Shown in pieces: positions 1-64,000 of a DNA stretch of 64,000 bases. The stretch spans positions 294,623-358,622 of the forward strand of contig NZ_JACOFU010000002.1 in NCBI RefSeq assembly GCF_014284275.1. The letters are read 5' to 3'. The notes under the pieces were generated by a model. It did not search any database and had not been told where the DNA came from. It saw nothing but the letters and a program-made list of their open reading frames with translations. The first letter of the stretch is position 1; each line of letters opens with the position of its first letter. Both the position numbers and the translations under genes were made by a program. The DNA is from Affinundibacterium amnicola (GTDB taxonomy: Bacteria; Pseudomonadota; Gammaproteobacteria; Burkholderiales; Burkholderiaceae_D).

Positions 1-128
1 CAAAAGCGGAATATGCGCGTCTATATCGCCTAACACATCCCAAAATAGAGAAAATGATTGAGGATGGAATACTGGTACAGAGAGAATTAAAAATTGGCGC
101 AAGAACGATGCGGATTATTGACACTCAA
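1..128 (+). repeat. Direct repeat, copy 1 (identical to 323-450)
   Basis: Bases 1-128 are identical to 323-450 by direct reading. The left boundary of the repeat is unknown because the window starts inside it. Offset between copies is 322 bases. Confidence 0.9.
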
Positions 129-137
129 TGGAATTAA
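1..137 (+). pseudogene. First copy of TniQ-like gene fragment, frame-broken
   Basis: An open frame enters from the left edge with codons beginning at position 3 and encodes the same peptide as residues about 78-119 of the following gene (KAEYARLYRLTHP... to ...RIIDTQ). It then hits TAA at 135-137 two codons past the repeat boundary. It is the tail of an upstream copy of the gene, cut by the 322-base-offset duplication, which is not a multiple of three. Whether the upstream copy is otherwise intact cannot be seen. Confidence 0.6.
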
Positions 138-1629
138 ATCCGCAGGGCTTCGAAACCAGTTTTCGGACTTTTACGAAAGCATGTTTAAGGGAAGAAAATT
201 CTCAAAAGAGATTTCCTTTTTACGTGAAGAATTCATTCGTTTTGGAAACACCAAATGGGGGCAAAGTACCATTGGATTTAAGGATGCAAAGGGGCTACTT
301 GCTGATGAAAAGCGCTTCATCTCAAAAGCGGAATATGCGCGTCTATATCGCCTAACACATCCCAAAATAGAGAAAATGATTGAGGATGGAATACTGGTAC
401 AGAGAGAATTAAAAATTGGCGCAAGAACGATGCGGATTATTGACACTCAAAAAACCCAGTCTCCGTCCGAGTCTAAAGGTTTGCTATCAGGTCGACAAGC
501 AGCTTCGCAATTGGGATTACCATTAAGTGTCCTACAACACTTAAGAGAAACGAAAGTCTTCCACACGCGCTTTAGGCGTGGCTATGAGTCATCGTGGCAC
601 ATTGATGATGTAGAACTCTTTCTTGAACGAGGTATCAGTCTGGCAAGCATTGGTGAACTAGATACCAATTTGACGACATTAGAAGCAGCAATGCGTTTCA
701 AATTTAAAGATGCGAAAACCAAGGCAGATATCGTTACAGCAATTTTCGATGGTCGCTTAACCCCGGTTGGCCGGCTCGGCAGTAAGCTGGGTAGTCTGTT
801 AGTTGATAAAGTACAGCTAGAAGATTTCGCTCTAAAAAAACGAAGCGCACTAAATGGAAACACCTACACCTTAGAACAAGTTTCCCAACTGACGGGAATT
901 TACATGATGGCGGTCGAAAGTGCCGTTGATGCTGGGCTTCTAATCGGCAATACATACGACGGAAATATTCGAGTTCCCGTCATCTCAGTCGAGCTATTTA
1001 ATCAAAGTTACATTCCATTATCAAAAATAGCAGAAAAATTAGGTTCATTGGCTCAACATCTCTGGAGAACATGTCGCACTAACCACATCGAAATCATCTC
1101 ACTTCAATATAAAAATGGTCTTGGCAAACAGCCAATCCTCAGTAAACGCGATGAGCAAAATCTAATTGAGATTTACAACCAAAAAGTGAACGAGCAGGCA
1201 CCGAAGGCCAAGGAATGTCCATCCTACGAAACCATCTTCCAAAATTATCTCTTCGCGCTAGACGAATCCAACGAGTATCTTCCTTGCTTGGCTGGCGCCC
1301 CTAATAAAGCAGCAATCGCAGAAACATGTGGATTTCATCGTGATGTTTTTTACAAGAATGAAGCTGTCAAAAATCTGCTTGAATCATTCATAGCTCGCCA
1401 TCAAGACCAAACATCTACAAGGCCCTTAACTGATATTGAGGGCCTAAATAAATTTCTTGATTCATTAAAAAAAGAACAAGTGCAACTACTTCTTACAAGT
1501 AGCGGGCGAATAAACAAACAAGGAATAGCCAAAGCTGCAGGGATAAGTCGCAAGGTCTTTGATAGACACCCAGATGCGATGCGACTTGTGAATGAATTTA
1601 TTGAGTCAACAACGCAGGTCAAACCATAG
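94..1629 (+). CDS. TniQ/TnsD-like multi-HTH protein, N-terminally disrupted
   Basis: The 511-codon open frame begins at a poor TTG inside the repeat, so its true start is unclear; translation may be vestigial or restart at an internal ATG such as 181. The early part (FLREEFIRFGNTKWGQ, then a winged-helix-like segment) resembles the region following the zinc-binding domain of TniQ/TnsD proteins, which direct Tn7-like transposases to a target; this is from memory of the family. Several predicted HTH-like modules follow. The last third holds two related modules, about residues 395-435 (APNKAAIAETCGFHRDVFYKN) and 460-505 (INKQGIAKAAGISRKVFDRHP), both of a G..NK..IA...G..R.VF pattern. The zinc-finger N-terminus is absent in this frame. 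Position at the far side of cargo from a Tn7-like end supports the call. Other mobile-element DNA-binding proteins are possible. Confidence 0.5.
   Translation: MAQERCGLLTLNGIKSAGLRNQFSDFYESMFKGRKFSKEISFLREEFIRFGNTKWGQSTIGFKDAKGLLADEKRFISKAEYARLYRLTHPKIEKMIEDGILVQRELKIGARTMRIIDTQKTQSPSESKGLLSGRQAASQLGLPLSVLQHLRETKVFHTRFRRGYESSWHIDDVELFLERGISLASIGELDTNLTTLEAAMRFKFKDAKTKADIVTAIFDGRLTPVGRLGSKLGSLLVDKVQLEDFALKKRSALNGNTYTLEQVSQLTGIYMMAVESAVDAGLLIGNTYDGNIRVPVISVELFNQSYIPLSKIAEKLGSLAQHLWRTCRTNHIEIISLQYKNGLGKQPILSKRDEQNLIEIYNQKVNEQAPKAKECPSYETIFQNYLFALDESNEYLPCLAGAPNKAAIAETCGFHRDVFYKNEAVKNLLESFIARHQDQTSTRPLTDIEGLNKFLDSLKKEQVQLLLTSSGRINKQGIAKAAGISRKVFDRHPDAMRLVNEFIESTTQVKP
323..450 (+). repeat. Direct repeat, copy 2 (identical to 1-128)
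   Basis: Second copy of the 128-base identical segment. This copy lies in the frame of the long downstream open frame; copy 1 is in a different frame and stops at 135-137. It fits either a tandem duplication or an assembly error at a contig edge. Confidence 0.9.
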
Positions 1630-1894
1630 ATTATGGCCGATATCGAAGTGGCCGATATAGTGCTAAAGAACTACTAATTTAGGGATTTAAGGTCGAGCAA
1701 TTTAGGGCTAGAAATAGCTGATGTTTTGGTTTGCTATCTTGAAGTAAACTAGTAGTATCTGTGCATTTTTTTTTAATAATATTTCTGTTGACCAACCTCA
1801 TAAATGTCACTATATTGACGTGACAGTAGCAAGTTTCAGCCGTAGTTTTTTATTGCAGTTAACATATTTATTAGGCTCAATACCTTGAAGTCCA

Positions 1895-2209
1895 ATGCGA
1901 AACAAAACTATGAGACCGATTATCTTTTTGGACATTGACGATGTTATCGCGATTGACCCAAGCTTCACTGGAATCACAGTTTATGACGCTCTTCAGAATG
2001 ACTGGACGACAATTGACAAAGATTTCTGGCAACAGTTGTTTCTTGCTGAAGCCATAGAAAGTTTGTCATTGCTTCATCAGCGTTTTTTCTGTCAATACGG
2101 CATTAGTTCAAGCTGGTCAAACTATCTAACTCAGCATCAAATCAAATATGCTTTTTTGTGTTCTTCATGGTTAATGAAAGTCAAAAATGACAAAAGTTCT
2201 CTACCTTGA
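1895..2209 (+). pseudogene. Truncated HAD-like protein (SAK-associated HAD family)
   Basis: The 104-residue product starts with a HAD motif I (IIFLDIDDVIAIDP) and has a motif II-like ISSSWSN near residue 75, then runs into an unrelated short tail and stops. HAD proteins of this type are normally about 160 residues or more and need the C-terminal acidic motif, so this looks like a 3'-truncated copy. The alternative ATG at 1910 (MRPIIFLD) is equally good. It overlaps the next HAD gene by 23 bases, suggesting the two were brought together by a deletion. The role is unknown; relatives are loosely tied to nucleic-acid repair proteins. Confidence 0.5.
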
Positions 2210-2669
2210 CTACGACGGTGTATTACATGACGATGCCGTTTATTGGCATCCAAAACACGGCATATACCTCAAAACCCCTGGCCGCACCCTGTTTGAGTGG
2301 ATGTATATTCTGGAAAACCTATTAAGCCCCCATCCTGATGTGGGAATAGTTTTATCAACATCTTGGGTTAGAGCAAAAAGTTTTGAGTATGCTAAGTCAC
2401 AATTGTCGGCTCCACTGCGTGAAAAAGTCATCGGAGCCACTTTCCATCGTAGAGAAATGCACAAAATCGAATTCGATTTAACTGCTAGAGGAGTGCAGAT
2501 TTGGAATGATGTTCAACGGCGAAATCCGACTTCTTGGTTTGCAATAGACAATGATAACGAAAGATGGCCAGCTCACTGCCGCGATAAGCTTGTGCTTACT
2601 CAGGACAGATTAGGATTGAGTGAAGTCAAAGTGCAAAATGAAGTTATGGCAATGTTGAATTTATTATAG
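2187..2669 (+). CDS. HAD domain-containing protein
   Basis: This 160-residue protein has HAD motif I (LYLDYDGVLHDD, residues 4-15), motif II (VLSTSWVRAK, about 56-65) and an acidic motif near the end (WFAIDNDNERWP, about 117-128), as expected for a complete compact HAD fold. I place it in the HAD group found associated with Swiss-army-knife RNA repair proteins, by resemblance only. HAD phosphatases use the first Asp of DxD as nucleophile with Mg2+, so a small phosphatase is plausible; the substrate is unknown. No signal peptide is present, so it is cytoplasmic. The ribosome binding site is weak (TGAAAG) and the start lies inside the preceding truncated HAD gene. Confidence 0.65.
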   Translation: MTKVLYLDYDGVLHDDAVYWHPKHGIYLKTPGRTLFEWMYILENLLSPHPDVGIVLSTSWVRAKSFEYAKSQLSAPLREKVIGATFHRREMHKIEFDLTARGVQIWNDVQRRNPTSWFAIDNDNERWPAHCRDKLVLTQDRLGLSEVKVQNEVMAMLNLL

Positions 2670-2853
2670 TTTTAACTGAGCAAGGGGTGTTCCATTTTCA
2701 AGATGATATCCAATGACTACTGCAATTCAACAACTTTTCCCCACACCTCTAAAAATTAATTTTATTTTTAACAAAACAATTAGACCTTCATTTTTATAGC
2801 ATTTCCTTATTAGTCACAGTCTTTATGTGATGCTGCGCCATTAAATGCTTTTA

Positions 2854-3426
2854 TTAATTAATTTGTGTTACTGCCACTTTAGAAAATTGAACAAATGCTG
2901 TTGAGCAGAATAAACTCAATCGCGCCGGTTCAAATTTACCGACATTGAAATTCGTCGACTTACCTGCAATAGAGACATTCAATTCACCGTCCGCCATAAT
3001 CGTGATGTCAAATGGAATCAACCCATCTGTTAAGGGAGTCACTCCAAACGTGGTCCGGTCTTGAGGTCCACCTTGACCCGTGATTGCAAACTGCAAATTG
3101 GCTGGTACGTCTGGCATCACAATAGCCTGCAATCCTACAAATTTCTCATTGGTTCCAACAAACGTTACTGATGCCGAAGCTGACCAGCTCGGATGAACAC
3201 GGGTTACGAAAAAACGCAGCATACCAGTGGCGTGAAATGAACCTTTTGAGGTTGCTATGTTGGTTTGCAGATATTTGCCAGCGGAAGCATCACATTCAAA
3301 ATTATGTGGCCCTGGCCCTTTTTCAAAATTCAATGCTATTTTCGTATCCGTATCTCGAATTGACGAGCTGGTCGAGGCACATCCTGTAAGGATTAAAATT
3401 AGAGAGCAAAAAAATAGTCTAAACAT
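2854..3426 (-). CDS. Putative lipoprotein, unknown function
   Basis: Starting at ATG 3426 the protein has a short hydrophobic leader (MFRLFFCSLILILTGC) with a clean lipobox LTGC, so it should be lipidated on Cys16 and anchored to a membrane. An upstream in-frame ATG at 3462 would put twelve polar residues before the leader and is unlikely. The mature part is about 175 residues, probably beta-rich, with two further Cys residues (NFECDAS and SLFCSTA) that could form a disulfide. No catalytic motif is recognised. It faces the plus-strand genes and is probably an independent cargo gene of the element. Confidence 0.6.
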   Translation of the reverse strand: MFRLFFCSLILILTGCASTSSSIRDTDTKIALNFEKGPGPHNFECDASAGKYLQTNIATSKGSFHATGMLRFFVTRVHPSWSASASVTFVGTNEKFVGLQAIVMPDVPANLQFAITGQGGPQDRTTFGVTPLTDGLIPFDITIMADGELNVSIAGKSTNFNVGKFEPARLSLFCSTAFVQFSKVAVTQIN

Positions 3427-3645
3427 TTGGAACCAGCCTTGATTTGAAATATGCTTACACATATTGATTTTTTAATTTAAATTACTACAAAATATAACAT
3501 TGCTTTTATGAAAATTTGAAGTAGCACAAAGACGCCATAAAGCGATATAAGATGTTAATAATCAAATAGGTTGTTTCAGCAAAGCCTATTTAATTTTTTT
3601 CAACAATTTAAATTATCACATAAAATAGGTAGTTAAACATCTCAA

Positions 3646-4257
3646 ATGCCAAACTGCGACTTTTACGGAACGCCTCACGACCATGAACAGCTATTAAATT
3701 GGCTGTTTAATGAAGGTACCTGCAGAGTATATGAACTCTCTTCTGAATTCGAACAACCCCTTAAGGAATTCAAGACTGCTAAAGAGGTACTCGCTCAGTT
3801 TGACCGCACCTACAGTACGGGAGAGAAATGGCATACAGTTCATTTGCAACTCTATGTCATTGGAGCGAGTCCGCCATTCATCCCTGTACGTGTAAACCTT
3901 AATCCGGAGAAATGTGGGGGAGCGACTTTTAGATATGCGGCCGAGGGATGGGGTTTAGTCCAACTATACCTTAGCGGAGTTACAGTTCATGGACTGAAAA
4001 ATTCACATAGCAATCACAATAGCCAAAAGAGAGCAATTGCCTGGGCACCTACTTTCAACGATATGCAAAGTGTCGAAGCCTGGGACTTTAAAAAGATAAC
4101 CAGCTTCTCTTCACGCCTAAATCGGCAAATTAAGAAACTTAGCGTAGCAAAAAGGGGCAACAACGTTGTTTTACCTGATGCGTTAAAATTTTGGCAAGAA
4201 GGTACAACATTGTTACCAAATTATGATATTCCTGTGGTGACGCACTCAAATAGTTAG
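3646..4257 (+). CDS. Conserved-looking hypothetical protein
   Basis: This 203-residue soluble protein has no signal peptide or membrane segment. It opens with CDFYGTPHDHEQLLNWLF, which looks like a compact alpha/beta start, and has a His/Asn-rich stretch (VHGLKNSHSNHNSQKRA) near residue 118 that could bind metal or nucleotide. I do not recognise the family. Codon use is ordinary and the frame is uninterrupted, favouring a real gene. A weak purine-rich stretch lies about 15 bases upstream. It is isolated from its neighbours, which run on the other strand, so it is probably transcribed alone. Confidence 0.5.
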   Translation: MPNCDFYGTPHDHEQLLNWLFNEGTCRVYELSSEFEQPLKEFKTAKEVLAQFDRTYSTGEKWHTVHLQLYVIGASPPFIPVRVNLNPEKCGGATFRYAAEGWGLVQLYLSGVTVHGLKNSHSNHNSQKRAIAWAPTFNDMQSVEAWDFKKITSFSSRLNRQIKKLSVAKRGNNVVLPDALKFWQEGTTLLPNYDIPVVTHSNS

Positions 4258-4447
4258 CACAATGCTCAACGCAGAAACTTCGAGCGTTGCATTTCCGATG
4301 GTCAGCACTTTGTCGATTAGTCTCAACTAATCATGCATAACGACTAGCAGAATGTGCCTCTGGCAACCCAAAGTATCCGAAAAATAGAGAAATGAATGCT
4401 CGCGGAATGTCAAAACACTAGTATGCGCAGCGCCCGAATCACTTATG

Positions 4448-4843
4448 CTAGGCGTAATCTGCAAAATCAACTCCCTCTTTAACAAACCGACCGCTTTGCA
4501 AAAGAACTCTTTCTATATCTTCGATGACCAGCGCATTGTTATTTGGAGCGAATGCAAAATATCCCCAAGTATCGTCGTTAAGCTGGAATTCGCCGTTTGA
4601 ATATTCCCATAAGGTAATGAATTCGTCTGTAGCGAGTCCGATGCGAACAGTATCGTAGACTGGGTGCTTCTTTAGTTTCGCATTCAAAGCATCTTGTAAG
4701 AGGTTCGCGATGTTTGGATAGGACGATGAGCGATGGTCGCCGCAGAACTCAACAAGAAGTTCTCGGGATTTGTATCCTGGGCGCACTCTAAATTTCTCCA
4801 ACGTGGTCACGTGTTCGGCTCCCATACACTTAACGCTTGCCAT
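4448..4843 (-). CDS. Hypothetical protein (131 aa)
   Basis: A small soluble protein of unknown family. It has no signal peptide; the middle (YDTVRIGLATDEFITLWEYSNGEFQLNDDTW) reads as alternating beta strands with an acidic face, like small immunity-type or ligand-binding folds, but no catalytic motif is visible. It is the most downstream of five minus-strand open frames (4448-7269) separated by short gaps. The region after its stop holds weak, widely spaced inverted boxes (TTATGC type) that might be a degenerate attC, but that is not convincing. Confidence 0.45.
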   Translation of the reverse strand: MASVKCMGAEHVTTLEKFRVRPGYKSRELLVEFCGDHRSSSYPNIANLLQDALNAKLKKHPVYDTVRIGLATDEFITLWEYSNGEFQLNDDTWGYFAFAPNNNALVIEDIERVLLQSGRFVKEGVDFADYA

Positions 4844-4915
4844 GAACTGCAGCGACTGTCTTGTTTATAAATGCTCTCGCTCTCGAAATTTCAAAAGCGA
4901 CCCTATATGTGGAAC

Positions 4916-5380
4916 TCATGGCTTTGGCTTACATGCGGCTCCCCAGTAGGCCATCTGCTCTTTTGCCTCTCTTTTAGGCAGAGAGTTTAATTCAGCACAT
5001 ACGTTGTAATTTCCATAAACAATGCGGCTCTTTCGGTCTTGGTAGTTCCAATCAAGCACATCTTTCGCTTGTATCCGTATTTCCTGCCCAAGCTGGACAC
5101 CTAATAAATGTCTTGGGATGGTCTCTAATTTCCCAACAAACTCTTCGCCGTCTAGATGCACTTGGCCAAGCCAGAATATCTCTGTCTTCTGGTCTTCTCG
5201 AAGCTCAATCATTACACGTGCTCGGGCCATGCTCTCGGGATTCGCAAGGGCCTGCTTGAAATAATGAAGCTCTGCTTGCGCAGTTCTATACGGGTCTAAT
5301 CCACTAGCGACCGCAGGTAAACCCAAGGCAAACCCGAAAACGATTATCAAAACGCTAGTAAATGAGGAAATTGTCACCAT
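4916..5380 (-). CDS. Exported DUF2314 (YegJ-like) protein
   Basis: From ATG 5380 the product has a signal peptide (MVTISSFTSVLIIVFGFALG, cleavage probably after AVAS) followed by a DUF2314-type domain: FWLGQVHLDGEEFVGKLET, a G-rich middle, and VLDWNYQDRKSRIVYGNYNVC. The pattern of a Trp-containing strand, F.G and DW.Y matches the family as I know it; its function is not established. Longer in-frame starts up to 5494 would bury the signal peptide and are rejected. It lies in the minus-strand run of small cargo genes, with 137 bases of non-coding DNA before it. Periplasmic location is expected. Confidence 0.6.
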   Translation of the reverse strand: MVTISSFTSVLIIVFGFALGLPAVASGLDPYRTAQAELHYFKQALANPESMARARVMIELREDQKTEIFWLGQVHLDGEEFVGKLETIPRHLLGVQLGQEIRIQAKDVLDWNYQDRKSRIVYGNYNVCAELNSLPKREAKEQMAYWGAACKPKP

Positions 5381-5517
5381 GCGGCATCTATCGCGTATCT
5401 GAACGAAACTGAACATCTCAATTGGTGAGCAAATGGTTATTAAAATCATATGCTCGAAAAGCCGAATGCGCTGATTTTGTATTGAGTGCTGCATTAAATC
5501 CAGTCCACTTTACCAGT

Positions 5518-6156
5518 TCAACATAACGGTGCCACTGCCAGCTGCTCGAGGTCCTGACGGAGAGCTGAAGCGCTACCCAAGTTTGCAAGGCCAATGCGTG
5601 CAAATGCTGCAGAGTCATTTGCCAAACCCTGGCTTAGACGGAATCGCGCCAAGGTAAGTGCCATTCGTATCTTGGTTGAACTAAACCCAGAAAAATCAAA
5701 AGAATCCTTATCGAACTCCTCAGCGGTGACCACATTCAAAGGAGCACCAGGCCCTGAAACATGTTCTAGAAGAGGACGTCCAACCTCAATGTAGACTAAA
5801 CTCGCGGCCGACGCTGCAACATTCATGCTGTCTTCAGTCCCATCATGATTCCACCACTGGTCTGAATCCGTTTCGGAGAGTCGGCGTCGAAACTCGCAAA
5901 GCCCTTCGGTAATTTTCTTAGGGTCAGGTTGGTTTCCCAGTCGGTCTGGCACGGCGAGCGGGTGCACAGCTAAGTTAATTGCGAATGAGCCGCCGTCTCT
6001 CCTGCCTTGCACACTTACCACTTGCACCCAGCCGGCAATGACGCGCCAAAACTTCGAGCCTGAACCAGCAAAACCGTCAGCGCGCAAGCAAGGAACAAGG
6101 TGCGCGCGAATTGCAGTGTCTAGGCGTGGTTTAGCAGTTACATTCATGTTTTCCAT
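5518..6156 (-). CDS. DUF4304-family protein
   Basis: A soluble protein of about 212 residues. The N-terminal half fits DUF4304: LVPCLRADGFAGSGSKFWR, then WVQVVSVQGRRDGGSFAINLAVHP, a pattern of a Gly-rich turn, an aromatic strand and an FxINL strand. The function of the family is unknown. An ATG at 6156 (with a second at 6147) is preferred over a TTG at 6168, which lies within the attC-like site. By eye it is more GC-rich than its neighbours, consistent with a separately acquired cassette. The stop is followed by 137 bases with no gene. Confidence 0.55.
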   Translation of the reverse strand: MENMNVTAKPRLDTAIRAHLVPCLRADGFAGSGSKFWRVIAGWVQVVSVQGRRDGGSFAINLAVHPLAVPDRLGNQPDPKKITEGLCEFRRRLSETDSDQWWNHDGTEDSMNVAASAASLVYIEVGRPLLEHVSGPGAPLNVVTAEEFDKDSFDFSGFSSTKIRMALTLARFRLSQGLANDSAAFARIGLANLGSASALRQDLEQLAVAPLC

Positions 6157-6160
6157 CGCC

Positions 6161-6207
6161 TTAGCCAAGCGAAGCCGAAGGCATCCGACTTGAACGATTT
6201 GTTAAAC
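6161..6207 (-). repeat. attC-like recombination site (degenerate)
   Basis: Read on the minus strand, the site starts 24 bases after the stop of the frameshifted gene with GTTTAAC, then AAATCGTTCAAG, a GC-rich imperfect palindrome around TTCGGCTTCGC and a TTGGCTAAGGCG segment just before the next gene. The GTTTAAC/CGTTCAAG arrangement closely matches the R''-L'' half of integron 59-base elements such as the aadA type; the opposite R' core (GTTRRRY) is not clearly present, so it may be decayed. Confidence 0.45.
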
Positions 6208-6231
6208 CCATCTAAGATAGGAAGAATTTTT

Positions 6232-6482
6232 CTATTGGACATCTGGTTCAGCCATAAAACGTACGATTTCTTCGTCGTTCACAATAAACGTGTAGTACAC
6301 ACCGCCACTGAATCCGTCAATCTTGAAACTTCACAAGGCAGCACAGGGTCAAGTTCAGCGAGTCGTGAGCTCAAACGAGAAATCAGCTCACGCCCTATCG
6401 CAGTAGGACTAATCACACCCGAGTCCATCATCGCCTTCCGAGTCTGATAGATTTTCAAATAATGGCCAACAGAGAGTGTCAT
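6232..6482 (-). pseudogene. Small frameshifted gene, unknown function
   Basis: Reading from ATG 6482 gives MTLSVGHYLKIYQTRKAMMD and about 55 sensible residues, then a stop. A different frame continues with a protein-like stretch (DGFSGGVYYTFIVNDEEIV, then RFMAEPDVQ) ending at TAG 6232-6234. The switch is near 6320-6335, implying a single-base indel. Whether this is a real mutation or a sequencing error cannot be decided here. The intact product would be about 83 residues, soluble and not of a family I recognise. It is bracketed by attC-like palindromes on both sides, as a gene cassette would be. Confidence 0.5.
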
Positions 6483-6488
6483 TTATTA

Positions 6489-6537
6489 TGGTTTAAGACA
6501 TAGCGCCGGCCTGTCCCTAGCAGAGCTTTGTTGACCA
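6489..6537 (-). repeat. attC-like palindromic site
   Basis: Directly after the stop of the DUF1963 gene, the minus strand reads TGGTCAACAAAGC ... GCTATGTCTTAAACCA, an imperfect inverted repeat about 49 bases long with a GC-rich centre. It ends 7 bases before the start of the next gene. The size, position between stop and next start, and AAC/GTT cores at the ends fit an integron attC site. The core does not match the RYYYAAC consensus perfectly. Confidence 0.4.
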
Positions 6538-7269
6538 TTAGTGGCATTGCAACTCCATCTTGAACTCATTTTTATGTTCTGAACAACGAAAGAAATATAC
6601 TAGCCCGACATCTCCCCACATGATGTTAGCCTCATCTTCAGAATCAACTTGGGCGTAAAATTTCATGTCAGTATTGCACTTAGGACATGTTGGAATTGAT
6701 TCACTTTGAACGAAACGTGGGTACCCTCCCAAAAGCGTCGCATAATCATTTAGACACCCAGCTCTTTCGACAGCTTCCTCATATTCCTCCCAAGGAGAAT
6801 CGTCATTTATTTTGCAACATAGGTCGCTTAGCTCTCTTGATGCAGAATCAAGACCTTCCCAATCAGGATGAACATCAACAAATGAAGCTGTTACCTTACA
6901 AGGTGTAGGTGAATACTCGTCATGAGAGTTTCGACCTATTTCGGCTATTCTTTCAGTCTTCGGTTCGTTATATAGCTTTACTTCCCATTGCCCTTTTTGC
7001 TCATCACCAAGCCCCCAAGGAGAGCATTCATTGCAATAATAAAAAACGAAAAGATGTTGCTCTAACTCATCATGAATTTGATTGACGAATGTCAGCTCCT
7101 TTTTACAGGTCGGACACGACGGCCAGGAATCACCTACCTCTGCATAAGGAGTGCCTCCAAACTTACTTTCGCAGGAAGCAACTGAAGCTTCATCATCAGC
7201 TCTCGGCTCTAGCTTAATTGCCTTTTTCACCAATGGCCTTAATAAACTATCGATTTTTTCTCTGCACAT
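6538..7269 (-). CDS. DUF1963-like protein with paired Cys motifs
   Basis: A 243-residue soluble protein. ESKFGGTPYAEVGDSWPSC followed by a C..C pair and LTFVNQIHDE matches the opening of DUF1963 (YwqG-like) proteins, whose role is unknown. It has several putative zinc pairs: SCPTC (about 51-54), YYCNEC (about 78-81), and TCPKC near residue 204, plus a late FFRCSEH, suggesting a zinc-stabilised fold repeated twice. No signal peptide. It begins the minus-strand run of cargo genes, about 320 bases inside the transposon end region, so its promoter should lie in 7270-7590. Confidence 0.6.
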   Translation of the reverse strand: MCREKIDSLLRPLVKKAIKLEPRADDEASVASCESKFGGTPYAEVGDSWPSCPTCKKELTFVNQIHDELEQHLFVFYYCNECSPWGLGDEQKGQWEVKLYNEPKTERIAEIGRNSHDEYSPTPCKVTASFVDVHPDWEGLDSASRELSDLCCKINDDSPWEEYEEAVERAGCLNDYATLLGGYPRFVQSESIPTCPKCNTDMKFYAQVDSEDEANIMWGDVGLVYFFRCSEHKNEFKMELQCH

Positions 7270-7591
7270 ATCTCACCTACATTTATTGACAAGTTTGTTC
7301 TATTCGACAAACCATCGTTGTACTCTGACTGCCATTTCGTTTCATTTTACCAAGCAACTAAGATAGTATCAAGGAAACAACTCAAGTATGGGAGCAATGT
7401 GTAAAAGACGGATTCAATCTCAATCAAATCAATTCGCTCATTCGCTGGAAGTAATCACTTAATTCACTGAACCACCGTTTGTAGGCAGCGTTCAGGCAAT
7501 CAGAAAACCATAGACCTGTTCAACAAACACGCGCAAATTCAATTTACAACTAATTGATTCCATTAGAGAAATTTTCTCAACAGACAAAAAG
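7270..7591. other. Non-coding stretch, no gene seen
   Basis: AT-rich sequence between the DUF1963 gene and the transposon-end repeats. It should contain the promoter of the minus-strand genes, but I could not pick out a convincing -35/-10 pair. No RNA gene is recognised. Confidence 0.4.
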
Positions 7592-7627
7592 AAGGCATAA
7601 AGCGAGGAAAGTTCCGCTTTATGCCTT
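7592..7627. repeat. Perfect 13-bp inverted repeat at inner edge of transposon end
   Basis: AAGGCATAAAGCG (7592-7604) and CGCTTTATGCCTT (7615-7627) are exact reverse complements separated by ten bases. The outward arm overlaps the innermost TnsB-like site. It may be a back-to-back pair of degenerate transposase sites. Confidence 0.7.
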
Positions 7628-7628
7628 A
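7610..7628 (-). promoter_or_regulatory. TnsB-like site 4 (innermost, degenerate)
   Basis: Minus strand TAAGGCATAAAGCGGAACT. It keeps GCATAAAGCGGAACT of the better sites but lacks the leading GACA. Confidence 0.5.
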
Positions 7629-7640
7629 ATTGATGTGGAA

Positions 7641-7659
7641 AATTCCACCTTATGCTGTC
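7641..7659 (-). promoter_or_regulatory. TnsB-like site 3
   Basis: Minus strand GACAGCATAAGGTGGAATT, one of the spaced repeats at the transposon end; compare Tn7 sites of the form GACAAAATAGTTGGGAACT (recalled). Confidence 0.65.
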
Positions 7660-7663
7660 CGTT

Positions 7664-7682
7664 AGTTCCGCTTTATGCTGTC
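7664..7682 (-). promoter_or_regulatory. TnsB-like site 2
   Basis: Minus strand GACAGCATAAAGCGGAACT, the copy closest to a consensus of all four; five bases from site 3. Confidence 0.7.
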
Positions 7683-7719
7683 CGCGGGTAGTCTAAGTCA
7701 TTGATTTTATGGAGAGATG

Positions 7720-7738
7720 AGTTCCACATTATGGTGTC
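7720..7738 (-). promoter_or_regulatory. TnsB-like site 1 (terminal)
   Basis: Minus strand GACACCATAATGTGGAACT, seven bases inside the proposed terminus. The outer bases 7739-7745 read TGTGGGT on the minus strand, as in Tn7 ends (TGTGGGCG). A 5-base target duplication would be TTGAA at 7746-7750. Confidence 0.7.
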
Positions 7739-7760
7739 ACCCACATTGAATTAAGGCCAC

Positions 7761-7792
7761 AAAAAAACCCGCTTAATAAAGCGGGTTTTTTG
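7761..7792. terminator. Bidirectional rho-independent terminator after tolC
   Basis: CCCGCTT-AATA-AAGCGGG stem (7768-7785) with A-tract on the left and T-tract on the right, so it can terminate both strands. It lies 20 bases past the tolC stop and just outside the transposon end. Confidence 0.9.
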
Positions 7793-7811
7793 TTTTCTAA
7801 TACCTGATAAT

Positions 7812-9131
7812 TTACTGCGCCAACAAGACATTAACCTCAGCCAAATCAGCTTCTTTTAATGATCCAGCCGCTGCTTTCAAGCGCAATCCACTCATGATGG
7901 AATCGTAACGTGCCTTTGCCAAGCTCTGGCGCGTGTTGGATAATTTTTGCTGTGCATTCAACACGTCGATATTAATACGCACACCGACTTGATAACCCAG
8001 CTTGGTGGAATCTAATGCAGATTGGCTTGAAATTTCAGCCGCCTCGAAGGCTTTAATTTGCGCTAAACCACTGACTACACCGATATAAGATTGGCGTGCA
8101 GCTTGTGCAGCGTTACGGCGTGCAGTTTCCAAGTCATTACGCGCCTTATCTTCTAAAGCGATTGATTCACGAACTTTGCTATCGGTACCAAAACCAGCGA
8201 AAATCGGTACATTCAAAGTCACACCGATTGTTTTAGGCTTGGAATAACCAGATGGCGATGCTACGCTTGCGTTCACGGAATTTCGCCCTGCTGTCGCAGT
8301 CAAATCCAAAGTTGGCAAATGACCTGCGCGACTCTTTTTAATTTCACGTTGCGCAATTTCCAAACCAACTTGAGAGGTTGCTACTACAAAGTTCTGTTTT
8401 TCAGCTGAACTGACCCAGTCGTTAATCTGCGCTGGAACCGGTGCTGTCAATTGAACGCCATCTTTCAGCTTCGCTAAATCACCTGCATCTTTACCGATGA
8501 TTTGACGTAAAGCCGCACGTTTCACTTCTAAATCACCTTGGCCGGCTAATTCTTGTGCCGTAATTAAGTCATATTGTGACTGTGCTTCATGCGTATCTGT
8601 AATCGTTTGTGTACCAACCTCGAAATTGCGCTTAGCGGAAGCCAATTGTTCTGCAACCGCCACTTTTTGCGCTTGCAAAGTCTTCAAGGTATTTTCAGCT
8701 GCCAATACGTCAAAATAAGCTTGGCTAACGCGCAGCATCAAGTCTTGTTGAGCCGCTGCAAACTGCAAATCAGCAGAGATCACCGACAATTTTGACTGTT
8801 CATAGGTTTCCCAAGATCCCCAGTTAAACAATGGTTGACTCAATGTAAAACCTAAGGAATTCGTATTACCCGATGACTTTGTCGTGGCGCCAACATCAGG
8901 ATCGAATTCACTTTGAGTACGTCGTACATTGGCATCCATCGTGACGCGTGGCAGCAAAGCAGCACGCCCTTGAACTGAACGTTCTTGACCAGCCAATTTA
9001 GAAGCACGCGCTGCACTAAATTGTGCATCATTGATTAAGGCTTCTTTGTAAATTTGTAGCAAATCGCTAGCGCCTGCATTTAAAGAAATAAACGCGGTCG
9101 CAATAAATGTAGCGATAATAGATTTACGCAT
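7812..9131 (-). CDS. tolC: TolC-family outer membrane efflux channel
   Basis: A 439-residue outer-membrane factor for type I secretion and RND/MFS efflux. From ATG 9131 (GGAG eight bases upstream) there is a signal peptide ending near LNAGA, then the two repeated OEP halves of a TolC trimer: long helices with DLLQIYKEALINDAQFSAARA at the start and the second repeat around NFVVATSQVGLEIAQREIKKS. FNWGSWETYEQSK and FAGFGTDSKV mark the strand-helix transitions. An upstream in-frame start at 9209 would displace the signal peptide. It is followed in cis by a rhodanese and preceded by a Pcm-like methyltransferase, an order common in Burkholderiales. No periplasmic adaptor or inner-membrane pump gene lies in the window. 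Confidence 0.88.
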   Translation of the reverse strand: MRKSIIATFIATAFISLNAGASDLLQIYKEALINDAQFSAARASKLAGQERSVQGRAALLPRVTMDANVRRTQSEFDPDVGATTKSSGNTNSLGFTLSQPLFNWGSWETYEQSKLSVISADLQFAAAQQDLMLRVSQAYFDVLAAENTLKTLQAQKVAVAEQLASAKRNFEVGTQTITDTHEAQSQYDLITAQELAGQGDLEVKRAALRQIIGKDAGDLAKLKDGVQLTAPVPAQINDWVSSAEKQNFVVATSQVGLEIAQREIKKSRAGHLPTLDLTATAGRNSVNASVASPSGYSKPKTIGVTLNVPIFAGFGTDSKVRESIALEDKARNDLETARRNAAQAARQSYIGVVSGLAQIKAFEAAEISSQSALDSTKLGYQVGVRINIDVLNAQQKLSNTRQSLAKARYDSIMSGLRLKAAAGSLKEADLAEVNVLLAQ

Positions 9132-9245
9132 AAAATGCTCCGAAAAAATTAAAGGTCGTTTGCTTGAATTTTTCTTCCCAAAATCTAAGCAACAACGACA
9201 ACAAACCACTTACACCGAGGTCTTTAGCACCACTAAAGACAGCTC

Positions 9246-9569
9246 TTAATATGTGGGCATAGAAGTATCAACTTGCAATGCCCACGCGTGTACTCCACCG
9301 GTCAAATTGATGATTCGATTAAAACCATTTCTCTCTAGGAAATGTGCAACCTGCATACTACGTCCACCATGATGACAAATACAAACTATTTCGACATCAC
9401 GGTCTAACTCTTCTAGCCGTAAAGGCAGGCCAGACATAGGCATCAACTGCGCTTGATGAATATGACAAGTCTCATACTCCCAAGGTTCCCTGACATCTAA
9501 TAAGAATGGTGGATTTTTTGAAGAATCAGACAGCCACTGTGCTAATTCGGGAGCCGTTATATGTTCCAT
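9246..9569 (-). CDS. Rhodanese-like sulfurtransferase domain protein
   Basis: A single-domain rhodanese of 107 residues. It has the DVREPWEYETCHI motif (25-37) and an active-site loop CHHGGRS with catalytic Cys65, expected to carry persulfide sulfur; a second Cys63 precedes it. This small class (GlpE-like) is cytoplasmic. It lies between the Pcm-like gene and tolC on the same strand with a 27-base gap upstream and about 115 bases to the tolC start, so it could be co-transcribed with the methyltransferase. The physiological sulfur acceptor is unknown. Confidence 0.85.
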   Translation of the reverse strand: MEHITAPELAQWLSDSSKNPPFLLDVREPWEYETCHIHQAQLMPMSGLPLRLEELDRDVEIVCICHHGGRSMQVAHFLERNGFNRIINLTGGVHAWALQVDTSMPTY

Positions 9570-9596
9570 AATTGACTTTTCTAATTCACAAGCACA

Positions 9597-10247
9597 TTAT
9601 AAAGTGAAAGTTGACGCAGGGATCGCCTGTGTTAATGGCGGCACGGAAGTTTCGAATAATTGCTTTGTATTGAAAAACAATTCAGATTCACGAGAAACCA
9701 ATTGTGCGGTCATCACTGGCGGCTTACCGACAACAACAAACATTCGCCCACCAATATTTAACTGTGCCTGCAGATTTTCAGGAATTGCTTCAAGCGAACC
9801 TGTGATGACAATAATGTCAAAAGCCGCAAAATGCGTGTTCTTTAACGCATCGCCCCACTGCACATCCACGTTGGTAATTCCATTTTTTGCGATGTTTGCC
9901 TGCGCTAAACTTTTCACTTCAGGAACCGCCTCCATCACTGTTACGTGACGAGATTGATGTGCCAGCAGCGCCGCCAAATAACCACTATCGGCACCAACGA
10001 TCAAAACTGATTCAGTCTTCTTAGCGGCAACTTCCTGCACGATGCGAGCTTCTAATTTTGGTGTCAGAGAAATTACACCTGCTACCAATGGCAAACCTGT
10101 GTCAAAAAAAGCCAAGCTCTTTTGTTCTTGAGGAAAGAAGTTTTCACGTTTTACGACGCCGAGCAAGGCCAACACATCTGGTGCACTGACATTTGTCGGG
10201 CGGATTTGCTGCTCAATCATGTTAAAACGGGCTTGTTCGATATTCAT
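9597..10247 (-). CDS. Protein-L-isoaspartate O-methyltransferase family protein
   Basis: A Rossmann-type SAM methyltransferase of about 216 residues, related to Pcm, which repairs isoaspartyl residues. The N-terminal ARFNMIEQQIRP is the hallmark of the TolC-linked Pcm group in Burkholderiales. The SAM-binding loop reads VLIVGADSGYLAALLA, a degenerate form of the usual VGTGSGY loop, so activity is uncertain. ATGs at 10265, 10253 and 10247 compete; 10247 is favoured by an ACGAG purine box eight to twelve bases upstream. It heads a run with the rhodanese and tolC. Confidence 0.75.
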   Translation of the reverse strand: MNIEQARFNMIEQQIRPTNVSAPDVLALLGVVKRENFFPQEQKSLAFFDTGLPLVAGVISLTPKLEARIVQEVAAKKTESVLIVGADSGYLAALLAHQSRHVTVMEAVPEVKSLAQANIAKNGITNVDVQWGDALKNTHFAAFDIIVITGSLEAIPENLQAQLNIGGRMFVVVGKPPVMTAQLVSRESELFFNTKQLFETSVPPLTQAIPASTFTL

Positions 10248-10397
10248 GTTCATTTCTCGTGGCATTAAATTAAAAAGTTAGGTATCAACGCGTCTTTATC
10301 CTGTTTTGATGATTTTCGATCAACACAGATGCACTTATCGCACTTTTAACCCAATCCCGCATTTTATCAAAGCGTTTCTGCAAAAGAAGGTTTTCAT

Positions 10398-10517
10398 ATG
10401 AGTTTTCTTGCTTTTCATACAGATACTTCCACTATTTGCGCAAAAACAGATACACATCAAAGTTTTCTGGCAGCTAATCACGTGCATCCACTGAAATCTA
10501 ATCGGCAAGTTCCGTAA
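10398..10517 (+). CDS. Possible 39-residue small protein
   Basis: ATG 10398 is preceded by AGAAGG at a good distance and opens a 39-codon frame (MSFLAFHTDTSTICAKTDTH...) ending with TAA. It fills most of the gap between the divergently placed pcm-like gene and the convergent tetR gene. No family is recognised; the only support is the ribosome binding site and the uninterrupted frame, which can occur by chance. Confidence 0.2.
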   Translation: MSFLAFHTDTSTICAKTDTHQSFLAANHVHPLKSNRQVP

Positions 10518-10526
10518 AGAACCACC

Positions 10527-11159
10527 TTATTTCACAAGAATGCTACGAAGTGCCATGTCGATATAAAAATCCAGATAGGCCCCAAGTTTTTCCGGTTCAA
10601 CCTGGCAAACACCATTCGAGTGTTTCCACATCATCATCATAATAATCGGTGCGATCAGAATTTTTGGGGCGACTTCCAAATCCATTTCACGAATTTCGCC
10701 GCGTGCGATACCTCTTTGGAGCATGGTGGTCACCAATTTCTCGCCACGATCAACAACTTCTTCCTGATAAAATTTTGCCAACTCGGGAAAATTTCCAGCT
10801 TCCGCCGTCATCAACTTCGGCAGACCCGATAACTTGGACGCGCCAATATTTTCCCACCAGGTCGTAATGATGATGCGAAAAAGATCCTCACTTGATCCAG
10901 CAAATTGCTCAATCACGCCCTCTGCCTCACCAAGTAAAGGCACGATAGATTCACGGACAACTGCTTTGAACAATTCTTCTTTACTGCAAAAATACAAATA
11001 CAAAGTGCCTTTTGATACGCCAGCAGATTTAGCGACATCATCTAAGCGGGTCGCCGCGAATCCACGCGCGACAAAATGATCTAATGCCGCGTCCAGCAAT
11101 TCTTGCGGGCGCGCATCTTTGCGTCTTTCCCAACGCGGCTTAAATGGACATGACATCAT
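10527..11159 (-). CDS. TetR/AcrR-family transcriptional regulator
   Basis: A one-component regulator of about 210 residues. The N-terminal HTH (ELLDAALDHFVARGFAAT, then DVAKSAGVSKGTLYLYFCSK) is typical of TetR/AcrR proteins. The C-terminal helical domain (residues about 75-210) should bind an unknown ligand; the family usually acts as dimeric repressors that release DNA on ligand binding. ATG 11159 or 11156 is preferred over a TTG at 11192, which would overlap the candidate operator. Adjacent to the tolC group, so control of efflux genes is possible, but the sequence does not show it. Confidence 0.8.
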   Translation of the reverse strand: MMSCPFKPRWERRKDARPQELLDAALDHFVARGFAATRLDDVAKSAGVSKGTLYLYFCSKEELFKAVVRESIVPLLGEAEGVIEQFAGSSEDLFRIIITTWWENIGASKLSGLPKLMTAEAGNFPELAKFYQEEVVDRGEKLVTTMLQRGIARGEIREMDLEVAPKILIAPIIMMMMWKHSNGVCQVEPEKLGAYLDFYIDMALRSILVK

Positions 11160-11184
11160 GACGAAAAAACACTTTAAAATTAAC

Positions 11185-11202
11185 TTACTCAAGAGTCAGT
11201 AA
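11185..11202. promoter_or_regulatory. Candidate TetR operator
   Basis: TTACTCAAGAGTCAGTAA is an 18-base sequence with inverted arms TTACT/AGTAA, lying 26 bases upstream of the tetR start, where self-repression sites of TetR regulators commonly sit. No second copy was noticed near tolC. Confidence 0.4.
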
Positions 11203-11299
11203 TGTAAGCGCTCAGGGCAAAATGGTCAAGTCTATAGCGCGCCAAAGCCAAGACTTAGGAGTGAATCAGATAGAATACGTTTTTCGGCAATTTATCCAT

Positions 11300-11581
11300 A
11301 TGAACACACTTATTTGTCGCCCAAGTTGCGCTGCATGTTGCACGGCGCCTTCTATTAGCAGCCCCATACCGGGAATGCCGAACGGCAAACCCGCTGGCGT
11401 GCCATGTGTACAATTGACACCCGATTTACGTTGCGCGATTTTTGGGCAACCCGAACGCCCCGATTGCTGTTCTGGCTTACAAGCCTCGCTAGAAATGTGC
11501 GGAGATAATCGGGAATATGCGATGACTTGGCTAGCGCAACTCGAAGTCGCAACTTCTCCATCAAACCCACAATCAAACTAA
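11300..11581 (+). CDS. YkgJ-family cysteine cluster protein
   Basis: A 93-residue protein with the YkgJ-type cysteine cluster: CRPSCAACC (6-14), then PCVQL (35-36), LRCAIF and DCC near residue 55, and a late MCGDNREYA. These cysteines are thought to bind zinc or an Fe-S cluster; the function is unknown. ATG 11300 matches the family start ([14 protein letters not shown]); the frame is open upstream to 11222 but adds 26 residues not expected in the family. Divergent from the tetR gene and about 100 bases before uppP. Confidence 0.75.
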
Positions 11582-11684
11582 GCCCCACCTTATTTGCATG
11601 CATTGATGCTTTGATTTTCAGCTCAAATCACAGTCTCACATGATAAGCTTCGTCCCTTCGATTTTTAATTAGCAAGCTTGGAAC

Positions 11685-12524
11685 ATGGATTTTTCTCTCG
11701 CACTCAAAGTCATCATTATGGGCATCGTCGAAGGTTTAACAGAGTTTTTGCCGATTTCATCCACTGGACATCTGATTTTAGCTGGCAGCTTGCTTGATTT
11801 CACTGGCGAGAAAGTCAAAGTCTTCGAAATTGTGATTCAGGCTGGCGCCATTTTCGCTGTTTGTTGGGAGTACCGCCAAAGAATCATCAGCCTCGTTACC
11901 GGCTTGGGCAGCGATATCAAAGCGCAACGCTTTGCACTACATGTGATCGTTGCATTTTTACCTGCGGCTGTTTTAGGCTTGATGTTTAGCAAGTACATTA
12001 AGGCTTATCTTTTCAAACCTGTACCCGTTGCTTTAGCCTTCATTTTGGGTGGCATCTTCATACTTTGGACCGAGCGCCGCCATCAGCGGAATGCGCAAAT
12101 TCGTGCACCACATATTGATAATCTCGATGATATGCGCCTGATCGATGCGCTTAAAATCGGTCTCGCACAAGCATTCGCTCTCATTCCCGGCACTAGCCGA
12201 TCTGGTGCCTCAATTATCGGGGGCATGTGGTTTGGCATGTCACGCAAAGCTGCGACAGAGTTTTCATTTTTCCTCGCGATTCCTACATTACTTGGTGCGA
12301 CTGTGTATTCCTTATACAAAGCGCGGAATGAGTTATCCAGTGCCGACATTCCAATGTTTGGCTTGGGTACAATCGCTGCTTTCATCTCCGCATTCTTTTG
12401 CGTACGTTGGCTGTTGCGCTATGTCAGTACCCACAATTTCAATGCCTTTGCCTGGTACCGCATCGCGTTTGGTTGCATGATCTTAATTACTGCCTACACT
12501 GGCGTCATTAACTGGGCGGAATAA
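11685..12524 (+). CDS. uppP: Undecaprenyl-diphosphatase UppP (BacA)
   Basis: An inner-membrane enzyme of 279 residues that dephosphorylates undecaprenyl pyrophosphate to recycle the lipid carrier for peptidoglycan and O-antigen. It has the two family signatures: [15 protein letters not shown] (residues 16-30), with the catalytic Glu and His, and [13 protein letters not shown] (about 168-180). About eight hydrophobic segments are visible. Length is normal. It ends 13 bases before recQ on the same strand, so the pair may share a transcript. Loss of UppP raises bacitracin sensitivity in known bacteria. Confidence 0.93.
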
Positions 12525-12537
12525 GGTCTTCAACTCA

Positions 12538-14370
12538 ATGCAACACATCACCACGCCTGAACAAGATCAAGCACTGCATTTGTTGCAGACCGTCTTCGGC
12601 TATCCGGCGTTTCGTTCTCAACAAGGACAAATCGTTGATCATGTGGTTAAAGGTGGCGATGCTTTGGTTTTGATGCCAACCGGTGGCGGTAAATCATTGT
12701 GTTATCAAATCCCAGCCTTAATCCGCAATGGTGTTGGCATCGTCGTATCACCACTAATCGCCTTGATGCAAGATCAGGTTGATGCTCTGGCGGAGGTTGG
12801 CGTACGCGCAGCTTTTCTTAATTCTACGCAAAGTTTTGACGAGGCATTGCGCATCGAACGGATGATGCGTGAAGGTGAAATCGATATGGTGTATATCGCA
12901 CCAGAACGATTAATGACCCAACGTTGTCTGGAATTGCTCAGCGTTACACCGCTCGCCCTCTTTGCGATTGATGAAGCGCATTGCGTTTCTCAATGGGGGC
13001 ATGATTTCCGCCCTGAATACATCAAGCTTTCTGTTTTGCACGAACGGTTTCCTGATGTGCCGCGCATCGCCCTCACCGCGACGGCAGATCAGCAAACACG
13101 AGATGAGATTATTCATCGCCTGCAATTAGAAAACGCGATGCAGTTTGTGTCATCTTTTGACAGACCCAATATCCGTTATCAAATCGTCGAAAAAGCCAAT
13201 GGTCGAAAACAACTCCTAGACTTTATCAACGCACAGCACGCGGGTGATGCCGGCATTGTGTATTGCTTGTCACGTAAAAAAGTCGAAGAAACGGCAGAAT
13301 TTTTAAACGAAAATGGCGTCACTGCCCTGCCCTATCACGCCGGCATGGATCAGGCAGATCGCACCCGCAATCAAGCGCGGTTTTTGCGTGAAGATGGCAT
13401 CGTCATGACGGCAACTATCGCATTTGGAATGGGTATCGACAAACCCGATGTGCGTTTTGTCGCGCACTTAGATTTACCAAAAAGTATTGAAGGTTATTAT
13501 CAAGAAACTGGACGAGCCGGACGCGATGGTGCTAGCGCCAATGCCTGGATGGCTTATGGTCTGCAAGATGTGGTGCAGCAGCGCCGCATGATTGACGAGT
13601 CAGAAGCCAACGAAACCTTTAAACGTGTGCAAGGCGTCAAGTTAGATGCCATGTTAGGTTTATGTGAAACCTTAAACTGCCGGCGCGTACACATACTCGA
13701 TTACTTTGGTCAAAGTTCGCAGCCATGTGGCAATTGCGATACTTGCTTATCGCCACCCAGTTCTTTTGACGGAACCGTCGCAGCCCAGAAAATTCTCTCA
13801 ACGATTTATCGCGTCGATCAACGATTTGCTGCTGGTCACGTCATCGATGTGCTACGCGGTATTGATACCGAACGCGTCAAACAATGGCGTCACGACCAAC
13901 TATCGACTTACGGCATAGGCTCGGAGAAAAGCGAAGCAGAATGGCGCGCTTTATTGCGGCAAATGATCGCGCTGGGCTTGGTATCTGTTGACTATGAAAA
14001 CTACAGCTCGCTAAAATTAACTGAAGATTCACGTGCAGTTTTACGCGGTGAAATCACCATCCAATTGCGTCAATATAAGAAAGCCGAAAAAGCCGTTAAA
14101 CACAAACGGCAATCCGCCAAAGATTTTTCTGAAGCAAATTTATCAGACAGCGAACAAGCAATTTTCGAACGCTTACGCTGGTGGCGTGTGGAAACGGCAA
14201 AAGCCCACAACACCGCTGCCTTTATTATTTTTCACGATAGCACGCTGCGGGAAATCGCCAAAGCTAGACCGCACTCTATGGATGACTTACGCGGTGTTAC
14301 TGGCGTTGGCGCAAAAAAACTCGAAAGCTATGGTGCAGAAATTGTAAAACTGATTGCGGAGTTTCTATAA
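12538..14370 (+). CDS. recQ: ATP-dependent DNA helicase RecQ
   Basis: A 3'-5' DNA helicase of 610 residues acting in recombination and fork repair. Motif order is complete: motif [12 protein letters not shown] (about 48-58), motif II DEAH (about 144), [10 protein letters not shown] loop, motif III TATAD, motif [13 protein letters not shown] zinc-binding segment follows with CGNCDTC, preceded by a Cys at CETLNCRR. A winged-helix RQC domain and a C-terminal HRDC domain ([21 protein letters not shown]) close the protein. Length is normal for the E. coli type. Starts 13 bases after uppP. Confidence 0.95.
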
Positions 14371-14412
14371 GCTTCACAATCAGCATAGTCACAATAAATT
14401 AGCTTAATTCAA

Positions 14413-15879
14413 CTAAACCGCGCGCCCCACAGGAAAGACACTTGTTTGCAAATTGCGACGCGTTTTCTTCCAAAGAAAATATCCTGTGCTGCACAATACA
14501 ATCGGGGTATAAATCCAAATGAGTGCAACATTCACGATCAATACCAGAACGATGCCCACGACGAACACTGCAACACACAACAGTAAATTTCGCAACAAAG
14601 GATGATCGTTGGCATTTTTCATCCTTGATATTGGCGCGCCCAAGTTCAAAATCAAAGGAAATAAGCAAGTCACTAGCAAGATCAAGGCTGACTGTTTGGT
14701 TTCGCTAATGTCAGCGAAGCGTAAAATCAATAACGCCGCCAGCACGCTCAATCCATACATGATCACAAATTGTCGAAGCAAATAGCCTAGCAATGATTGA
14801 TCGCGACGTGCTGCGCTTCCAGTGCCGGGAGCCAAACTCAATAAGACCTGCTCACCTCGCGTTTGATACAAGCTGTAAAACAACATGAAACAGAAAAAGA
14901 GCGGGATGAATAAAATCATCATGCCAACAAAGCCAATGCCGAATCCCATCGCAAAATCTTTAGATGTCCGAGCTGAGAAAAATTCAAGCAAGGAAACCGC
15001 AAAAACACCTCCCGCCGCCATCGAAAACATTTGAAAACAAATTGTTGTCCAATGCAATTTCGGTCCAAATAAAAATCCGAGCAGCATAGTGAAATTTTCA
15101 TGCTGCTGACCACTTACACTTTTTACTCGATGGGACATCCAAGCCAAACAAATTGCCGAAAAACTCAACGTGATTCGATTCTCAACCATACCTTGTCCCA
15201 AGAGGCTAGCGCGATACGCCAATGCCTTTTTGTGTCGACTAAAAAGTACGTCGCTCTTCATCGAAAATGTCCAATGTATGCCGCCAAAGACGAAGACTAA
15301 CGCAACTACGATCAACACTAAGGCAACCGGAAGTTCTGTATGCTTTGAAATGAAATCTTCAAGATCGGAATAACCGTTTCGTTTCAACCAAGTAGGCATT
15401 TGGAAAAACACGATCATCGGTATGACTGTCCAAGGTGAACGAATAAGCAACACCATAAACATCAGAAAACTAACCGTAAAAAAAGCCGGCCACATCGAAA
15501 AATATTTCTGCACAGTCCAAGAAGCAATTAAAGCAATCGTTGCAAAAAGCAACACGGGCAATATAAGTGCCAACTCAATATACATGCGATGCTTAGGCAC
15601 CAGCCCCGCATTTGCTGGTGAAAATTGCAAACTCACACTTTGAATCAGTGACACAAACCACATCAAACAAAAGAGACCGAGGTTTGCTGCAACGCCATAT
15701 AACAAGGCATCTAGAAAAATATTGCTGCTTACTTTATCTGGGCGAAAAAAATATAAAATAGCCGCAATTATTTCCGCCACCGCAGGTACAAATAATAAAG
15801 CAATCAGCAATGTCCTCTTGCTATCAACGTTCATTCTTGCATGCAAGGGTTGCATCCAAATATTCAAGATGTTTTTCAT
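14413..15879 (-). CDS. ABC transporter permease-like membrane protein
   Basis: A 488-residue polytopic membrane protein with about 12 hydrophobic segments and no recognised catalytic motif. It begins inside the last codons of the ATPase gene (ATGA overlap, 15876-15879), a strong sign of translational coupling, so it is taken as the permease of that ABC transporter. The length, about twice that of a simple six-helix ABC-2 permease, suggests one chain could supply both membrane halves. The substrate is unknown; YtrA-type clusters in other bacteria answer to cell-wall-active compounds. It ends about 45 bases from the convergent recQ end. Confidence 0.75.
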   Translation of the reverse strand: MKNILNIWMQPLHARMNVDSKRTLLIALLFVPAVAEIIAAILYFFRPDKVSSNIFLDALLYGVAANLGLFCLMWFVSLIQSVSLQFSPANAGLVPKHRMYIELALILPVLLFATIALIASWTVQKYFSMWPAFFTVSFLMFMVLLIRSPWTVIPMIVFFQMPTWLKRNGYSDLEDFISKHTELPVALVLIVVALVFVFGGIHWTFSMKSDVLFSRHKKALAYRASLLGQGMVENRITLSFSAICLAWMSHRVKSVSGQQHENFTMLLGFLFGPKLHWTTICFQMFSMAAGGVFAVSLLEFFSARTSKDFAMGFGIGFVGMMILFIPLFFCFMLFYSLYQTRGEQVLLSLAPGTGSAARRDQSLLGYLLRQFVIMYGLSVLAALLILRFADISETKQSALILLVTCLFPLILNLGAPISRMKNANDHPLLRNLLLCVAVFVVGIVLVLIVNVALIWIYTPIVLCSTGYFLWKKTRRNLQTSVFPVGRAV

Positions 15880-16742
15880 TTGGTCATCTCAATAAAAAGA
15901 TCTTCCAAACTTAAACGCTCGACACGTAAATCGGAGCGAGATAAGAGCTCTGCTGATTGCGCCGCATTCCATTGGCCAAGCAAACGTGAATGCATATCGT
16001 CAATACGACAAGAACGTAAAATCTTTCGTGGCGCTAATTGCTCAACGACTTGAGTACTACCTGTCACTTGCAAGCTAACTTCCATCAAATCATCAAGCGT
16101 CTGTTGATGCACAATGCGCCCATTTGCCAAAAAGGCGACTGTCATCGCGACCCGTTCTAAATCGGACAAAATGTGTGTGGAGAAGACGATTGTGGTATTT
16201 TTATCGATCACACTATCTACGATTTCACGCAAGAAATCACGCCGACCTGCAGGGTCTAAACTAGCCACTGGCTCATCCAATATCAATAACTCAGGCTCGT
16301 AAGCCAATGCACGAATGATAGACAAACGCTGCTTTTGCCCTCCAGAAAACTGACTGATCACTTTATCGTAAGGCAAATTCCAACGCTGCATCAATGCATC
16401 AACTTTAGCATCGTTCCAACGTGGGTAAAGCGCCTTAAAATAATTCAACATTTGACGTGGCGTTAACCATTCAAACAAATCGCTGTTCTGCGGAACATAA
16501 GCGATCTTTGCCTTTGTCTCATCCGACATATGACGAACGTCTTCGCCAAATAAGTACACCTCGCTCTCAGGCTCCACATCACGCAAACCAAGCAGGCACT
16601 CAATCAAAGTGGATTTGCCTGCACCGTTACGTCCGAGCAATCCAACGATGCTACCTGCTTCAATTTCCCAATCTAGATTTTTTAAAACACGCTGCGGCTT
16701 AAATTGTTTACTCAAGCCTTTGATACGAATAGGTGCTTGCAT
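15876..16742 (-). CDS. ABC transporter ATP-binding protein
   Basis: A 288-residue nucleotide-binding subunit. It shows Walker A GLLGRNGAGKST (about 34-45), Q-loop (YVPQNSDL), signature SGGQKQR, Walker B LLILDEPVASLDP and H-loop STHIL. The last 70 residues form an extra domain, as in exporter ATPases of the CcmA/YtrB type. Four-base overlap with the permease gene. A 112-base gap separates it from the TraB-like gene upstream, which may be in the same transcript led by the GntR gene. Confidence 0.9.
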   Translation of the reverse strand: MQAPIRIKGLSKQFKPQRVLKNLDWEIEAGSIVGLLGRNGAGKSTLIECLLGLRDVEPESEVYLFGEDVRHMSDETKAKIAYVPQNSDLFEWLTPRQMLNYFKALYPRWNDAKVDALMQRWNLPYDKVISQFSGGQKQRLSIIRALAYEPELLILDEPVASLDPAGRRDFLREIVDSVIDKNTTIVFSTHILSDLERVAMTVAFLANGRIVHQQTLDDLMEVSLQVTGSTQVVEQLAPRKILRSCRIDDMHSRLLGQWNAAQSAELLSRSDLRVERLSLEDLFIEMTK

Positions 16743-16854
16743 GATGCGTCCTGATGAATGCTATGGTCGAAGGAAATAGGTCTAACGAATACGGATGACT
16801 GAGCTGTTTAAAGAAATACCCGCACAAATCTCAAATGCATCAATCCATGATTGA

Positions 16855-17808
16855 TCAGCGAATTTGATGCACTTCTAAACCTTGTTTTCTCAATAAATCG
16901 ACTACACTCTTTTCACCGGCTAAATGACCCGCACCGACCACGACAAATAATTTCTTATCTGCTTGCATCATCTGATTGATTTTATTCACCATGCCTTCAT
17001 TACGATCATCCATTAGCATTTTCATCAAACGTTTTGAACCTGGATTTTTATTCGCTGAATCGACAAATAGTTTAGCAACCGCGTCGGTGTCTGCGGCTTT
17101 CCAAGCATCGACGATTTTTTGCAATTCTTTTGACATTTCACGTTTTTTTATCGAATCAATCAAAGACGCAATCAGGGCATCGCTTTCTTCATCTGTCAGA
17201 TTACTAACAATATCCGCCTGAAATGCCAAGCTTTCTAATTCCACCAAAGATTTTTTATCCGCCTTTGCGCGTTTGATGAAGTGCATATCAATTCCTTGCA
17301 TAGGATCAAATCCCAATTGCATACCCACCTGCACCGCGATTGCTGAACTAATCATGAAAGGCTTCAAGGCCTGCATTTGCTCTGCGCCTGGACCAAACAC
17401 CGTTTTGAAATCGCTCCACGTCGCTGGTGTCAAATGATTTTCTAATTTGTCCGGCGCGGTGTACATCAACTTTGGCATCATTGCCTGTGCAGCAACGGGA
17501 TCAGACGTATCAGCCTCAACCGCAACTGTGTCTGCTTGCAGATAGGCCGCTTCAACTTTCGGTGACATCGGATAAAAATCTGCTTTCGCAATATGAATAG
17601 AGCCAAAAAGATAAGCGACCTTGGAACCTGACTTAATTTCAAAAAGCAGACCACGCGTTGCATCAGAACTCAGAGCTGCGGGCTGCGCTGTTGCTGAACT
17701 ATTGACAGTCTGGGCATCACTTTTATTGGTAAAAAATGCTAGTACAATCAAAATACTCGTCATCAGCATTTTGTAAAATACGGCTGAAATCTGTTGAAAT
17801 AAGCTCAT
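16855..17808 (-). CDS. TraB/GumN-family exported protein
   Basis: A protein of about 317 residues with an N-terminal hydrophobic leader (KMLMTSILIVLAFFTN) and a TraB/GumN domain: YLFGSIHIAKADFYPM with the GxxH motif (about residue 69), a conserved ESLAFQADIVSNLTDEE segment, and a C-terminal VVGAGHLAG. These two His/Gly motifs resemble the metal site of Tiki-type proteases; bacterial members are poorly characterised. Start at 17808 is chosen because GGAG lies five bases upstream; an ATG at 17823 precedes that box. It sits between a GntR regulator and an ABC transporter on one strand, an arrangement I do not recall as standard. Confidence 0.8.
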   Translation of the reverse strand: MSLFQQISAVFYKMLMTSILIVLAFFTNKSDAQTVNSSATAQPAALSSDATRGLLFEIKSGSKVAYLFGSIHIAKADFYPMSPKVEAAYLQADTVAVEADTSDPVAAQAMMPKLMYTAPDKLENHLTPATWSDFKTVFGPGAEQMQALKPFMISSAIAVQVGMQLGFDPMQGIDMHFIKRAKADKKSLVELESLAFQADIVSNLTDEESDALIASLIDSIKKREMSKELQKIVDAWKAADTDAVAKLFVDSANKNPGSKRLMKMLMDDRNEGMVNKINQMMQADKKLFVVVGAGHLAGEKSVVDLLRKQGLEVHQIR

Positions 17809-17891
17809 AACAACTCCACTCAATAATTAATTAAAAATTTTCACAAACACACTCAAATCCAACTGAACTACTCTCTTTTTTGCTTGTTCTT

Positions 17892-18293
17892 TCACGAATC
17901 CATTAGCTCTTTCAGCATTTTTAACACCGCGCTTGGTGCCAACTTTAATTGCTGAGATTCGAACACGACGCGCTCCAAACTTGGACGTATTAATTCGAGT
18001 CGATCTGCAGCTTGATCAGCGGCATCAGCACGCTCTGCGACCACCATCCCCATCCCACGACGGCGCGTTAGCCAGCCGTCACTTTCTAACAAGCTATAAG
18101 CCTTCGACACAGTCATAGGGTTGACCCCAAGCTGACTAGCAACTTCGCGTACCGACGGCATTGCATCACCAGCGCGAATCTGTCCACCAAGTATCTGACG
18201 TCGCAGCTGCTCTACCATCTGCCGGTAAATAGGCTCACTACTGCCAGTAACGATTTGAAAAATGTCGACTGGTAAATCCCGATCTGAGCTCAT
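17892..18293 (-). CDS. GntR-family regulator, YtrA type
   Basis: A short GntR protein of 133 residues: winged-helix domain (PIYRQMVEQLRRQILGGQIRAGDAMPSVRE..., with GVNPMTVSKAYSLLE as recognition region, residues about 17-85), then only about 45 residues of helical tail and no large effector domain. This layout defines the YtrA subfamily, which usually controls an adjacent ABC transporter; that fits the ATPase and permease downstream. Ribosome binding site weak (GAAGA). It heads the group and is probably autoregulated. Confidence 0.85.
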   Translation of the reverse strand: MSSDRDLPVDIFQIVTGSSEPIYRQMVEQLRRQILGGQIRAGDAMPSVREVASQLGVNPMTVSKAYSLLESDGWLTRRRGMGMVVAERADAADQAADRLELIRPSLERVVFESQQLKLAPSAVLKMLKELMDS

Positions 18294-18514
18294 ACAAAGG
18301 TCTTCTAAAATTTACTGTATGCATATACTAATACAGCGATCGTGCAATTTCAAGATTTATTTTTAACTATCCTAAAAGCATAAGTTCAATTCTTAGATAG
18401 TCGAATTTGAAGTAACACTGCAACGATATTCAATCTTTCTTCACCATCTTCAACTGAAAAAACATCTGGCTTGGGCTACACTCATGTTTCATCTGCCACC
18501 ATTTTTAAATCGCT

Positions 18515-18778
18515 ATGACCATACAACTCAAAACCGAAGTTCGCAAACAAGCGACAGAATCATTGCAACGCTACTTCGATCTGAATATGGAAGAGAAGTT
18601 AGGCAATCTACAGGCCAATGCCCTACTCGATTTTCTACTCGAAGAAATTGGACCAAGTATCTACAATCAAGCGGTCAATGATGCGCAAAATCACTTACAG
18701 ACACGCGTACAAGAATTAGACTTCGATGTACATGCGGAAGAGTTCGCTTATTGGGGACGGCAGAAAAAGTCGCGCTGA
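18515..18778 (+). CDS. DUF2164 family protein
   Basis: An 87-residue soluble protein matching DUF2164: an amphipathic start (IQLKTEVRKQATESLQRYFD), NLQANALLDFLLEEIGPSIYNQAV in the middle and an acidic, aromatic end (ELDFDVHAEEFAYWG). The family is widespread in Proteobacteria and has no established role. A longer overlapping frame at 18484 is not credible. About 95 bases separate it from the downstream decarboxylase. Confidence 0.8.
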   Translation: MTIQLKTEVRKQATESLQRYFDLNMEEKLGNLQANALLDFLLEEIGPSIYNQAVNDAQNHLQTRVQELDFDVHAEEFAYWGRQKKSR

Positions 18779-18875
18779 TTTAAACCAGACATTAGTTCTT
18801 ATAACTGGGCTAAGCTTGCCATTCAGCCAGATATTCAATCCCTCAAATCACTTGAACAACTGATCAAACTACGCC

Positions 18876-20321
18876 ATGAAAAATAGTCTCGATTATAGCC
18901 AGCAAGAATTACAAGACATCTTGCAAAAAACCACTGAACTGGTTTTGCAGCAGTATGCAAAACTAGAACAACAAGATGGCTTTCATGATTATCCTCAAAC
19001 CAAGGTCGCTTCATGGTTTGACGAACCCTTACCGCTGCTTGGCAGTGATGCAATAGCTTTATTGGATTTAGTGAAACAACGCGTACTCGATACCGCCACA
19101 GGCAATCTTGGCCCGAATATGTATGCGTATGTGATGGCTGGCGGCAATCAGATTTCGACGATCGCTGATTTTCTTACATCGACAATCAACCAAAACGCAA
19201 CCAAATGGCACCTGGGACCGGCCATGACCGAAATCGAAAAGCGCGTGATTAAGTGGACCGCCGAGATGATAGGATATACCACTGAAGCTGGCGGCGTCAT
19301 GGTCAGCGGCGGCTCAGCGGCAACACTGACGGGTTTAACGGTGGCGCGCAATGTATTTTGTCGCCAATATAATGTGAATCAAAACGGTCTGTTCGGAATG
19401 CAACCCCTCACCGTTTACTGCAGCGCTGAAACGCATAGCAGCACCGACAAAAGCATTTCCTTACTCGGCATCGGCACTAAACAACTACGTCGCATCGCAA
19501 CTGATAGCGAATTCAAGATTGATCTACAGCAGTTACAACAGCAAATCGAAGCCGACATTGAAGCTGGATTTTTACCATTTTGTATCGTCGGCAATGCTGG
19601 CACCGTCAACACGGGGGCGATAGATGATCTGACTGCGCTAGCGCATATCGCGAAGCGATTTCAAATGTGGTTTCACGTTGATGGCGCATACGGTGGCTTA
19701 GTGTCATCTTTACCTGAACTCAAAGACAAATATGCCGGTATGGAACTAGCCGATTCGATCGCACTCGATTTCCATAAGTGGCTATATCAACCATTCGAGA
19801 TTGGCTGCACATTAGTGCGCAACTGGGATGTCCTGAGAGAGTCTTATTTTAAACAAGCCGACTACTTGGATACCTCACTTGAAGTGAAAACTGATCGTTT
19901 AGAATTTAATGAACATTACTTTCAGCTATCTCGCAGCGCCAAGGCATTTAAAGTATGGATGTCACTAAAAGCCTATGGCTTTACCCAAATTCAGGCGATG
20001 ATGCAAAAAGATTTGGCGCTAACTCGTTATCTAGAACAACAAATTCAATCATCGACAGATTTTGAGTTAATGTCGCAAAGTGATTTAGCCATTGCTTGCT
20101 TCCGCTACATTGGCAATCAACTCGATACCGCACAAATCATGGCGATCAATCATGCATTGATTCCTGCTTTAGAAAAGGATGGCAGAATTTTTATCACAGG
20201 CACACGCTTGCGCGGTGAATTTGTTCTACGTGCCTGCATTATCAATCATCGTAAAAATACCGAATCGATTGATTATCTACTGCATGTCATCAGAGATGTG
20301 GCGAGTACTTTACCTACGTAG
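18876..20321 (+). CDS. Group II PLP-dependent amino acid decarboxylase
   Basis: A 481-residue fold-type I PLP enzyme of the aromatic-L-amino-acid/glutamate decarboxylase group. Key features: SGGSAATLTGLTVAR (phosphate-binding), AETHSSTDKS with the stacking His, FHVDGAYGG with the Asp that pairs with the pyridine nitrogen, and LDFHKWLYQPFE, where Lys301 is the Schiff-base lysine. Cytoplasmic. The substrate cannot be assigned from sequence by eye; tryptophan, tyrosine, aspartate and glutamate relatives share these motifs. Stands alone between DUF2164 and a convergent kinase gene. Confidence 0.88.
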   Translation: MKNSLDYSQQELQDILQKTTELVLQQYAKLEQQDGFHDYPQTKVASWFDEPLPLLGSDAIALLDLVKQRVLDTATGNLGPNMYAYVMAGGNQISTIADFLTSTINQNATKWHLGPAMTEIEKRVIKWTAEMIGYTTEAGGVMVSGGSAATLTGLTVARNVFCRQYNVNQNGLFGMQPLTVYCSAETHSSTDKSISLLGIGTKQLRRIATDSEFKIDLQQLQQQIEADIEAGFLPFCIVGNAGTVNTGAIDDLTALAHIAKRFQMWFHVDGAYGGLVSSLPELKDKYAGMELADSIALDFHKWLYQPFEIGCTLVRNWDVLRESYFKQADYLDTSLEVKTDRLEFNEHYFQLSRSAKAFKVWMSLKAYGFTQIQAMMQKDLALTRYLEQQIQSSTDFELMSQSDLAIACFRYIGNQLDTAQIMAINHALIPALEKDGRIFITGTRLRGEFVLRACIINHRKNTESIDYLLHVIRDVASTLPT

Positions 20322-20368
20322 CAAAAGAAATGAATGGCCACTCGGCATGATCAGTCTCTACAAAGTAC

Positions 20369-22030
20369 TTAGCTAATTTGTACAGCAGTGTTTGACTGCT
20401 TTTCGTGGTTTTCAACGGAAATAGGAATCCATATTGTAAATTTAGTTCCTACACCAAGAATCGAATGCACGCTGATCTGTCCGCCCAATAAGCCGCTAAC
20501 AATGTTGTAGCAGATATTTAATCCGAGACCAGAACCACCTTGACCAAATTTAGTGGTAAAGAAAGGATCAAAAATTTTATCCAGATTGCGTGGTTGTATA
20601 CCTACACCATTATCGCTAAACTGAATACTCACGTATTGCGGATTATCTTTATCGATACTCGCCATCAATATTAATTCGCCACGTTCTTGCTGATCAAATC
20701 CGTGTAGCACGCCATTATTAAAAAGGTTGGAAACAACCTGAATTAACGGCCCTGGATAACTATCCAATATAATTTCAGCAGGAATATCAAGCAGGAATTG
20801 AATCTGCGTTTTTTTGATTCTCGGCTGCAAAGTGATCGCCAACTCTTCCATTGTTTTCAGCAGATTAAACTTACGTCGGTTCTCACTCGCTTGATCAACC
20901 GCAACAGTTTTAAAACTGGTAATCAGTTCTGATGCTCGATGCAAATTTTTCGTCAATAAATCAGCGGCTTCTGCCATCTCCGATGAGAATCGCGTTAGTG
21001 TCGATTTTTTGATGCTCGCGTCCGTGCATGCAGCCTTAAACTCATCGACTTTTTCTGTTACCGTCGTCGATACAGTATAAGCATTTCCAATAGGCGTATT
21101 TAATTCATGGGCGATCCCTGCTACTAAAGACCCCAAGCTCGCCAGTTTCTCTTTGCTGATCAATTGACGTTGTGCTTCCTTCAGTTGAAGCAAATTATTT
21201 TCAAGCTGCTGCTTTGAGTTTTCCAACTCTACAGTCCGGCTTTGTACGCGACTTTCTAACGATAGATTCAATTCAGTTATCTCTTGGATTTTTAGCTGTA
21301 CGGCATCGACCATGCGATTAAAATGTTCAGACATTAAAGCGAGTTCATTCGTACCCGACGCTGCAATTCGCATTTGATAATTTCCTGCGACAATCTCTCG
21401 ACTAGCTAAAATCATCTGCTGCAATTTTTTTGTAATTTGATGTCCAAAAAAGACAATGGCGAGAAAAGTGAGAAGCACAACCACCAAGGTACGAATTAAG
21501 GAATTACGACGTTCTATGGTTGTTGCGGTAATAATATTTTCTGTGGACAATCCGTATTGTAAGAATCCGACTTGATTCCCGGGAAGTAGCAAGCGATTAC
21601 GTACATTAATCGTCCCCGTCAGTGCTGCCCTCTCATATTGATTGATTTGATCAGGGGTTGGTGTATCTGCACCCAAAGGGCGTGTCGAAATAAGTGTCTT
21701 GCCTTCAGCATCAGCAACCAGAACATAGATCAAACCATTCTTTGCTTCTTTATCGAGAATTTCATCAAGGAAAGCTTGTACAGTCCGTAAATCTTTATTA
21801 CTCGCATAAGTGGATACGGTCAGATTTAGTAACTGCGAGGTTTGCCCAACACTAATCTTAATATTTTCTAATAAAGCGGCATTCAAAGTTCGATTGCCTG
21901 TATAGAGCACGTTTGCGACCAGCAAGCTTGATGCGAGAAAGGCGATCACTGTGAATTGTCCGGTGATCGTTAAAAAAAAGCGCAGAAATAGCCGACGCGT
22001 CATGGTCATCATCAATGATTGAGTCTTCAC
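20369..22030 (-). CDS. Orphan membrane sensor histidine kinase
   Basis: A 553-residue kinase. Layout: TM1 (about 18-42), a periplasmic sensing segment of about 130 residues (NIKISVGQTSQLLNLTV ... ISTRPLG), TM2 (about 180-200), HAMP, a coiled coil rich in Gln/Leu/Glu (ENSKQQLENNLLQLKEAQRQL), then LGSLVAGIAHELNTPIGN with phospho-acceptor His308, and an ATPase domain (N box NLFNNGVLHG, G1 DNGVGI, F box FDPFFTTK, G2 GGSGLGLNI). The coiled coil-AHELNTPIGNA type is common in environmental betaproteobacteria. ATGs at residues 1, 7, 8 and 10 compete. No response regulator is adjacent, so its partner is elsewhere. Confidence 0.88.
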   Translation of the reverse strand: MKTQSLMMTMTRRLFLRFFLTITGQFTVIAFLASSLLVANVLYTGNRTLNAALLENIKISVGQTSQLLNLTVSTYASNKDLRTVQAFLDEILDKEAKNGLIYVLVADAEGKTLISTRPLGADTPTPDQINQYERAALTGTINVRNRLLLPGNQVGFLQYGLSTENIITATTIERRNSLIRTLVVVLLTFLAIVFFGHQITKKLQQMILASREIVAGNYQMRIAASGTNELALMSEHFNRMVDAVQLKIQEITELNLSLESRVQSRTVELENSKQQLENNLLQLKEAQRQLISKEKLASLGSLVAGIAHELNTPIGNAYTVSTTVTEKVDEFKAACTDASIKKSTLTRFSSEMAEAADLLTKNLHRASELITSFKTVAVDQASENRRKFNLLKTMEELAITLQPRIKKTQIQFLLDIPAEIILDSYPGPLIQVVSNLFNNGVLHGFDQQERGELILMASIDKDNPQYVSIQFSDNGVGIQPRNLDKIFDPFFTTKFGQGGSGLGLNICYNIVSGLLGGQISVHSILGVGTKFTIWIPISVENHEKQSNTAVQIS

Positions 22031-22360
22031 TCATTCTGGATTAATAGAAACGATCCACAAACCAGCTTGGATTAACCCGCGTCAGTTTGGTCTTTTGTCA
22101 AATGGCCAGATTGCTTTGCTTCCCTATAAACCTGCATCCAGCTAACAAACCAATCACTTTGGACGTACAAGCGAAACGGCATGAATAGATTCTAAGCCAA
22201 GAGTATTCAAAGATGATGACAAGTTCCCGTATTTACCTCACTCACATAAATTTATTGATGCTTATGTTGTAAAAAGACTTTACAACACCCAGAAAGTGAA
22301 CTTCTTAATTGACCGACCAGGCTGAGTTGACATAACAAGACGTTTAAGCGATCACACAAA
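22031..22360. other. Intergenic region, nothing recognised
   Basis: 330 bases between the kinase start and the end of the RidA gene. It must hold the kinase promoter. No RNA gene, terminator with T-tract or repeat stands out. Confidence 0.4.
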
Positions 22361-22753
22361 TTACTCAGGCACGATGGCGGTCACTTCAATTTCTACTCGT
22401 GCTCGGTCTTCTATTAGCCCTGCAACCTGTACTGCTGCCATGGCTGGAAAATGTTTACCAATGACATCGCGATAAGCTGCGCCGATTTCTTTGTATGCGG
22501 CGACATATTCTTTTTTATCGACCACATACCATGTCATACGCACGATGTGCTCAGGCTTGGCACCACCTTCAGCTAATACCTCGACGATATTTTGTAAAGC
22601 TTGTCGCGTTTGCCCGGCGATGTCATCACAATGAAATTGCTCTTGCCCATCCCAGCCTATCATGCCGCCTACGCAGATCGTGCGACCTGTGGCAGAAACA
22701 CCATTTGAATAACCGCGAGGTCTGACCCAGCCTGGGGGTTGTAAAAAATCCAT
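22361..22753 (-). CDS. RidA-family protein (reactive imine/enamine deaminase)
   Basis: A 130-residue RidA/YjgF-type protein that normally forms trimers and hydrolyses enamine/imine intermediates. Recognisable parts: an early YSNGVSATGRTICVGG strand, QTRQALQNIVEVLAEGGAKPEHIVR helix, and the C-terminal ARVEIEVTAIVPE. The family Arg sits in RARVEIE. ATG 22753 is chosen over 22759 because AAGGA lies six bases upstream of it and abuts the other. Last gene of the aminobenzoyl-CoA operon; the ring-reduced 2-amino intermediates of that pathway are enamine/imine-like, so a deaminating helper is plausible. Confidence 0.85.
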   Translation of the reverse strand: MDFLQPPGWVRPRGYSNGVSATGRTICVGGMIGWDGQEQFHCDDIAGQTRQALQNIVEVLAEGGAKPEHIVRMTWYVVDKKEYVAAYKEIGAAYRDVIGKHFPAMAAVQVAGLIEDRARVEIEVTAIVPE

Positions 22754-22776
22754 ATTCATTCCTTTCAGTATTTTTT

Positions 22777-22869
22777 GTAGGGTGCGCGGTGCGCACCGAC
22801 GCTTATCTATCGTCTGAGTGTTCTGATATTTAATTTAATCAATTGCTCGGTGCGCATGGTGCACCCTAC
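22777..22869. repeat. REP/MITE-like repeat with terminal inverted ends, copy 1
   Basis: GTAGGGTGCGC at one end and the inverted form (GCACCCTAC) at the other, each followed inward by a GGTGCGC..GCGCACC palindrome, with about 45 bases between. A second copy of the same design is at 38550-38626. It lies between the thioesterase and RidA genes of one operon and may form mRNA stem-loops. Confidence 0.75.
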
Positions 22870-22875
22870 TCAAGC

Positions 22876-23298
22876 TCACTCGCTTACCAAGTAGTTCTGC
22901 ATTCGTTCACGCAAAGCTATTGGTAATGCAATTGCTTTACGTTCTTGTACATGCGCCATCACCAAAACGAGCTGTGCTTTCAATCTTAAATCCTGCTCTT
23001 GTCCCAGCATGAGAATTTCTACCGTGGCAGAAGCGCGTCCTAACTTGGTCACACGTAATTCAGCGACTAACTCATCACCCATCACACTAGTTTTCACGAA
23101 ATCGGTTTCTATATGTACTGTCGGCAAACCGATTCCTTGCACCATGTGCATTTCGTGAAAACTCATACCCAGAGCTTGCGCGCACCAATCTTCCACCACG
23201 CCATTCATCAATTCAAAATAGCGCGGATAAAACACGATGCCTGCCGGATCGCAATGTGCAAAGCGGATGCTGATCGGTGTGCTAAATACCAAACTCAT
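22876..23298 (-). CDS. Acyl-CoA thioesterase, 4-hydroxybenzoyl-CoA thioesterase type
   Basis: A hot-dog fold protein of 140 residues. The signature [21 protein letters not shown] (residues 12-32) contains the catalytic Asp17 of the Pseudomonas 4-HBT type, and VVEDWC follows. Expected to cleave aryl- or acyl-CoA thioesters; in this operon it may discard dead-end CoA esters and recover CoA. The start overlaps the acyl-CoA dehydrogenase stop by four bases (23295-23298), so the two are translationally coupled. Confidence 0.87.
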
Positions 23299-24482
23299 GC
23301 CTGCGTGTCCTTGTAGTCTTTCAACATTTCGCGGGCGATAATCAGTTGCTGTACTTCGGTTGCACCTTCATAAATGCGCAGTGCACGGATTTCACGATAC
23401 AGTCTTTCTACTGGTACTTCGCTCATCACACCCATGCCACCGAACATTTGTACCGCCGCGTCTATCACTTGTTGCGCACCTTCGGTTGCGACCATTTTTG
23501 CCATCGCGGCTTCCTTCGTGACACGCTGTCCCTGGTCACGTTGCCAAGCGGCGCGATACACAAGTAAAGCGGCACTATCGATGGTAGTCGCCATCTGCGC
23601 TAACTTGGCTTGGGTAAGTTGAAAATCAGCCAGGGTTTGACCAAACATCTGCCGACTGGTGGCACGCGCCATTGCTTCATCTAAAGCACGACGCGCAAAA
23701 CCTAAGGCTGCGGCAGCCACCGAAGTACGGAACACATCCAGCGTCGCCATCGCGACTTTGAAACCTTGCCCGCCATCGCCTATACGTTGGCTGACTGGAA
23801 TACGACATTGATTAAATTTCAAACGTGCGAGAGGATGCGGGGCGATCACGTCGATTCTTTCAGCGATCTCGAAACCTTCGGTATTAGCATCAACGATGAA
23901 AGCTGAGATGCCACGCGCACCTGCGGCTTCTCCTGTACGCGCAAACACCACATAGAAATCAGCAATACCGCCGTTTGAGATCCAAGTCTTTTCACCTTCC
24001 AGCAGGTAGTAATCGCCTTGCACATCATGCGTTAAAGTTGCAGCACATTGCATGGCGGCGACATCGGAACCGGCATTCGGTTCAGATAAGGCGAAGGCTG
24101 AAATTAATTTACCTTGTCCGACTTTTTCTAGGTACGTGGCTTTTTGTTGTTCGCTACCAAACAAACTAATTGCACCTGTGCCTAGTCCTTGCATCGCAAA
24201 AGCGAAGTCGGCTAAACCAGAGTAACGCGCCAAAGTTTCACGCAAGATGCAGATCGCCCGTGTGTCGATCACGTCTTGATTCGCACCATAGGCTTTGCCA
24301 CCGATGGCATGTTTGAGCCAACCTGCTGCACCGAGTTGCTTGACCAGATCGCGGCATTCCTGATCGACGTCTTTGCTATGCGTTTGATGAATATTTTGGC
24401 TCGCCCATTTATCCAATTGCGCTTGCAATTGGCGGTGTTCTTCGTTGAAGAAAGGCCAGCTTAGGTGGGAGGTGTTGGACAT
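23295..24482 (-). CDS. Acyl-CoA dehydrogenase
   Basis: A 395-residue FAD flavoprotein that introduces a 2,3-double bond in an acyl-CoA. Features: [16 protein letters not shown] (flavin/substrate contact), [45 protein letters not shown], and [16 protein letters not shown] containing the catalytic Glu of the YEGATE motif. Electrons would pass to ETF. AGGAAA lies six bases upstream of the ATG. In this operon it should act on the alicyclic CoA ester left after ring reduction or on a ring-opened intermediate. Separated from the hydratase gene by a 322-base gap with a repeat. Confidence 0.9.
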
Positions 24483-24557
24483 GTGTTTCCTAATATTTAT
24501 TTATGTGAGAAATGACTATTCATCAATTGCTCACAACTTCTATTTCAAGTCGCTAAT

Positions 24558-24720
24558 CTCCCTTCTCCCGCAAGCGGGAGAAGGGCTGGGGATGAGGGTC
24601 GTCGAGAAAATGAAATAACGGTTCCTTTGCGCATCCGAAATATGACGAACTGTATCGAACAAGCATTTCGCCAATCTGAACTACCCTCACCCTAACCCTC
24701 TCCCGCTTGCGGGAGAGGGA
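24558..24720. repeat. Large inverted REP-like element between operon genes
   Basis: Two GC-rich hairpins in opposite orientation: CCTTCTCCCGCAAGCGGGAG... GGATGAGGGT (24558-24599) and ACCCTCACCC... TCTCCCGCTTGCGGGAGAGG (24681-24720). The halves are related as inverted copies, with about 80 bases between. This is a common intergenic repeat type in Gram-negative genomes. It occupies most of the gap 24483-24804, where no gene is seen. Confidence 0.8.
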
Positions 24721-24804
24721 ACTTTAAACTCATCATCAATCTATGTTGAAATTCAATGACAGGATTTTTCAAAGCTGTAACACGCCCTGCAATTGGATTT
24801 ATCT

Positions 24805-25659
24805 TTAATTACCCTCAAACTTCGGTTTCTCTTTATTCACAAACGCATGATAAGCACGATGAAAATCATTGGTCATCATGCAAATTGCCTGCGCCTTCGC
24901 TTCCGCATCGATCGCTTGATCAACACTCATATCCCATTCTTCGTGCAACATTTTCTTGGTCATTGCATGCGCGAATGTGGGACCATTTGCTAAATTAGTG
25001 GCATAAGTTTGTGCTGCGCTGATCACTTGTTCGGGTTCGCTTAATTGATTAAAGAAACCCCAACGCTCGCCCTCTTCGCCAGACATACTACGTCCGCTAT
25101 ACAATAAATCCGATGCACGTCCCTGACCTATGATACGCGGCAAAATCGCACATGCGCCCATGTCACAGCCAGCCAGTCCAACACGCGTGAACAAAAATGC
25201 CGTTTTGCTGCGAGTCGTTCCTAGTCGAATGTCCGATGCCATAGCGATGATTGCCCCCGCACCTGCACAAATACCGTCCACTGCAGCGATGATAGGCTGT
25301 GGGCAGGCGCGCATGGCTTTTACGAGATCGCCCGTCATTTGTGTAAACCGCAGCAAACTCGGCATATCGAGTTCGGTTAATGGGCCTATGATTTCGTGTA
25401 CGTCACCACCCGAACAAAAGTTCTCACCAGCGCCTGTGATCACGATGGCTTTGATGTCGTCGGCATAGCACATATTACGAAACAGCTCGCGCAATTCGGC
25501 ATAAGAATCAAAGGTCAAAGGGTTCTTACGTTCAGGGCGATTTAAGGTAATGGTCGCGACTTTATCTTTGACTTGATAGGCAAAATGCGTAGCCTGATAA
25601 TTCGCTAGCGTTTGGTGATTACCTGGCAAATCGCTGACTTTTCCATTGAGGTAGTTCAT
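24805..25659 (-). CDS. Enoyl-CoA hydratase/isomerase family protein
   Basis: A crotonase-fold protein of about 284 residues. [16 protein letters not shown], then the oxyanion-hole segments [15 protein letters not shown] (about 78-92) and [19 protein letters not shown] (about 130-148). Expected to hydrate an unsaturated alicyclic or acyclic CoA ester made by the monooxygenase/reductase. ATG 25659 with GAG six or more bases upstream is preferred; an ATG at 25680 overlaps the MarR gene by 14 bases. Sits between marR and the repeat in the operon. Confidence 0.87.
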
Positions 25660-25666
25660 ATTATTC

Positions 25667-26179
25667 TCATTCGTTCTCATTATGTTTGCTGCCCGCGCTC
25701 AAATCCGACTTCACGCTCGACAACATACTAATCATTTGATTTTTTTGCTCAGGATCTAAGCCTGCCAACAATTCTGCAACCCATGCTTCGTGCACACTCG
25801 CCATAGTCTTGAATGTCTTACGTCCTGCCGCTGTGAGTTTTACGCTATACGCGCGTCTGTCCTGTTTATCGCTCACACGCATGACCAATCCTTCTTGCTC
25901 TAACTGGTCGGTGATACCCGTGATATTGCCGCCCGTGACCATCATACGTTTGGATAATTCACCCATGCGCAAACCGTCGGGATGCCGTTCGAGTTGCGCC
26001 ATCAAATCAAAGCGCGGCAAAGTCGTATCGAACTCGGCACGTAAGCGGTTGCGGATTTCATTTTCTATCATCACCGTGGTTGATAACATGCGCAGCCATA
26101 ATTTTAAAGACTGATGATGATCTTGGGTTAAGCGTGTTTCCAGATCGATCGTTTCCGTTGCGGTGTCTCGCTCGCTCAT
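25667..26179 (-). CDS. MarR-family transcriptional regulator
   Basis: A 170-residue winged-helix regulator. [46 protein letters not shown] is the MarR HTH and [17 protein letters not shown] the wing, with the usual DRR signature. Start ATG 26179 overlaps the SDR stop by one base (TAATG), so the regulator is made from the operon it probably controls. Relatives of the aerobic aromatic-CoA pathways repress by binding palindromes and respond to the aryl-CoA. Upstream in-frame sequence to 26245 is unlikely to be translated. Confidence 0.88.
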
Positions 26180-26964
26180 TACATCACCTCGCCACCAGCA
26201 ACCGCAATTGACTGACCGTTTTGTGACGCACTCGCAGGCGAACACAGCCAGAGCACAGCATCAGCAACTTCGTCGGGTTGAATCAAGCGCTGTTGCGGAT
26301 TGCCTGCTGCGAGTTCCGCGCGAGCTTGCTCTTCAGTACGACCTGTCTTTGCCATGATGTTGGTAATCGCTTCGCGTACGATGTCGGTTTCGGTATAGCC
26401 AGGGCACACTGCATTCACGGTTACCCCTTTTTGCGCAACTTCTAATGCCAAGGACTTAGTCAAACCAATCACACCATGTTTGGCTGCCGCATAGGCTGCA
26501 ACGTAGGCGTAGCCTTTGAGCCCTGCTGTACTCGCCACGTTCACGATGCGTCCCCAAGATTGCGCCAACATCGCGGGCAATACTTGTTGCGTACACAAGA
26601 ACGTACCCGTCAGATTCACTGTTAGCATTTGCTGCCATTGCGTTTCTGTCGTCTTTAAGAATGAGGCAGAGCTTGCTTGCCCTGCATTATTGATCAAAAT
26701 ATCGACCGTACCGAATTGCTCCACGGCGTGCGCAAAGCCAGCCTTTACCGAAGCACTGTCACTGACGTCCATCACGATCGCTTGAATCAATCCAGCGTCA
26801 GTCAACTGCTGTACTGTCGCTTGCAAAGTCGCCTCAGTACGGCCACTGATCGTCACTTTGACACCTTGCGCTAACAATGCCTGGGCAATAGCCAGACCGA
26901 TTCCTGTCGCACCACCCGTAACCAGAGCATGTTTGCCGACTAATGCGGGATGAAAAAAATTCAT
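26179..26964 (-). CDS. SDR-family 3-hydroxyacyl-CoA dehydrogenase
   Basis: A short-chain dehydrogenase of 261 residues. It has the TGGATGIG cofactor loop (residues about 16-23), NNAG, the catalytic Ser in VNVASTAG and YVAAYAAAKHG with catalytic Tyr/Lys, and VTVNAVCPGYTETD. NAD(H) use is likely because the loop after strand 2 (TISGRTEAT) carries no strong acidic or basic pattern I can assign. ATG 26964 is one base past the upstream stop; an earlier in-frame ATG at 26991 would overlap that gene. Role: oxidation of a 3-hydroxyacyl-CoA in the aminobenzoyl-CoA route. Confidence 0.88.
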   Translation of the reverse strand: MNFFHPALVGKHALVTGGATGIGLAIAQALLAQGVKVTISGRTEATLQATVQQLTDAGLIQAIVMDVSDSASVKAGFAHAVEQFGTVDILINNAGQASSASFLKTTETQWQQMLTVNLTGTFLCTQQVLPAMLAQSWGRIVNVASTAGLKGYAYVAAYAAAKHGVIGLTKSLALEVAQKGVTVNAVCPGYTETDIVREAITNIMAKTGRTEEQARAELAAGNPQQRLIQPDEVADAVLWLCSPASASQNGQSIAVAGGEVM

Positions 26965-26965
26965 A

Positions 26966-29359
26966 TCAGCCTTCCAATAATTTTGCGGCAATTTCTTGCG
27001 GGCTCATACCACGACTGGCCGCGGCAACTTGACGCTCTCGTTCCAGATTGCGTTCTAATTGCAATTTGCCCGCGATGTATTGTTGTGGCCAACTAATGTC
27101 AGTAAATCCTAGCTTGGCGGCTTCGTGCAAAGTCCAGGCAGGATCAGCTAAGTGAGGTCTGGCGATCGCACACAGATCGGCACGCCCGGCGGCGATTATG
27201 CTATTCACATGATCGGCTTCAAAAATCGCACCAACGGCAATAGTGGCAATCTGCGCCTCATTACGAATGCGATCCGAAAACGGCGTTTGAAACATGCGTC
27301 CGTACACAGGTTTTTCTTGTTTGCTGACTTGGCCTGATGAACAATCAATCATATCGGCGCCGGCTTGTTTAAATAATGTAGCGATCGCCACAGCATCATC
27401 TGGCGTAATGCCACCCTCGACCCAATCGTGCGCCGAGATACGTACCGACATAGGCTTATGCGCAGGCCAAACCGCGCGCATGGCAACGAACACGGCTAAA
27501 GGATAACGACAACGGTTTTCCAAACTACCGCCATATTCATCACTACGTTGATTCGTCAACGGAGAAATGAAGCTCGATAAAAAATATCCATGCGCGCAAT
27601 GCAATTCCAGCCAATCAAAACCAGCCTGATCTGCCGCAATGGTCGCTGCCACGAATTCATTTAACACTTGCGCCATTTGCGCCTTGGTCGCCGCTGTCGC
27701 GACCTGCGAAACGCCGTGCAAATATTGTTGCTCTGAAGCTGAAATCAAAGGCCAATTACCTGAATCTAAAGGCTGATCAATCCCATCCCAAGCGCGTTTG
27801 GTTGATCCCTTAGCGCCTGCATGACCGAGCTGTACCGCGATCTTGGCATCGCTGTTCGCATGCACGAAATCAACGATGCGCTTCCACGCTTGGGTGTGTT
27901 CTGGTGCATACAGGCCTGGGCATGCTGGTGTAATTCTGCCCTCCGCCGAGACACAAGTCATTTCCGCAAACACTAAGCCAGCGCCGCCCATCGCACGACT
28001 ACCAAGATGCACTAAATGATAATCACCGGCGACACCATCGACCGCGGAATACTGCGCCATCGGCGACACCACAATGCGATTTTTCAAGATCACATCACGT
28101 ACTTTGAAGGGCGTGAACATGGGCGGAATAGCTTGCTTGGTATTGGGCATGGCAATACCCGCTTTGGCAAAGGCTTGCTCCGCAATCCAGACTTCAAAAC
28201 TACGCACATATGCAGCATCGCGCAGACGTAAATTCTCATGCGATAAACGCTGACTACGCGTCAACATGGAGTAAGCAAATTGCGGTGCTTGCATCGCTGT
28301 GTAACGATGGACGTTTTCAAACCACTCCATCGAATTGCGCGCCGCGCTTTGTATTTTCAGCACTTCAATTGCACGCACTTCTTGATACGCATCCATCACG
28401 GCTTGCATGCCGCTTGCGCCGTGTTTTGCAAAACAATCTGCCAGTTCTATCGCATCTTCTAAGGCCAGCTTGGTTCCCGAGCCGATAGAAAAATGTGCCG
28501 TATGCGCGGCATCTCCCATTAAGACGACCGGTACAGTTTTGCCATTGATGTGATTTTGGTGTATCCACTGCTTACAAATAATGCGCGGAAATTTAATCCA
28601 ATTCGCTGAGCCACGCAGATGACTGGCATTGCTCATCAAGGCATTGCCGTCCAAATATTTCGCGAATATTTTTTCACAAAAAGCGATGGCTTGCGCCTGA
28701 TCCATTTGATCAAGACCCGCTTTCAACCATACCTCTTCTGGTGTCTCGACGATAAAGGTCGCGGTATCACCATCGTATTGATAAGCATGGGCTTGAAACC
28801 AACCATGTTCGGTTTCTTCAAATGCAAAAGTAAATGCGGAGAAAAGTTTTTTCGTGCCTAGCCAGACGAAGCGGCATTTACGTGTATCGATATCGGGTTG
28901 GTAAGTCGTTTCATAACGTGTGCGAATTCGACTGTTCAAGCCGTCGCTGGCGATCACCAAATCGGCATCATAGGTCTGTGCCAAAATCTGGTCATCTTGC
29001 ACATCGGTTTCAAATACCAATTCCACGCCCAATTGTTCGCAGCGTTCTTGCAGAATATTCAGTAAGCGTTTGCGTCCTATGCCACAAAAACCATGTCCGC
29101 CTGAGGTGACGACCTGGCCTTTGAAATGGACATCAATATCATCCCAATGATTAAAGGCTTGCAAGATAGTCTTAGCGGTCACTTCATCGGCTTGCACCAG
29201 ATTACCTAGAGTCTGATCAGAAAATACCACGCCCCAACCAAAGGTATCGTAAGGTCGATTGCGTTCAACCACCACAATACGATGTGCCGGGTTTTGCTTT
29301 TTCATCAGCATTGCAAAATACAATCCCGCGGGGCCACCGCCTATGCAAAGTATGTTCAT
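26966..29359 (-). CDS. abmA: Bifunctional 2-aminobenzoyl-CoA monooxygenase/reductase
   Basis: A 797-residue two-domain flavoenzyme. Residues 1-390 are an FAD monooxygenase: [10 protein letters not shown] (7-16), [23 protein letters not shown], and [17 protein letters not shown]. Residues about 408-797 are an old-yellow-enzyme/2,4-dienoyl-CoA-reductase-type FMN domain: [28 protein letters not shown]-like [34 protein letters not shown]. This fusion is the ACMR of Azoarcus evansii, which hydroxylates and then reduces the ring of 2-aminobenzoyl-CoA; the related salicylyl-CoA 5-hydroxylase annotation is a possible alternative. Four-base overlap with the ligase gene and one-base gap to the SDR gene place it second in the operon. 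Confidence 0.88.
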
Positions 29360-31002
29360 GTGTTTTGGATTGTCTTTAATTTAAATCGCTGTACTTTGCC
29401 CGTCTCTGTACGAGGCAAAGCATCTTTGAATTCTATGCAGCGTGGATATTTATAGGGGGCGACATTGGCTTTGACGAATTGTTGAATATCGCTGACCAAA
29501 GCTTCACTAGCCATAGGATCATGCGCCTTCGTGGCATCGCGCAAGACGACAAAAGCTTTGACAATCTGACCGCGTTCTTCGTCTGGCAAACCAACGACCG
29601 CGCATTCCGCGACTTCGGGATGTTTAAGTATCACTTCTTCCACTTCTGGACCAGCCACGTTGTAACCCGCCGTAATGATCATGTCGTCGGTACGTGCGCG
29701 ATAATGGAAATAACCTTCGGCATCCATTTCGTAAGCATCGCCAGTCAAATTCCAACCATTTAAGACGTAATTTTTTTGCCTGTCGTCTGCCAGATAACGA
29801 CAACCAGTTGGCCCTTTCACAGCCAATCGACCTGTCACACCCACAGGTGCTGGATCACCGTTCTCATCAAGGACACAAGCCTGATATCCGGGCACGGCTT
29901 TCCCCGTCGCACCGGATCGAGCTTGCTCTCCCGCCGCGGAAATAAAGATATGCAACATCTCGGTCGCGCCTATGCCGTCGATCATGATTAAACCTGTCGC
30001 AGCTTGCCAGGCTTCACGCGTTGCTGCCGGTAAAGTCTCGCCAGCAGATACCGTCTTTTGCAGCGATTTCAGTGAAAAATTCGGCACCATGGGCAACATT
30101 TGACGATAGAAAGTCGGTGCAGTAAAACACACTGTCGCTTGATATTCGTCGATAGATTTGAGCAAGGTTTCTGGTGTAAGCTTTTCCAGCAGCACCGCGG
30201 TTGCACCGATGCGCAGAGGGAATAGCAATAGGCCGCCAAGACCAAAGGTAAATGCCAACGGTGGCGTACCGATAAACGTATCACTTGCTTGTGATTGTAA
30301 AATCGAACGTGGAAAGCAATCACAGATCGCCAATACATCGCGATGAAAATGCATGGTGCCTTTGGGCATACCTGTTGTGCCCGAAGTAAAACTGATCAGG
30401 CAAACGTCCTCTGCGTGCGTATCGATCGCTGTGAAGCGTTTTGATTTGCTCGCCATCAATTGATCGACCGAGCCGGAAGCCTCAGAATTAAAGATTTTAA
30501 TCTGCTGTAGCACGGGACTCAATTTCTGCGCACTCTCTAATTCTTCTTGCAGTGCCGCGGAACACAAGGCCGCAGAGATTTGTGCTTTATCGATGATCAC
30601 GCTCAGCTCTTTGGCGCGCAGCAAAGGCATAGTCGGTACCGCTACGCAGCCCACTTTCCACACAGCCAAAATGCAAGCCGCCATCATGGGATTATTCGCA
30701 CCACGCAATAACACGCGATTACCTGGAACTAACTGCATATCCTCGACCAAGACATGCGCAATCTGATTCACTTTCGCGCATAGCTCCGCATACGTCCAAT
30801 TAGCGCTGGCACTGCGGATGGCCACTTTGTCGGCAAAACCTTGCGCAGCAATGTCTTCTAAAAAAGCTTGCGCGCAATTGAGGCGTTCGGGATACTGCAA
30901 TTCAGGCAAATCAAATAGCAATTCTGGCCACTGCTCAGGTGGAGGCAGATGCTCGAATGCGAAGGTATCGACATGGGCAGATTGCGGAAAACTGATAGGC
31001 AT
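29356..31002 (-). CDS. 2-aminobenzoate/benzoate-CoA ligase family
   Basis: A 548-residue acyl-adenylate-forming enzyme. A3-type loop [18 protein letters not shown]5 [11 protein letters not shown]7 [23 protein letters not shown]8 hinge [13 protein letters not shown] and a C-terminal A10 lysine in [11 protein letters not shown] are all present. ATE in A5 followed by LHIF is typical of the benzoate/2-aminobenzoate ligase group. Because the next gene is the aminobenzoyl-CoA oxygenase, anthranilate is the most likely substrate. GGAG lies eight bases upstream of the ATG. First gene of the operon, downstream of two inverted repeats. Confidence 0.86.
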
Positions 31003-31035
31003 CGTTAAGTCTCCATTCTTTAATTGGGCATTTGT

Positions 31036-31066
31036 TCCAATTTCTTGTTATTTTGATTGAATTGGA
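31036..31066. promoter_or_regulatory. Inverted repeat upstream of ligase operon
   Basis: TCCAATT (31036-31042) and AATTGGA (31060-31066) are exact inverted 7-mers, about two helical turns apart, 34 bases upstream of the ligase start. Possible operator pair for the operon's MarR protein; untested. Confidence 0.3.
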
Positions 31067-31080
31067 CACCCAAACGGACA

Positions 31081-31117
31081 TTTACTTTAAACCTAAACTA
31101 TTTAAAGGTAAAGTAAA
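31081..31117. promoter_or_regulatory. Candidate MarR operator of aminobenzoyl-CoA operon
   Basis: TTTACTTTA (31081-31089) and TAAAGTAAA (31109-31117) are perfect inverted arms, with partial further symmetry (AACC/GGT). It lies about 80 bases upstream of the ligase start, in promoter range. It is the most symmetrical element in this region. Confidence 0.45.
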
Positions 31118-31566
31118 AATTAAGAGGCTTAGTTTTTTACAATTGATAAAGCTTTATAATTTTTAGGACTTAGGCAAAACTGACGCTAACCTTGCTAAGT
31201 TACGTTGCTGAGCCCAGTAACACAAGCATGTGCAATCTGCTTCTGCGATCTAAGGCGTATTGACCTAGTCAAGCAACATACTACTAAACGCTTCCACTAG
31301 GTCTTGGTCGTACATTGGTACATTCTTCAACCCGAATCAAGCATTCAAGGAGAAGCACTAATAAACGAAAAACTAGAAAAATTTTACGTAAATCCTCAGT
31401 TTTTGAAGAATTGACATCGATTAAATAAAGCGCTGCAAATTCAGTTATTCACCATCGATGTATAAAAATACGAATTTCATAGGCTACTTAATCCAGGTTT
31501 TAAGGTATATTCAGCACCTAATTAACAATTCAGCAGGCGCTTACAAGCTCTGCACTTCCTGCCTTA
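31118..31566. other. Divergent promoter region, no gene seen
   Basis: About 450 bases between the catabolic operon and waaA. It must contain the waaA promoter. A short frame from 31458 overlaps the waaA start in another frame and is not credible. Confidence 0.4.
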
Positions 31567-32841
31567 ATGCGATTTTTATACTCACTAGCTTGGTCACTCG
31601 CTCTTCCCTTCGTTATTTTGCGTCTGTGGTTGCGTGGTAAGCAAGAACCTGGCTATCGCCAACACATCCGTGAACGACTTGGCTGGTATGCATCAAATAC
31701 TCAGCAAAAATTCATCTGGGTACATGCGGTATCAGCGGGAGAAACCCGCGCCGCCGAGCCAATTATCAGAGCGCTATTAAAGGCGTACCCACAGCATCAT
31801 GTATTACTGACACACATGACACCAATTGGCCGCAGCACAGGACAGGCACTATTCGCCAATGTCGCTGATCGCGTCCATCAAGCCTTTGTTCCCTATGACA
31901 TCAATTGGATGATACGACGTTTTCTACGTCACTTTAGCCCAAGGATTTGTGTCTTAATCGAAACCGAAGTTTGGCCTAATTTAATTGCGCAGTGCAAAGC
32001 GGCGAAGGTTCCCGTGACTTTAGTTAACGCAAGACTTTCCGAACGTTCCTTAAAAAAAGCCCAACGTCTATCTGCTTTGATGTTGCCAGCAGCGCAGTCA
32101 ATTGATTATGTTGCCGCGCAATCGGGTCCTGATGCCGAACGCCTGCGCGCTTTAGGTGTTCGTGAGCTCTGCATCACTGGCAATATGAAATTTGATGTCA
32201 CACCACCACCTTTAATGGCGGAGCGCGGCGCGAAATTACGCGCCTATTTTGGAAATCGTCCAGTCTTCATTTGCGCAAGCACACGAGAAGGTGAAGAGCC
32301 CTTAATTATCGACGCCTTTATGCGCTTGGAATTACCGCATGCCTTACTGATTATTACACCGCGTCATCCACAACGCTTTGATCAGGTCGCTGCTCTATTA
32401 CATCAACATCAATTGCGCTTTGTGCGTCGTTCGACTCTCGATCTAGATCAAGCAGAATTGCCAATTCCATCAGATACTCAAGTGTTTTTGGGTGACAGTA
32501 TGGGTGAAATGTATATGTACTATGCCGCTAGTGATTTGGCTTTTGTCGGCGGCAGTTTGGTGCCTTTAGGTGGTCACAATTTAATTGAAGCCTTTGCCAT
32601 GAGTCGCCCTGTATTAACCGGCCCGCATACGTTTAATTTTTCTGAAATCACGGAACAAGCAATCGATGCCAGCTGTGCGCAACGCGCTAGCGATGCTGAG
32701 GACGTGATGCGAAGCGCACAAGCTTTAATCGACGACACCAACAAGCGTTTAGCTATGGGAGCACAAGCCCATGCATTTTTCTTACAACATCAAGGTGCAA
32801 CTGATAGAACGATGAAGGCAATCGAAAAGTTCATCCGTTGA
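31567..32841 (+). CDS. waaA: 3-deoxy-D-manno-octulosonic acid transferase
   Basis: A GT-B glycosyltransferase of 424 residues that adds Kdo to lipid IVA at the inner face of the cytoplasmic membrane. An N-terminal membrane anchor (FLYSLAWSLALPFVILRLWL) is followed by HAVSAGETRAAEPI with the catalytic-base Glu, a central IETEVWPNLIAQCK motif, and in the C-terminal half STREGEE, FLGDSMGEMYMYYAASD and GGHNLIEAF, the CMP-Kdo-binding region. Length is normal. No obvious ribosome binding site precedes the ATG. Confidence 0.93.
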   Translation: MRFLYSLAWSLALPFVILRLWLRGKQEPGYRQHIRERLGWYASNTQQKFIWVHAVSAGETRAAEPIIRALLKAYPQHHVLLTHMTPIGRSTGQALFANVADRVHQAFVPYDINWMIRRFLRHFSPRICVLIETEVWPNLIAQCKAAKVPVTLVNARLSERSLKKAQRLSALMLPAAQSIDYVAAQSGPDAERLRALGVRELCITGNMKFDVTPPPLMAERGAKLRAYFGNRPVFICASTREGEEPLIIDAFMRLELPHALLIITPRHPQRFDQVAALLHQHQLRFVRRSTLDLDQAELPIPSDTQVFLGDSMGEMYMYYAASDLAFVGGSLVPLGGHNLIEAFAMSRPVLTGPHTFNFSEITEQAIDASCAQRASDAEDVMRSAQALIDDTNKRLAMGAQAHAFFLQHQGATDRTMKAIEKFIR

Positions 32842-32910
32842 ACGTATTTGAACGTATTTGAACCTAAGCGGTCTGTTTAAAGAGTATTGAAAGATTCAAG
32901 GAGACAAAAA

Positions 32911-33819
32911 ATGCGAACAAGCTTTCATGTTTTTGCTGCAAAATTTCTATTAAGTGTGAGCATCCTCGTTAGCGCGAATAGCTTTGCAGGATGTCCGCCC
33001 AGCGGAAAATCTTTAGATGATTTAAAAAAACTCAAGACTTCACAATGGAAAATCAGTGACGCAACACAGCGCCAACAAACTGCCTTAGCAATGCTGGATT
33101 GTCTAAGCAATTCGAATCCACAGTTACGTGATGAAATTACTTTTGAAGCATTGTCATTTTGGATGCGTGGTGAACTTCTTAGTAGCGAAACAGTTCACCA
33201 AATTCGAGAACAACTGCTGAAGCAAATTCTCGACAAAACATCCGCTGATGATGAAGGCTTTGCTAAACCATTTTCCGCTTTAGTACTTGCCGAAGTCGCT
33301 CGAGTCGATCGACGTAAGGCTTTTATGTCCGATTCTCAACGCCAAGAAATGGTAGAAACCGCTGCACTGTATCTTGGCCAAATTGTTGACTTCCGCGGAT
33401 TTGATGAGAAAACTGGTTGGCGCCATGGGGTTGCTCATGCAGCCGATTGGATGATGCAATTATCATTGAATCCAGCTTTAAATAAATCTCAACACGAAAC
33501 GATGCTTGCCGCACTGGCTCTGCAAATCCGCAATGAGCGACACTTCTATCAATATGGCGAAGCGGAACGCTTGATGACACCAGTCTTTTACCTGGGCTTG
33601 CGTTCGTCACTTACGAGCGAGGAATGGGACACTTGGTTCGCTAGTTTACTTTCCACTTCCTTAGACCTGAAAAAAACTACACAAGCAAGTCTGGCGCGTA
33701 AGCACAATCTCAGCGCATTTCTCTCTGCAATCTATGTCAACTTACAAGAAAGCAAGCAAATTGCCTTACAAGAAAAGCTACTTCCTATCGTCATCAAGTC
33801 TATGAAAAAATTGAACTAA
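32911..33819 (+). CDS. Exported DUF2785 family protein
   Basis: A 302-residue protein with a signal peptide (FHVFAAKFLLSVSILVSANSFAG). The mature part is helical and holds the DUF2785 hallmark EKTGWRHGVAHAADWMMQL (about 166-184). The family is uncharacterised. Start 32911 has AAGGAGA eight bases upstream; an earlier in-frame start at 32887 is before that box. A paired Cys pattern (CPPSG at the mature N-terminus, LDCLS) might form a disulfide. Between waaA and a secreted peptidase on the same strand. Confidence 0.75.
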   Translation: MRTSFHVFAAKFLLSVSILVSANSFAGCPPSGKSLDDLKKLKTSQWKISDATQRQQTALAMLDCLSNSNPQLRDEITFEALSFWMRGELLSSETVHQIREQLLKQILDKTSADDEGFAKPFSALVLAEVARVDRRKAFMSDSQRQEMVETAALYLGQIVDFRGFDEKTGWRHGVAHAADWMMQLSLNPALNKSQHETMLAALALQIRNERHFYQYGEAERLMTPVFYLGLRSSLTSEEWDTWFASLLSTSLDLKKTTQASLARKHNLSAFLSAIYVNLQESKQIALQEKLLPIVIKSMKKLN

Positions 33820-33917
33820 GTACCGATTTACCAGTCTCAAGTGGTCAACTTTTTGACCCTTAAAAATATTATTTTGCTTTATCCAATTATCAAGAAAAAT
33901 CATTTGGAGGAACATCC

Positions 33918-36113
33918 ATGAAACGCACTATTCCCTTGAGCGCAATTACAATCGCTATCGCAGCAAGCTTCGCTGCCAGTGGAGCCGCCTATGCTGGTGA
34001 TGGCAAGCTCACATTAGAAATGCTGTATCACCCAGAGCAACGCGTGAATTTTAATGCTGCACCATTAACTCGCTTATCTTGGGATAATCAAAATCGCTTG
34101 ATCGAATCCAAAGTGAATAAAGGAGTTGCAGAATTATTCGTCGTCAACCCAAGCACATGGGAAAAGACTGCACTACCAGCGGATGGCAATGTACTGAGCA
34201 TTTTAAAAACAGCGAAGATTGATGAAAAAGAAGTCACTAAGTTAGCAGATCAACTGAGTGCAAGAATTAAACCTGAAACCAAGAGCTATATCTTCACGCA
34301 CAAAAACGACATCTGGTTGCTCGATCTCAATACCAGCAAAGCGCGCGCACTTACCAACACGCCAGATGTCAAGGAAGACGAAGCCTTATTATCACCAGAC
34401 GCAAAGACTGTTGCCTATTTAAAAGGCAATGATATGTATGCGACAGACGTTGCGACGGCCAAAGAAACCCGTTTGACTACAGGTGGCAGCGAAACGGTAT
34501 TTAACGGCCGCTTAGATTGGGTTTATCAAGAAGAGGTTTATGGGCGTGGTGATTTCCGCGCCTTCCGTTGGGCACCAGATTCTAAAAAGTTGGCATTCTT
34601 AAGTTTCGATGAAACTAAAGTACCGGTCTATACATTGAGTGGTGATCACGCTCAGCCAGTGAAAACTGATCGTACTCGTTACCCAAAAGCTGGCGACTTC
34701 AATCCAATCACTAAACTCGGCGTAGTAGATTTAAAAGGAAAAATCAGCTGGACCCAAGATCCCTATGCAGGCAAAGAAACCTTGATTGTTCAAGTGGACT
34801 GGACGCCTGATGGCAAGCTGATGGCAGCTTGGCAGGATCGTGTACAAACTTGGTTAGATCTGCGCATTTATGATGCCAAGCTTAATAGTAAAGTCGTCGT
34901 CAAAGAAACCAGCCCAGCATGGACAGAACGCTTACCATTGCCGCACTTCTTAAAAGACGGTAGCTTTATCTGGCAATCGGACCGCACCGGTCATCGCCAC
35001 CTGTATCACTACGATAAGAATTTCCAATTAGTGAAAGCACTGACTCAAGGTGACTGGGATGTGCGAACTGTTCACGGCGTCGATGAAGCTAAATCACGCG
35101 TCTTGTTCGCCGCCAATGAGCGTAATCCAATCGGCAATGATGCCTATAGCGTTAATCTCGATGGCAGTAACTTTAAACGCTTGACCGAAGAAAAAGGTTC
35201 GCACATGGTGCGTTGGAACAAAACCTTTACGCATTTCGTCGATAGCTGGAGCAGCATGGCACAAACGCCGAAACAAGCTTTGTTCACCGATGCTGGTGTG
35301 CAGGTAAAAATGGTCGATGACGCTGGTGTACCAACGAAGTTGAAAGACCTGCAATTGGCGACAGTGAAACACCAGCAGATTAAGTCTCGCAATGGCTTCA
35401 TGATGGAAAGTTTATTATTCTTGCCAGCCAATTTTGATGCAACGAAAAAATATCCCGTCTATCAACATTTATATGCTGGCCCAATGGCGCCGCAAGTACG
35501 TGATCAATGGAATGCCAATTTGTATTACCACTTCCTGGCGCAACAAGGTTATGTGGTTTGGGTAATGGACAATCAAAGCGCAAGTAACAAAGGTGTTTCC
35601 AGTGCGTGGCCGATTCATAAAAAACTGGGTCAGCTGGAATTACAAGATCAGTTAGATGGCCTTGAATGGTTACGCCAACAAGGCTTCGCCGATATGGATA
35701 GAATTGCCTTAAATGGTTGGAGCTATGGCGGCTATTTCACCTCTTACGCGATGACGCACAGCAAAGCTTGGAAAGTTGGTTTTGTTGGCGCACCAGTGAC
35801 CGATTGGCGTTTGTATGACAGTATTTACACTGAACGTTACATGGGTCTACCGCAGGAAAATGCAGAAGGTTACGACAAGGGTTCGGCACTGAAAGCAGCA
35901 AAAGATCTGAGTGGCAAAATCATGATCATGCATGGCACTATGGATGACAATGTTCACCCACAAAACACCGTCATGCTGGTTGATGCCTTAGCAAAAGCAA
36001 ACAAAGACTACAGCTTGCAACTCTATCCTGGTCAAGGTCACGGTGTCGCAGATCCATGGCAAAACTGGTCTATGCAAAAAGCTAAGTGGAAATTTTTGCA
36101 GGACAATTTATAA
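33918..36113 (+). CDS. Secreted S9 family peptidase, dipeptidyl peptidase IV type
   Basis: A 731-residue prolyl-oligopeptidase-family serine peptidase. Signal peptide ends near AAYAG (residue 26). Residues about 100-480 form a DPP IV beta-propeller, with repeated WTPDG/SPDAK blades and the EEVYGRGDFRAFRW segment that carries the N-terminus-binding Glu pair. The catalytic domain has NGWSYGGYFT (Ser602), HGTMDDNVH (Asp677) and GQGHGVADP (His708). Expected to release X-Pro dipeptides in the periplasm or outside. GGAGG lies seven bases upstream of the ATG and a strong terminator follows. Confidence 0.92.
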   Translation: MKRTIPLSAITIAIAASFAASGAAYAGDGKLTLEMLYHPEQRVNFNAAPLTRLSWDNQNRLIESKVNKGVAELFVVNPSTWEKTALPADGNVLSILKTAKIDEKEVTKLADQLSARIKPETKSYIFTHKNDIWLLDLNTSKARALTNTPDVKEDEALLSPDAKTVAYLKGNDMYATDVATAKETRLTTGGSETVFNGRLDWVYQEEVYGRGDFRAFRWAPDSKKLAFLSFDETKVPVYTLSGDHAQPVKTDRTRYPKAGDFNPITKLGVVDLKGKISWTQDPYAGKETLIVQVDWTPDGKLMAAWQDRVQTWLDLRIYDAKLNSKVVVKETSPAWTERLPLPHFLKDGSFIWQSDRTGHRHLYHYDKNFQLVKALTQGDWDVRTVHGVDEAKSRVLFAANERNPIGNDAYSVNLDGSNFKRLTEEKGSHMVRWNKTFTHFVDSWSSMAQTPKQALFTDAGVQVKMVDDAGVPTKLKDLQLATVKHQQIKSRNGFMMESLLFLPANFDATKKYPVYQHLYAGPMAPQVRDQWNANLYYHFLAQQGYVVWVMDNQSASNKGVSSAWPIHKKLGQLELQDQLDGLEWLRQQGFADMDRIALNGWSYGGYFTSYAMTHSKAWKVGFVGAPVTDWRLYDSIYTERYMGLPQENAEGYDKGSALKAAKDLSGKIMIMHGTMDDNVHPQNTVMLVDALAKANKDYSLQLYPGQGHGVADPWQNWSMQKAKWKFLQDNL

Positions 36114-36156
36114 GCGTCCTTTAGATTGAGTGTCTGATTTTATTGGACTAAAGACG

Positions 36157-36190
36157 AAAAAACCGACAGCGTCAAAACTGTCGGTTTTTT
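36157..36190 (+). terminator. Rho-independent terminator of S9 peptidase gene
   Basis: AACCGACAG (36161-36169) pairs with CTGTCGGTT (36178-36186), followed by a T-run; preceded by an A-run, so it may also work on the other strand. Confidence 0.9.
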
Positions 36191-36353
36191 TAACGCCTAG
36201 TAAGCTTAAACCCAGATTTGCGCATTGTTCCACGCACTTCTCAACTTCTGATTGTCCATACTCATGACTGAAATTCTAGACTCAGGTCGACTGGCTTATA
36301 TCGCTACCACACGTTTACGCGGCTCATGCATTTCAAGCTATGCAGAGCGGCAC

Positions 36354-36767
36354 CTATTTTACGTAGTCATACAAAGGCCTAGATTTATCAACTATGTGCA
36401 CGGTAAATAATTTTAATGATGTGTCACCTATCACTTTAAAACCGCCGTGTTTCACATCGCGTAGATTCATTAATGCCGCACCAGTTGCCAGCGTCATTGG
36501 CTCTTTACCAGGCATCTGTATTTGCGCACCTTGAACAACATAAAAAGCTTCTATGCCGTGATGAATATGCAAATCTAAGACTTCACCAGGCCGGTATTCG
36601 GCAATGGAAGAAATCACTTCCATGCTAGGCGCACCAGATAAGTCTGTACGTTTTTGTTCTTTGCGTTGAAATGAATCATTTAAGCCTTGGGCTACCAGCG
36701 TACTAGCGACACCACTAAGGAAAATACAAATAAAAATCATGCGTCTTTTTGCGATAGCAACGTACAT
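36354..36767 (-). CDS. Exported cupin-domain protein
   Basis: A 137-residue protein with a hydrophobic leader (MIFICIFLSGVASTLVAQG) and a small cupin barrel. YRPGEVLDLHIHHGIEAFYVVQGAQIQMPG is cupin motif 1 with His residues and a Glu for a metal site; the second motif (NLRDVKHGGFKVIGD) is weaker. Function unknown. AGAGGA five bases before ATG supports this start. Located between the S9 peptidase terminator and a DUF924 gene on the same strand. Confidence 0.75.
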   Translation of the reverse strand: MYVAIAKRRMIFICIFLSGVASTLVAQGLNDSFQRKEQKRTDLSGAPSMEVISSIAEYRPGEVLDLHIHHGIEAFYVVQGAQIQMPGKEPMTLATGAALMNLRDVKHGGFKVIGDTSLKLFTVHIVDKSRPLYDYVK

Positions 36768-36819
36768 AACAATCCTCTTTTGAGCAGTAACTAGATCAAT
36801 AAACGCCGAACAAAAGTCA

Positions 36820-37356
36820 TCAAAAACTCGATCCTTTTTCTTTCAAAAATTCAATTTCTTCCGCTGTTGATTCTCGTCCAAGAATTTCATTGCGATGCGG
36901 GTAACGACCAAATCGATCAATGATCACTTTATGCTTTAATTCAAACTCGTAGTTACCCTTAGGTGCATGATCGCGATACAGTTGTTCTGCCCATACGTGG
37001 ATTTGGCGCGATTCGCTATGCATAAAAGGCATGTACAGAAAATTGCGTTCGGTTTCTGACAAATTTTTATCAACGCCAATGTGAATCGCCTCTTGCGCCA
37101 GCACTAAAGCGATGGGATCTTGTGCAAACGCGAGTGGCGTTTTGCGATAGACATTACGTGAAAATTGATCCAAAACAATGATTTCTGCGAGACGCCCTTT
37201 TGGTTCATTTCGCCATGCATACAATTCACCGGCGGCTGCTCGTCGCATCAATGGCAAGAAACGATTTGCGATCAATTGATCAAATTCAGGATCGGCAATC
37301 CACCATTTTTTTGGATCAATTTCTTCAAACCAGAATTGAATAATTTCTTGATACAT
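36820..37356 (-). CDS. DUF924 family protein
   Basis: A 178-residue soluble helical protein. IIQFWFEEIDPKKWWIADPEFD, IIVLDQFSRNVYRKTPLAFAQD, FLYMPFMHSES and RYPHRNEILGRESTAEE are the recognised blocks of DUF924, a widespread family with a TPR-like fold and no assigned role. The start at 37356 has an excellent GGAGGTGACC box; an in-frame ATG at 37374 lies upstream of that box and is rejected. Confidence 0.85.
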   Translation of the reverse strand: MYQEIIQFWFEEIDPKKWWIADPEFDQLIANRFLPLMRRAAAGELYAWRNEPKGRLAEIIVLDQFSRNVYRKTPLAFAQDPIALVLAQEAIHIGVDKNLSETERNFLYMPFMHSESRQIHVWAEQLYRDHAPKGNYEFELKHKVIIDRFGRYPHRNEILGRESTAEEIEFLKEKGSSF

Positions 37357-37534
37357 GGTCACCTCCATAATCACAGATCGAGATTGAACGCTTGACTCAA
37401 TGCGAACGCAAGAATCAAGGAGAAGTTACCAGTACAGAAAGGAATAGGCAATCAATTTCCATGCACACTACGCAGATTAAAAAGTGCGTATCAAGAAACT
37501 AAATGTAAGAAATTAATTGCGGATTAGTTGTGAA

Positions 37535-38479
37535 TTAATTTGCGGTCGAAATCAAACGCTCGGGCGCAAGTACGGAAAATTCTTGCAGTTGTGCGGAGCC
37601 TAGTAATTGTTTTGCCACAACATCGCTTGCTTGACGATAAACACGTACTCGTCCAAGTTCCGTCGGATGCAACACTTCTTCCTTGGCTAAAGAAATACGT
37701 TGGCCTTGTAGAAAGCGGCGCGCGAGTTCGTCGTTAAGTGTGACTTCAGGGAAGCTGGAAAGCAAGGCGTCAACTGGTGCCAACAATGCATGCCGCTGCT
37801 CTTCACTCATCTCTATCAATTGATCAAGCGTGACAGTATTTTCTAGAATGAGGTGACCAACATGGGTACGGCGCAAAGCATTTAAGTGCGCACCGCAGCC
37901 CAAGGCATTGCCGATATCTTCACCCAGAACGCGAATATAAGTACCTTTGCTGCAGCGTACATTCAAGGTGAGGAATGGCGCTTCATATTGAACGAATTCA
38001 AGTAGATGAATCGTCACCGGACGCGCTTCGCGTTCTAATGTGATACCTTCGCGTGCATATTCATAGAGCGGTTTGCCATCGCGCTTGAGTGCCGAATACA
38101 TAGGTGGCACTTGCAGAATATCGCCTTTGAATTGTTCTAAAACTGCGTGTATCTGTGCTTCGTTAACATTCACTTCTCGCGTTTGTATAACTTCACCTTC
38201 GGTGTCGCCCGTGTTGGTGCTGACGCCCAGATGCACCACAGTTTGATAGGTTTTGTCGGCATCCAATAGATCAGCAGAGAACTTGGTCGCTTCGCCAAAA
38301 CACAGTGGCAACAAACCGGTTGCGAAAGGATCCAAGGTGCCTGTATGACCCGCTTTAATGGCGTTCAGTAGGCGCTTAGCCTTGATGAGCGCATCATTGC
38401 TCGACCAACCCACAGGCTTATCTAATAGCAGCACGCCATTGATAGGCAGGCGTGTTTTTTTCTTGATGGGTTGGTTCAT
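37535..38479 (-). CDS. truB: tRNA pseudouridine(55) synthase
   Basis: A 314-residue TruB enzyme that makes pseudouridine 55 in the T-loop of tRNAs. GVLLLDKPVGWSSND opens the protein; AGHTGTLDPFATGLLPL carries the catalytic Asp of the GTLDP motif; YEYAREGI and CSKGTYIRVLGEDIG follow, then a C-terminal PUA-like part. Last gene of rimP-nusA-infB-rbfA-truB; a 228-base gap with a REP-like repeat separates it from rbfA. Confidence 0.95.
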   Translation of the reverse strand: MNQPIKKKTRLPINGVLLLDKPVGWSSNDALIKAKRLLNAIKAGHTGTLDPFATGLLPLCFGEATKFSADLLDADKTYQTVVHLGVSTNTGDTEGEVIQTREVNVNEAQIHAVLEQFKGDILQVPPMYSALKRDGKPLYEYAREGITLEREARPVTIHLLEFVQYEAPFLTLNVRCSKGTYIRVLGEDIGNALGCGAHLNALRRTHVGHLILENTVTLDQLIEMSEEQRHALLAPVDALLSSFPEVTLNDELARRFLQGQRISLAKEEVLHPTELGRVRVYRQASDVVAKQLLGSAQLQEFSVLAPERLISTAN

Positions 38480-38549
38480 GATGAAATTTTAATTAGGAAG
38501 TCGCAAACGAGAATTTCGCCCCAAATACACAAAGAACGTCAGTTCTTAT

Positions 38550-38626
38550 GTAGGGTGCGCGATGCGCACCGCAGGTTCTGGTAGTTATTTCAAACTATCA
38601 AAGCCGGTGCGCATGGCGCACCCTAC
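38550..38626. repeat. REP/MITE-like repeat with terminal inverted ends, copy 2
   Basis: GTAGGGTGCGC at 38550 and GCGCACCCTAC ending at 38626, enclosing about 55 bases. Same design and arm sequence as 22777-22869 with a different interior, so the conserved part is the two palindromic ends. It lies between truB and rbfA. Confidence 0.75.
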
Positions 38627-38707
38627 GAGAAGGATTTGCAGATATGGTCTAAGAGATTTTCGATACATTTTTTGAACCGAAAGCGATTCTGATCTTCTAG
38701 GGCGATA

Positions 38708-39106
38708 TTAATCTTCGCTGTCGTTTTTATCTTCTGGCACATGCGTCGCATTTGCTTCATCGATCAATTTCGACATCGCAATTCCACGCATTGTGGAAGT
38801 ATCGTGCACGAAGTGTAATTGCGGTAAAGTGTGAATGCGCAGTTTCAAGCCGAGTTGATTACGCAAAAAACCCGCAGCTTTGTTCAAGCCTTCAAAGGTA
38901 TTTTTAATTGCCGCTGGATCATCCGCCAAGGTGGTGAAATACACTTTGGCATGCGCGTAATCGGGTGTCAATTGCACTTCCGTAAGCGTGATCATGCCGA
39001 CACGTGGGTCTTTGAGTTCTGCCCAGATAATTTCAGACAAATCACGTTGGATTTGATCAGCAACACGCAGACCGCGAGCTGGGATGGATTTACTATTTTT
39101 GGCCAT
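38708..39106 (-). CDS. rbfA: Ribosome-binding factor A
   Basis: A 132-residue KH-fold protein needed for maturation of the 30S subunit and 16S 5' end. [31 protein letters not shown] and AKVYFTTL, then [22 protein letters not shown] are the family blocks. A short acidic tail (DKNDSED) ends it. Downstream of infB in the standard operon order, across a 136-base gap containing a long palindrome. Confidence 0.94.
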
Positions 39107-39147
39107 AATTTTTCTAACAATACTTTATTCAAAAAAACAAAAGACTA

Positions 39148-39211
39148 AACCGCAGAGGCGCAGAGGTCACAGAGAATCAATGATCTCTGCGACCTCTGCG
39201 CCTCTGCGGTT
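39148..39211. repeat. Long near-perfect palindrome between infB and rbfA
   Basis: AACCGCAGAGGCGCAGAGGT and its reverse complement, extended by CAGAGA/TCTCTG, enclose a loop of about ten bases. Arms are about 27 bases with one mismatch or so. It has no T-tract on the coding side, so it looks like a mobile repeat or mRNA stem-loop rather than a standard terminator. Confidence 0.8.
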
Positions 39212-39242
39212 CAAAGCTCTTTGTCTTTCTAACGCTATCTGC

Positions 39243-42134
39243 TTACAGAGTACGAGCAATTTCCTGGATTTCGAAGATTTCCAAGAAATCTCCGACCTGA
39301 ATATCGTTGTAGGATTTGAGTGAGAGACCACACTCCATACCTGCACGAACTTCTTTGGCATCGTCTTTGTAACGTTTCAAAGAATCCAACTCGCCAGTCC
39401 ATGTCACGACATTGTTGCGCAACAAACGGACAGACGACGTACGTTTAACCACGCCTTCAGTAACCAAGCAACCTGCAATTGAACCCACTTTACTGACGGA
39501 GAAGACTTGACGAATCTCGACCATACCAATAATCGTTTCGCGCTTCTCTGGTGCCAACATGCCGGACAGCGCAGATTTGATTTCATCTACCGCATCGTAA
39601 ATGATGTTGTAGTAACGGATGTCCACACCATTCGATTCAGCCAACTTACGAGCAGAAGCATCCGCACGTGTGTTAAAGCCGATGATGACTGCTTTGGAAG
39701 CCACCGCCAAATTGACGTCGGATTCTGAAATACCACCAACTGCGGCATGTACCACTTGTACGCGTACTTCGTTGTTGGACAATTTAACCAAAGACTGAAC
39801 CAAAGCTTCTTGCGAACCTTGCACGTCAGTTTTGACGATGATAGGCAAGTTTTTGAGTTCGCCTTCGCCCATGTTTTCGAACATGTTTTCGAGCTTCGCT
39901 GCCTGTTGTTTCGCCAATTTAACATCACGGTATTTACCTTGACGGAACAAAGCGATTTCACGGGCTTTGCGTTCGTCGACCATGACCATGACTTCTTCAC
40001 CAGCCGCGGGCACTTCGGTCAAACCTTGGATCTCTACTGGAATTGATGGACCAGCTTCGCTGATATTCTTACCGTTTTCATCTAACATCGCACGAACGCG
40101 ACCATAGGATGAACCCGCCAAGACCACGTCACCGCGTTTCAATGTACCTGATTGAACCAAGATCGTTGCAACCGTACCGCGACCTTTATCCAAACGAGAT
40201 TCCACTACCAAACCTTTAGCTGGTGCATCAACAGGTGCACGCAATTCCAAAACTTCAGCTTGTAACAAAACTTGTTCTAACAAGTCGTCAATACCTTGGC
40301 CTGTTTTAGCAGAAACAGAAACGAAAGGAGAATCACCACCGTAAGCTTCTGGCACAACGCTTTCTGCGATCAATTCTTGTGTCACGCGATCTGCATTACC
40401 ACCTGGTTTATCGATCTTATTGATTGCAACCACCAATGGCACACCAGCAGCTTTTGCATGGGCAATCGCTTCTTTAGTTTGCGGCATCACGCCGTCGTCT
40501 GCTGCCACGACCAAGATAACGATATCGGTTGCTTTCGCACCACGAGCACGCATCGCCGTAAAGGCTTCATGACCTGGCGTATCTAAGAAGGTAATCATGC
40601 CGCGTGGCGTTTCTACGTGGTAGGCACCAATGTGCTGCGTAATACCACCAGCTTCACCGGAAGCCACTTTAGCGCGACGAATATAATCGAGCAAAGATGT
40701 TTTACCGTGATCAACGTGACCCATCACCGTGACAACTGGTGCACGTGGCGAGGATTCGTATTCAGCATGTTCAGCCACATCCGTCAGCATCGCTTCTGGA
40801 TCATCAATTTTGGCTGCGAAGGCTTTATGACCCATTTCTTCGACCAGAATCATCGCTGTTTCTTGATCAAGAACTTGATTGATCGTGCACATTTGACCGA
40901 GTTTCATCAAATGCTTAATCACTTCAGATGCTTTGACTGACATCTTATGCGCTAATTCAGCGACTGTTAAAGTCTCTGGTACATACACGTCTTTAATAAC
41001 TGCTTCGACAGGTACCTGGAAATTAGTTTCTCTATCGTCTTGATGATTATTGCGACGACCTTTAGGGCCGCTTTTCCAACCATCACGACCAACTGGCGCT
41101 GCACCACGAGTTTTCAAACCACCACCGCGTTTTTTCGCAGCGTCTTCTTGCCATGTAGAAGATACATTAGCAGATTTGATGGCTTTTTTGTCGGTTGGCG
41201 CTGCAACTGCTGGCTTCACGTCTTTCTTGTCGCCAGTTTTTTTCTCACCAGGTTTTTTATCCGCTGGTTTATGCAAAGTACCTTCGGCAACCTTAGATGG
41301 TGCAGCAGCTACTGGTGCAGGCGTTTCAACTGGCTTAGGCTTACGCGCAGCAAGCATCATCTCCTTAATTTGCGCTACTTCGTCAGCAACTTTTTTACGT
41401 GCATTTTCTGCATTCGCTGCACGTGCGGCCGCTTCTTTCACCGCTTCTTTGGCTTCGGCCGCTGCTGCTGTTGCTTTTTTCTTCGCTTCTTCAGCCGCTA
41501 CGCGTTTTGCCTCTTCATCGACAGCAGATACTTCTGGAGCTGCTTCCGAAGCTGCTGGTGCTTTACTTGTTTTTGCGCGTTTTTCTTCCGCGATTTTTGC
41601 TTTTTCTGCGTCTGCTTTTGCTTTCGCTGCAGCTTCCGCTTCGCGTGCTGCTTTCGCTTCTGCCTCTTTTTCTGCTTCGAGCTTAGCAAGCTGTTCTTGC
41701 TTCTCTAACAGTTCAGCTTCGCGACGTGCTGCCAATTCCGCTTCAGCCTGCGCTTCCGCTTCACGACGAGCAACTTCAGCAGGATCAATAGATACTTCTG
41801 CAGGTCTTGCATTTTCTTCTGGAGAACTTTCGTCACGTTTAACGAAAGTACGTTTTTTACGCACTTCCACTTGCACAGTACGCGTCTTGCCAGTCGCATC
41901 AGCTTGCTTGATCTCGGTTGTTTCCTTACGAGTCAAAGTGATTTTTTTCTTTTCGGCATCAGGAGCCACGCCGTGTGAACGGCGTAAATGTTCCAACAAC
42001 TTATCCTTATCTTCTTTGGATAAGATATCGGACGCAGACGCTTTTGTAACGCCTGCGGCATTCAATTGCGTGAGCAGTAAATCCGCTGACATTTTCAGCT
42101 CGGTGGCAAATTGAGCTACATTATTACTCGCCAT
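39243..42134 (-). CDS. infB: Translation initiation factor IF-2
   Basis: A 963-residue translational GTPase that delivers fMet-tRNA to the 30S subunit. Two IF2_N modules ([20 protein letters not shown] at the start; [20 protein letters not shown] near 395) flank a long Ala/Lys/Glu-rich flexible segment (about 120-330). G domain: [17 protein letters not shown] and NKIDK. The C-terminal domains end with [12 protein letters not shown]. Length is normal for Burkholderiales. The repetitive N-terminal part creates long open frames on the opposite strand that are not genes. Confidence 0.97.
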
Positions 42135-42219
42135 TCAGTCCTCTTTCCTTGTTTTGTGCTGGGATTTAACGTTATAAATTGAGTTAAATCCACGCTTCAA
42201 TTATGTTGTTCACTCGTGA

Positions 42220-43779
42220 TTATTTTGCTTCAACGAGTTTCCATGCTTTTTCCAATAAGGCTTTAGCATGTTCATCATATTTAGCGTCGATGAGTTTCAT
42301 CTCATCATCAGTCACATCTTCAAATGCATTATCAATTAATTGACGCGCACGGTCTGTAGACAGAGCCAAAATCGCGCCAAATTCATCGTAAGCTAAGCCA
42401 CCGAAAGCAGCGAGGGTCTTAATACCAGCCAAGCCCAATTTACCTGCTGTTGCACGGCTCATACCTTCCAGATTAATCAATGCGTCTTCCACACCTTCCA
42501 CACCTTCTTCAGAAGCAATCGCTTCTGTCACAAGTGCATCACGTGCGCGATTGCGCAATTCATTCACTGTATCTTCATCTAAGGCATCAATTTCCAGCAT
42601 TTCGCTAATTGGTACATAAGCGATTTCTTCTAAGCTAGAGAAGCCTTCGTCAACCAAGATATCTGCAACTTCTTGATCCACGTCGAGTTTTTCCATGAAC
42701 AGAGCACGGATACCAGCAGATTCTTGTTCTGCTTTATCCGCAGATTGCTCTGCAGTCATGATATTAATTTGCCAGCCAGTCAATTCTGCTGCCAAGCGGA
42801 CGTTTTGACCGCTACGACCAATCGCAATCGCCAAGTTTTCATCATCAACGACGACGTCCATTGCGTGTTTTTCTTCATCGACCATGATGGAGGAAACATT
42901 CGCTGGTGCTAATGCGCCGATCACGAATTGCGCTGGATCTTCAGACCACAACACGATATCAACACGTTCGCCGCCCAATTCGCCAGTCACTGCTTGAACG
43001 CGAGAGCCGCGCATACCAACGCAAGTACCGATAGGATCAATACGTTTATCATCGGTGTGAACCGCGATCTTAGCGCGCACGCCTGGATCACGCGCTGCAG
43101 ATTTGATGACCAATGAACCTTGTTCGATTTCTGGCACTTCCAATTCAAACAATTTCATGATGAATTCTGGTGCTGTACGAGACAAGATCACTTGTGGACC
43201 ACGTGCATTGCGATCAATACGCAAGATGTAAGCACGGACGCGATCTCCAACGCGTAAGTTTTCTTTCGGAATCATTTGATCGCGTGGCAAACGTGCCTCG
43301 ATACGACCAGATTCGACCACCGCTTCGCCGCGTTCCATGCGTTTGATCGTACCCATAACCAGGGAATCGCCACGCTCTAAGAATTCAGCCAAAATTTGTT
43401 CACGCTCTGCATCGCGGATACGTTGCAATACGATTTGCTTCGTATCTTGTGCAAAACGACGACCCAGCTCAACGGATTCCACTGGCTCTTCAATGTATTC
43501 ATCGACTTCGATATCAGCGTATTGCTCGACTGCTTCGAAATGCAAAATTTCTTGATCTGGCAATTGCAAACCAGCTTCGTCAGCCACAACGTGCCAACGG
43601 CGGAATGTACGATATTCACCAGTATCACGGTCGATTTCTACGCGAATATCGACTTCACCTTCATAACGCTTTTTGGTAGCCGTTGCCAAAGCATGTTCCA
43701 ATGCGCCAAAAACGATATCTTCATCAACGTTTTTTTCACGCGCCAGCACATCAACCAATAATAAAACTTCGCGACTCAT
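42220..43779 (-). CDS. nusA: Transcription termination/antitermination factor NusA
   Basis: A 519-residue RNA-polymerase-binding protein. N-terminal domain (1-130), S1 domain with [11 protein letters not shown] and [10 protein letters not shown] (about 135-200), two KH domains ([29 protein letters not shown]) and two C-terminal acidic repeats (about 365-519). The GGAG box is eight bases before ATG, and the gene overlaps the rimP stop by four bases. Upstream of infB as usual. Confidence 0.97.
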
Positions 43780-44264
43780 GCTTTGCGACTCCTAAAATCC
43801 ACTTGCGGCACTAAACGTGCCTTATCTAAATCAGCGAGCGTAAACTCAAGCATCGCCGCGCCATCTTTTGTTTCAAATTCGAGCTTCAGAGTTTCCCCTT
43901 CTGGCTCATGCAATACACCTTCGAAGCTCTTGCGATTAGCCATGCCTGGCATAGGCAATCGCAATTTCACATTGGCTTTTTCGCCGACAAAACGGACGAA
44001 ATCAGCCATCTTCTTCAATGGTCGATCTAAGCCCGGAGAAGAAATCTCCAAGCGTTCATAGTTCACTTCTTCTACAGTCAATACGTGTGACAATTGATGA
44101 CTGACTTTCGCGCAATCCTCTACTGTGATATGACCTTTTTCCTCAACATCCTCTGGTAAAAGATCGATATACACACGAAACAAACCCCGCTCTGCTCGTT
44201 CAAAATCGACCAGATCGTAGCCTGTCCCATTGACAGTCTTTTCAATTAATTCCAACAATTGCAA
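43776..44264 (-). CDS. rimP: Ribosome maturation factor RimP, TTG start
   Basis: A protein of 162 residues needed for 30S maturation. [21 protein letters not shown] opens the N-terminal domain; [32 protein letters not shown] (the conserved SSPGLDRPL) and the C-terminal SH3-like domain follow. The start is placed at TTG 44264: GGAG sits seven to eight bases upstream and the resulting N-terminus (QLLELIEK) matches the family, whereas the ATG at 44309 adds 15 residues atypical of RimP. First gene of the operon. Confidence 0.93.
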
Positions 44265-44354
44265 GACAATTCTCCGATAAACACAGATCTCGCCCTTGCA
44301 GAAAATCAAGCCAATTTCAATTAACTTAATTCCACACTCAAAAAACGATTCGCC

Positions 44355-44378
44355 AAAAAAAAATGGGCACTAGCCCAT
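44355..44378 (-). terminator. Rho-independent terminator after rluB
   Basis: ATGGGC-ACTA-GCCCAT stem (44363-44378); on the minus strand it is followed by a run of nine T. Separates rluB from rimP. Confidence 0.88.
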
Positions 44379-44540
44379 CTTCTTAGCGCCTTGAATGAAT
44401 TTCTTCATTGACTAAAAACCAACTCAAGGAAAAATCTGCTAACTACAAGATTATAAACGATTAATTACTCAATCGCAATGAGAAGTCGGTGAAAAACACG
44501 GCCTGAGCAACATCTTTCAACGACTTCCGGGCATTTAATT

Positions 44541-46391
44541 TTACGTACCGCGACGACGACGTGCCGCAATCGCCTGACCAATCGCTGGACCACTGCCGCG
44601 CTCCGTTGGACCGCGACGATTTTGATCTCGCGTTGGATAACCCAAGGCGGTTTGCAAAGGATCTGGCTGACGACTACGCGGTTTACCACCGTTTTTGCCA
44701 CCATTCGAATTTGGCTTAGCAGATTTGCCACCCTGTGCGCCAGCATAGCCACCCACTCCCGCTCCAGCACTACGCGCCGGACGACCATTTTGAGGATTCG
44801 CAAAACCACCACGCACGGTAGGTTCAAAACTTCTCTGCACTGGCGCATCAAATGGATTCACATTGCGCGGCACTTTACCACCTTGCACGCGATTACCATT
44901 TGGCTTACCCATAGGTTTTTCAGATTTTTCACCAGCAGTTTTTTCCAAACCACTGACTTTAAGCAGGCTACGAACAGCATCTTCGCCCAACTCATCCCAA
45001 CGGCCACGCTTTAAGCCCGAAGGCAAAGTCATCACGCCGTAGCGGGTACGAATCAAACGCGACACCGTCAAACCGACCGCTTCAAACATACGACGCACTT
45101 CACGGTTACGCCCCTCACCAATGATGACGCGATACCATTTGTTCACGCCTTCACCACCACCATCAGAAATCTTGGAAAATTGCGCCATACCGTCTTCCAA
45201 CTCAACACCAGCCAGGAGCTTTTGACGCATACCCTCTTCCAGATCACCCAAAGTACGCACTGCGTATTCACGCTCAATGCCATAACGTGGATGCATCAAA
45301 CGGTTTGCGAGATCACCGGAAGTTGTGAACAACAATAAGCCTTCTGTGTTGTAATCGAGACGACCCACGGCCAACCATTTACCAACCTTCATTTGCGGCA
45401 AACTATCAAACACGGAGGCGCGACCTTCTGGATCACTAGTACTGACGATTTCACCAGCAGGCTTATGATAAATCAACACGCGCGGCGGCTTTTTACTGAC
45501 CTTACGTTGAATTAACTTGCCGTTAATTCGCACTTGATCTTGCGGCAAAATACGCTGACCGATATGCGCTGGCTCACCGTTTACGGATACACGACCAGCG
45601 ATGATTAATTCTTCCATATCACGACGCGAACCCAAACCTGCTTCAGCCAAGACTTTATGCAATTTTGGTGCATCATCGTCAGCGGTTAAATCACGACGTG
45701 GTTTTTTATTTTTATCGTTACGTGAGTGCTGAACATCATCTACCGCATCATACGCATCGGAAGTCACGAACGAAAATACATCATCAGCATCGGGTACTGC
45801 ACCGCGATTATTTTGCTGACCTGGCCGACGTTGATTATTTTGATTGCGTTGATCGCCAGTGCGATTTTGTGAACCTTGCCCAGGTTTTGCTTGTTGGCGA
45901 TTGCGTGACTGACCATCGCGCGCTTGACCATCACGAGGACGCGCATTGCGGGAATTATTTCTATCGCCCTGTGGACGACGTGGGCGCTCATTATTGTCGC
46001 CAGCACTTGCTTGATTTGTCGAATCTAACTGGGGAGAAGATTGCTGCTCAATATTTGCCACATTGACGTCGCGCACTTCAGCCTGACGCGGTGCACGCAC
46101 TTGACGTGGCGGACGCTCTTGACGCGGCGCTCTCGCAACAGGTGCCGACTGGTCTGCGAAAACTGGTGTTTGAGCAGCCACCTCCACATTAACAGCTTCC
46201 GGCTTTAATCTCGGTTTGCGCGGTGCTCGCTGTGTTTTTGCAGCAACGGCATCATCGCTTACAGTCACAATGGCATCATCCACTTTAGCAACTTTTGGAC
46301 GTGCAACACGCTTTGCACGAGGACGCGGCGCATCGGTATCAGCACCAGGATTTTGCTGACTGGAAGTATCGTCTGGATTATTTGTGTTCAT
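44541..46391 (-). CDS. rluB: 23S rRNA pseudouridine(2605) synthase RluB with long tails
   Basis: A 616-residue protein whose central part (about 240-460) is a normal RluB: S4 domain ([29 protein letters not shown]), [22 protein letters not shown], catalytic [12 protein letters not shown] with its Asp, and [15 protein letters not shown]. It modifies U2605 of 23S rRNA. The N-terminal 235 residues are Pro/Ala, then Arg/Asn/Gln-rich low-complexity, and the C-terminal 130 are Gly/Asn/Arg-rich, both likely disordered and RNA-binding; such tails are usual in Burkholderiales RluB. The start overlaps the scpB end by 14 bases. Confidence 0.9.
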
Positions 46392-47382
46392 TATCTGATT
46401 CTGGTTTGAAAGGTGTTAGAGCTTCAGCATCCGCTTCCACTACTTCATCTATATTCGTATCAGCCATCATTGCAACATCATCCAAGATCACATCACTGGC
46501 TGCTTCATTTTCAAGAGCATCTGCTGCGCGGTCTTCCACTACAACATTACTCAATTCTTCTTGCGCACTTATTTGTGTGCTTATTTGTGTACTTACTTGC
46601 TCATTTACTTCAATTTCGTCTTTATCTATTTTAATCGTGTTATTTTCAATCTCAGTTTCTGGAGCACCGCCCTCAGAAACATCTGCCGCAAGCTCAGCAT
46701 TACCATCATCATTAGAAGGAGACTCATCGCCAACAGCCTCAACATTCACCGTCGACGCATCAGCAACTTCAACCAAAGCCTCAATCCCATCGAACATATT
46801 CAATTCTGGAGAATCATCTTTGGAAGGGAGTGCATCCTCTGCCTCCTCCTGACCTATTTGCTGCAAAGGCGGCAATTGATCTAGCGATGCCAAGCCCAAG
46901 TCACTTAAGAATTGCTTGGTGGTCGCAAACAAAGCTGGTCGACCCGGCACCTCGCGATGACCGATGGTTTCTATCCAACCACGATCCTCTAAGGTCTTTA
47001 CCATCTGCGAAGCCACTGCAACACCACGTATTTCTTCGATATCACCACGTGTAACTGGCTGACGATAAGCGATAATCGCCAAAGTCTCTAACGTCGCACG
47101 CGAATACTTAGGCGGCTTTTCAGGATTTAAGCGATCAATGAAAGCGCGCATCTCAGGGCGACTTTGAAAGCGCCAACCCGTCGATAAGGAAACCAACATA
47201 ATTCCTTTGTCCGACCAATCTTGACGCACTTCTTCTAGCATTAATTTAATCGTATCAGCACCAACCAAATCCTCTTGATCGCTACTATCGACAAACAATT
47301 TTTTCATTGTATTAATGGTCAGCGGCTCATGTGCGCATAACAATGCGGTTTCGAGTACACGCTTGGCATCTGCAGTATTCAT
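46378..47382 (-). CDS. scpB: Segregation and condensation protein B
   Basis: A 334-residue kleisin-associated winged-helix protein of the SMC-ScpAB complex that compacts chromosomes. Residues 1-190 hold two winged-helix domains: [73 protein letters not shown] and [22 protein letters not shown], the most conserved block. The last 140 residues are acidic and low-complexity (rich in Asp, Glu, Ala, Val), so likely disordered. scpA and smc are not in the window. Overlap with rluB points to co-transcription. Confidence 0.92.
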
Positions 47383-47654
47383 GCAAACTCTTTAGCTAAC
47401 AGGTTGTGTTGATCTTAAGAAGTATTCAGTGAAGCACTCGGGATAAATAATATCCCAACCAGTCTAGTCTTGTAGGACATTGCGCAGCACGAATCATCGA
47501 TGTGCGCCTGGTGGATCAGTCTGCAGCCAACTTGTATCTAAAACTACCAATATAAGTCAATCAAAACAGTCGATCAATTTAGTAGATGCCCGATTGTAGT
47601 CTAGAAACACACTCTAAACGCAAACCAATCAAAAAAATTCGTCAGCCTAACGAA

Positions 47655-47678
47655 AAAGCCACGATGAAACGTGGCTTT
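47655..47678. terminator. Rho-independent terminator after tRNA-fMet
   Basis: AAAGCCACG (47655-47663) pairs with CGTGGCTTT (47670-47678) around a six-base loop, followed on the minus strand by T-rich sequence. Located 11 bases past the tRNA 3' end. Confidence 0.85.
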
Positions 47679-47689
47679 ATTCTTTAAAC

Positions 47690-47766
<77 letters not shown>

Positions 47767-47962
47767 TCTGATAAGTAGAACTATACAGGACTTTGCTGCT
47801 TTGCGCAATTTCTTTCTATGCTTAAGCATTATTCGCAAGCCTATTTCTATTGCGACTTCATGACCTAGAGTAGTTTTATCATCTACTCACGCAGAGAAAC
47901 AAGCAGGCGGTGATACACTTTCACAGATTCAATTTACGCCTTTGCTCCGAAAGCTTTACACC

Positions 47963-48532
47963 ATGAAATTTTGCTCTGCTTGCGCTGCGCCTGTGGCTTT
48001 GAAAGTTCCCGCTGACGATACGCGTGAACGCTTTGTCTGCACAGAATGCGATACGATTCATTATCAAAATCCGAACATCGTAGTCGGCACTTTACCGATA
48101 TGGAATATCGATGGCGAAGTTAAGGTACTCCTCTGCAAACGCGCAATTGAGCCACGCTATGGTTACTGGACTTTGCCAGCGGGTTTTATGGAAAATCAAG
48201 AAACCTGTCGCCAGGCTGCGCAGCGTGAAACTATAGAAGAAGCTGGAGCAAACATAGAACTACACGAATTATTTTCCGTACTCAGTGTGCCGCATGTGGA
48301 TCAAGTCCATCTATTTTATAGAGCGACATTAATTGATACGAATTATTTGGCAGGTACCGAAAGCCTAGCAGTAGCTTTATTTAGCGAACATGAAATTCCT
48401 TGGGAGGAAATTGCCTTTGCTACAGTAGGGCAAACTTTGAAGTTCTTTTTTGAAGATCTGAAAAAAGTCCGGACTGGTGGGCAATTTAGTTTGCACGAAC
48501 ATGATTTTTATAAATCACATCGCCCTGAATGA
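47963..48532 (+). CDS. Nudix hydrolase with N-terminal zinc ribbon
   Basis: A protein of 189 residues. The N-terminus has a four-Cys zinc ribbon (C4, C7, C26, C29). The Nudix box GFMENQETCRQAAQRETIEEAGANI follows at about 69-93 with the full G(5)E(7)REUXEEXGU pattern, binding Mg2+ for pyrophosphate bond cleavage. The zinc ribbon plus Nudix layout resembles NudC-like or ADP-ribose/NADH pyrophosphatases; the substrate is not certain. ATG 47963 matches the family (MKFCSACAAPV). The downstream aat gene starts about 20 bases later. Confidence 0.88.
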   Translation: MKFCSACAAPVALKVPADDTRERFVCTECDTIHYQNPNIVVGTLPIWNIDGEVKVLLCKRAIEPRYGYWTLPAGFMENQETCRQAAQRETIEEAGANIELHELFSVLSVPHVDQVHLFYRATLIDTNYLAGTESLAVALFSEHEIPWEEIAFATVGQTLKFFFEDLKKVRTGGQFSLHEHDFYKSHRPE

Positions 48533-48553
48533 GTGCCCCCGCATCGCGCGCCT

Positions 48554-49336
48554 ATGATTCCCTGGTTAGAAATTGACAGTCCCTTCCCCGATGTAGAACA
48601 AGCCTTGACGGAAGAACAAGGTGCCGCTGGTTTATTAGCTGCCGGCGCAGATTTATCACCGGAGCGATTATTAAATGCCTATCAACATGGCATCTTTCCC
48701 TGGTTTTCTGAAGGCCAACCTGTATTGTGGTGGTCAACTGATCCACGCATGGTATTAAAGACTAATGATTTTAAGCTCTCCGATAGTTTAAAGAAGCGTC
48801 TGAATAAATCTCTCAAAGATCCACGCTGGCGTTTTCGATTTGATACGGCATTCGAACAAGTCATGCGTCACTGCGCAGAACCACGCAAGGATCAAGAAGG
48901 CACTTGGATTTCAGAAGAGATCATCGCCGGCTACACCGCCCTGCACAAGTTAGGCTATGCGCATAGCTCAGAAGTCTGGCTAGATGACAAATTGGTCGGC
49001 GGTGCTTATGGCATTTGCATAGGTAAGATGTTTTATGGTGAGTCTATGTTTGCGAAGGTAACAGATGCTTCTAAAATGGCATTAAGTCAGTTAGTTGTTT
49101 TCTTACGCAAGCATGATGTGGAAATGATAGACTGCCAGCAAGAGACCTCGCATCTGGCAACATTCGGTGCCAAGCCAATTAGTCGACACGATTTTATGCA
49201 ACATGTGAAGCTGGCGATAACGCAAGATACGATCCAAGATTGGCAGCCTTTAGATTTACTCAGCTTCAAGGAATACTTACAAACAACGCATCCCCTAGCC
49301 AGCAGAAAGATGAACAGCGATGCAATCCCGAACTAA
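48554..49336 (+). CDS. aat: Leucyl/phenylalanyl-tRNA-protein transferase
   Basis: A protein of about 260 residues that attaches Leu or Phe to proteins with N-terminal Lys or Arg, marking them for Clp[62 protein letters not shown] and FYGESMFA are family blocks. ATG 48554 gives the usual MIPWL start; a GTG at 48533 in the same frame would add seven residues. The end overlaps the start of bpt by 17 bases, so the two N-degron transferases are co-expressed. Confidence 0.93.
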
Positions 49337-50135
49337 TTCGCCAGCGCCGCCAAGCCTGCCCATAGTTGAAGAGGCAAACGATCGCAACATTGATGGAGAA
49401 ACTGACCGTGCCGATGTTAGCAATAATGCGGACGACTACATCACGCTGCATTATTACGCGACTGCGCCCTATGCTTGCAGTTATCTGGATGACCGGCAAG
49501 CACGCTCGCAGGTAGCCACACCAGCTCACCTGATTGGCAATGAAGTGTATTCGGAATTAGTCAGCCGTGGCTTTCGGCGCAGCGGTGTCTTTATCTACCG
49601 GCCATATTGCGATCATTGTTCGGCTTGTACACCCGTACGCACCGTCGTCGGTGAATTCAAAACCAATCGCAGCCAGCGTCGCGCATTAAATTTGCACGCT
49701 GATCTGCACGCTGAAATTCTACCTTTGGAATTTGTCGAAGAACATTTTGAACTCTATCAACGCTATCAAAGTCGCCGTCATGCTGGCGGTGGGATGGATC
49801 AAGATGGGCGCGATCAATATGCGCAATTTTTATTACAAAGCCGAGTTAATACACGACTGATCGCGTTTCGTGATGCACAAGATATTTTGCGGATGATCAG
49901 TATCATCGATATTTTGAATGACGGCCTATCGTCGGTGTATACCTTCTACGATCCGGATGTACCGCATAGTTCTTACGGTACCTTTAACGTATTATGGCAA
50001 ATCGCGCAAACCAAGATCCTTGGACTGCCTTATCTGTATCTCGGTTACTGGATAGAGGCCAGTCGCAAAATGTCATACAAAACTAATTTCAAACCGCTGC
50101 AAGCTTTACTCGACGGCAGCTGGAAATCACTCTAA
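49320..50135 (+). CDS. bpt: Aspartate/glutamate leucyltransferase (Bpt)
   Basis: A 271-residue member of the ATE1-like family; bacterial Bpt adds Leu to proteins beginning with Asp or Glu for ClpAP degradation. The [13 protein letters not shown] segment, [24 protein letters not shown] (family Cys cluster, about 80-103), RNLN-type SQRRALN and [39 protein letters not shown] are recognised. About 40 residues at the N-terminus are polar and low-complexity, longer than usual. Overlaps aat by 17 bases; pyrD follows after 30 bases. Confidence 0.92.
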
Positions 50136-50165
50136 ATTCAACCCATTTAAAATTCCGCAAATATT

Positions 50166-51209
50166 ATGTCCGATCAATTGCTCTACTCTTTAGCCCGCCC
50201 TTTCCTCTTCTTCATGGACCCAGAAAGCGCGCATGATTTGACGCTACCAGGTTTGAAGCGCGCTCACAATATGGGGTTGACGCGCTTGCTACCCAAGCCA
50301 GCCGCCGATCCGCGTAAGGTGATGGGAATTACATTTCCAAATCCCGTGGGTTTAGCTGCTGGTTTGGATAAAGACGGGCGTTACATCGACGGTTTGGCAT
50401 CATTAGGTTTTGGCTCCATAGAAATCGGCACGGTCACACCGCGCGCGCAAGCTGGCAATCCTAAACCGCGCATGTTCCGCCTGCCGCAAGCCAATGCGAT
50501 TATTAATCGCATGGGATTTAATAACGGTGGCGTCGATGCTTTTGTCGCCAATGTTCAAGCTTCACGTTTTTACCAAGAAAAGCAAGGCGTACTCGGTCTA
50601 AATATCGGCAAGAACGCCGACACACCTATAGAAAAAGCCGCCGATGATTATTTGCTGTGCTTGAACAAAGTCTATCCCTACGCCAGCTATGTGACTGTCA
50701 ACATCTCCTCACCGAACACCAAAAACCTACGCCAGTTGCAAGGTGCCTCTGAACTCGATGATCTTTTATCCAAACTCAAAGATGCACAACAACGCTTAGC
50801 TGATCAACACAAGCGCTATGTACCGATTACCTTAAAAATCGCACCCGACATCGACAGTGAGCAAATCAAAAACATCGCTGAGTCTTTATTGCGCCATAAA
50901 ATTGACGGTGTGATTGCAACCAACACGACGATTACTCGCGATGCAGTTAAAGGCTTGCAGCATGGTGAAGAAGCTGGTGGATTATCCGGCGAGCCAGTAT
51001 TTGAATTATCAAATAAAGTCATACGTGCGTTGAAATCAGAATTAGGTGACACCCTGCCTATCATTGGCGTTGGCGGTATTTTTTCTGGTAAAGATGCGGT
51101 GGCAAAAATGGATGCCGGCGCGTCCCTCGTGCAAGTGTATTCCGGCTTAATCTATCGTGGCCCCGCCTTGGTGCGCGAATGTGCAGTGGCGATACGGAAT
51201 AACAAATAG
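50166..51209 (+). CDS. pyrD: Dihydroorotate dehydrogenase (quinone), class 2
   Basis: A 347-residue membrane-associated FMN enzyme for the fourth step of pyrimidine synthesis, passing electrons to quinone. The N-terminal helix region ([20 protein letters not shown]) is typical of class 2. [54 protein letters not shown] with the catalytic Ser, LKIAPD, TNTT and [11 protein letters not shown] are present. Length is standard. It follows aat and bpt, probably on one transcript. Confidence 0.95.
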
Positions 51210-51248
51210 TATAAAAGAATAACTTAGCGTAAAAAAATCGGATCAATC

Positions 51249-52292
51249 ATGAAATACAAAAAACTAGGCAGCAGCGATTTAATGGTCTCAGAAGTATGTC
51301 TCGGCACCATGACTTTCGGTGAACAAAACACCGAGGCCGAAGCCCATCAGCAACTGGATTTCGCCTTAGCAAATGGAATCAATTTCATCGATACTGCTGA
51401 GATGTACCCCGTCATGCCACGCGCAGAAACGGTGAATCGTACCGAGCAATACATAGGCAGTTGGATCAAGCAATCCGGTCAACGTGATAAAGTTATTTTG
51501 GCCACCAAGGTCGCAGGTCCTTCACGCGGCATGCCGTGGATACGCAATGGCGACAACGATCTCGATGAAAAAAATATTCGCATCGCAGTCGAAGCTAGTT
51601 TACAACGCTTAAATACCGATTACATCGACCTGTATCAATTGCACTGGCCTAGTCGCAATGCACCTATCTTCGGTCAAAAAGAATTCAATCCCGATTTGGA
51701 ACATGACAGCGTCGCGATTGAAGCGACTTTGGATGCCTTAGATAATCTGGTCAAAGAAGGCAAAATTCGTCACGTTGGCGTATCCAACGAAACCCCATGG
51801 GGCGTTAGCGAATTTATCAAACATGCAGAACGCAAACAACAAGCGCGCATTATCTCAATTCAAAATCCTTACCACCTGATGAATCGCAGCTATGAGCAAG
51901 GCTTAACAGAAACCTGCTATCGCGAACAAGTCGGTTTATTAGCATACAGCCCACTCGCCTTCGGACGATTAACAGGCAAATACGTCGATGATACGCAAGC
52001 CAAAGGACGCCTGACAAAATTCCCTGCTACATGGAGTCCACGCTATATGCGCCCCGAAGTCATCGCCACCAGCGCACGTTATACTGCTTTGGCGCGCGCA
52101 CATGGATTGACGCCAACACAACTTGCATTGGCCTGGTGCTATTCAGGCTGGTTTGTTGCGAGTACGATTATCGGCGCGACAGATTTGGTACAACTGGAAG
52201 AAAATATTCGCGCAACCGACATTCATTTAAGTGATGAGTTGATTGCTGCGGTAAATCAGATTCATGCAGAGGGTGCTAATCCCGCTCAGTGA
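51249..52292 (+). CDS. Aldo/keto reductase (Tas-like)
   Basis: A 347-residue NADPH-type AKR. The tetrad is visible: Asp in NFIDTAEMYP, Tyr in the same motif, Lys in ILATKVAGP and His in YQLHWPSRN. The SNETPWG segment and the C-terminal IIGATDLVQLEENI (cofactor phosphate contact) match the Tas group of E. coli, which acts on a range of carbonyls. Length is standard. It starts 39 bases after pyrD and may be read through, or use its own promoter. Confidence 0.9.
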   Translation: MKYKKLGSSDLMVSEVCLGTMTFGEQNTEAEAHQQLDFALANGINFIDTAEMYPVMPRAETVNRTEQYIGSWIKQSGQRDKVILATKVAGPSRGMPWIRNGDNDLDEKNIRIAVEASLQRLNTDYIDLYQLHWPSRNAPIFGQKEFNPDLEHDSVAIEATLDALDNLVKEGKIRHVGVSNETPWGVSEFIKHAERKQQARIISIQNPYHLMNRSYEQGLTETCYREQVGLLAYSPLAFGRLTGKYVDDTQAKGRLTKFPATWSPRYMRPEVIATSARYTALARAHGLTPTQLALAWCYSGWFVASTIIGATDLVQLEENIRATDIHLSDELIAAVNQIHAEGANPAQ

Positions 52293-52354
52293 TAAGTCGA
52301 AGAATGCTATCCAAACCTTAGCGCTCGCATATTACTTTATTGTCGTCAGTTCAC

Positions 52355-52368
52355 CACCCATTTGGGTG
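52355..52368. promoter_or_regulatory. 14-base palindrome upstream of response regulator
   Basis: CACCCATTTGGGTG: arms CACCCA/TGGGTG around TT, ending 59 bases before the response regulator start. No T-tract follows, so it is more like a protein-binding site than a terminator. A near-identical sequence (CACCTATTTGGGTG) is in the terminator hairpin at 60650-60663. Confidence 0.4.
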
Positions 52369-52427
52369 TTACGGTTCTATTAAATATACATTAAGATTCG
52401 TTTTGTTTTTTACAAAAAGGTAAAACG

Positions 52428-53051
52428 ATGAAAGTCTTACTGGTCGATGATCACTCTCTGTTTCGTGCGGGTCTGCGATTGCTAACACAAAGCATACGCC
52501 CAGACACCGAGATTTATGAAGCAAATGGAATCAACGATGCCTTGGAATTAGCACAACGACATACCGATTTTCGTCTTTGCCTTCTTGACATTCATCTTTC
52601 AAATGAAAATGGGCTTCATGCTTTAACGCAATTAAAGCTAATCGCTCCCGAAATTGCAGTAGTAGTGGTGTCTTCAGAGGATAACTTTCAAGCAGTCTCA
52701 AACTCTCTCGATGCTGGAGCTATGGGTTTTATTCCCAAACGTTCAACGCCAACAGAATTATCAGCTGCGCTACAAAGAGTTCTTAATGACGAACTTTACA
52801 TTCCCCCGTCAATCAGCCACGAACGCAATAACAAATTCAATACGGCACCAGCAATGAGTAAGCGCCAGTGGGATGTCTTTTATTGCCTAATGCGAGGCCT
52901 GCCAAACAAGCTCATCTGTCGAGAATTAAACCTTTCTGAAAATACAGTGAAATCACATTTGGCCGCTATTTTTCGCGCCTTTGATGTTCATACCCGCACC
53001 CAACTACTGATCGTCGCAAGCAAAATAAATAATCTCCCTTCATTTCATTAA
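52428..53051 (+). CDS. NarL/LuxR-type response regulator
   Basis: A 207-residue two-component regulator. Receiver domain 1-120 starts KVLLVDDHSLFRAG; the phospho-acceptor is Asp54 in LCLLDIHLSNENG; Ser and Lys switch residues are in VVVSSED and FIPKRST. The LuxR-type HTH is at about 143-200 (MSKRQWDVFYCLMRGLPNKLICRELNLSENTVKSHL). The partner kinase lies 17 bases downstream. Weak purine box (AAAAAGG). Likely controls its own operon, including the large fusion enzyme gene. Confidence 0.92.
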   Translation: MKVLLVDDHSLFRAGLRLLTQSIRPDTEIYEANGINDALELAQRHTDFRLCLLDIHLSNENGLHALTQLKLIAPEIAVVVVSSEDNFQAVSNSLDAGAMGFIPKRSTPTELSAALQRVLNDELYIPPSISHERNNKFNTAPAMSKRQWDVFYCLMRGLPNKLICRELNLSENTVKSHLAAIFRAFDVHTRTQLLIVASKINNLPSFH

Positions 53052-53068
53052 TTCACGACGAGTGCAAT

Positions 53069-54829
53069 ATGAAACCATCCTCGCTTAAGCCCGATCACGA
53101 TCAAGAATTCCTCAATTTAAGAATTCGTTTGCTTTCCCAACAGGCGATACGTGTGCCCGTTGTATTATTGGTTATTTCACTCATTGTTTGTTTTGCCTTA
53201 AAGGATGCGGTAAGTTTAGAACGTTTACTACTTTGGATCTTGATATTTCAATGCACCGCAATTCCAAGAGCAATATTTGCGTACTGGGTATTGTATCGTC
53301 GTAAAAACTCTAGATCAGCGATACGGGATTATTGGATTTTCATTCTATTTGCAGGATTAACAGGTTTAAGCGCCGGACTTTCTGCGCCCCTATTTTTCCC
53401 AACACTTTCTCCAGCAGAACAAGCCTTCATTGGCATGGTATTAACCGGTTTAGTCGCCGGTGGTGTCGCGACCTCGGGTAGCTCCCCTTTGGTACTTGCC
53501 GCATATGCGCTAGCGGCGCTATTACCGCTAGGATTTGCATGGAATATCTACGGAAACGATCGCTCCCATTTAGTCACTTGGTTAGTTCTGCTTTTCAGCA
53601 CCATTATGGTGGCCTACGCACGTGATGGGAAAAAAGTCCTCTATGAATCTTTTCTAATCCGTCGTCAACGCGATGAGGCTATTAACCTATTGCAACAAAA
53701 AAATGAGGAAATCATCCAAGCTAAAGCGACAATGGAAAACCTCGCTCAGACAAAAAATCGAGTACTTGCCGCTGCGAGTCATGACCTTCGGCAACCATTA
53801 CATGCTTTATCAATTTACAGCGCGGTTTTATCAGCAAACCCAAGCACCGCTACCTTGAAAGAAATTGGACAAAATATTAATCAACTAGTTGGTTCACTTG
53901 CCGCACTATTAGATGCAATGCTAGATCTATCGCAACTAGATAGCAATTCATTTCCAACTCAAAATAATCAAACCTGTCTGGCAAAAATCAGCAGAAAGAT
54001 TGCTTCAGAATTTGAGCACAGCATCACCTCAAAAGGATTACGCTTGGAGGCTTCATTGCTAGATGCTCCAGTGCACAGTGATCCCTTAATTTTAGAAAGA
54101 ATGATACGCAATCTCGTTGATAACGCGGTTAAGTACACTAGTCACGGCTATATACGTATTCGCACCGAGGTAGGTGAAGGTAAATCTATCTTTTCTGTCG
54201 AAGACAGTGGAAAAGGAATTGCCAATCACCAATTAGGGAAAATTTTCGAAGAATTCTATCAAATTGACAATCCTGGTCGTGATCGTCGCCAAGGTTTAGG
54301 TCTAGGTCTTTCTATAGTACAGCGCATGGGAAATTTGATCCAAACTGAACTTAATTTGGAATCCAAGCTTGATGTAGGGACGACTGTCACGCTCAAACTT
54401 CCCTACTTTGTGGCCAACCAACATGATGTTTTACAAGAAAATGTTCGCGCCAATCTACTAGGTGGAACAACCATACTTTTGATCGACGATGAATATTCTA
54501 TTATTGCAAGCATGAGTGCCTTATTGCAAATGTGGGGCGCAAAATCTCTCTCAGCGACCGATAGAAGCAGTGCCTTGAAGGCTATCCAATCCAATCACCG
54601 CATCGATTTCATCATTGCAGATCTACGGCTTAAGAATGGTGAAAACGGCATTGCTGTAGTCAGAGAAATTCAACACGAATTTACCGCAATACCAGCACTG
54701 ATTATCTCCGGAGAGACTTCGCCTGAACGTCTGTCAGAAGCAAAAAATTCGGGGTATCCAGTTCTACAAAAGCCCGTCACCGCAGATCAACTGTACGCCA
54801 CGCTACTAGATCAACTCCACTTAAAATAA
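53069..54829 (+). CDS. Hybrid membrane sensor histidine kinase
   Basis: A 586-residue hybrid kinase. The N-terminal 200 residues hold about six membrane segments (RVPVVLLVISLIVCFAL ... TWLVLLFSTIMVAYA) with no large periplasmic domain, so sensing is likely in or near the membrane. A coiled coil leads to AAASHDLRQPLHALS with phospho-acceptor His238, an ATPase domain (NLVDNAVKYT, EDSGKGI, LGLGLSI), and a C-terminal receiver (LLIDDEYSI, phospho-Asp518 in IIADLRLKNGENG, LQKPVT). The HDLRQPLHAL group is common next to NarL regulators. Only 21 bases precede the large fusion gene. Confidence 0.92.
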   Translation: MKPSSLKPDHDQEFLNLRIRLLSQQAIRVPVVLLVISLIVCFALKDAVSLERLLLWILIFQCTAIPRAIFAYWVLYRRKNSRSAIRDYWIFILFAGLTGLSAGLSAPLFFPTLSPAEQAFIGMVLTGLVAGGVATSGSSPLVLAAYALAALLPLGFAWNIYGNDRSHLVTWLVLLFSTIMVAYARDGKKVLYESFLIRRQRDEAINLLQQKNEEIIQAKATMENLAQTKNRVLAAASHDLRQPLHALSIYSAVLSANPSTATLKEIGQNINQLVGSLAALLDAMLDLSQLDSNSFPTQNNQTCLAKISRKIASEFEHSITSKGLRLEASLLDAPVHSDPLILERMIRNLVDNAVKYTSHGYIRIRTEVGEGKSIFSVEDSGKGIANHQLGKIFEEFYQIDNPGRDRRQGLGLGLSIVQRMGNLIQTELNLESKLDVGTTVTLKLPYFVANQHDVLQENVRANLLGGTTILLIDDEYSIIASMSALLQMWGAKSLSATDRSSALKAIQSNHRIDFIIADLRLKNGENGIAVVREIQHEFTAIPALIISGETSPERLSEAKNSGYPVLQKPVTADQLYATLLDQLHLK

Positions 54830-54850
54830 TTTTCGCACAGGAGCATTTCC

Positions 54851-57800
54851 ATGAGTTCTCAATCTTCTCAAAAACTCAGTCTTCCAATCGAAAGCTTAAT
54901 TGAAAAAGATGAGACGTGGATTAATGACAAAGAACTCAACATAAGTCGATCAAGTAACTTCGACCTCATCATTATTGGAAGCGGTTATGGTGGTGCGGTT
55001 GCGGCGGCCCGCTTTGCTGGCGCGACCGAAAGTGATAAGCCATTAAAGATCGCGGTCTTTGAACGGGGGCGAGAAATTTCACCAGGTGATTTTCCGAATA
55101 CTTTTGCACAGCTCCCCGGCGAGCTGCGTATTCAAAATTACGACAACGACAAACTGACTGGTGACGCAATGTCACTATTCGATCTTCGATTAGGTAAAAC
55201 GGTCAACGTCTTACTCGGCAATGGTCTTGGTGGTGGTTCTTTGATCAATGCTGCGGTAGTCGAAGAGCCACACAGTGATATTTGGAATGATCCCAGTTGG
55301 CCACAAGCGCTACGTGAAGAATCGACGAAATCCATTTATTTTGAACGAGCAAAAAAACAACTAGCCGCGACACGTATCGATAGTTGGGATTCATGCTTGC
55401 CGGACAAGTTGACCTCAATGAAAAAACTATCTGACAAGATAGGCGAAAATCGCTATCGTACCGTCAACATTGCTATCGACGGACAGCAATGTATAGGATG
55501 TGGTGATTGCATTACGGGCTGCAATGTTAATGCAAAAAATACCCTACCTAAAACCTATCTGGCCCAAGCAAAAAAAAATGGCGCGTCGTTATACACAGGT
55601 GCAACAGTCAGTCATCTGGAGCGTATTCAACAAATTGATACCCAAGGAAACAGTCAACTATATTGGTTAGTATTCTTTGTCCTGACCAGCGGAAAATCAC
55701 ATAGCAGCCAACAACAAATGTGGGTCGTAAAAACGAAACATGTCATCTTATCTGCAGGAGCAATTGGCAGTACCGAAATTCTCCAACGATCACAAGCGAT
55801 GAGTTCAGAGTTACGATTTTCTAAGGTGCTCGGGCAAGGATTCTCTTGCAATGGCGATATGATCTGGAACGGTTACAATCAGTTGGATATCGTCAATGCA
55901 ATCGCTGATCCAGCGCAGGCTATCGCCGACAGAAAAGTCGGCCCCACGATCGCAAGTATGATAGATCTGCGAAATGAAGCCGTTCCACGTGTAATTCAAG
56001 ATGCGACCGTCCCTGCTGCATTGAAACGCCTATTTGAAGAAGTCGTTACCACCAATTCAGTCGCTTATCGTATGATCAAGCGAGATAACGAGCAACGACA
56101 TTTTCATCAAGATGTCGATGCTGTAGATCCTCAAAAAATTAGACGCACTGCGATCTATTTAACAATGGGCAAAGACAGCGCCAACGGACAAATTAATTTC
56201 ATTCACAAAACGCCGAAAACAAATACGGGCATACATGGGCGCAGCGAAATAAATTGGGGTTTGGAAGACGAAAATACGTTACAGCGTGAAGAAGATACCG
56301 ACAATGTATGCAATGACCACGTCTATAGTTCTTGCGAAGACTCTTTGCAATCCGTCACAAAACTAGGCGGAACCCTAATACCTAACCCTGCATTTAGAAT
56401 TGCCCCAAAAAAGTTATTAGATCAATTGTCGGGAAAACGCGGCCTTAATTCAACGATCACTGTGCACCCCTTAGGCGGTTGCCGTATGGGCGACGACGTT
56501 CAGCGTGCGGTTGTCAATCATTTTGGTGCCGTGTTCGCCCCGCAATCTCACACAGGCAGCGTGCATGAGGGTCTGTATGTACTAGATGGCTCAATTATTC
56601 CTTGTTCTATAGGGATTAATCCATTACTGACAATCTCCGCGTTATCAGAGCGAGCTGTCACACATATTGCGGATACAGAATCGTGGATTTTGCAAACAAC
56701 CCAAAAAGACGAAGCGCAAACTTCTCCAGGATTAACCATACCTAAAGCCAAGCATGCAATAACAGAACCAATCGCTTCAGAAAAAACGTCTTTTTCATTT
56801 CAAGAAATCATGAATTGGGACGGCAAAGATCCTATTCAAAAAGCATGCTTTGAAAATGCAGGCATCTCTGACATAGAAAAAGCAAAATTAATCGTTAAAT
56901 TTCACATCGGTGACCAACATTTATCAGAATTTTTACGGGACCCACAACGTATCGTTAAGATAGACCATGCTTACCTAGAAATAAGCAGAATAAAAAACTC
57001 AACACAAAACCAAACATCAACACAACAAATCCCGTTGCAAGGGCAAGTGCGCTGGCTATGGGAAACTCCTGAAGATAATGACACCAAAGAACGACATGGC
57101 TTCGCTCAATATTTCCGTAGCCGTGCCCGTGCCGATTTAAGAAATCGTACAGATGTTTCTCCATTATTAAAATTTTTTCTTGATATAGGCATCAAAATTT
57201 CCAACCGATATAACTATGTTCCACCTAACTGGTTGATTAGAACAATTGGGACGTTCAAAGAGGAAGTCAATGACCTGCTAACACTCGCAAGTCATACCGG
57301 TGGACACCGTCTACTTCACTACGACTTAAAAAACAACGCTGAAAATCTGCATCTTATTGGCTTCAAAGATGTAAATTACGGTGATGGTTCTAACCTATGG
57401 CGCTCGCTGGGCGAATTAAAAGTTCGTTTAAATTATCAAAACAAACAAGTGGAAGGACTCAAATTCTGTTTAGATTGGAACAAGATATTTGAAGATAATA
57501 GCTTTCAAATTGATGCAAATAAACAAGGCACGCCGCGCAATCCAGATGTCTGGTTAGACTTATTTTCTATTTTTTCATTCTGGGCACGTAGTCTAGTGCG
57601 TATTCACTTCTGGAGTTTTCGTTTACCCGAAGTGCAGACCCAACCGCGCAATCCCCATTTACCGACATCGAACAACAGCACTTGGCATCACATCACACTC
57701 ACAGACTCACACCAGCAGCAAATTCAGATCGGTCTTACCCACTTTCCAGCAAAAAAAGTAAACGCCGATTTGCCTCCTGTATTAATGATTCACGGATTTG

Positions 57801-60496
57801 GTGCTTCTGGCTTGCAATTTGCAGCACCAGGAAAACAAACCAGTATGGCCGAACATTTTCAAAACCAAAATCGTGACGTCTGGGTTGCAGATTTGCGTAC
57901 TAGCATCGCCTTAAATCGTGATTTACCAGACAAATTAGCCCAGTGGTCTTTAGATGAAGTCGCACAAAATGATTTGCCTGCACTAGTCCACTACGTCCTA
58001 GAGAAAACAGGATTTAAACAAATTGATATCCTCGCACATTGCATCGGCTCAGCAATGTTTAATATTGCCGTTCTATCTGGCAGGTTGATGCAAGAAGATA
58101 GAAAAACGTCCCTCATTCGCAGTGCGGCTTTAATGCAAGTAGGGCCGATCTTCACTGTTTCTGAAAATAACAAACTGCGTGGATACTTTGCCTATTTCGT
58201 AGGTAAAGGTATGGAGGTAGACTTTATCGACAGCAGTACAGATAGAAATAGCGAAGATGCCAATAACACCCTAATTGACAGAGTGCTGAGCACCTACCCC
58301 GTTCCAATTTCAGAGCTTCACTGTGACGAGCCGGAAAAAAGCCTGAGTCCTGTTTTCCCTGATAATCAATGGCTAGCAAACTATTATCGTTCGTCTGGGG
58401 TTTTTGGTCGTTTATTCGACATCCAACAACTCTCTGTAGAAATGCTCAACCAACTTGGCGATCTCTTGGGTAGAACCAACTTCAAGACTTTCCAACAAAT
58501 CATACAAAGCGTTATGCGTAATCGCTTGGTTGATATTGATGGTCGCAACTGCTATGTCAATGCCGATAATTTCCGGCAATTTTATAACTTCCCTACCCGG
58601 TTCTTCTATGGCGAAGAAAACGATGTATTTGATCGTTGGGGTATCATCAATTCTGTGAAGCAGTTACGCTCCGCTCATGGATGGTCCGAATCACTCGATG
58701 GCTTAGATCAGTCATCTCCCTACTCTTACCAATTTTTCCCAGGGTTTGGCCATCTCGATCCCATCATCGGCATCAATTCAGCAAGCAAGGTATACCCCGC
58801 ACTAAGTGACTTTCTAAAAAATAGACACACCTTTTTTCCACCAGTGAACGATCTAGAATCACTTTATTTACGACAACCCAATTATGGCCCCATCGTTGGA
58901 TGGACGCGCAAAGTGGATGGAAAATGGACGTCGCGCGTTTGGCTAAGTGCTCGCGAAACCGCAGGGAACGCCTTGTATGCTGCGGCCTATCGTCGAAATA
59001 ACAAAAATAATGAAATCAGCGATCTGAAATTATTCCCGATTCAAAACCTATTCGGCTTTCAGTACATTAATATCGATTTACATTTAAACTCAGCCGATGA
59101 AAACATTCACTTTAGCTGCTTGCATCGTCACTCACAGGCTGGTAGTGGGTCATATTTCGTCAAACTAGTATGCGAAAATTTTGACCTGCTTCAACAAGAG
59201 CACGAACAAACACGCCCCAAACCAACACGTAACAATGATATAGGTACACCCACTCCGCAAGAAGTTATTTCTGACATCGCTTACTTTGACCATTCATTTC
59301 AAACGAGTTTAGAAAAAACAATTGAAGCAAAAATTAATGCCTCAATGCCTGAAATAAAAGCTGAGCTTATAAAAAATTCAGTTACCGCCAGCCCGAAAAT
59401 TATTGAACGACCAGACAACATCAGCAGAGTTGCGCTGGGTTCCTGCAGGTACTCTGGAACCATGTTAGAACAAGTTCGAAATAATGCTCCCTATGCAAAG
59501 TTACTCAAATCCCTAGCCGATACAAACTCCCCAGAATTAATGTTATTGATGGGAGATCAAGTTTATGTAGACGCCACTGCAGGTGTCGCAGATACCAGTG
59601 ATAAAGCCAGCATACTTTCTCTCTACCACCGCAGTCTCGCACGTACTTTTAATAATGAAGCATTGTCTGCGGCGCAGGTTTTTAGCAGACTCCCTGCCTA
59701 TATGATGCTCGATGATCATGAGATACAGGACAATTGGAATTCTTCTGACGATGTCGGTAGTCCAAATAAACAAGCATTAACTGAAATGTCGATTGCAGCC
59801 TTTCTAGCCTATCAATGGTCACACGGCGCACGCAATCCTGTATGGCAGAACGTCAATCAATACTGGAGTAGTTTTAGCAGTGGCAACATAGATTTCTTTA
59901 TGATCGATACTCGCATGGAACGAACTGCACTCGTACCGATGAGCGATGCACGCATCATCAATGATGAACAATTTAATGCGATCAAACGTTGGCTTTCATC
60001 GACCCGCAATAACGGACGCCTGCGGCTACTGATTTCTCCCAGCCAAATTCACAATATGGAAGACGCCCACATTTTACGCAGTGATTCATGGACCGCTTAT
60101 CCACATAGTTTAAAAAAACTGTGCGACTTGCTCGCGCAAGAAGAACATGTTGGCATACTTTGCGGAGATCAGCATCTACACGGCGTGTATAGCCTGGACT
60201 ATCAGGATGAAAACAAGGTAAGTGTCCGACAAATTCCAGTCATCGTCGCCTCACCGCTCTATGCACCCTACCCCTTTGCTAATCCTCGCAATGACCTGCC
60301 TGTTGGAAGCAGTCACGCAATCAACCGTGCCGCAAATGGAAACTTAATTCATTATCGTATCGTCGCAACCAATTCCAACTATCAGGGATTCTCACAACTC
60401 AGAATTGAAAACCGGGAACAACATTGGCAAGGCCAACTGTATCAAGTTGATGGCACAACGCCGTTATTTCCTGAAATTAACGAGATCACATTTTAA
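54851..60496 (+). CDS. Giant fusion: GMC oxidoreductase / alpha-beta hydrolase / PhoD-like phosphatase
   Basis: One uninterrupted frame of 1881 codons with AGGAG seven bases upstream. Residues about 36-615 are a GMC/cholesterol-oxidase-like FAD enzyme: DLIIIGSGYGGAVAA (38-52), NGLGGGSLINA, a CIGCGDCITGCNVNAKNTL cluster (C214, C217, C220, C224) and HPLGGCRMGDD (539-549). Residues about 650-960 are an uncharacterised region. Residues about 975-1330 are an alpha/beta hydrolase (MIHGFGASG; AHCIGSAM with Cys1064 where Ser is usual; Asp1258 or Asp1261; His1301 in GFGHLDP). Residues about 1525-1881 are PhoD-like: ALGSCRYSG, GDQVYVD (D1569), DDHEIQDNW (1621-1629), GDQHLHG (1773 on). No signal peptide is evident. 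Co-directional with the kinase genes. Substrates are unknown; coupled oxidation and ester or phosphoester cleavage of a lipid-like compound is a guess. Confidence 0.85.
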   Translation: MSSQSSQKLSLPIESLIEKDETWINDKELNISRSSNFDLIIIGSGYGGAVAAARFAGATESDKPLKIAVFERGREISPGDFPNTFAQLPGELRIQNYDNDKLTGDAMSLFDLRLGKTVNVLLGNGLGGGSLINAAVVEEPHSDIWNDPSWPQALREESTKSIYFERAKKQLAATRIDSWDSCLPDKLTSMKKLSDKIGENRYRTVNIAIDGQQCIGCGDCITGCNVNAKNTLPKTYLAQAKKNGASLYTGATVSHLERIQQIDTQGNSQLYWLVFFVLTSGKSHSSQQQMWVVKTKHVILSAGAIGSTEILQRSQAMSSELRFSKVLGQGFSCNGDMIWNGYNQLDIVNAIADPAQAIADRKVGPTIASMIDLRNEAVPRVIQDATVPAALKRLFEEVVTTNSVAYRMIKRDNEQRHFHQDVDAVDPQKIRRTAIYLTMGKDSANGQINFIHKTPKTNTGIHGRSEINWGLEDENTLQREEDTDNVCNDHVYSSCEDSLQSVTKLGGTLIPNPAFRIAPKKLLDQLSGKRGLNSTITVHPLGGCRMGDDVQRAVVNHFGAVFAPQSHTGSVHEGLYVLDGSIIPCSIGINPLLTISALSERAVTHIADTESWILQTTQKDEAQTSPGLTIPKAKHAITEPIASEKTSFSFQEIMNWDGKDPIQKACFENAGISDIEKAKLIVKFHIGDQHLSEFLRDPQRIVKIDHAYLEISRIKNSTQNQTSTQQIPLQGQVRWLWETPEDNDTKERHGFAQYFRSRARADLRNRTDVSPLLKFFLDIGIKISNRYNYVPPNWLIRTIGTFKEEVNDLLTLASHTGGHRLLHYDLKNNAENLHLIGFKDVNYGDGSNLWRSLGELKVRLNYQNKQVEGLKFCLDWNKIFEDNSFQIDANKQGTPRNPDVWLDLFSIFSFWARSLVRIHFWSFRLPEVQTQPRNPHLPTSNNSTWHHITLTDSHQQQIQIGLTHFPAKKVNADLPPVLMIHGFGASGLQFAAPGKQTSMAEHFQNQNRDVWVADLRTSIALNRDLPDKLAQWSLDEVAQNDLPALVHYVLEKTGFKQIDILAHCIGSAMFNIAVLSGRLMQEDRKTSLIRSAALMQVGPIFTVSENNKLRGYFAYFVGKGMEVDFIDSSTDRNSEDANNTLIDRVLSTYPVPISELHCDEPEKSLSPVFPDNQWLANYYRSSGVFGRLFDIQQLSVEMLNQLGDLLGRTNFKTFQQIIQSVMRNRLVDIDGRNCYVNADNFRQFYNFPTRFFYGEENDVFDRWGIINSVKQLRSAHGWSESLDGLDQSSPYSYQFFPGFGHLDPIIGINSASKVYPALSDFLKNRHTFFPPVNDLESLYLRQPNYGPIVGWTRKVDGKWTSRVWLSARETAGNALYAAAYRRNNKNNEISDLKLFPIQNLFGFQYINIDLHLNSADENIHFSCLHRHSQAGSGSYFVKLVCENFDLLQQEHEQTRPKPTRNNDIGTPTPQEVISDIAYFDHSFQTSLEKTIEAKINASMPEIKAELIKNSVTASPKIIERPDNISRVALGSCRYSGTMLEQVRNNAPYAKLLKSLADTNSPELMLLMGDQVYVDATAGVADTSDKASILSLYHRSLARTFNNEALSAAQVFSRLPAYMMLDDHEIQDNWNSSDDVGSPNKQALTEMSIAAFLAYQWSHGARNPVWQNVNQYWSSFSSGNIDFFMIDTRMERTALVPMSDARIINDEQFNAIKRWLSSTRNNGRLRLLISPSQIHNMEDAHILRSDSWTAYPHSLKKLCDLLAQEEHVGILCGDQHLHGVYSLDYQDENKVSVRQIPVIVASPLYAPYPFANPRNDLPVGSSHAINRAANGNLIHYRIVATNSNYQGFSQLRIENREQHWQGQLYQVDGTTPLFPEINEITF

Positions 60497-60625
60497 GCAA
60501 ATCAACATTAGAAAAATACGGACTTATTCAGTAGGCACGAATAAGTCCGCACCACCCAAAAGCCATTCGGCGACATTCTCGCATTTTCTACACGCATCGC
60601 ATTGATTTTATTGCTCTCAAGAATT

Positions 60626-60672
60626 CACCCAAAAAGGTGTGTTATCTCCCACCTATTTGGGTGACTTTTTTT
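60626..60672 (+). terminator. Strong rho-independent terminator after fusion gene
   Basis: CACCCAAAAAGGTG (60626-60639) and CACCTATTTGGGTG (60650-60663) pair over 14 bases with one mismatch, loop of ten bases, then ACTTTTTTT. Lies 130 bases past the stop. The rest of 60497-60862 contains no gene. Confidence 0.85.
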
Positions 60673-60862
60673 AATTCAAAAAACATCATACTTTAAGCGT
60701 AAGTGCGATCGGTGCGTCATTAGAACGAAGCGCTTATTTCATCCAAGAATTTTATCTATTAACAAAATTCAGAAGCTTAGAGTTGGCATCGGCAAGCTAT
60801 CTTAAACAGCTTATCTGCATGCCTTCACACTCCGGGTTTCTTCTCACATTAAAGTGATTGCT

Positions 60863-62323
60863 ATGAATATTCGTTTACATCAAGCTACAACCGCACTTCT
60901 TACTGGACTCTTGCTGATCGGGGGTAATGCATTGGCGGAGGATAAAAAAGAACCGATTAAAACTACAATTGTTGAAAGAGTTAAAGAAATCAAATTTAAT
61001 GATCCTAATCGCATTCATATTTTCATTTCTCCCTTGCAACTAGCAATAGATGAAACCAACAAAGAGGAAACAAGAAAAGATTGGGCAGATCGAAAAAGGA
61101 ATACAAATGTACAAATATTTTGTCGTCAAGCCGATCTCGAAGGAGATTATGACCGATCAAATTCATTTGTCTTAAGAGGAACAGGCCCCTCGGAATCATT
61201 GGTACCGTGCAATACGTCCCGTTTCATATCAAGAGAAGGTGCCATTATTTCTGTAATTTATATTGACAAGCCTGATCAGATCAATATGCCAATAGAAAGT
61301 ACCGAAATTAAGAATGCCCGCGAAGCAGCTCGCCTTGCAAAACGAGAGGCGACAAAGGCAAAGGAAATTGCGATCAGAGCTCTAGCCATTGAAGAAGCAC
61401 AAATAAAAATTAACAAAGCAAATGAATCTTTGAATTTATCTACAGCTCTATTAAAAGCAAAAAAAGAGAGGCAACATGCGAAGGTAAATGCCGAACAGTT
61501 AGAAGGTGAATCAGAGCTAGCAGATATCAATCTCAGTGATCTTATTAAGTCTAAAAAGGCAGGAAAATTAGAAATACAAAAAACAGAAAACAAATTCTGC
61601 TCAGAAAAACGCAGACTTCCCAGTTTAGAAGACATTACAGAAACAGAAAGAACAACATTATTCGCGTTGCAATTGAAACAAGGTATCAAATATATTACCC
61701 CAGAACAAGATGCACTCTTTTCGCAAGAGTCTGCGCAACCTGATCCCGAAGCAACCGATTCGATCTGCGCTTGGCAGTGGACTGAATATACGCTCACAAA
61801 AAAACGCGCCGTCATTCAAGCGAGTACAGTTGATCCTGTCAAAGCCGATACTCCACTCAGTTTTAAAGTCATTAGTGGTTCAAAAGAACATTTCTTCCTG
61901 TCTGTGGACGCCATTTTCAAAGATGTCAAACAACTCAAAGCAGCAGCAAAAAGCAAAGATGATATTCAAGGTAAACCAGAACGTGTATTCTTAAGCTTAA
62001 ATTATATGGTGGGTGATGTTTATGGCACCCTCCCCACTTTTGACCACCGTCGCTTGGTGCTTAAAGGGTTGATCACCCCAAATCAACAAATCGACTCTTA
62101 TGGCGTTGGATTGGGCTATCGATTACCAGGATTGTTTTCCACTTCCAAAATTGATAGCGAAGAACACAGCGGCTTGGTTGTTTTCGTCGGCAGATTTTGG
62201 ACTCGTCCAGCGAAATCACCGCTAGATATTCCAAATACCGATAGCAGAAGAATTGCCAGTACCAGTGTTGGTATTAGCTATAGCTTAGGTGCAGCTTTAG
62301 ATTGGCTAGTGCCGAAAAAATAG
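60863..62323 (+). CDS. Exported protein with coiled coil and beta-rich C-terminus, unknown
   Basis: A 486-residue protein of no family I recognise. Signal peptide HQATTALLTGLLLIGGNALA, cleavage before EDKKEP. Residues about 145-240 are a Lys/Glu/Ala-rich helix (KNAREAARLAKREATKAKEI..., LKAKKERQHAKVNAEQ) that should form a coiled coil. The last 130 residues (FLSLNYMVGDVYGTL, GYGLGYRLPGLF-like VGLGYRLPGLFS, LVVFVGRFWTRP, STSVGISYSLGAAL) read as alternating amphipathic strands, like an outer-membrane or periplasmic beta domain. The ATG at 60863 is chosen over a GTG at 60854. Follows the fusion gene after a terminator, so it has its own promoter. Confidence 0.65.
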   Translation: MNIRLHQATTALLTGLLLIGGNALAEDKKEPIKTTIVERVKEIKFNDPNRIHIFISPLQLAIDETNKEETRKDWADRKRNTNVQIFCRQADLEGDYDRSNSFVLRGTGPSESLVPCNTSRFISREGAIISVIYIDKPDQINMPIESTEIKNAREAARLAKREATKAKEIAIRALAIEEAQIKINKANESLNLSTALLKAKKERQHAKVNAEQLEGESELADINLSDLIKSKKAGKLEIQKTENKFCSEKRRLPSLEDITETERTTLFALQLKQGIKYITPEQDALFSQESAQPDPEATDSICAWQWTEYTLTKKRAVIQASTVDPVKADTPLSFKVISGSKEHFFLSVDAIFKDVKQLKAAAKSKDDIQGKPERVFLSLNYMVGDVYGTLPTFDHRRLVLKGLITPNQQIDSYGVGLGYRLPGLFSTSKIDSEEHSGLVVFVGRFWTRPAKSPLDIPNTDSRRIASTSVGISYSLGAALDWLVPKK

Positions 62324-62573
62324 GAAGACCTGCGTACTTTTGATCAGCGCTTTTCCGCAACTTAGGTTTGTGGAAAAGCGCAATGAACGACTAAACATAT
62401 AATTTCAATTCCAGTCTGCCAGATTAAATTAAAGTGAATTTCCAGTTAATTTCCCATGCTGAATCTCTCTTATTCTGAGTGTCGACATAGCCAAATTCAA
62501 ATATGAAGGCAAGATTTCACGAACTTTGGTTTTCTAAAATTTCGTAAATTATCGCCTTTCAATCGAAAAAATT

Positions 62574-63497
62574 TTACTTCACCACTCGCACAGGAATCGG
62601 CACATTACACAACTCAATATGATTCGCAGCGAATTTATACCAATCACCACCGCGATTTCTCTGTGCTTCTACCAAAGCTTTAAAATTAGCAGTATCTGTG
62701 CGGAGGACTTCTAATTTAATCCGCTCAGCCTCTGGCACATCGGCTGCTATGCGTACCGATTTAATCAGTGTGCGTTCTTCTGGCTTTTCATAAAAACCTA
62801 AAGCGCCAGTGCCGCGTGGCAGGCTGGAGAGTAATTCTATACCGTACATAACGCGACCGACTACGGTGATATTACGATCGAGATTACGTGGTGCGTGACC
62901 AGTAACGGCGTAGAGAGAACTTCCGTTACCGCTGTCGGTTTCATTGCCACGGGCAACGCCGATTGCACCGTAACAGTGGGTGAGCCAAGTCGTTTGTGTT
63001 TTGGGGTCGCGAGCTGCTGCGAAGCTATTCACGTGTCCGACTTGTGGCGCATAGCCGTCGACATCAGGCAATCGGGTGAACGGTGCATCGTTCTTGTATT
63101 TCACTGTAAATTCGCCTTCGACTTTTTTCGCCGCATTTTTAAATTCACGCTTCTCACCTGGGTCTCCCCACTGTGCAACGTAATTATCATGCGAACGTAT
63201 CATTGCTAGTCCGTCAAAATAGCCCTCTTTGACTAATGCTTTGATATTCGCCACATTTTTTGGCGCAAACTCAGGCGCAAGCTCAATCACCACACGACCT
63301 TTTTCCATTTCTAAATACAAGGTATTGTCAGGATTGAGGACGCGCCAGTCACTTGCTTGAGATGACTTCAAGATATCGGCCATGCTCAATTTTGGCAAGG
63401 ATACCTTTGATGCTTTTTGCTGAGCTGACACCGAACTCGCCAGCAAAGAGAATATTGCTGCCAAAGCGATCTTTGTATAAGTAAAATTTGTCCTCAT
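62574..63497 (-). CDS. Exported cyclophilin-type peptidylprolyl isomerase
   Basis: A 307-residue protein with signal peptide (FTYTKIALAAIFSLLASSVSAQ). The cyclophilin domain spans about 60-250: YLEMEKGRVVIELAPEFAPKNVANIKALVKEGYFDG, AMIRSHDNYVAQWGDP, HCYGAIGVARGNETDSGNGSSLYAVTGHAPRNLDRNITVVGRVMYG. It carries an insertion between the first Arg-containing strand and the GxxGVAR segment and an alpha-helical tail, making it longer than PpiA. Catalyses X-Pro isomerisation in the periplasm, probably aiding folding. Stands alone on the minus strand, downstream of an M16 peptidase. Confidence 0.88.
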   Translation of the reverse strand: MRTNFTYTKIALAAIFSLLASSVSAQQKASKVSLPKLSMADILKSSQASDWRVLNPDNTLYLEMEKGRVVIELAPEFAPKNVANIKALVKEGYFDGLAMIRSHDNYVAQWGDPGEKREFKNAAKKVEGEFTVKYKNDAPFTRLPDVDGYAPQVGHVNSFAAARDPKTQTTWLTHCYGAIGVARGNETDSGNGSSLYAVTGHAPRNLDRNITVVGRVMYGIELLSSLPRGTGALGFYEKPEERTLIKSVRIAADVPEAERIKLEVLRTDTANFKALVEAQRNRGGDWYKFAANHIELCNVPIPVRVVK

Positions 63498-63604
63498 GGT
63501 CTCTTCCTTTATTTTTTATTTGGACGGCATTTTCAGTGTGAATATCAATATTCTTGAGAATAGTTTGCGAGCTAAAAGTTCCCTGCCTGCTTAGTTAGTT
63601 TCAG

Positions 63605-64000
63605 CTAATTTGGTTTCATTTGCTCTGGATACATAACGACCTGAATATAATTGTCCATATTCAAGTAGATCTTTGCTGCGTCTTGGACTTCCCTCGTTTG
63701 CAATTGTTTTACTCTGTCATTGAATGTAAATACGTGCATAGGGTTTTCATTATCCTCTTTCATCTCATTGAATATTGCCATCCAAAATTCATTGGTTTTC
63801 ATTTGCTCTTGACGATTTTTCAGCCAATTCTCTTTCACTTTTTTCAGTTCATCCTCGGTCACAGGATTTTTTTTCATGTCTTCAATCAAGGTAAAACTAC
63901 TGCGCAATAATTGGTCCACATGCTCAGGTCCACTAGGTAAGTAAAGCTCGACCATATATCCCTGATAAGGATTTAAGATTGTTCTGTATGAGACTTGCGG
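63605..64000 (-). CDS. M16 (insulinase-like) zinc peptidase, C-terminal end only
   Basis: The frame is open to the window edge (SYRTILNPYQGYMVELYLPSGPEHVDQLL...), so only the last 131 residues are seen. The YQG..VELYLPSGPE turn, LKKVKENWLKNRQEQMKTNEFWM and LQTREVQDAAKIYL are typical of the C-terminal M16 domain of PqqL-like peptidases. The zinc motif HxxEH would be in the N-terminal part beyond the edge. A likely periplasmic protease. About 107 bases separate it from the cyclophilin gene on the same strand. Confidence 0.82.
   Translation of the reverse strand, partial: PQVSYRTILNPYQGYMVELYLPSGPEHVDQLLRSSFTLIEDMKKNPVTEDELKKVKENWLKNRQEQMKTNEFWMAIFNEMKEDNENPMHVFTFNDRVKQLQTREVQDAAKIYLNMDNYIQVVMYPEQMKPN

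Follow-up and report, generated by a model that had tools for sequence, protein, structure and literature searches.

An 1881-residue protein of Affinundibacterium amnicola that joins oxidoreductase, alpha/beta hydrolase and PhoD domains and is encoded beside a two-component system

Introduction

A single open reading frame of Affinundibacterium amnicola appears to encode three enzymes of different superfamilies in one chain, which raises the questions of whether such a protein is real, what its parts are, and whether they could serve a common reaction sequence. The frame lies in a 64,000-nucleotide stretch of genomic DNA (contig NZ_JACOFU010000002.1, positions 294,623 to 358,622), here called the window, whose numbering is used throughout. 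In a preliminary description the protein was seen as three catalytic domains with an unassigned middle region, under a two-component system, and it was proposed to process one compound sequentially.

The family turned out to be widespread, combining three enzyme superfamilies and a barrel in one chain, usually with a sensor of its own adjoining. Annotations that name a single part ('cholesterol oxidase', 'alkaline phosphatase D family protein', 'alpha/beta fold hydrolase') hide the whole architecture. The substrate, once found, would give a function to the three-enzyme family and probably also to a large related family of GMC-hydrolase proteins.

Architecture of the protein

The open frame was confirmed at its exact coordinates, with GMC, alpha/beta hydrolase and PhoD matches above cut-offs, in agreement with the earlier claim of one real 1881-residue protein. 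Its units, with residue counts taken from an alignment of the window protein and 120 homologues (n = 121) unless another total is given, are as follows.

54851..60496, + strand: five-unit enzyme, 1881 aa, a single ATG-to-stop frame
54953..56686, + strand: GMC oxidoreductase domain, residues 35-612; H539 and N590 invariant (121/121)
55490..55522, + strand: CxxCxxCxxxC motif, residues 214-224, recognized by Cys conservation in the alignment
56768..57715, + strand: predicted beta-barrel with a helical insert, residues 640-955; E652, Y824 and K839 invariant (60/60)
57716..58825, + strand: alpha/beta hydrolase of the acid-lipase fold, residues 956-1325; C1064 at the nucleophile position, H1301, and N1257 at the usual acid site
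58862..59410, + strand: beta-rich linker, residues 1338-1520; most split loci are interrupted ahead of it
59414..60493, + strand: PhoD domain, residues 1522-1881, identified by invariant residues and Pfam

A Pfam scan of the whole protein returned 16 families at E ≤ 1, of which GMC_oxred_N (residues 103-316), GMC_oxred_C (537-598), Abhydrolase_1 (975-1074) and PhoD (1548-1813) exceeded their own cut-offs. The three domains of the preliminary description thus stand, but the gap between them does not: the barrel and the beta-rich linker make five units, in the order GMC, barrel, hydrolase, linker, PhoD.

The long frame could in principle have arisen from neighbouring genes joined through missed stop codons or assembly errors, and the occurrence of PhoD in a separate frame in some relatives would fit such an origin. 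Against this, a homologue search with the window protein, which covered proteins of 0.55-1.75 times the query length (short split forms come from a separate contig profile scan, see below), found 123 proteins at E ≤ 0.001, and the 120 listed were all 1803-2377 aa long, each a full-length fusion with PF09423, PF05199 and PF00732 in its precomputed Pfam column. Since all 120 homologues listed carry GMC and PhoD at similar length, the architecture is no artefact. Nor was any internal stop seen in the enzyme frame of genomes G000, G029 and G009; an artefactual origin can be regarded as ruled out. Among the 35 same-genus genomes searched besides the window's own, two (G009 and G029) have the enzyme. 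The G029 copy is 60% identical over residues 26-1879 and has no internal stop; its 5' end is the contig end.

The hydropathy maximum of the enzyme is 1.59, and no segment reaches the threshold of 1.6. Likewise, none of the 121 proteins has an N-terminal hydrophobic segment over the threshold, and we therefore consider the enzyme probably soluble and cytosolic.

The catalytic domains and the barrel

With 50.6 bits for GMC_N (cut-off 23) and 40.4 bits for GMC_C (cut-off 24.6), the first domain belongs to the GMC superfamily. It resembles cholesterol oxidase of the GMC family (1COY, 1B8S) in its FAD motif and in the blocks with the catalytic His and Asn, to which H539 and N590 align, but it scored 160.4 bits with the cholesterol oxidase model NF058674, short of the equivalog cut-off of 850, and differs by an extra Cys motif and by its fusion to other enzymes. 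In that CxxCxxCxxxC motif, Cys 214, 220 and 224 are each present in 121/121 proteins and Cys 217 in 112/121; in the two-domain GMC-hydrolase relatives listed each of the four is found in 120/120. The Cys spacing makes this motif a candidate iron-sulfur centre, possibly of the 4Fe-4S kind; all Pfam ferredoxin (Fer4) matches in the enzyme were below cut-off. The middle region (residues 621-963), when scanned alone, had no Pfam match at E ≤ 1, and is predicted to be a beta-barrel.

For the hydrolase, the closest fold is that of lysosomal acid lipase/cholesteryl ester hydrolase, which places it in the acid-lipase fold. C1064 aligns to the GHS of acid lipases, so that the Ser nucleophile expected of them is missing: gastric and lysosomal acid lipases (1HLG, 1K8Q, 6V7N) have Ser, whereas the window family has Cys in 121/121, and their usual acid site is occupied by Asn (N1257) in 114/121. 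H1301 is invariant (121/121), and the nucleophile-position Cys also occurs in 120/120 of the listed two-domain relatives. Cys in place of Ser is unusual in lipases, and its presence speaks against a plain serine esterase. The nucleophile of the polyhydroxyalkanoate (PHA) synthase PhaC is a Cys, and PhaC (9KNJ) shares with the window hydrolase the alpha/beta hydrolase fold and the Cys nucleophile, the latter judged in the window protein by position only. PhaC_N was absent from the 16 Pfam families found in the enzyme at E ≤ 1; an ordinary PhaC_N gene is present elsewhere in the genome. The Cys-for-Ser swap within the acid-lipase fold is a biochemical question open to direct test.

The PhoD domain scored 68.9 bits (Pfam cut-off 27), aligns to 2YEQ, and keeps the metal-site residues; C1532, D1569, Y1572, D1621, D1622, H1623, E1624, D1773 and H1775 are invariant (121/121). 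It shares with Bacillus subtilis PhoD (2YEQ) the blocks GD..Y, DDHE, D.WDGYP and GD.H, but lacks an export signal and comes after an oxidoreductase-lipase protein in one fused chain. Export by a Tat signal is usual among PhoD enzymes.

Separate PhoD genes and two-domain relatives

Split forms were sought by scanning contigs with an alignment that comprised 60 of the 121 proteins, and the best 80 of at least 574 stretches encoding relatives were kept; all locus counts below refer to these 80. When all six frames were searched, 58 matched the barrel profile and are called the three-enzyme class; the other 22 (13 Pseudomonas, seven Bacteroidota, one cyanobacterium and one Caldithrix), whose proteins probably hold a diverged barrel too, served as outgroup. 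In the 58 loci PhoD is fused in 36 and a separate gene in 19, and in three (L027, L053, L062) the contig ends before the PhoD position. No match to the window-type PhoD profile was found in the 22 outgroup loci.

Of the 19 split loci, 18 have a first frame that stops 0-41 residues past the hydrolase profile; that of L025 stops 141 past it. The separate PhoD gene follows closely on the same strand (480 nt further on in L048), and a possible PhoD start overlaps the end of the first gene in 11/19, nine times as NTGA, these being candidate starts. Split forms are thus natural. On a quick tree of 64 proteins, in which long branches meet and single placements are unsure, the fused or separate state changed at least seven times. 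Repeated fusion and fission of neighbours is the usual mark of a functional link, and such a link is what the adjoining, same-strand position and the possible overlaps argue for. Of the objection that the domains might be encoded separately in relatives with no functional link, the first half is borne out (19/58) and the second is not.

A search with a Pseudomonas GMC-hydrolase protein found at least 3266 matching proteins within the length limits, the 120 listed being 1002-1171 aa long. Such proteins, roughly 1150 aa in size, occur in Pseudomonas, Ralstonia, Chromobacterium and others, where they are labelled 'cholesterol oxidase', 'GMC oxidoreductase', 'choline dehydrogenase' or 'alpha/beta fold hydrolase'. 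They share with the window enzyme the CxxCxxCxxxC GMC domain, the barrel E/Y/K and the Cys hydrolase (120 listed) but have no PhoD domain. A search of open-licence PubMed Central papers found no characterised member of this family, and likewise neither a description of the GMC-hydrolase-PhoD architecture nor a characterised protein having it, as the preliminary description had supposed. All three catalytic parts come from known superfamilies, and their combination is a variant of known families; what would surprise a specialist is an acid-lipase fold with a Cys nucleophile, together with a fusion to a kinase (see below).

Linkage to a two-component system

The enzyme gene is preceded by two genes on the same strand, with gaps of 17 nt between regulator and kinase and 21 nt between kinase and enzyme.

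52428..53051, + strand: response regulator, REC and GerE (LuxR) domains, 207 aa (Pfam)
53069..54829, + strand: hybrid histidine kinase with six hydrophobic N-terminal segments, HisKA, HATPase_c and REC, 586 aa (Pfam, hydropathy)

The nearest named NCBIfam models are those of MxtR/ErdR (CrbS/CrbR) and NahK/ErcS', but the regulator scored 115 bits with the ErdR model (cut-off 390) and the kinase 256 bits with its nearest model (cut-off 400). According to PMC12997753, acetate use in Pseudomonas is linked to ErdR and MxtR, and ethanol-induced swarming to ErdR.

A kinase like that of the window was found within 2.5 kb in 44/58 loci, L054 (kinase at 6076-7905) included, and in none of the 22 outgroup loci (13 of them Pseudomonas), two of which have under 1.1 kb of upstream sequence; Fisher's test, which ignores kinship, gave p = 1.4e-10. 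The two-component tie of the preliminary description was thereby upheld. The kinase is directly upstream on the same strand in 37/58, and a regulator like the window's is near 34 of the 44 kinase-linked loci. Divergence of the enzyme correlated with that of the kinase (0.87, 42 loci; highest of 2000 permutations 0.31) and of the regulator (0.49, 32 loci; highest of 2000 permutations 0.36), with no permutation as high in either case, shared species history contributing to both values. Scored against the window kinase with one program, 32 of the 44 linked kinases exceeded the same-genus paralogues, the top two of which reached 224 and 223 bits, and 12 fell below these two. In one genome, Aquabacterium J223 (P0089), kinase domains and enzyme form one 2377-residue chain. 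These comparisons suggest a strong tie, the kinase belonging to the enzyme.

A search of 39 genomes of the genus, that of the window among them, found an orthologous kinase (58%) only in G009, which has the enzyme; the others have kinase relatives at 30-34%, or none at E ≤ 1e-60, and the G029 contig ends directly before the enzyme. In G009 regulator (72%), kinase (57%) and enzyme (49%) stand together, and because the 14.4 kb read holds no counterpart of any of the 11 other window genes that were compared, the trio looks like a cassette there. In G029, by contrast, the enzyme is still accompanied by the genes that follow it in the window at 62574-63497 and 63605-63955.

The 14 loci with no near kinase comprise two cut by the contig end upstream (L029, L065), eight of Rhizobiales, and L022, L028, L039 and L084. 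Seven of the eight Rhizobiales loci have a large divergent gene in common. In the two scanned (L059, 3617-7699, - strand; L072, 3419-7465, - strand) it encodes a protein of about 1350 aa with cyclase and AAA domains beside the enzyme, possibly a replacement regulator. Neighbour clustering of the loci found no further conserved gene besides kinase and regulator: most clusters consisted of shadow ORFs lying within the enzyme or kinase, and the one scanned member of a cluster touching eight loci was a GGDEF-EAL protein.

Palindromes flanking the operon

Inverted repeats occur on both sides of the operon.

52355..52368, no strand: palindrome CACCCATTTGGGTG, candidate operator, 73 nt before the response-regulator ATG
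60626..60663, no strand: two further palindromes (60626-60639 and 60650-60663) that can form a hairpin with each other, a T run coming next; either an operator pair or a terminator

The pattern CACCYWWWWRGGTG has four sites in the 4.58-Mb genome, three of which flank the operon, one before the regulator and two after the enzyme. Since the reversed control pattern occurs at three places, the number of sites is ordinary, and only their clustering is unusual: with one mismatch allowed the window holds three matches against 0.23 expected, and none of 100 shuffles had as many. Matches occur in 21/39 same-genus genomes, mostly one each. G009 has a one-mismatch match 74 nt before the regulator ATG, and none was found in the 10.9 kb read of G029, which leaves out the upstream region. 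Besides the ordinary genome count (four against three), what speaks against an operator role is that the sequences preceding the operon in the 58 other loci gave no match (60 upstream stretches with guessed gene starts, two loci having almost no upstream sequence). A promoter consensus scan was uninformative, with 13 sites against 22 in shuffles.

Proposed function and alternatives

The suggested theme of a sterol-like, esterified or phosphorylated alcohol gained support, the GMC domain being nearest to cholesterol oxidase, the hydrolase nearest to cholesteryl ester hydrolase, and the PhoD metal site invariant. The genome has no match to the squalene/hopene cyclase family, and hopanoids or sterols of the organism's own are for this reason unlikely substrates. 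A meta-cleavage steroid pathway is opposed by a best match of 23 bits to the one ring-cleavage dioxygenase model tried (cut-off 366).

Some relatives have informative neighbours. In the one Pseudomonas locus scanned (L077, 11630-14770) the GMC-hydrolase gene is followed by genes for a RoxA-like cytochrome c and a calcineurin-like phosphoesterase, so that, by domain assignment, the same three functions are gathered with a phosphoesterase from another Pfam family. In a Bacteroidia GMC-hydrolase locus (L087, 11308-14804, + strand) a calcineurin-like phosphoesterase follows, and also a 7TMR-DISM protein that has a cyclase domain and so, judged by its domains, is once more a sensor next to the enzyme. 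In a cyanobacterial (L096, 7950-14682) and a Bacteroidota locus (L075, 7523-16253) GMC and hydrolase are encoded by separate genes, accompanied by an ADC-family protein and a patatin. Neighbours of these kinds, namely calcineurin-like phosphoesterases, RoxA-like cytochrome c, ADC-family protein and patatin, point to a chemistry of lipids in which an alcohol and an acyl group, and often a phosphate as well, are involved.

Our best explanation, offered tentatively and at somewhat less than even confidence, is a cytosolic enzyme, induced by its own two-component system, that removes phosphate and acyl groups from one lipophilic alcohol derivative and oxidises it. It starts from what was seen directly: the domain identities, the conserved catalytic positions, the constant association of the parts, the kinase linkage and the palindrome. 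From these we infer that the parts share a substrate, and likewise its class, the order of the reactions, the iron-sulfur centre, the electron acceptor and the binding of the regulator to the palindrome. The hybrid kinase would sense a signal at the membrane, the LuxR-type regulator would bind the candidate palindrome before the operon, and regulator, kinase and enzyme would be transcribed. The PhoD domain would then take a phosphate or phosphodiester group off the lipophilic alcohol derivative, the Cys-His hydrolase would accept the acyl group as a thioester and release it, and the GMC domain would oxidise the freed alcohol with FAD, its electrons passing through the probable iron-sulfur centre to a respiratory acceptor, while the barrel would keep the hydrophobic substrate between the sites. 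Facts that sit uneasily with this explanation are, besides the palindrome results above, the 14/58 loci with no near kinase, the missing export signal of the window PhoD, the replacement of Ser by Cys, and the Fer4 matches below cut-off.

The same facts can be read in other ways. The domains might be kept together for co-regulation under one sensor while acting on different substrates from the same source, such as phosphoesters, esters and alcohols released, for example, from membrane lipids. Such co-packaged scavenging would accommodate the separate PhoD gene of 19/58 loci, the calcineurin-like phosphoesterase of a different Pfam family in PhoD's place in one Pseudomonas and one Bacteroidia locus, and the patatin lipase and ADC-family protein adjoining one cyanobacterial and one Bacteroidota locus; we nevertheless think it rather unlikely, as the domains have fused repeatedly and keep one order, with a conserved barrel lying between oxidase and hydrolase, which suggests that they handle a substrate jointly. 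A more radical idea is a closed device, in which the enzyme makes or destroys a lipophilic signal read by the kinase, the hydrolase represents a new Cys acyl-transfer class of acid lipases, and the barrel is a fourth active or carrier domain. It is suggested by the single polypeptide of kinase and enzyme in Aquabacterium J223, and we hold it to be quite unlikely; if true, an acid-lipase-fold hydrolase would have been converted to Cys-based acyl transfer, as a new class.

Acyl transfer could also serve biosynthesis. PHA synthases form an acyl-thioester and then transfer the acyl group, and the Cys enzyme could in the same manner pass an acyl group to an acceptor, with GMC and PhoD finishing a lipid or polyester-like product. 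The fold and the sequence around the nucleophile and His are, however, closer to acid lipases, and the protein lacks the PhaC_N match that the ordinary gene elsewhere in the genome has, which makes this biosynthetic role distinctly improbable.

Sequences downstream of the enzyme gene

Immediately after the enzyme stop lies a strong hairpin (60515-60553, z -5.6 as RNA), which a terminator scan flags on the minus strand. Because the two downstream palindromes are able to base-pair with one another and a T run comes after them (hairpin z -4.7), they may be a simple terminator. Behind them, at 60854-62323 on the + strand, is an orphan gene with a start that by eye resembles a signal peptide. It has no Pfam match above cut-off and was not found in 38 other same-genus genomes; four proteins of its kind were found, itself included. 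The orphan gene might share the response regulator with the operon.
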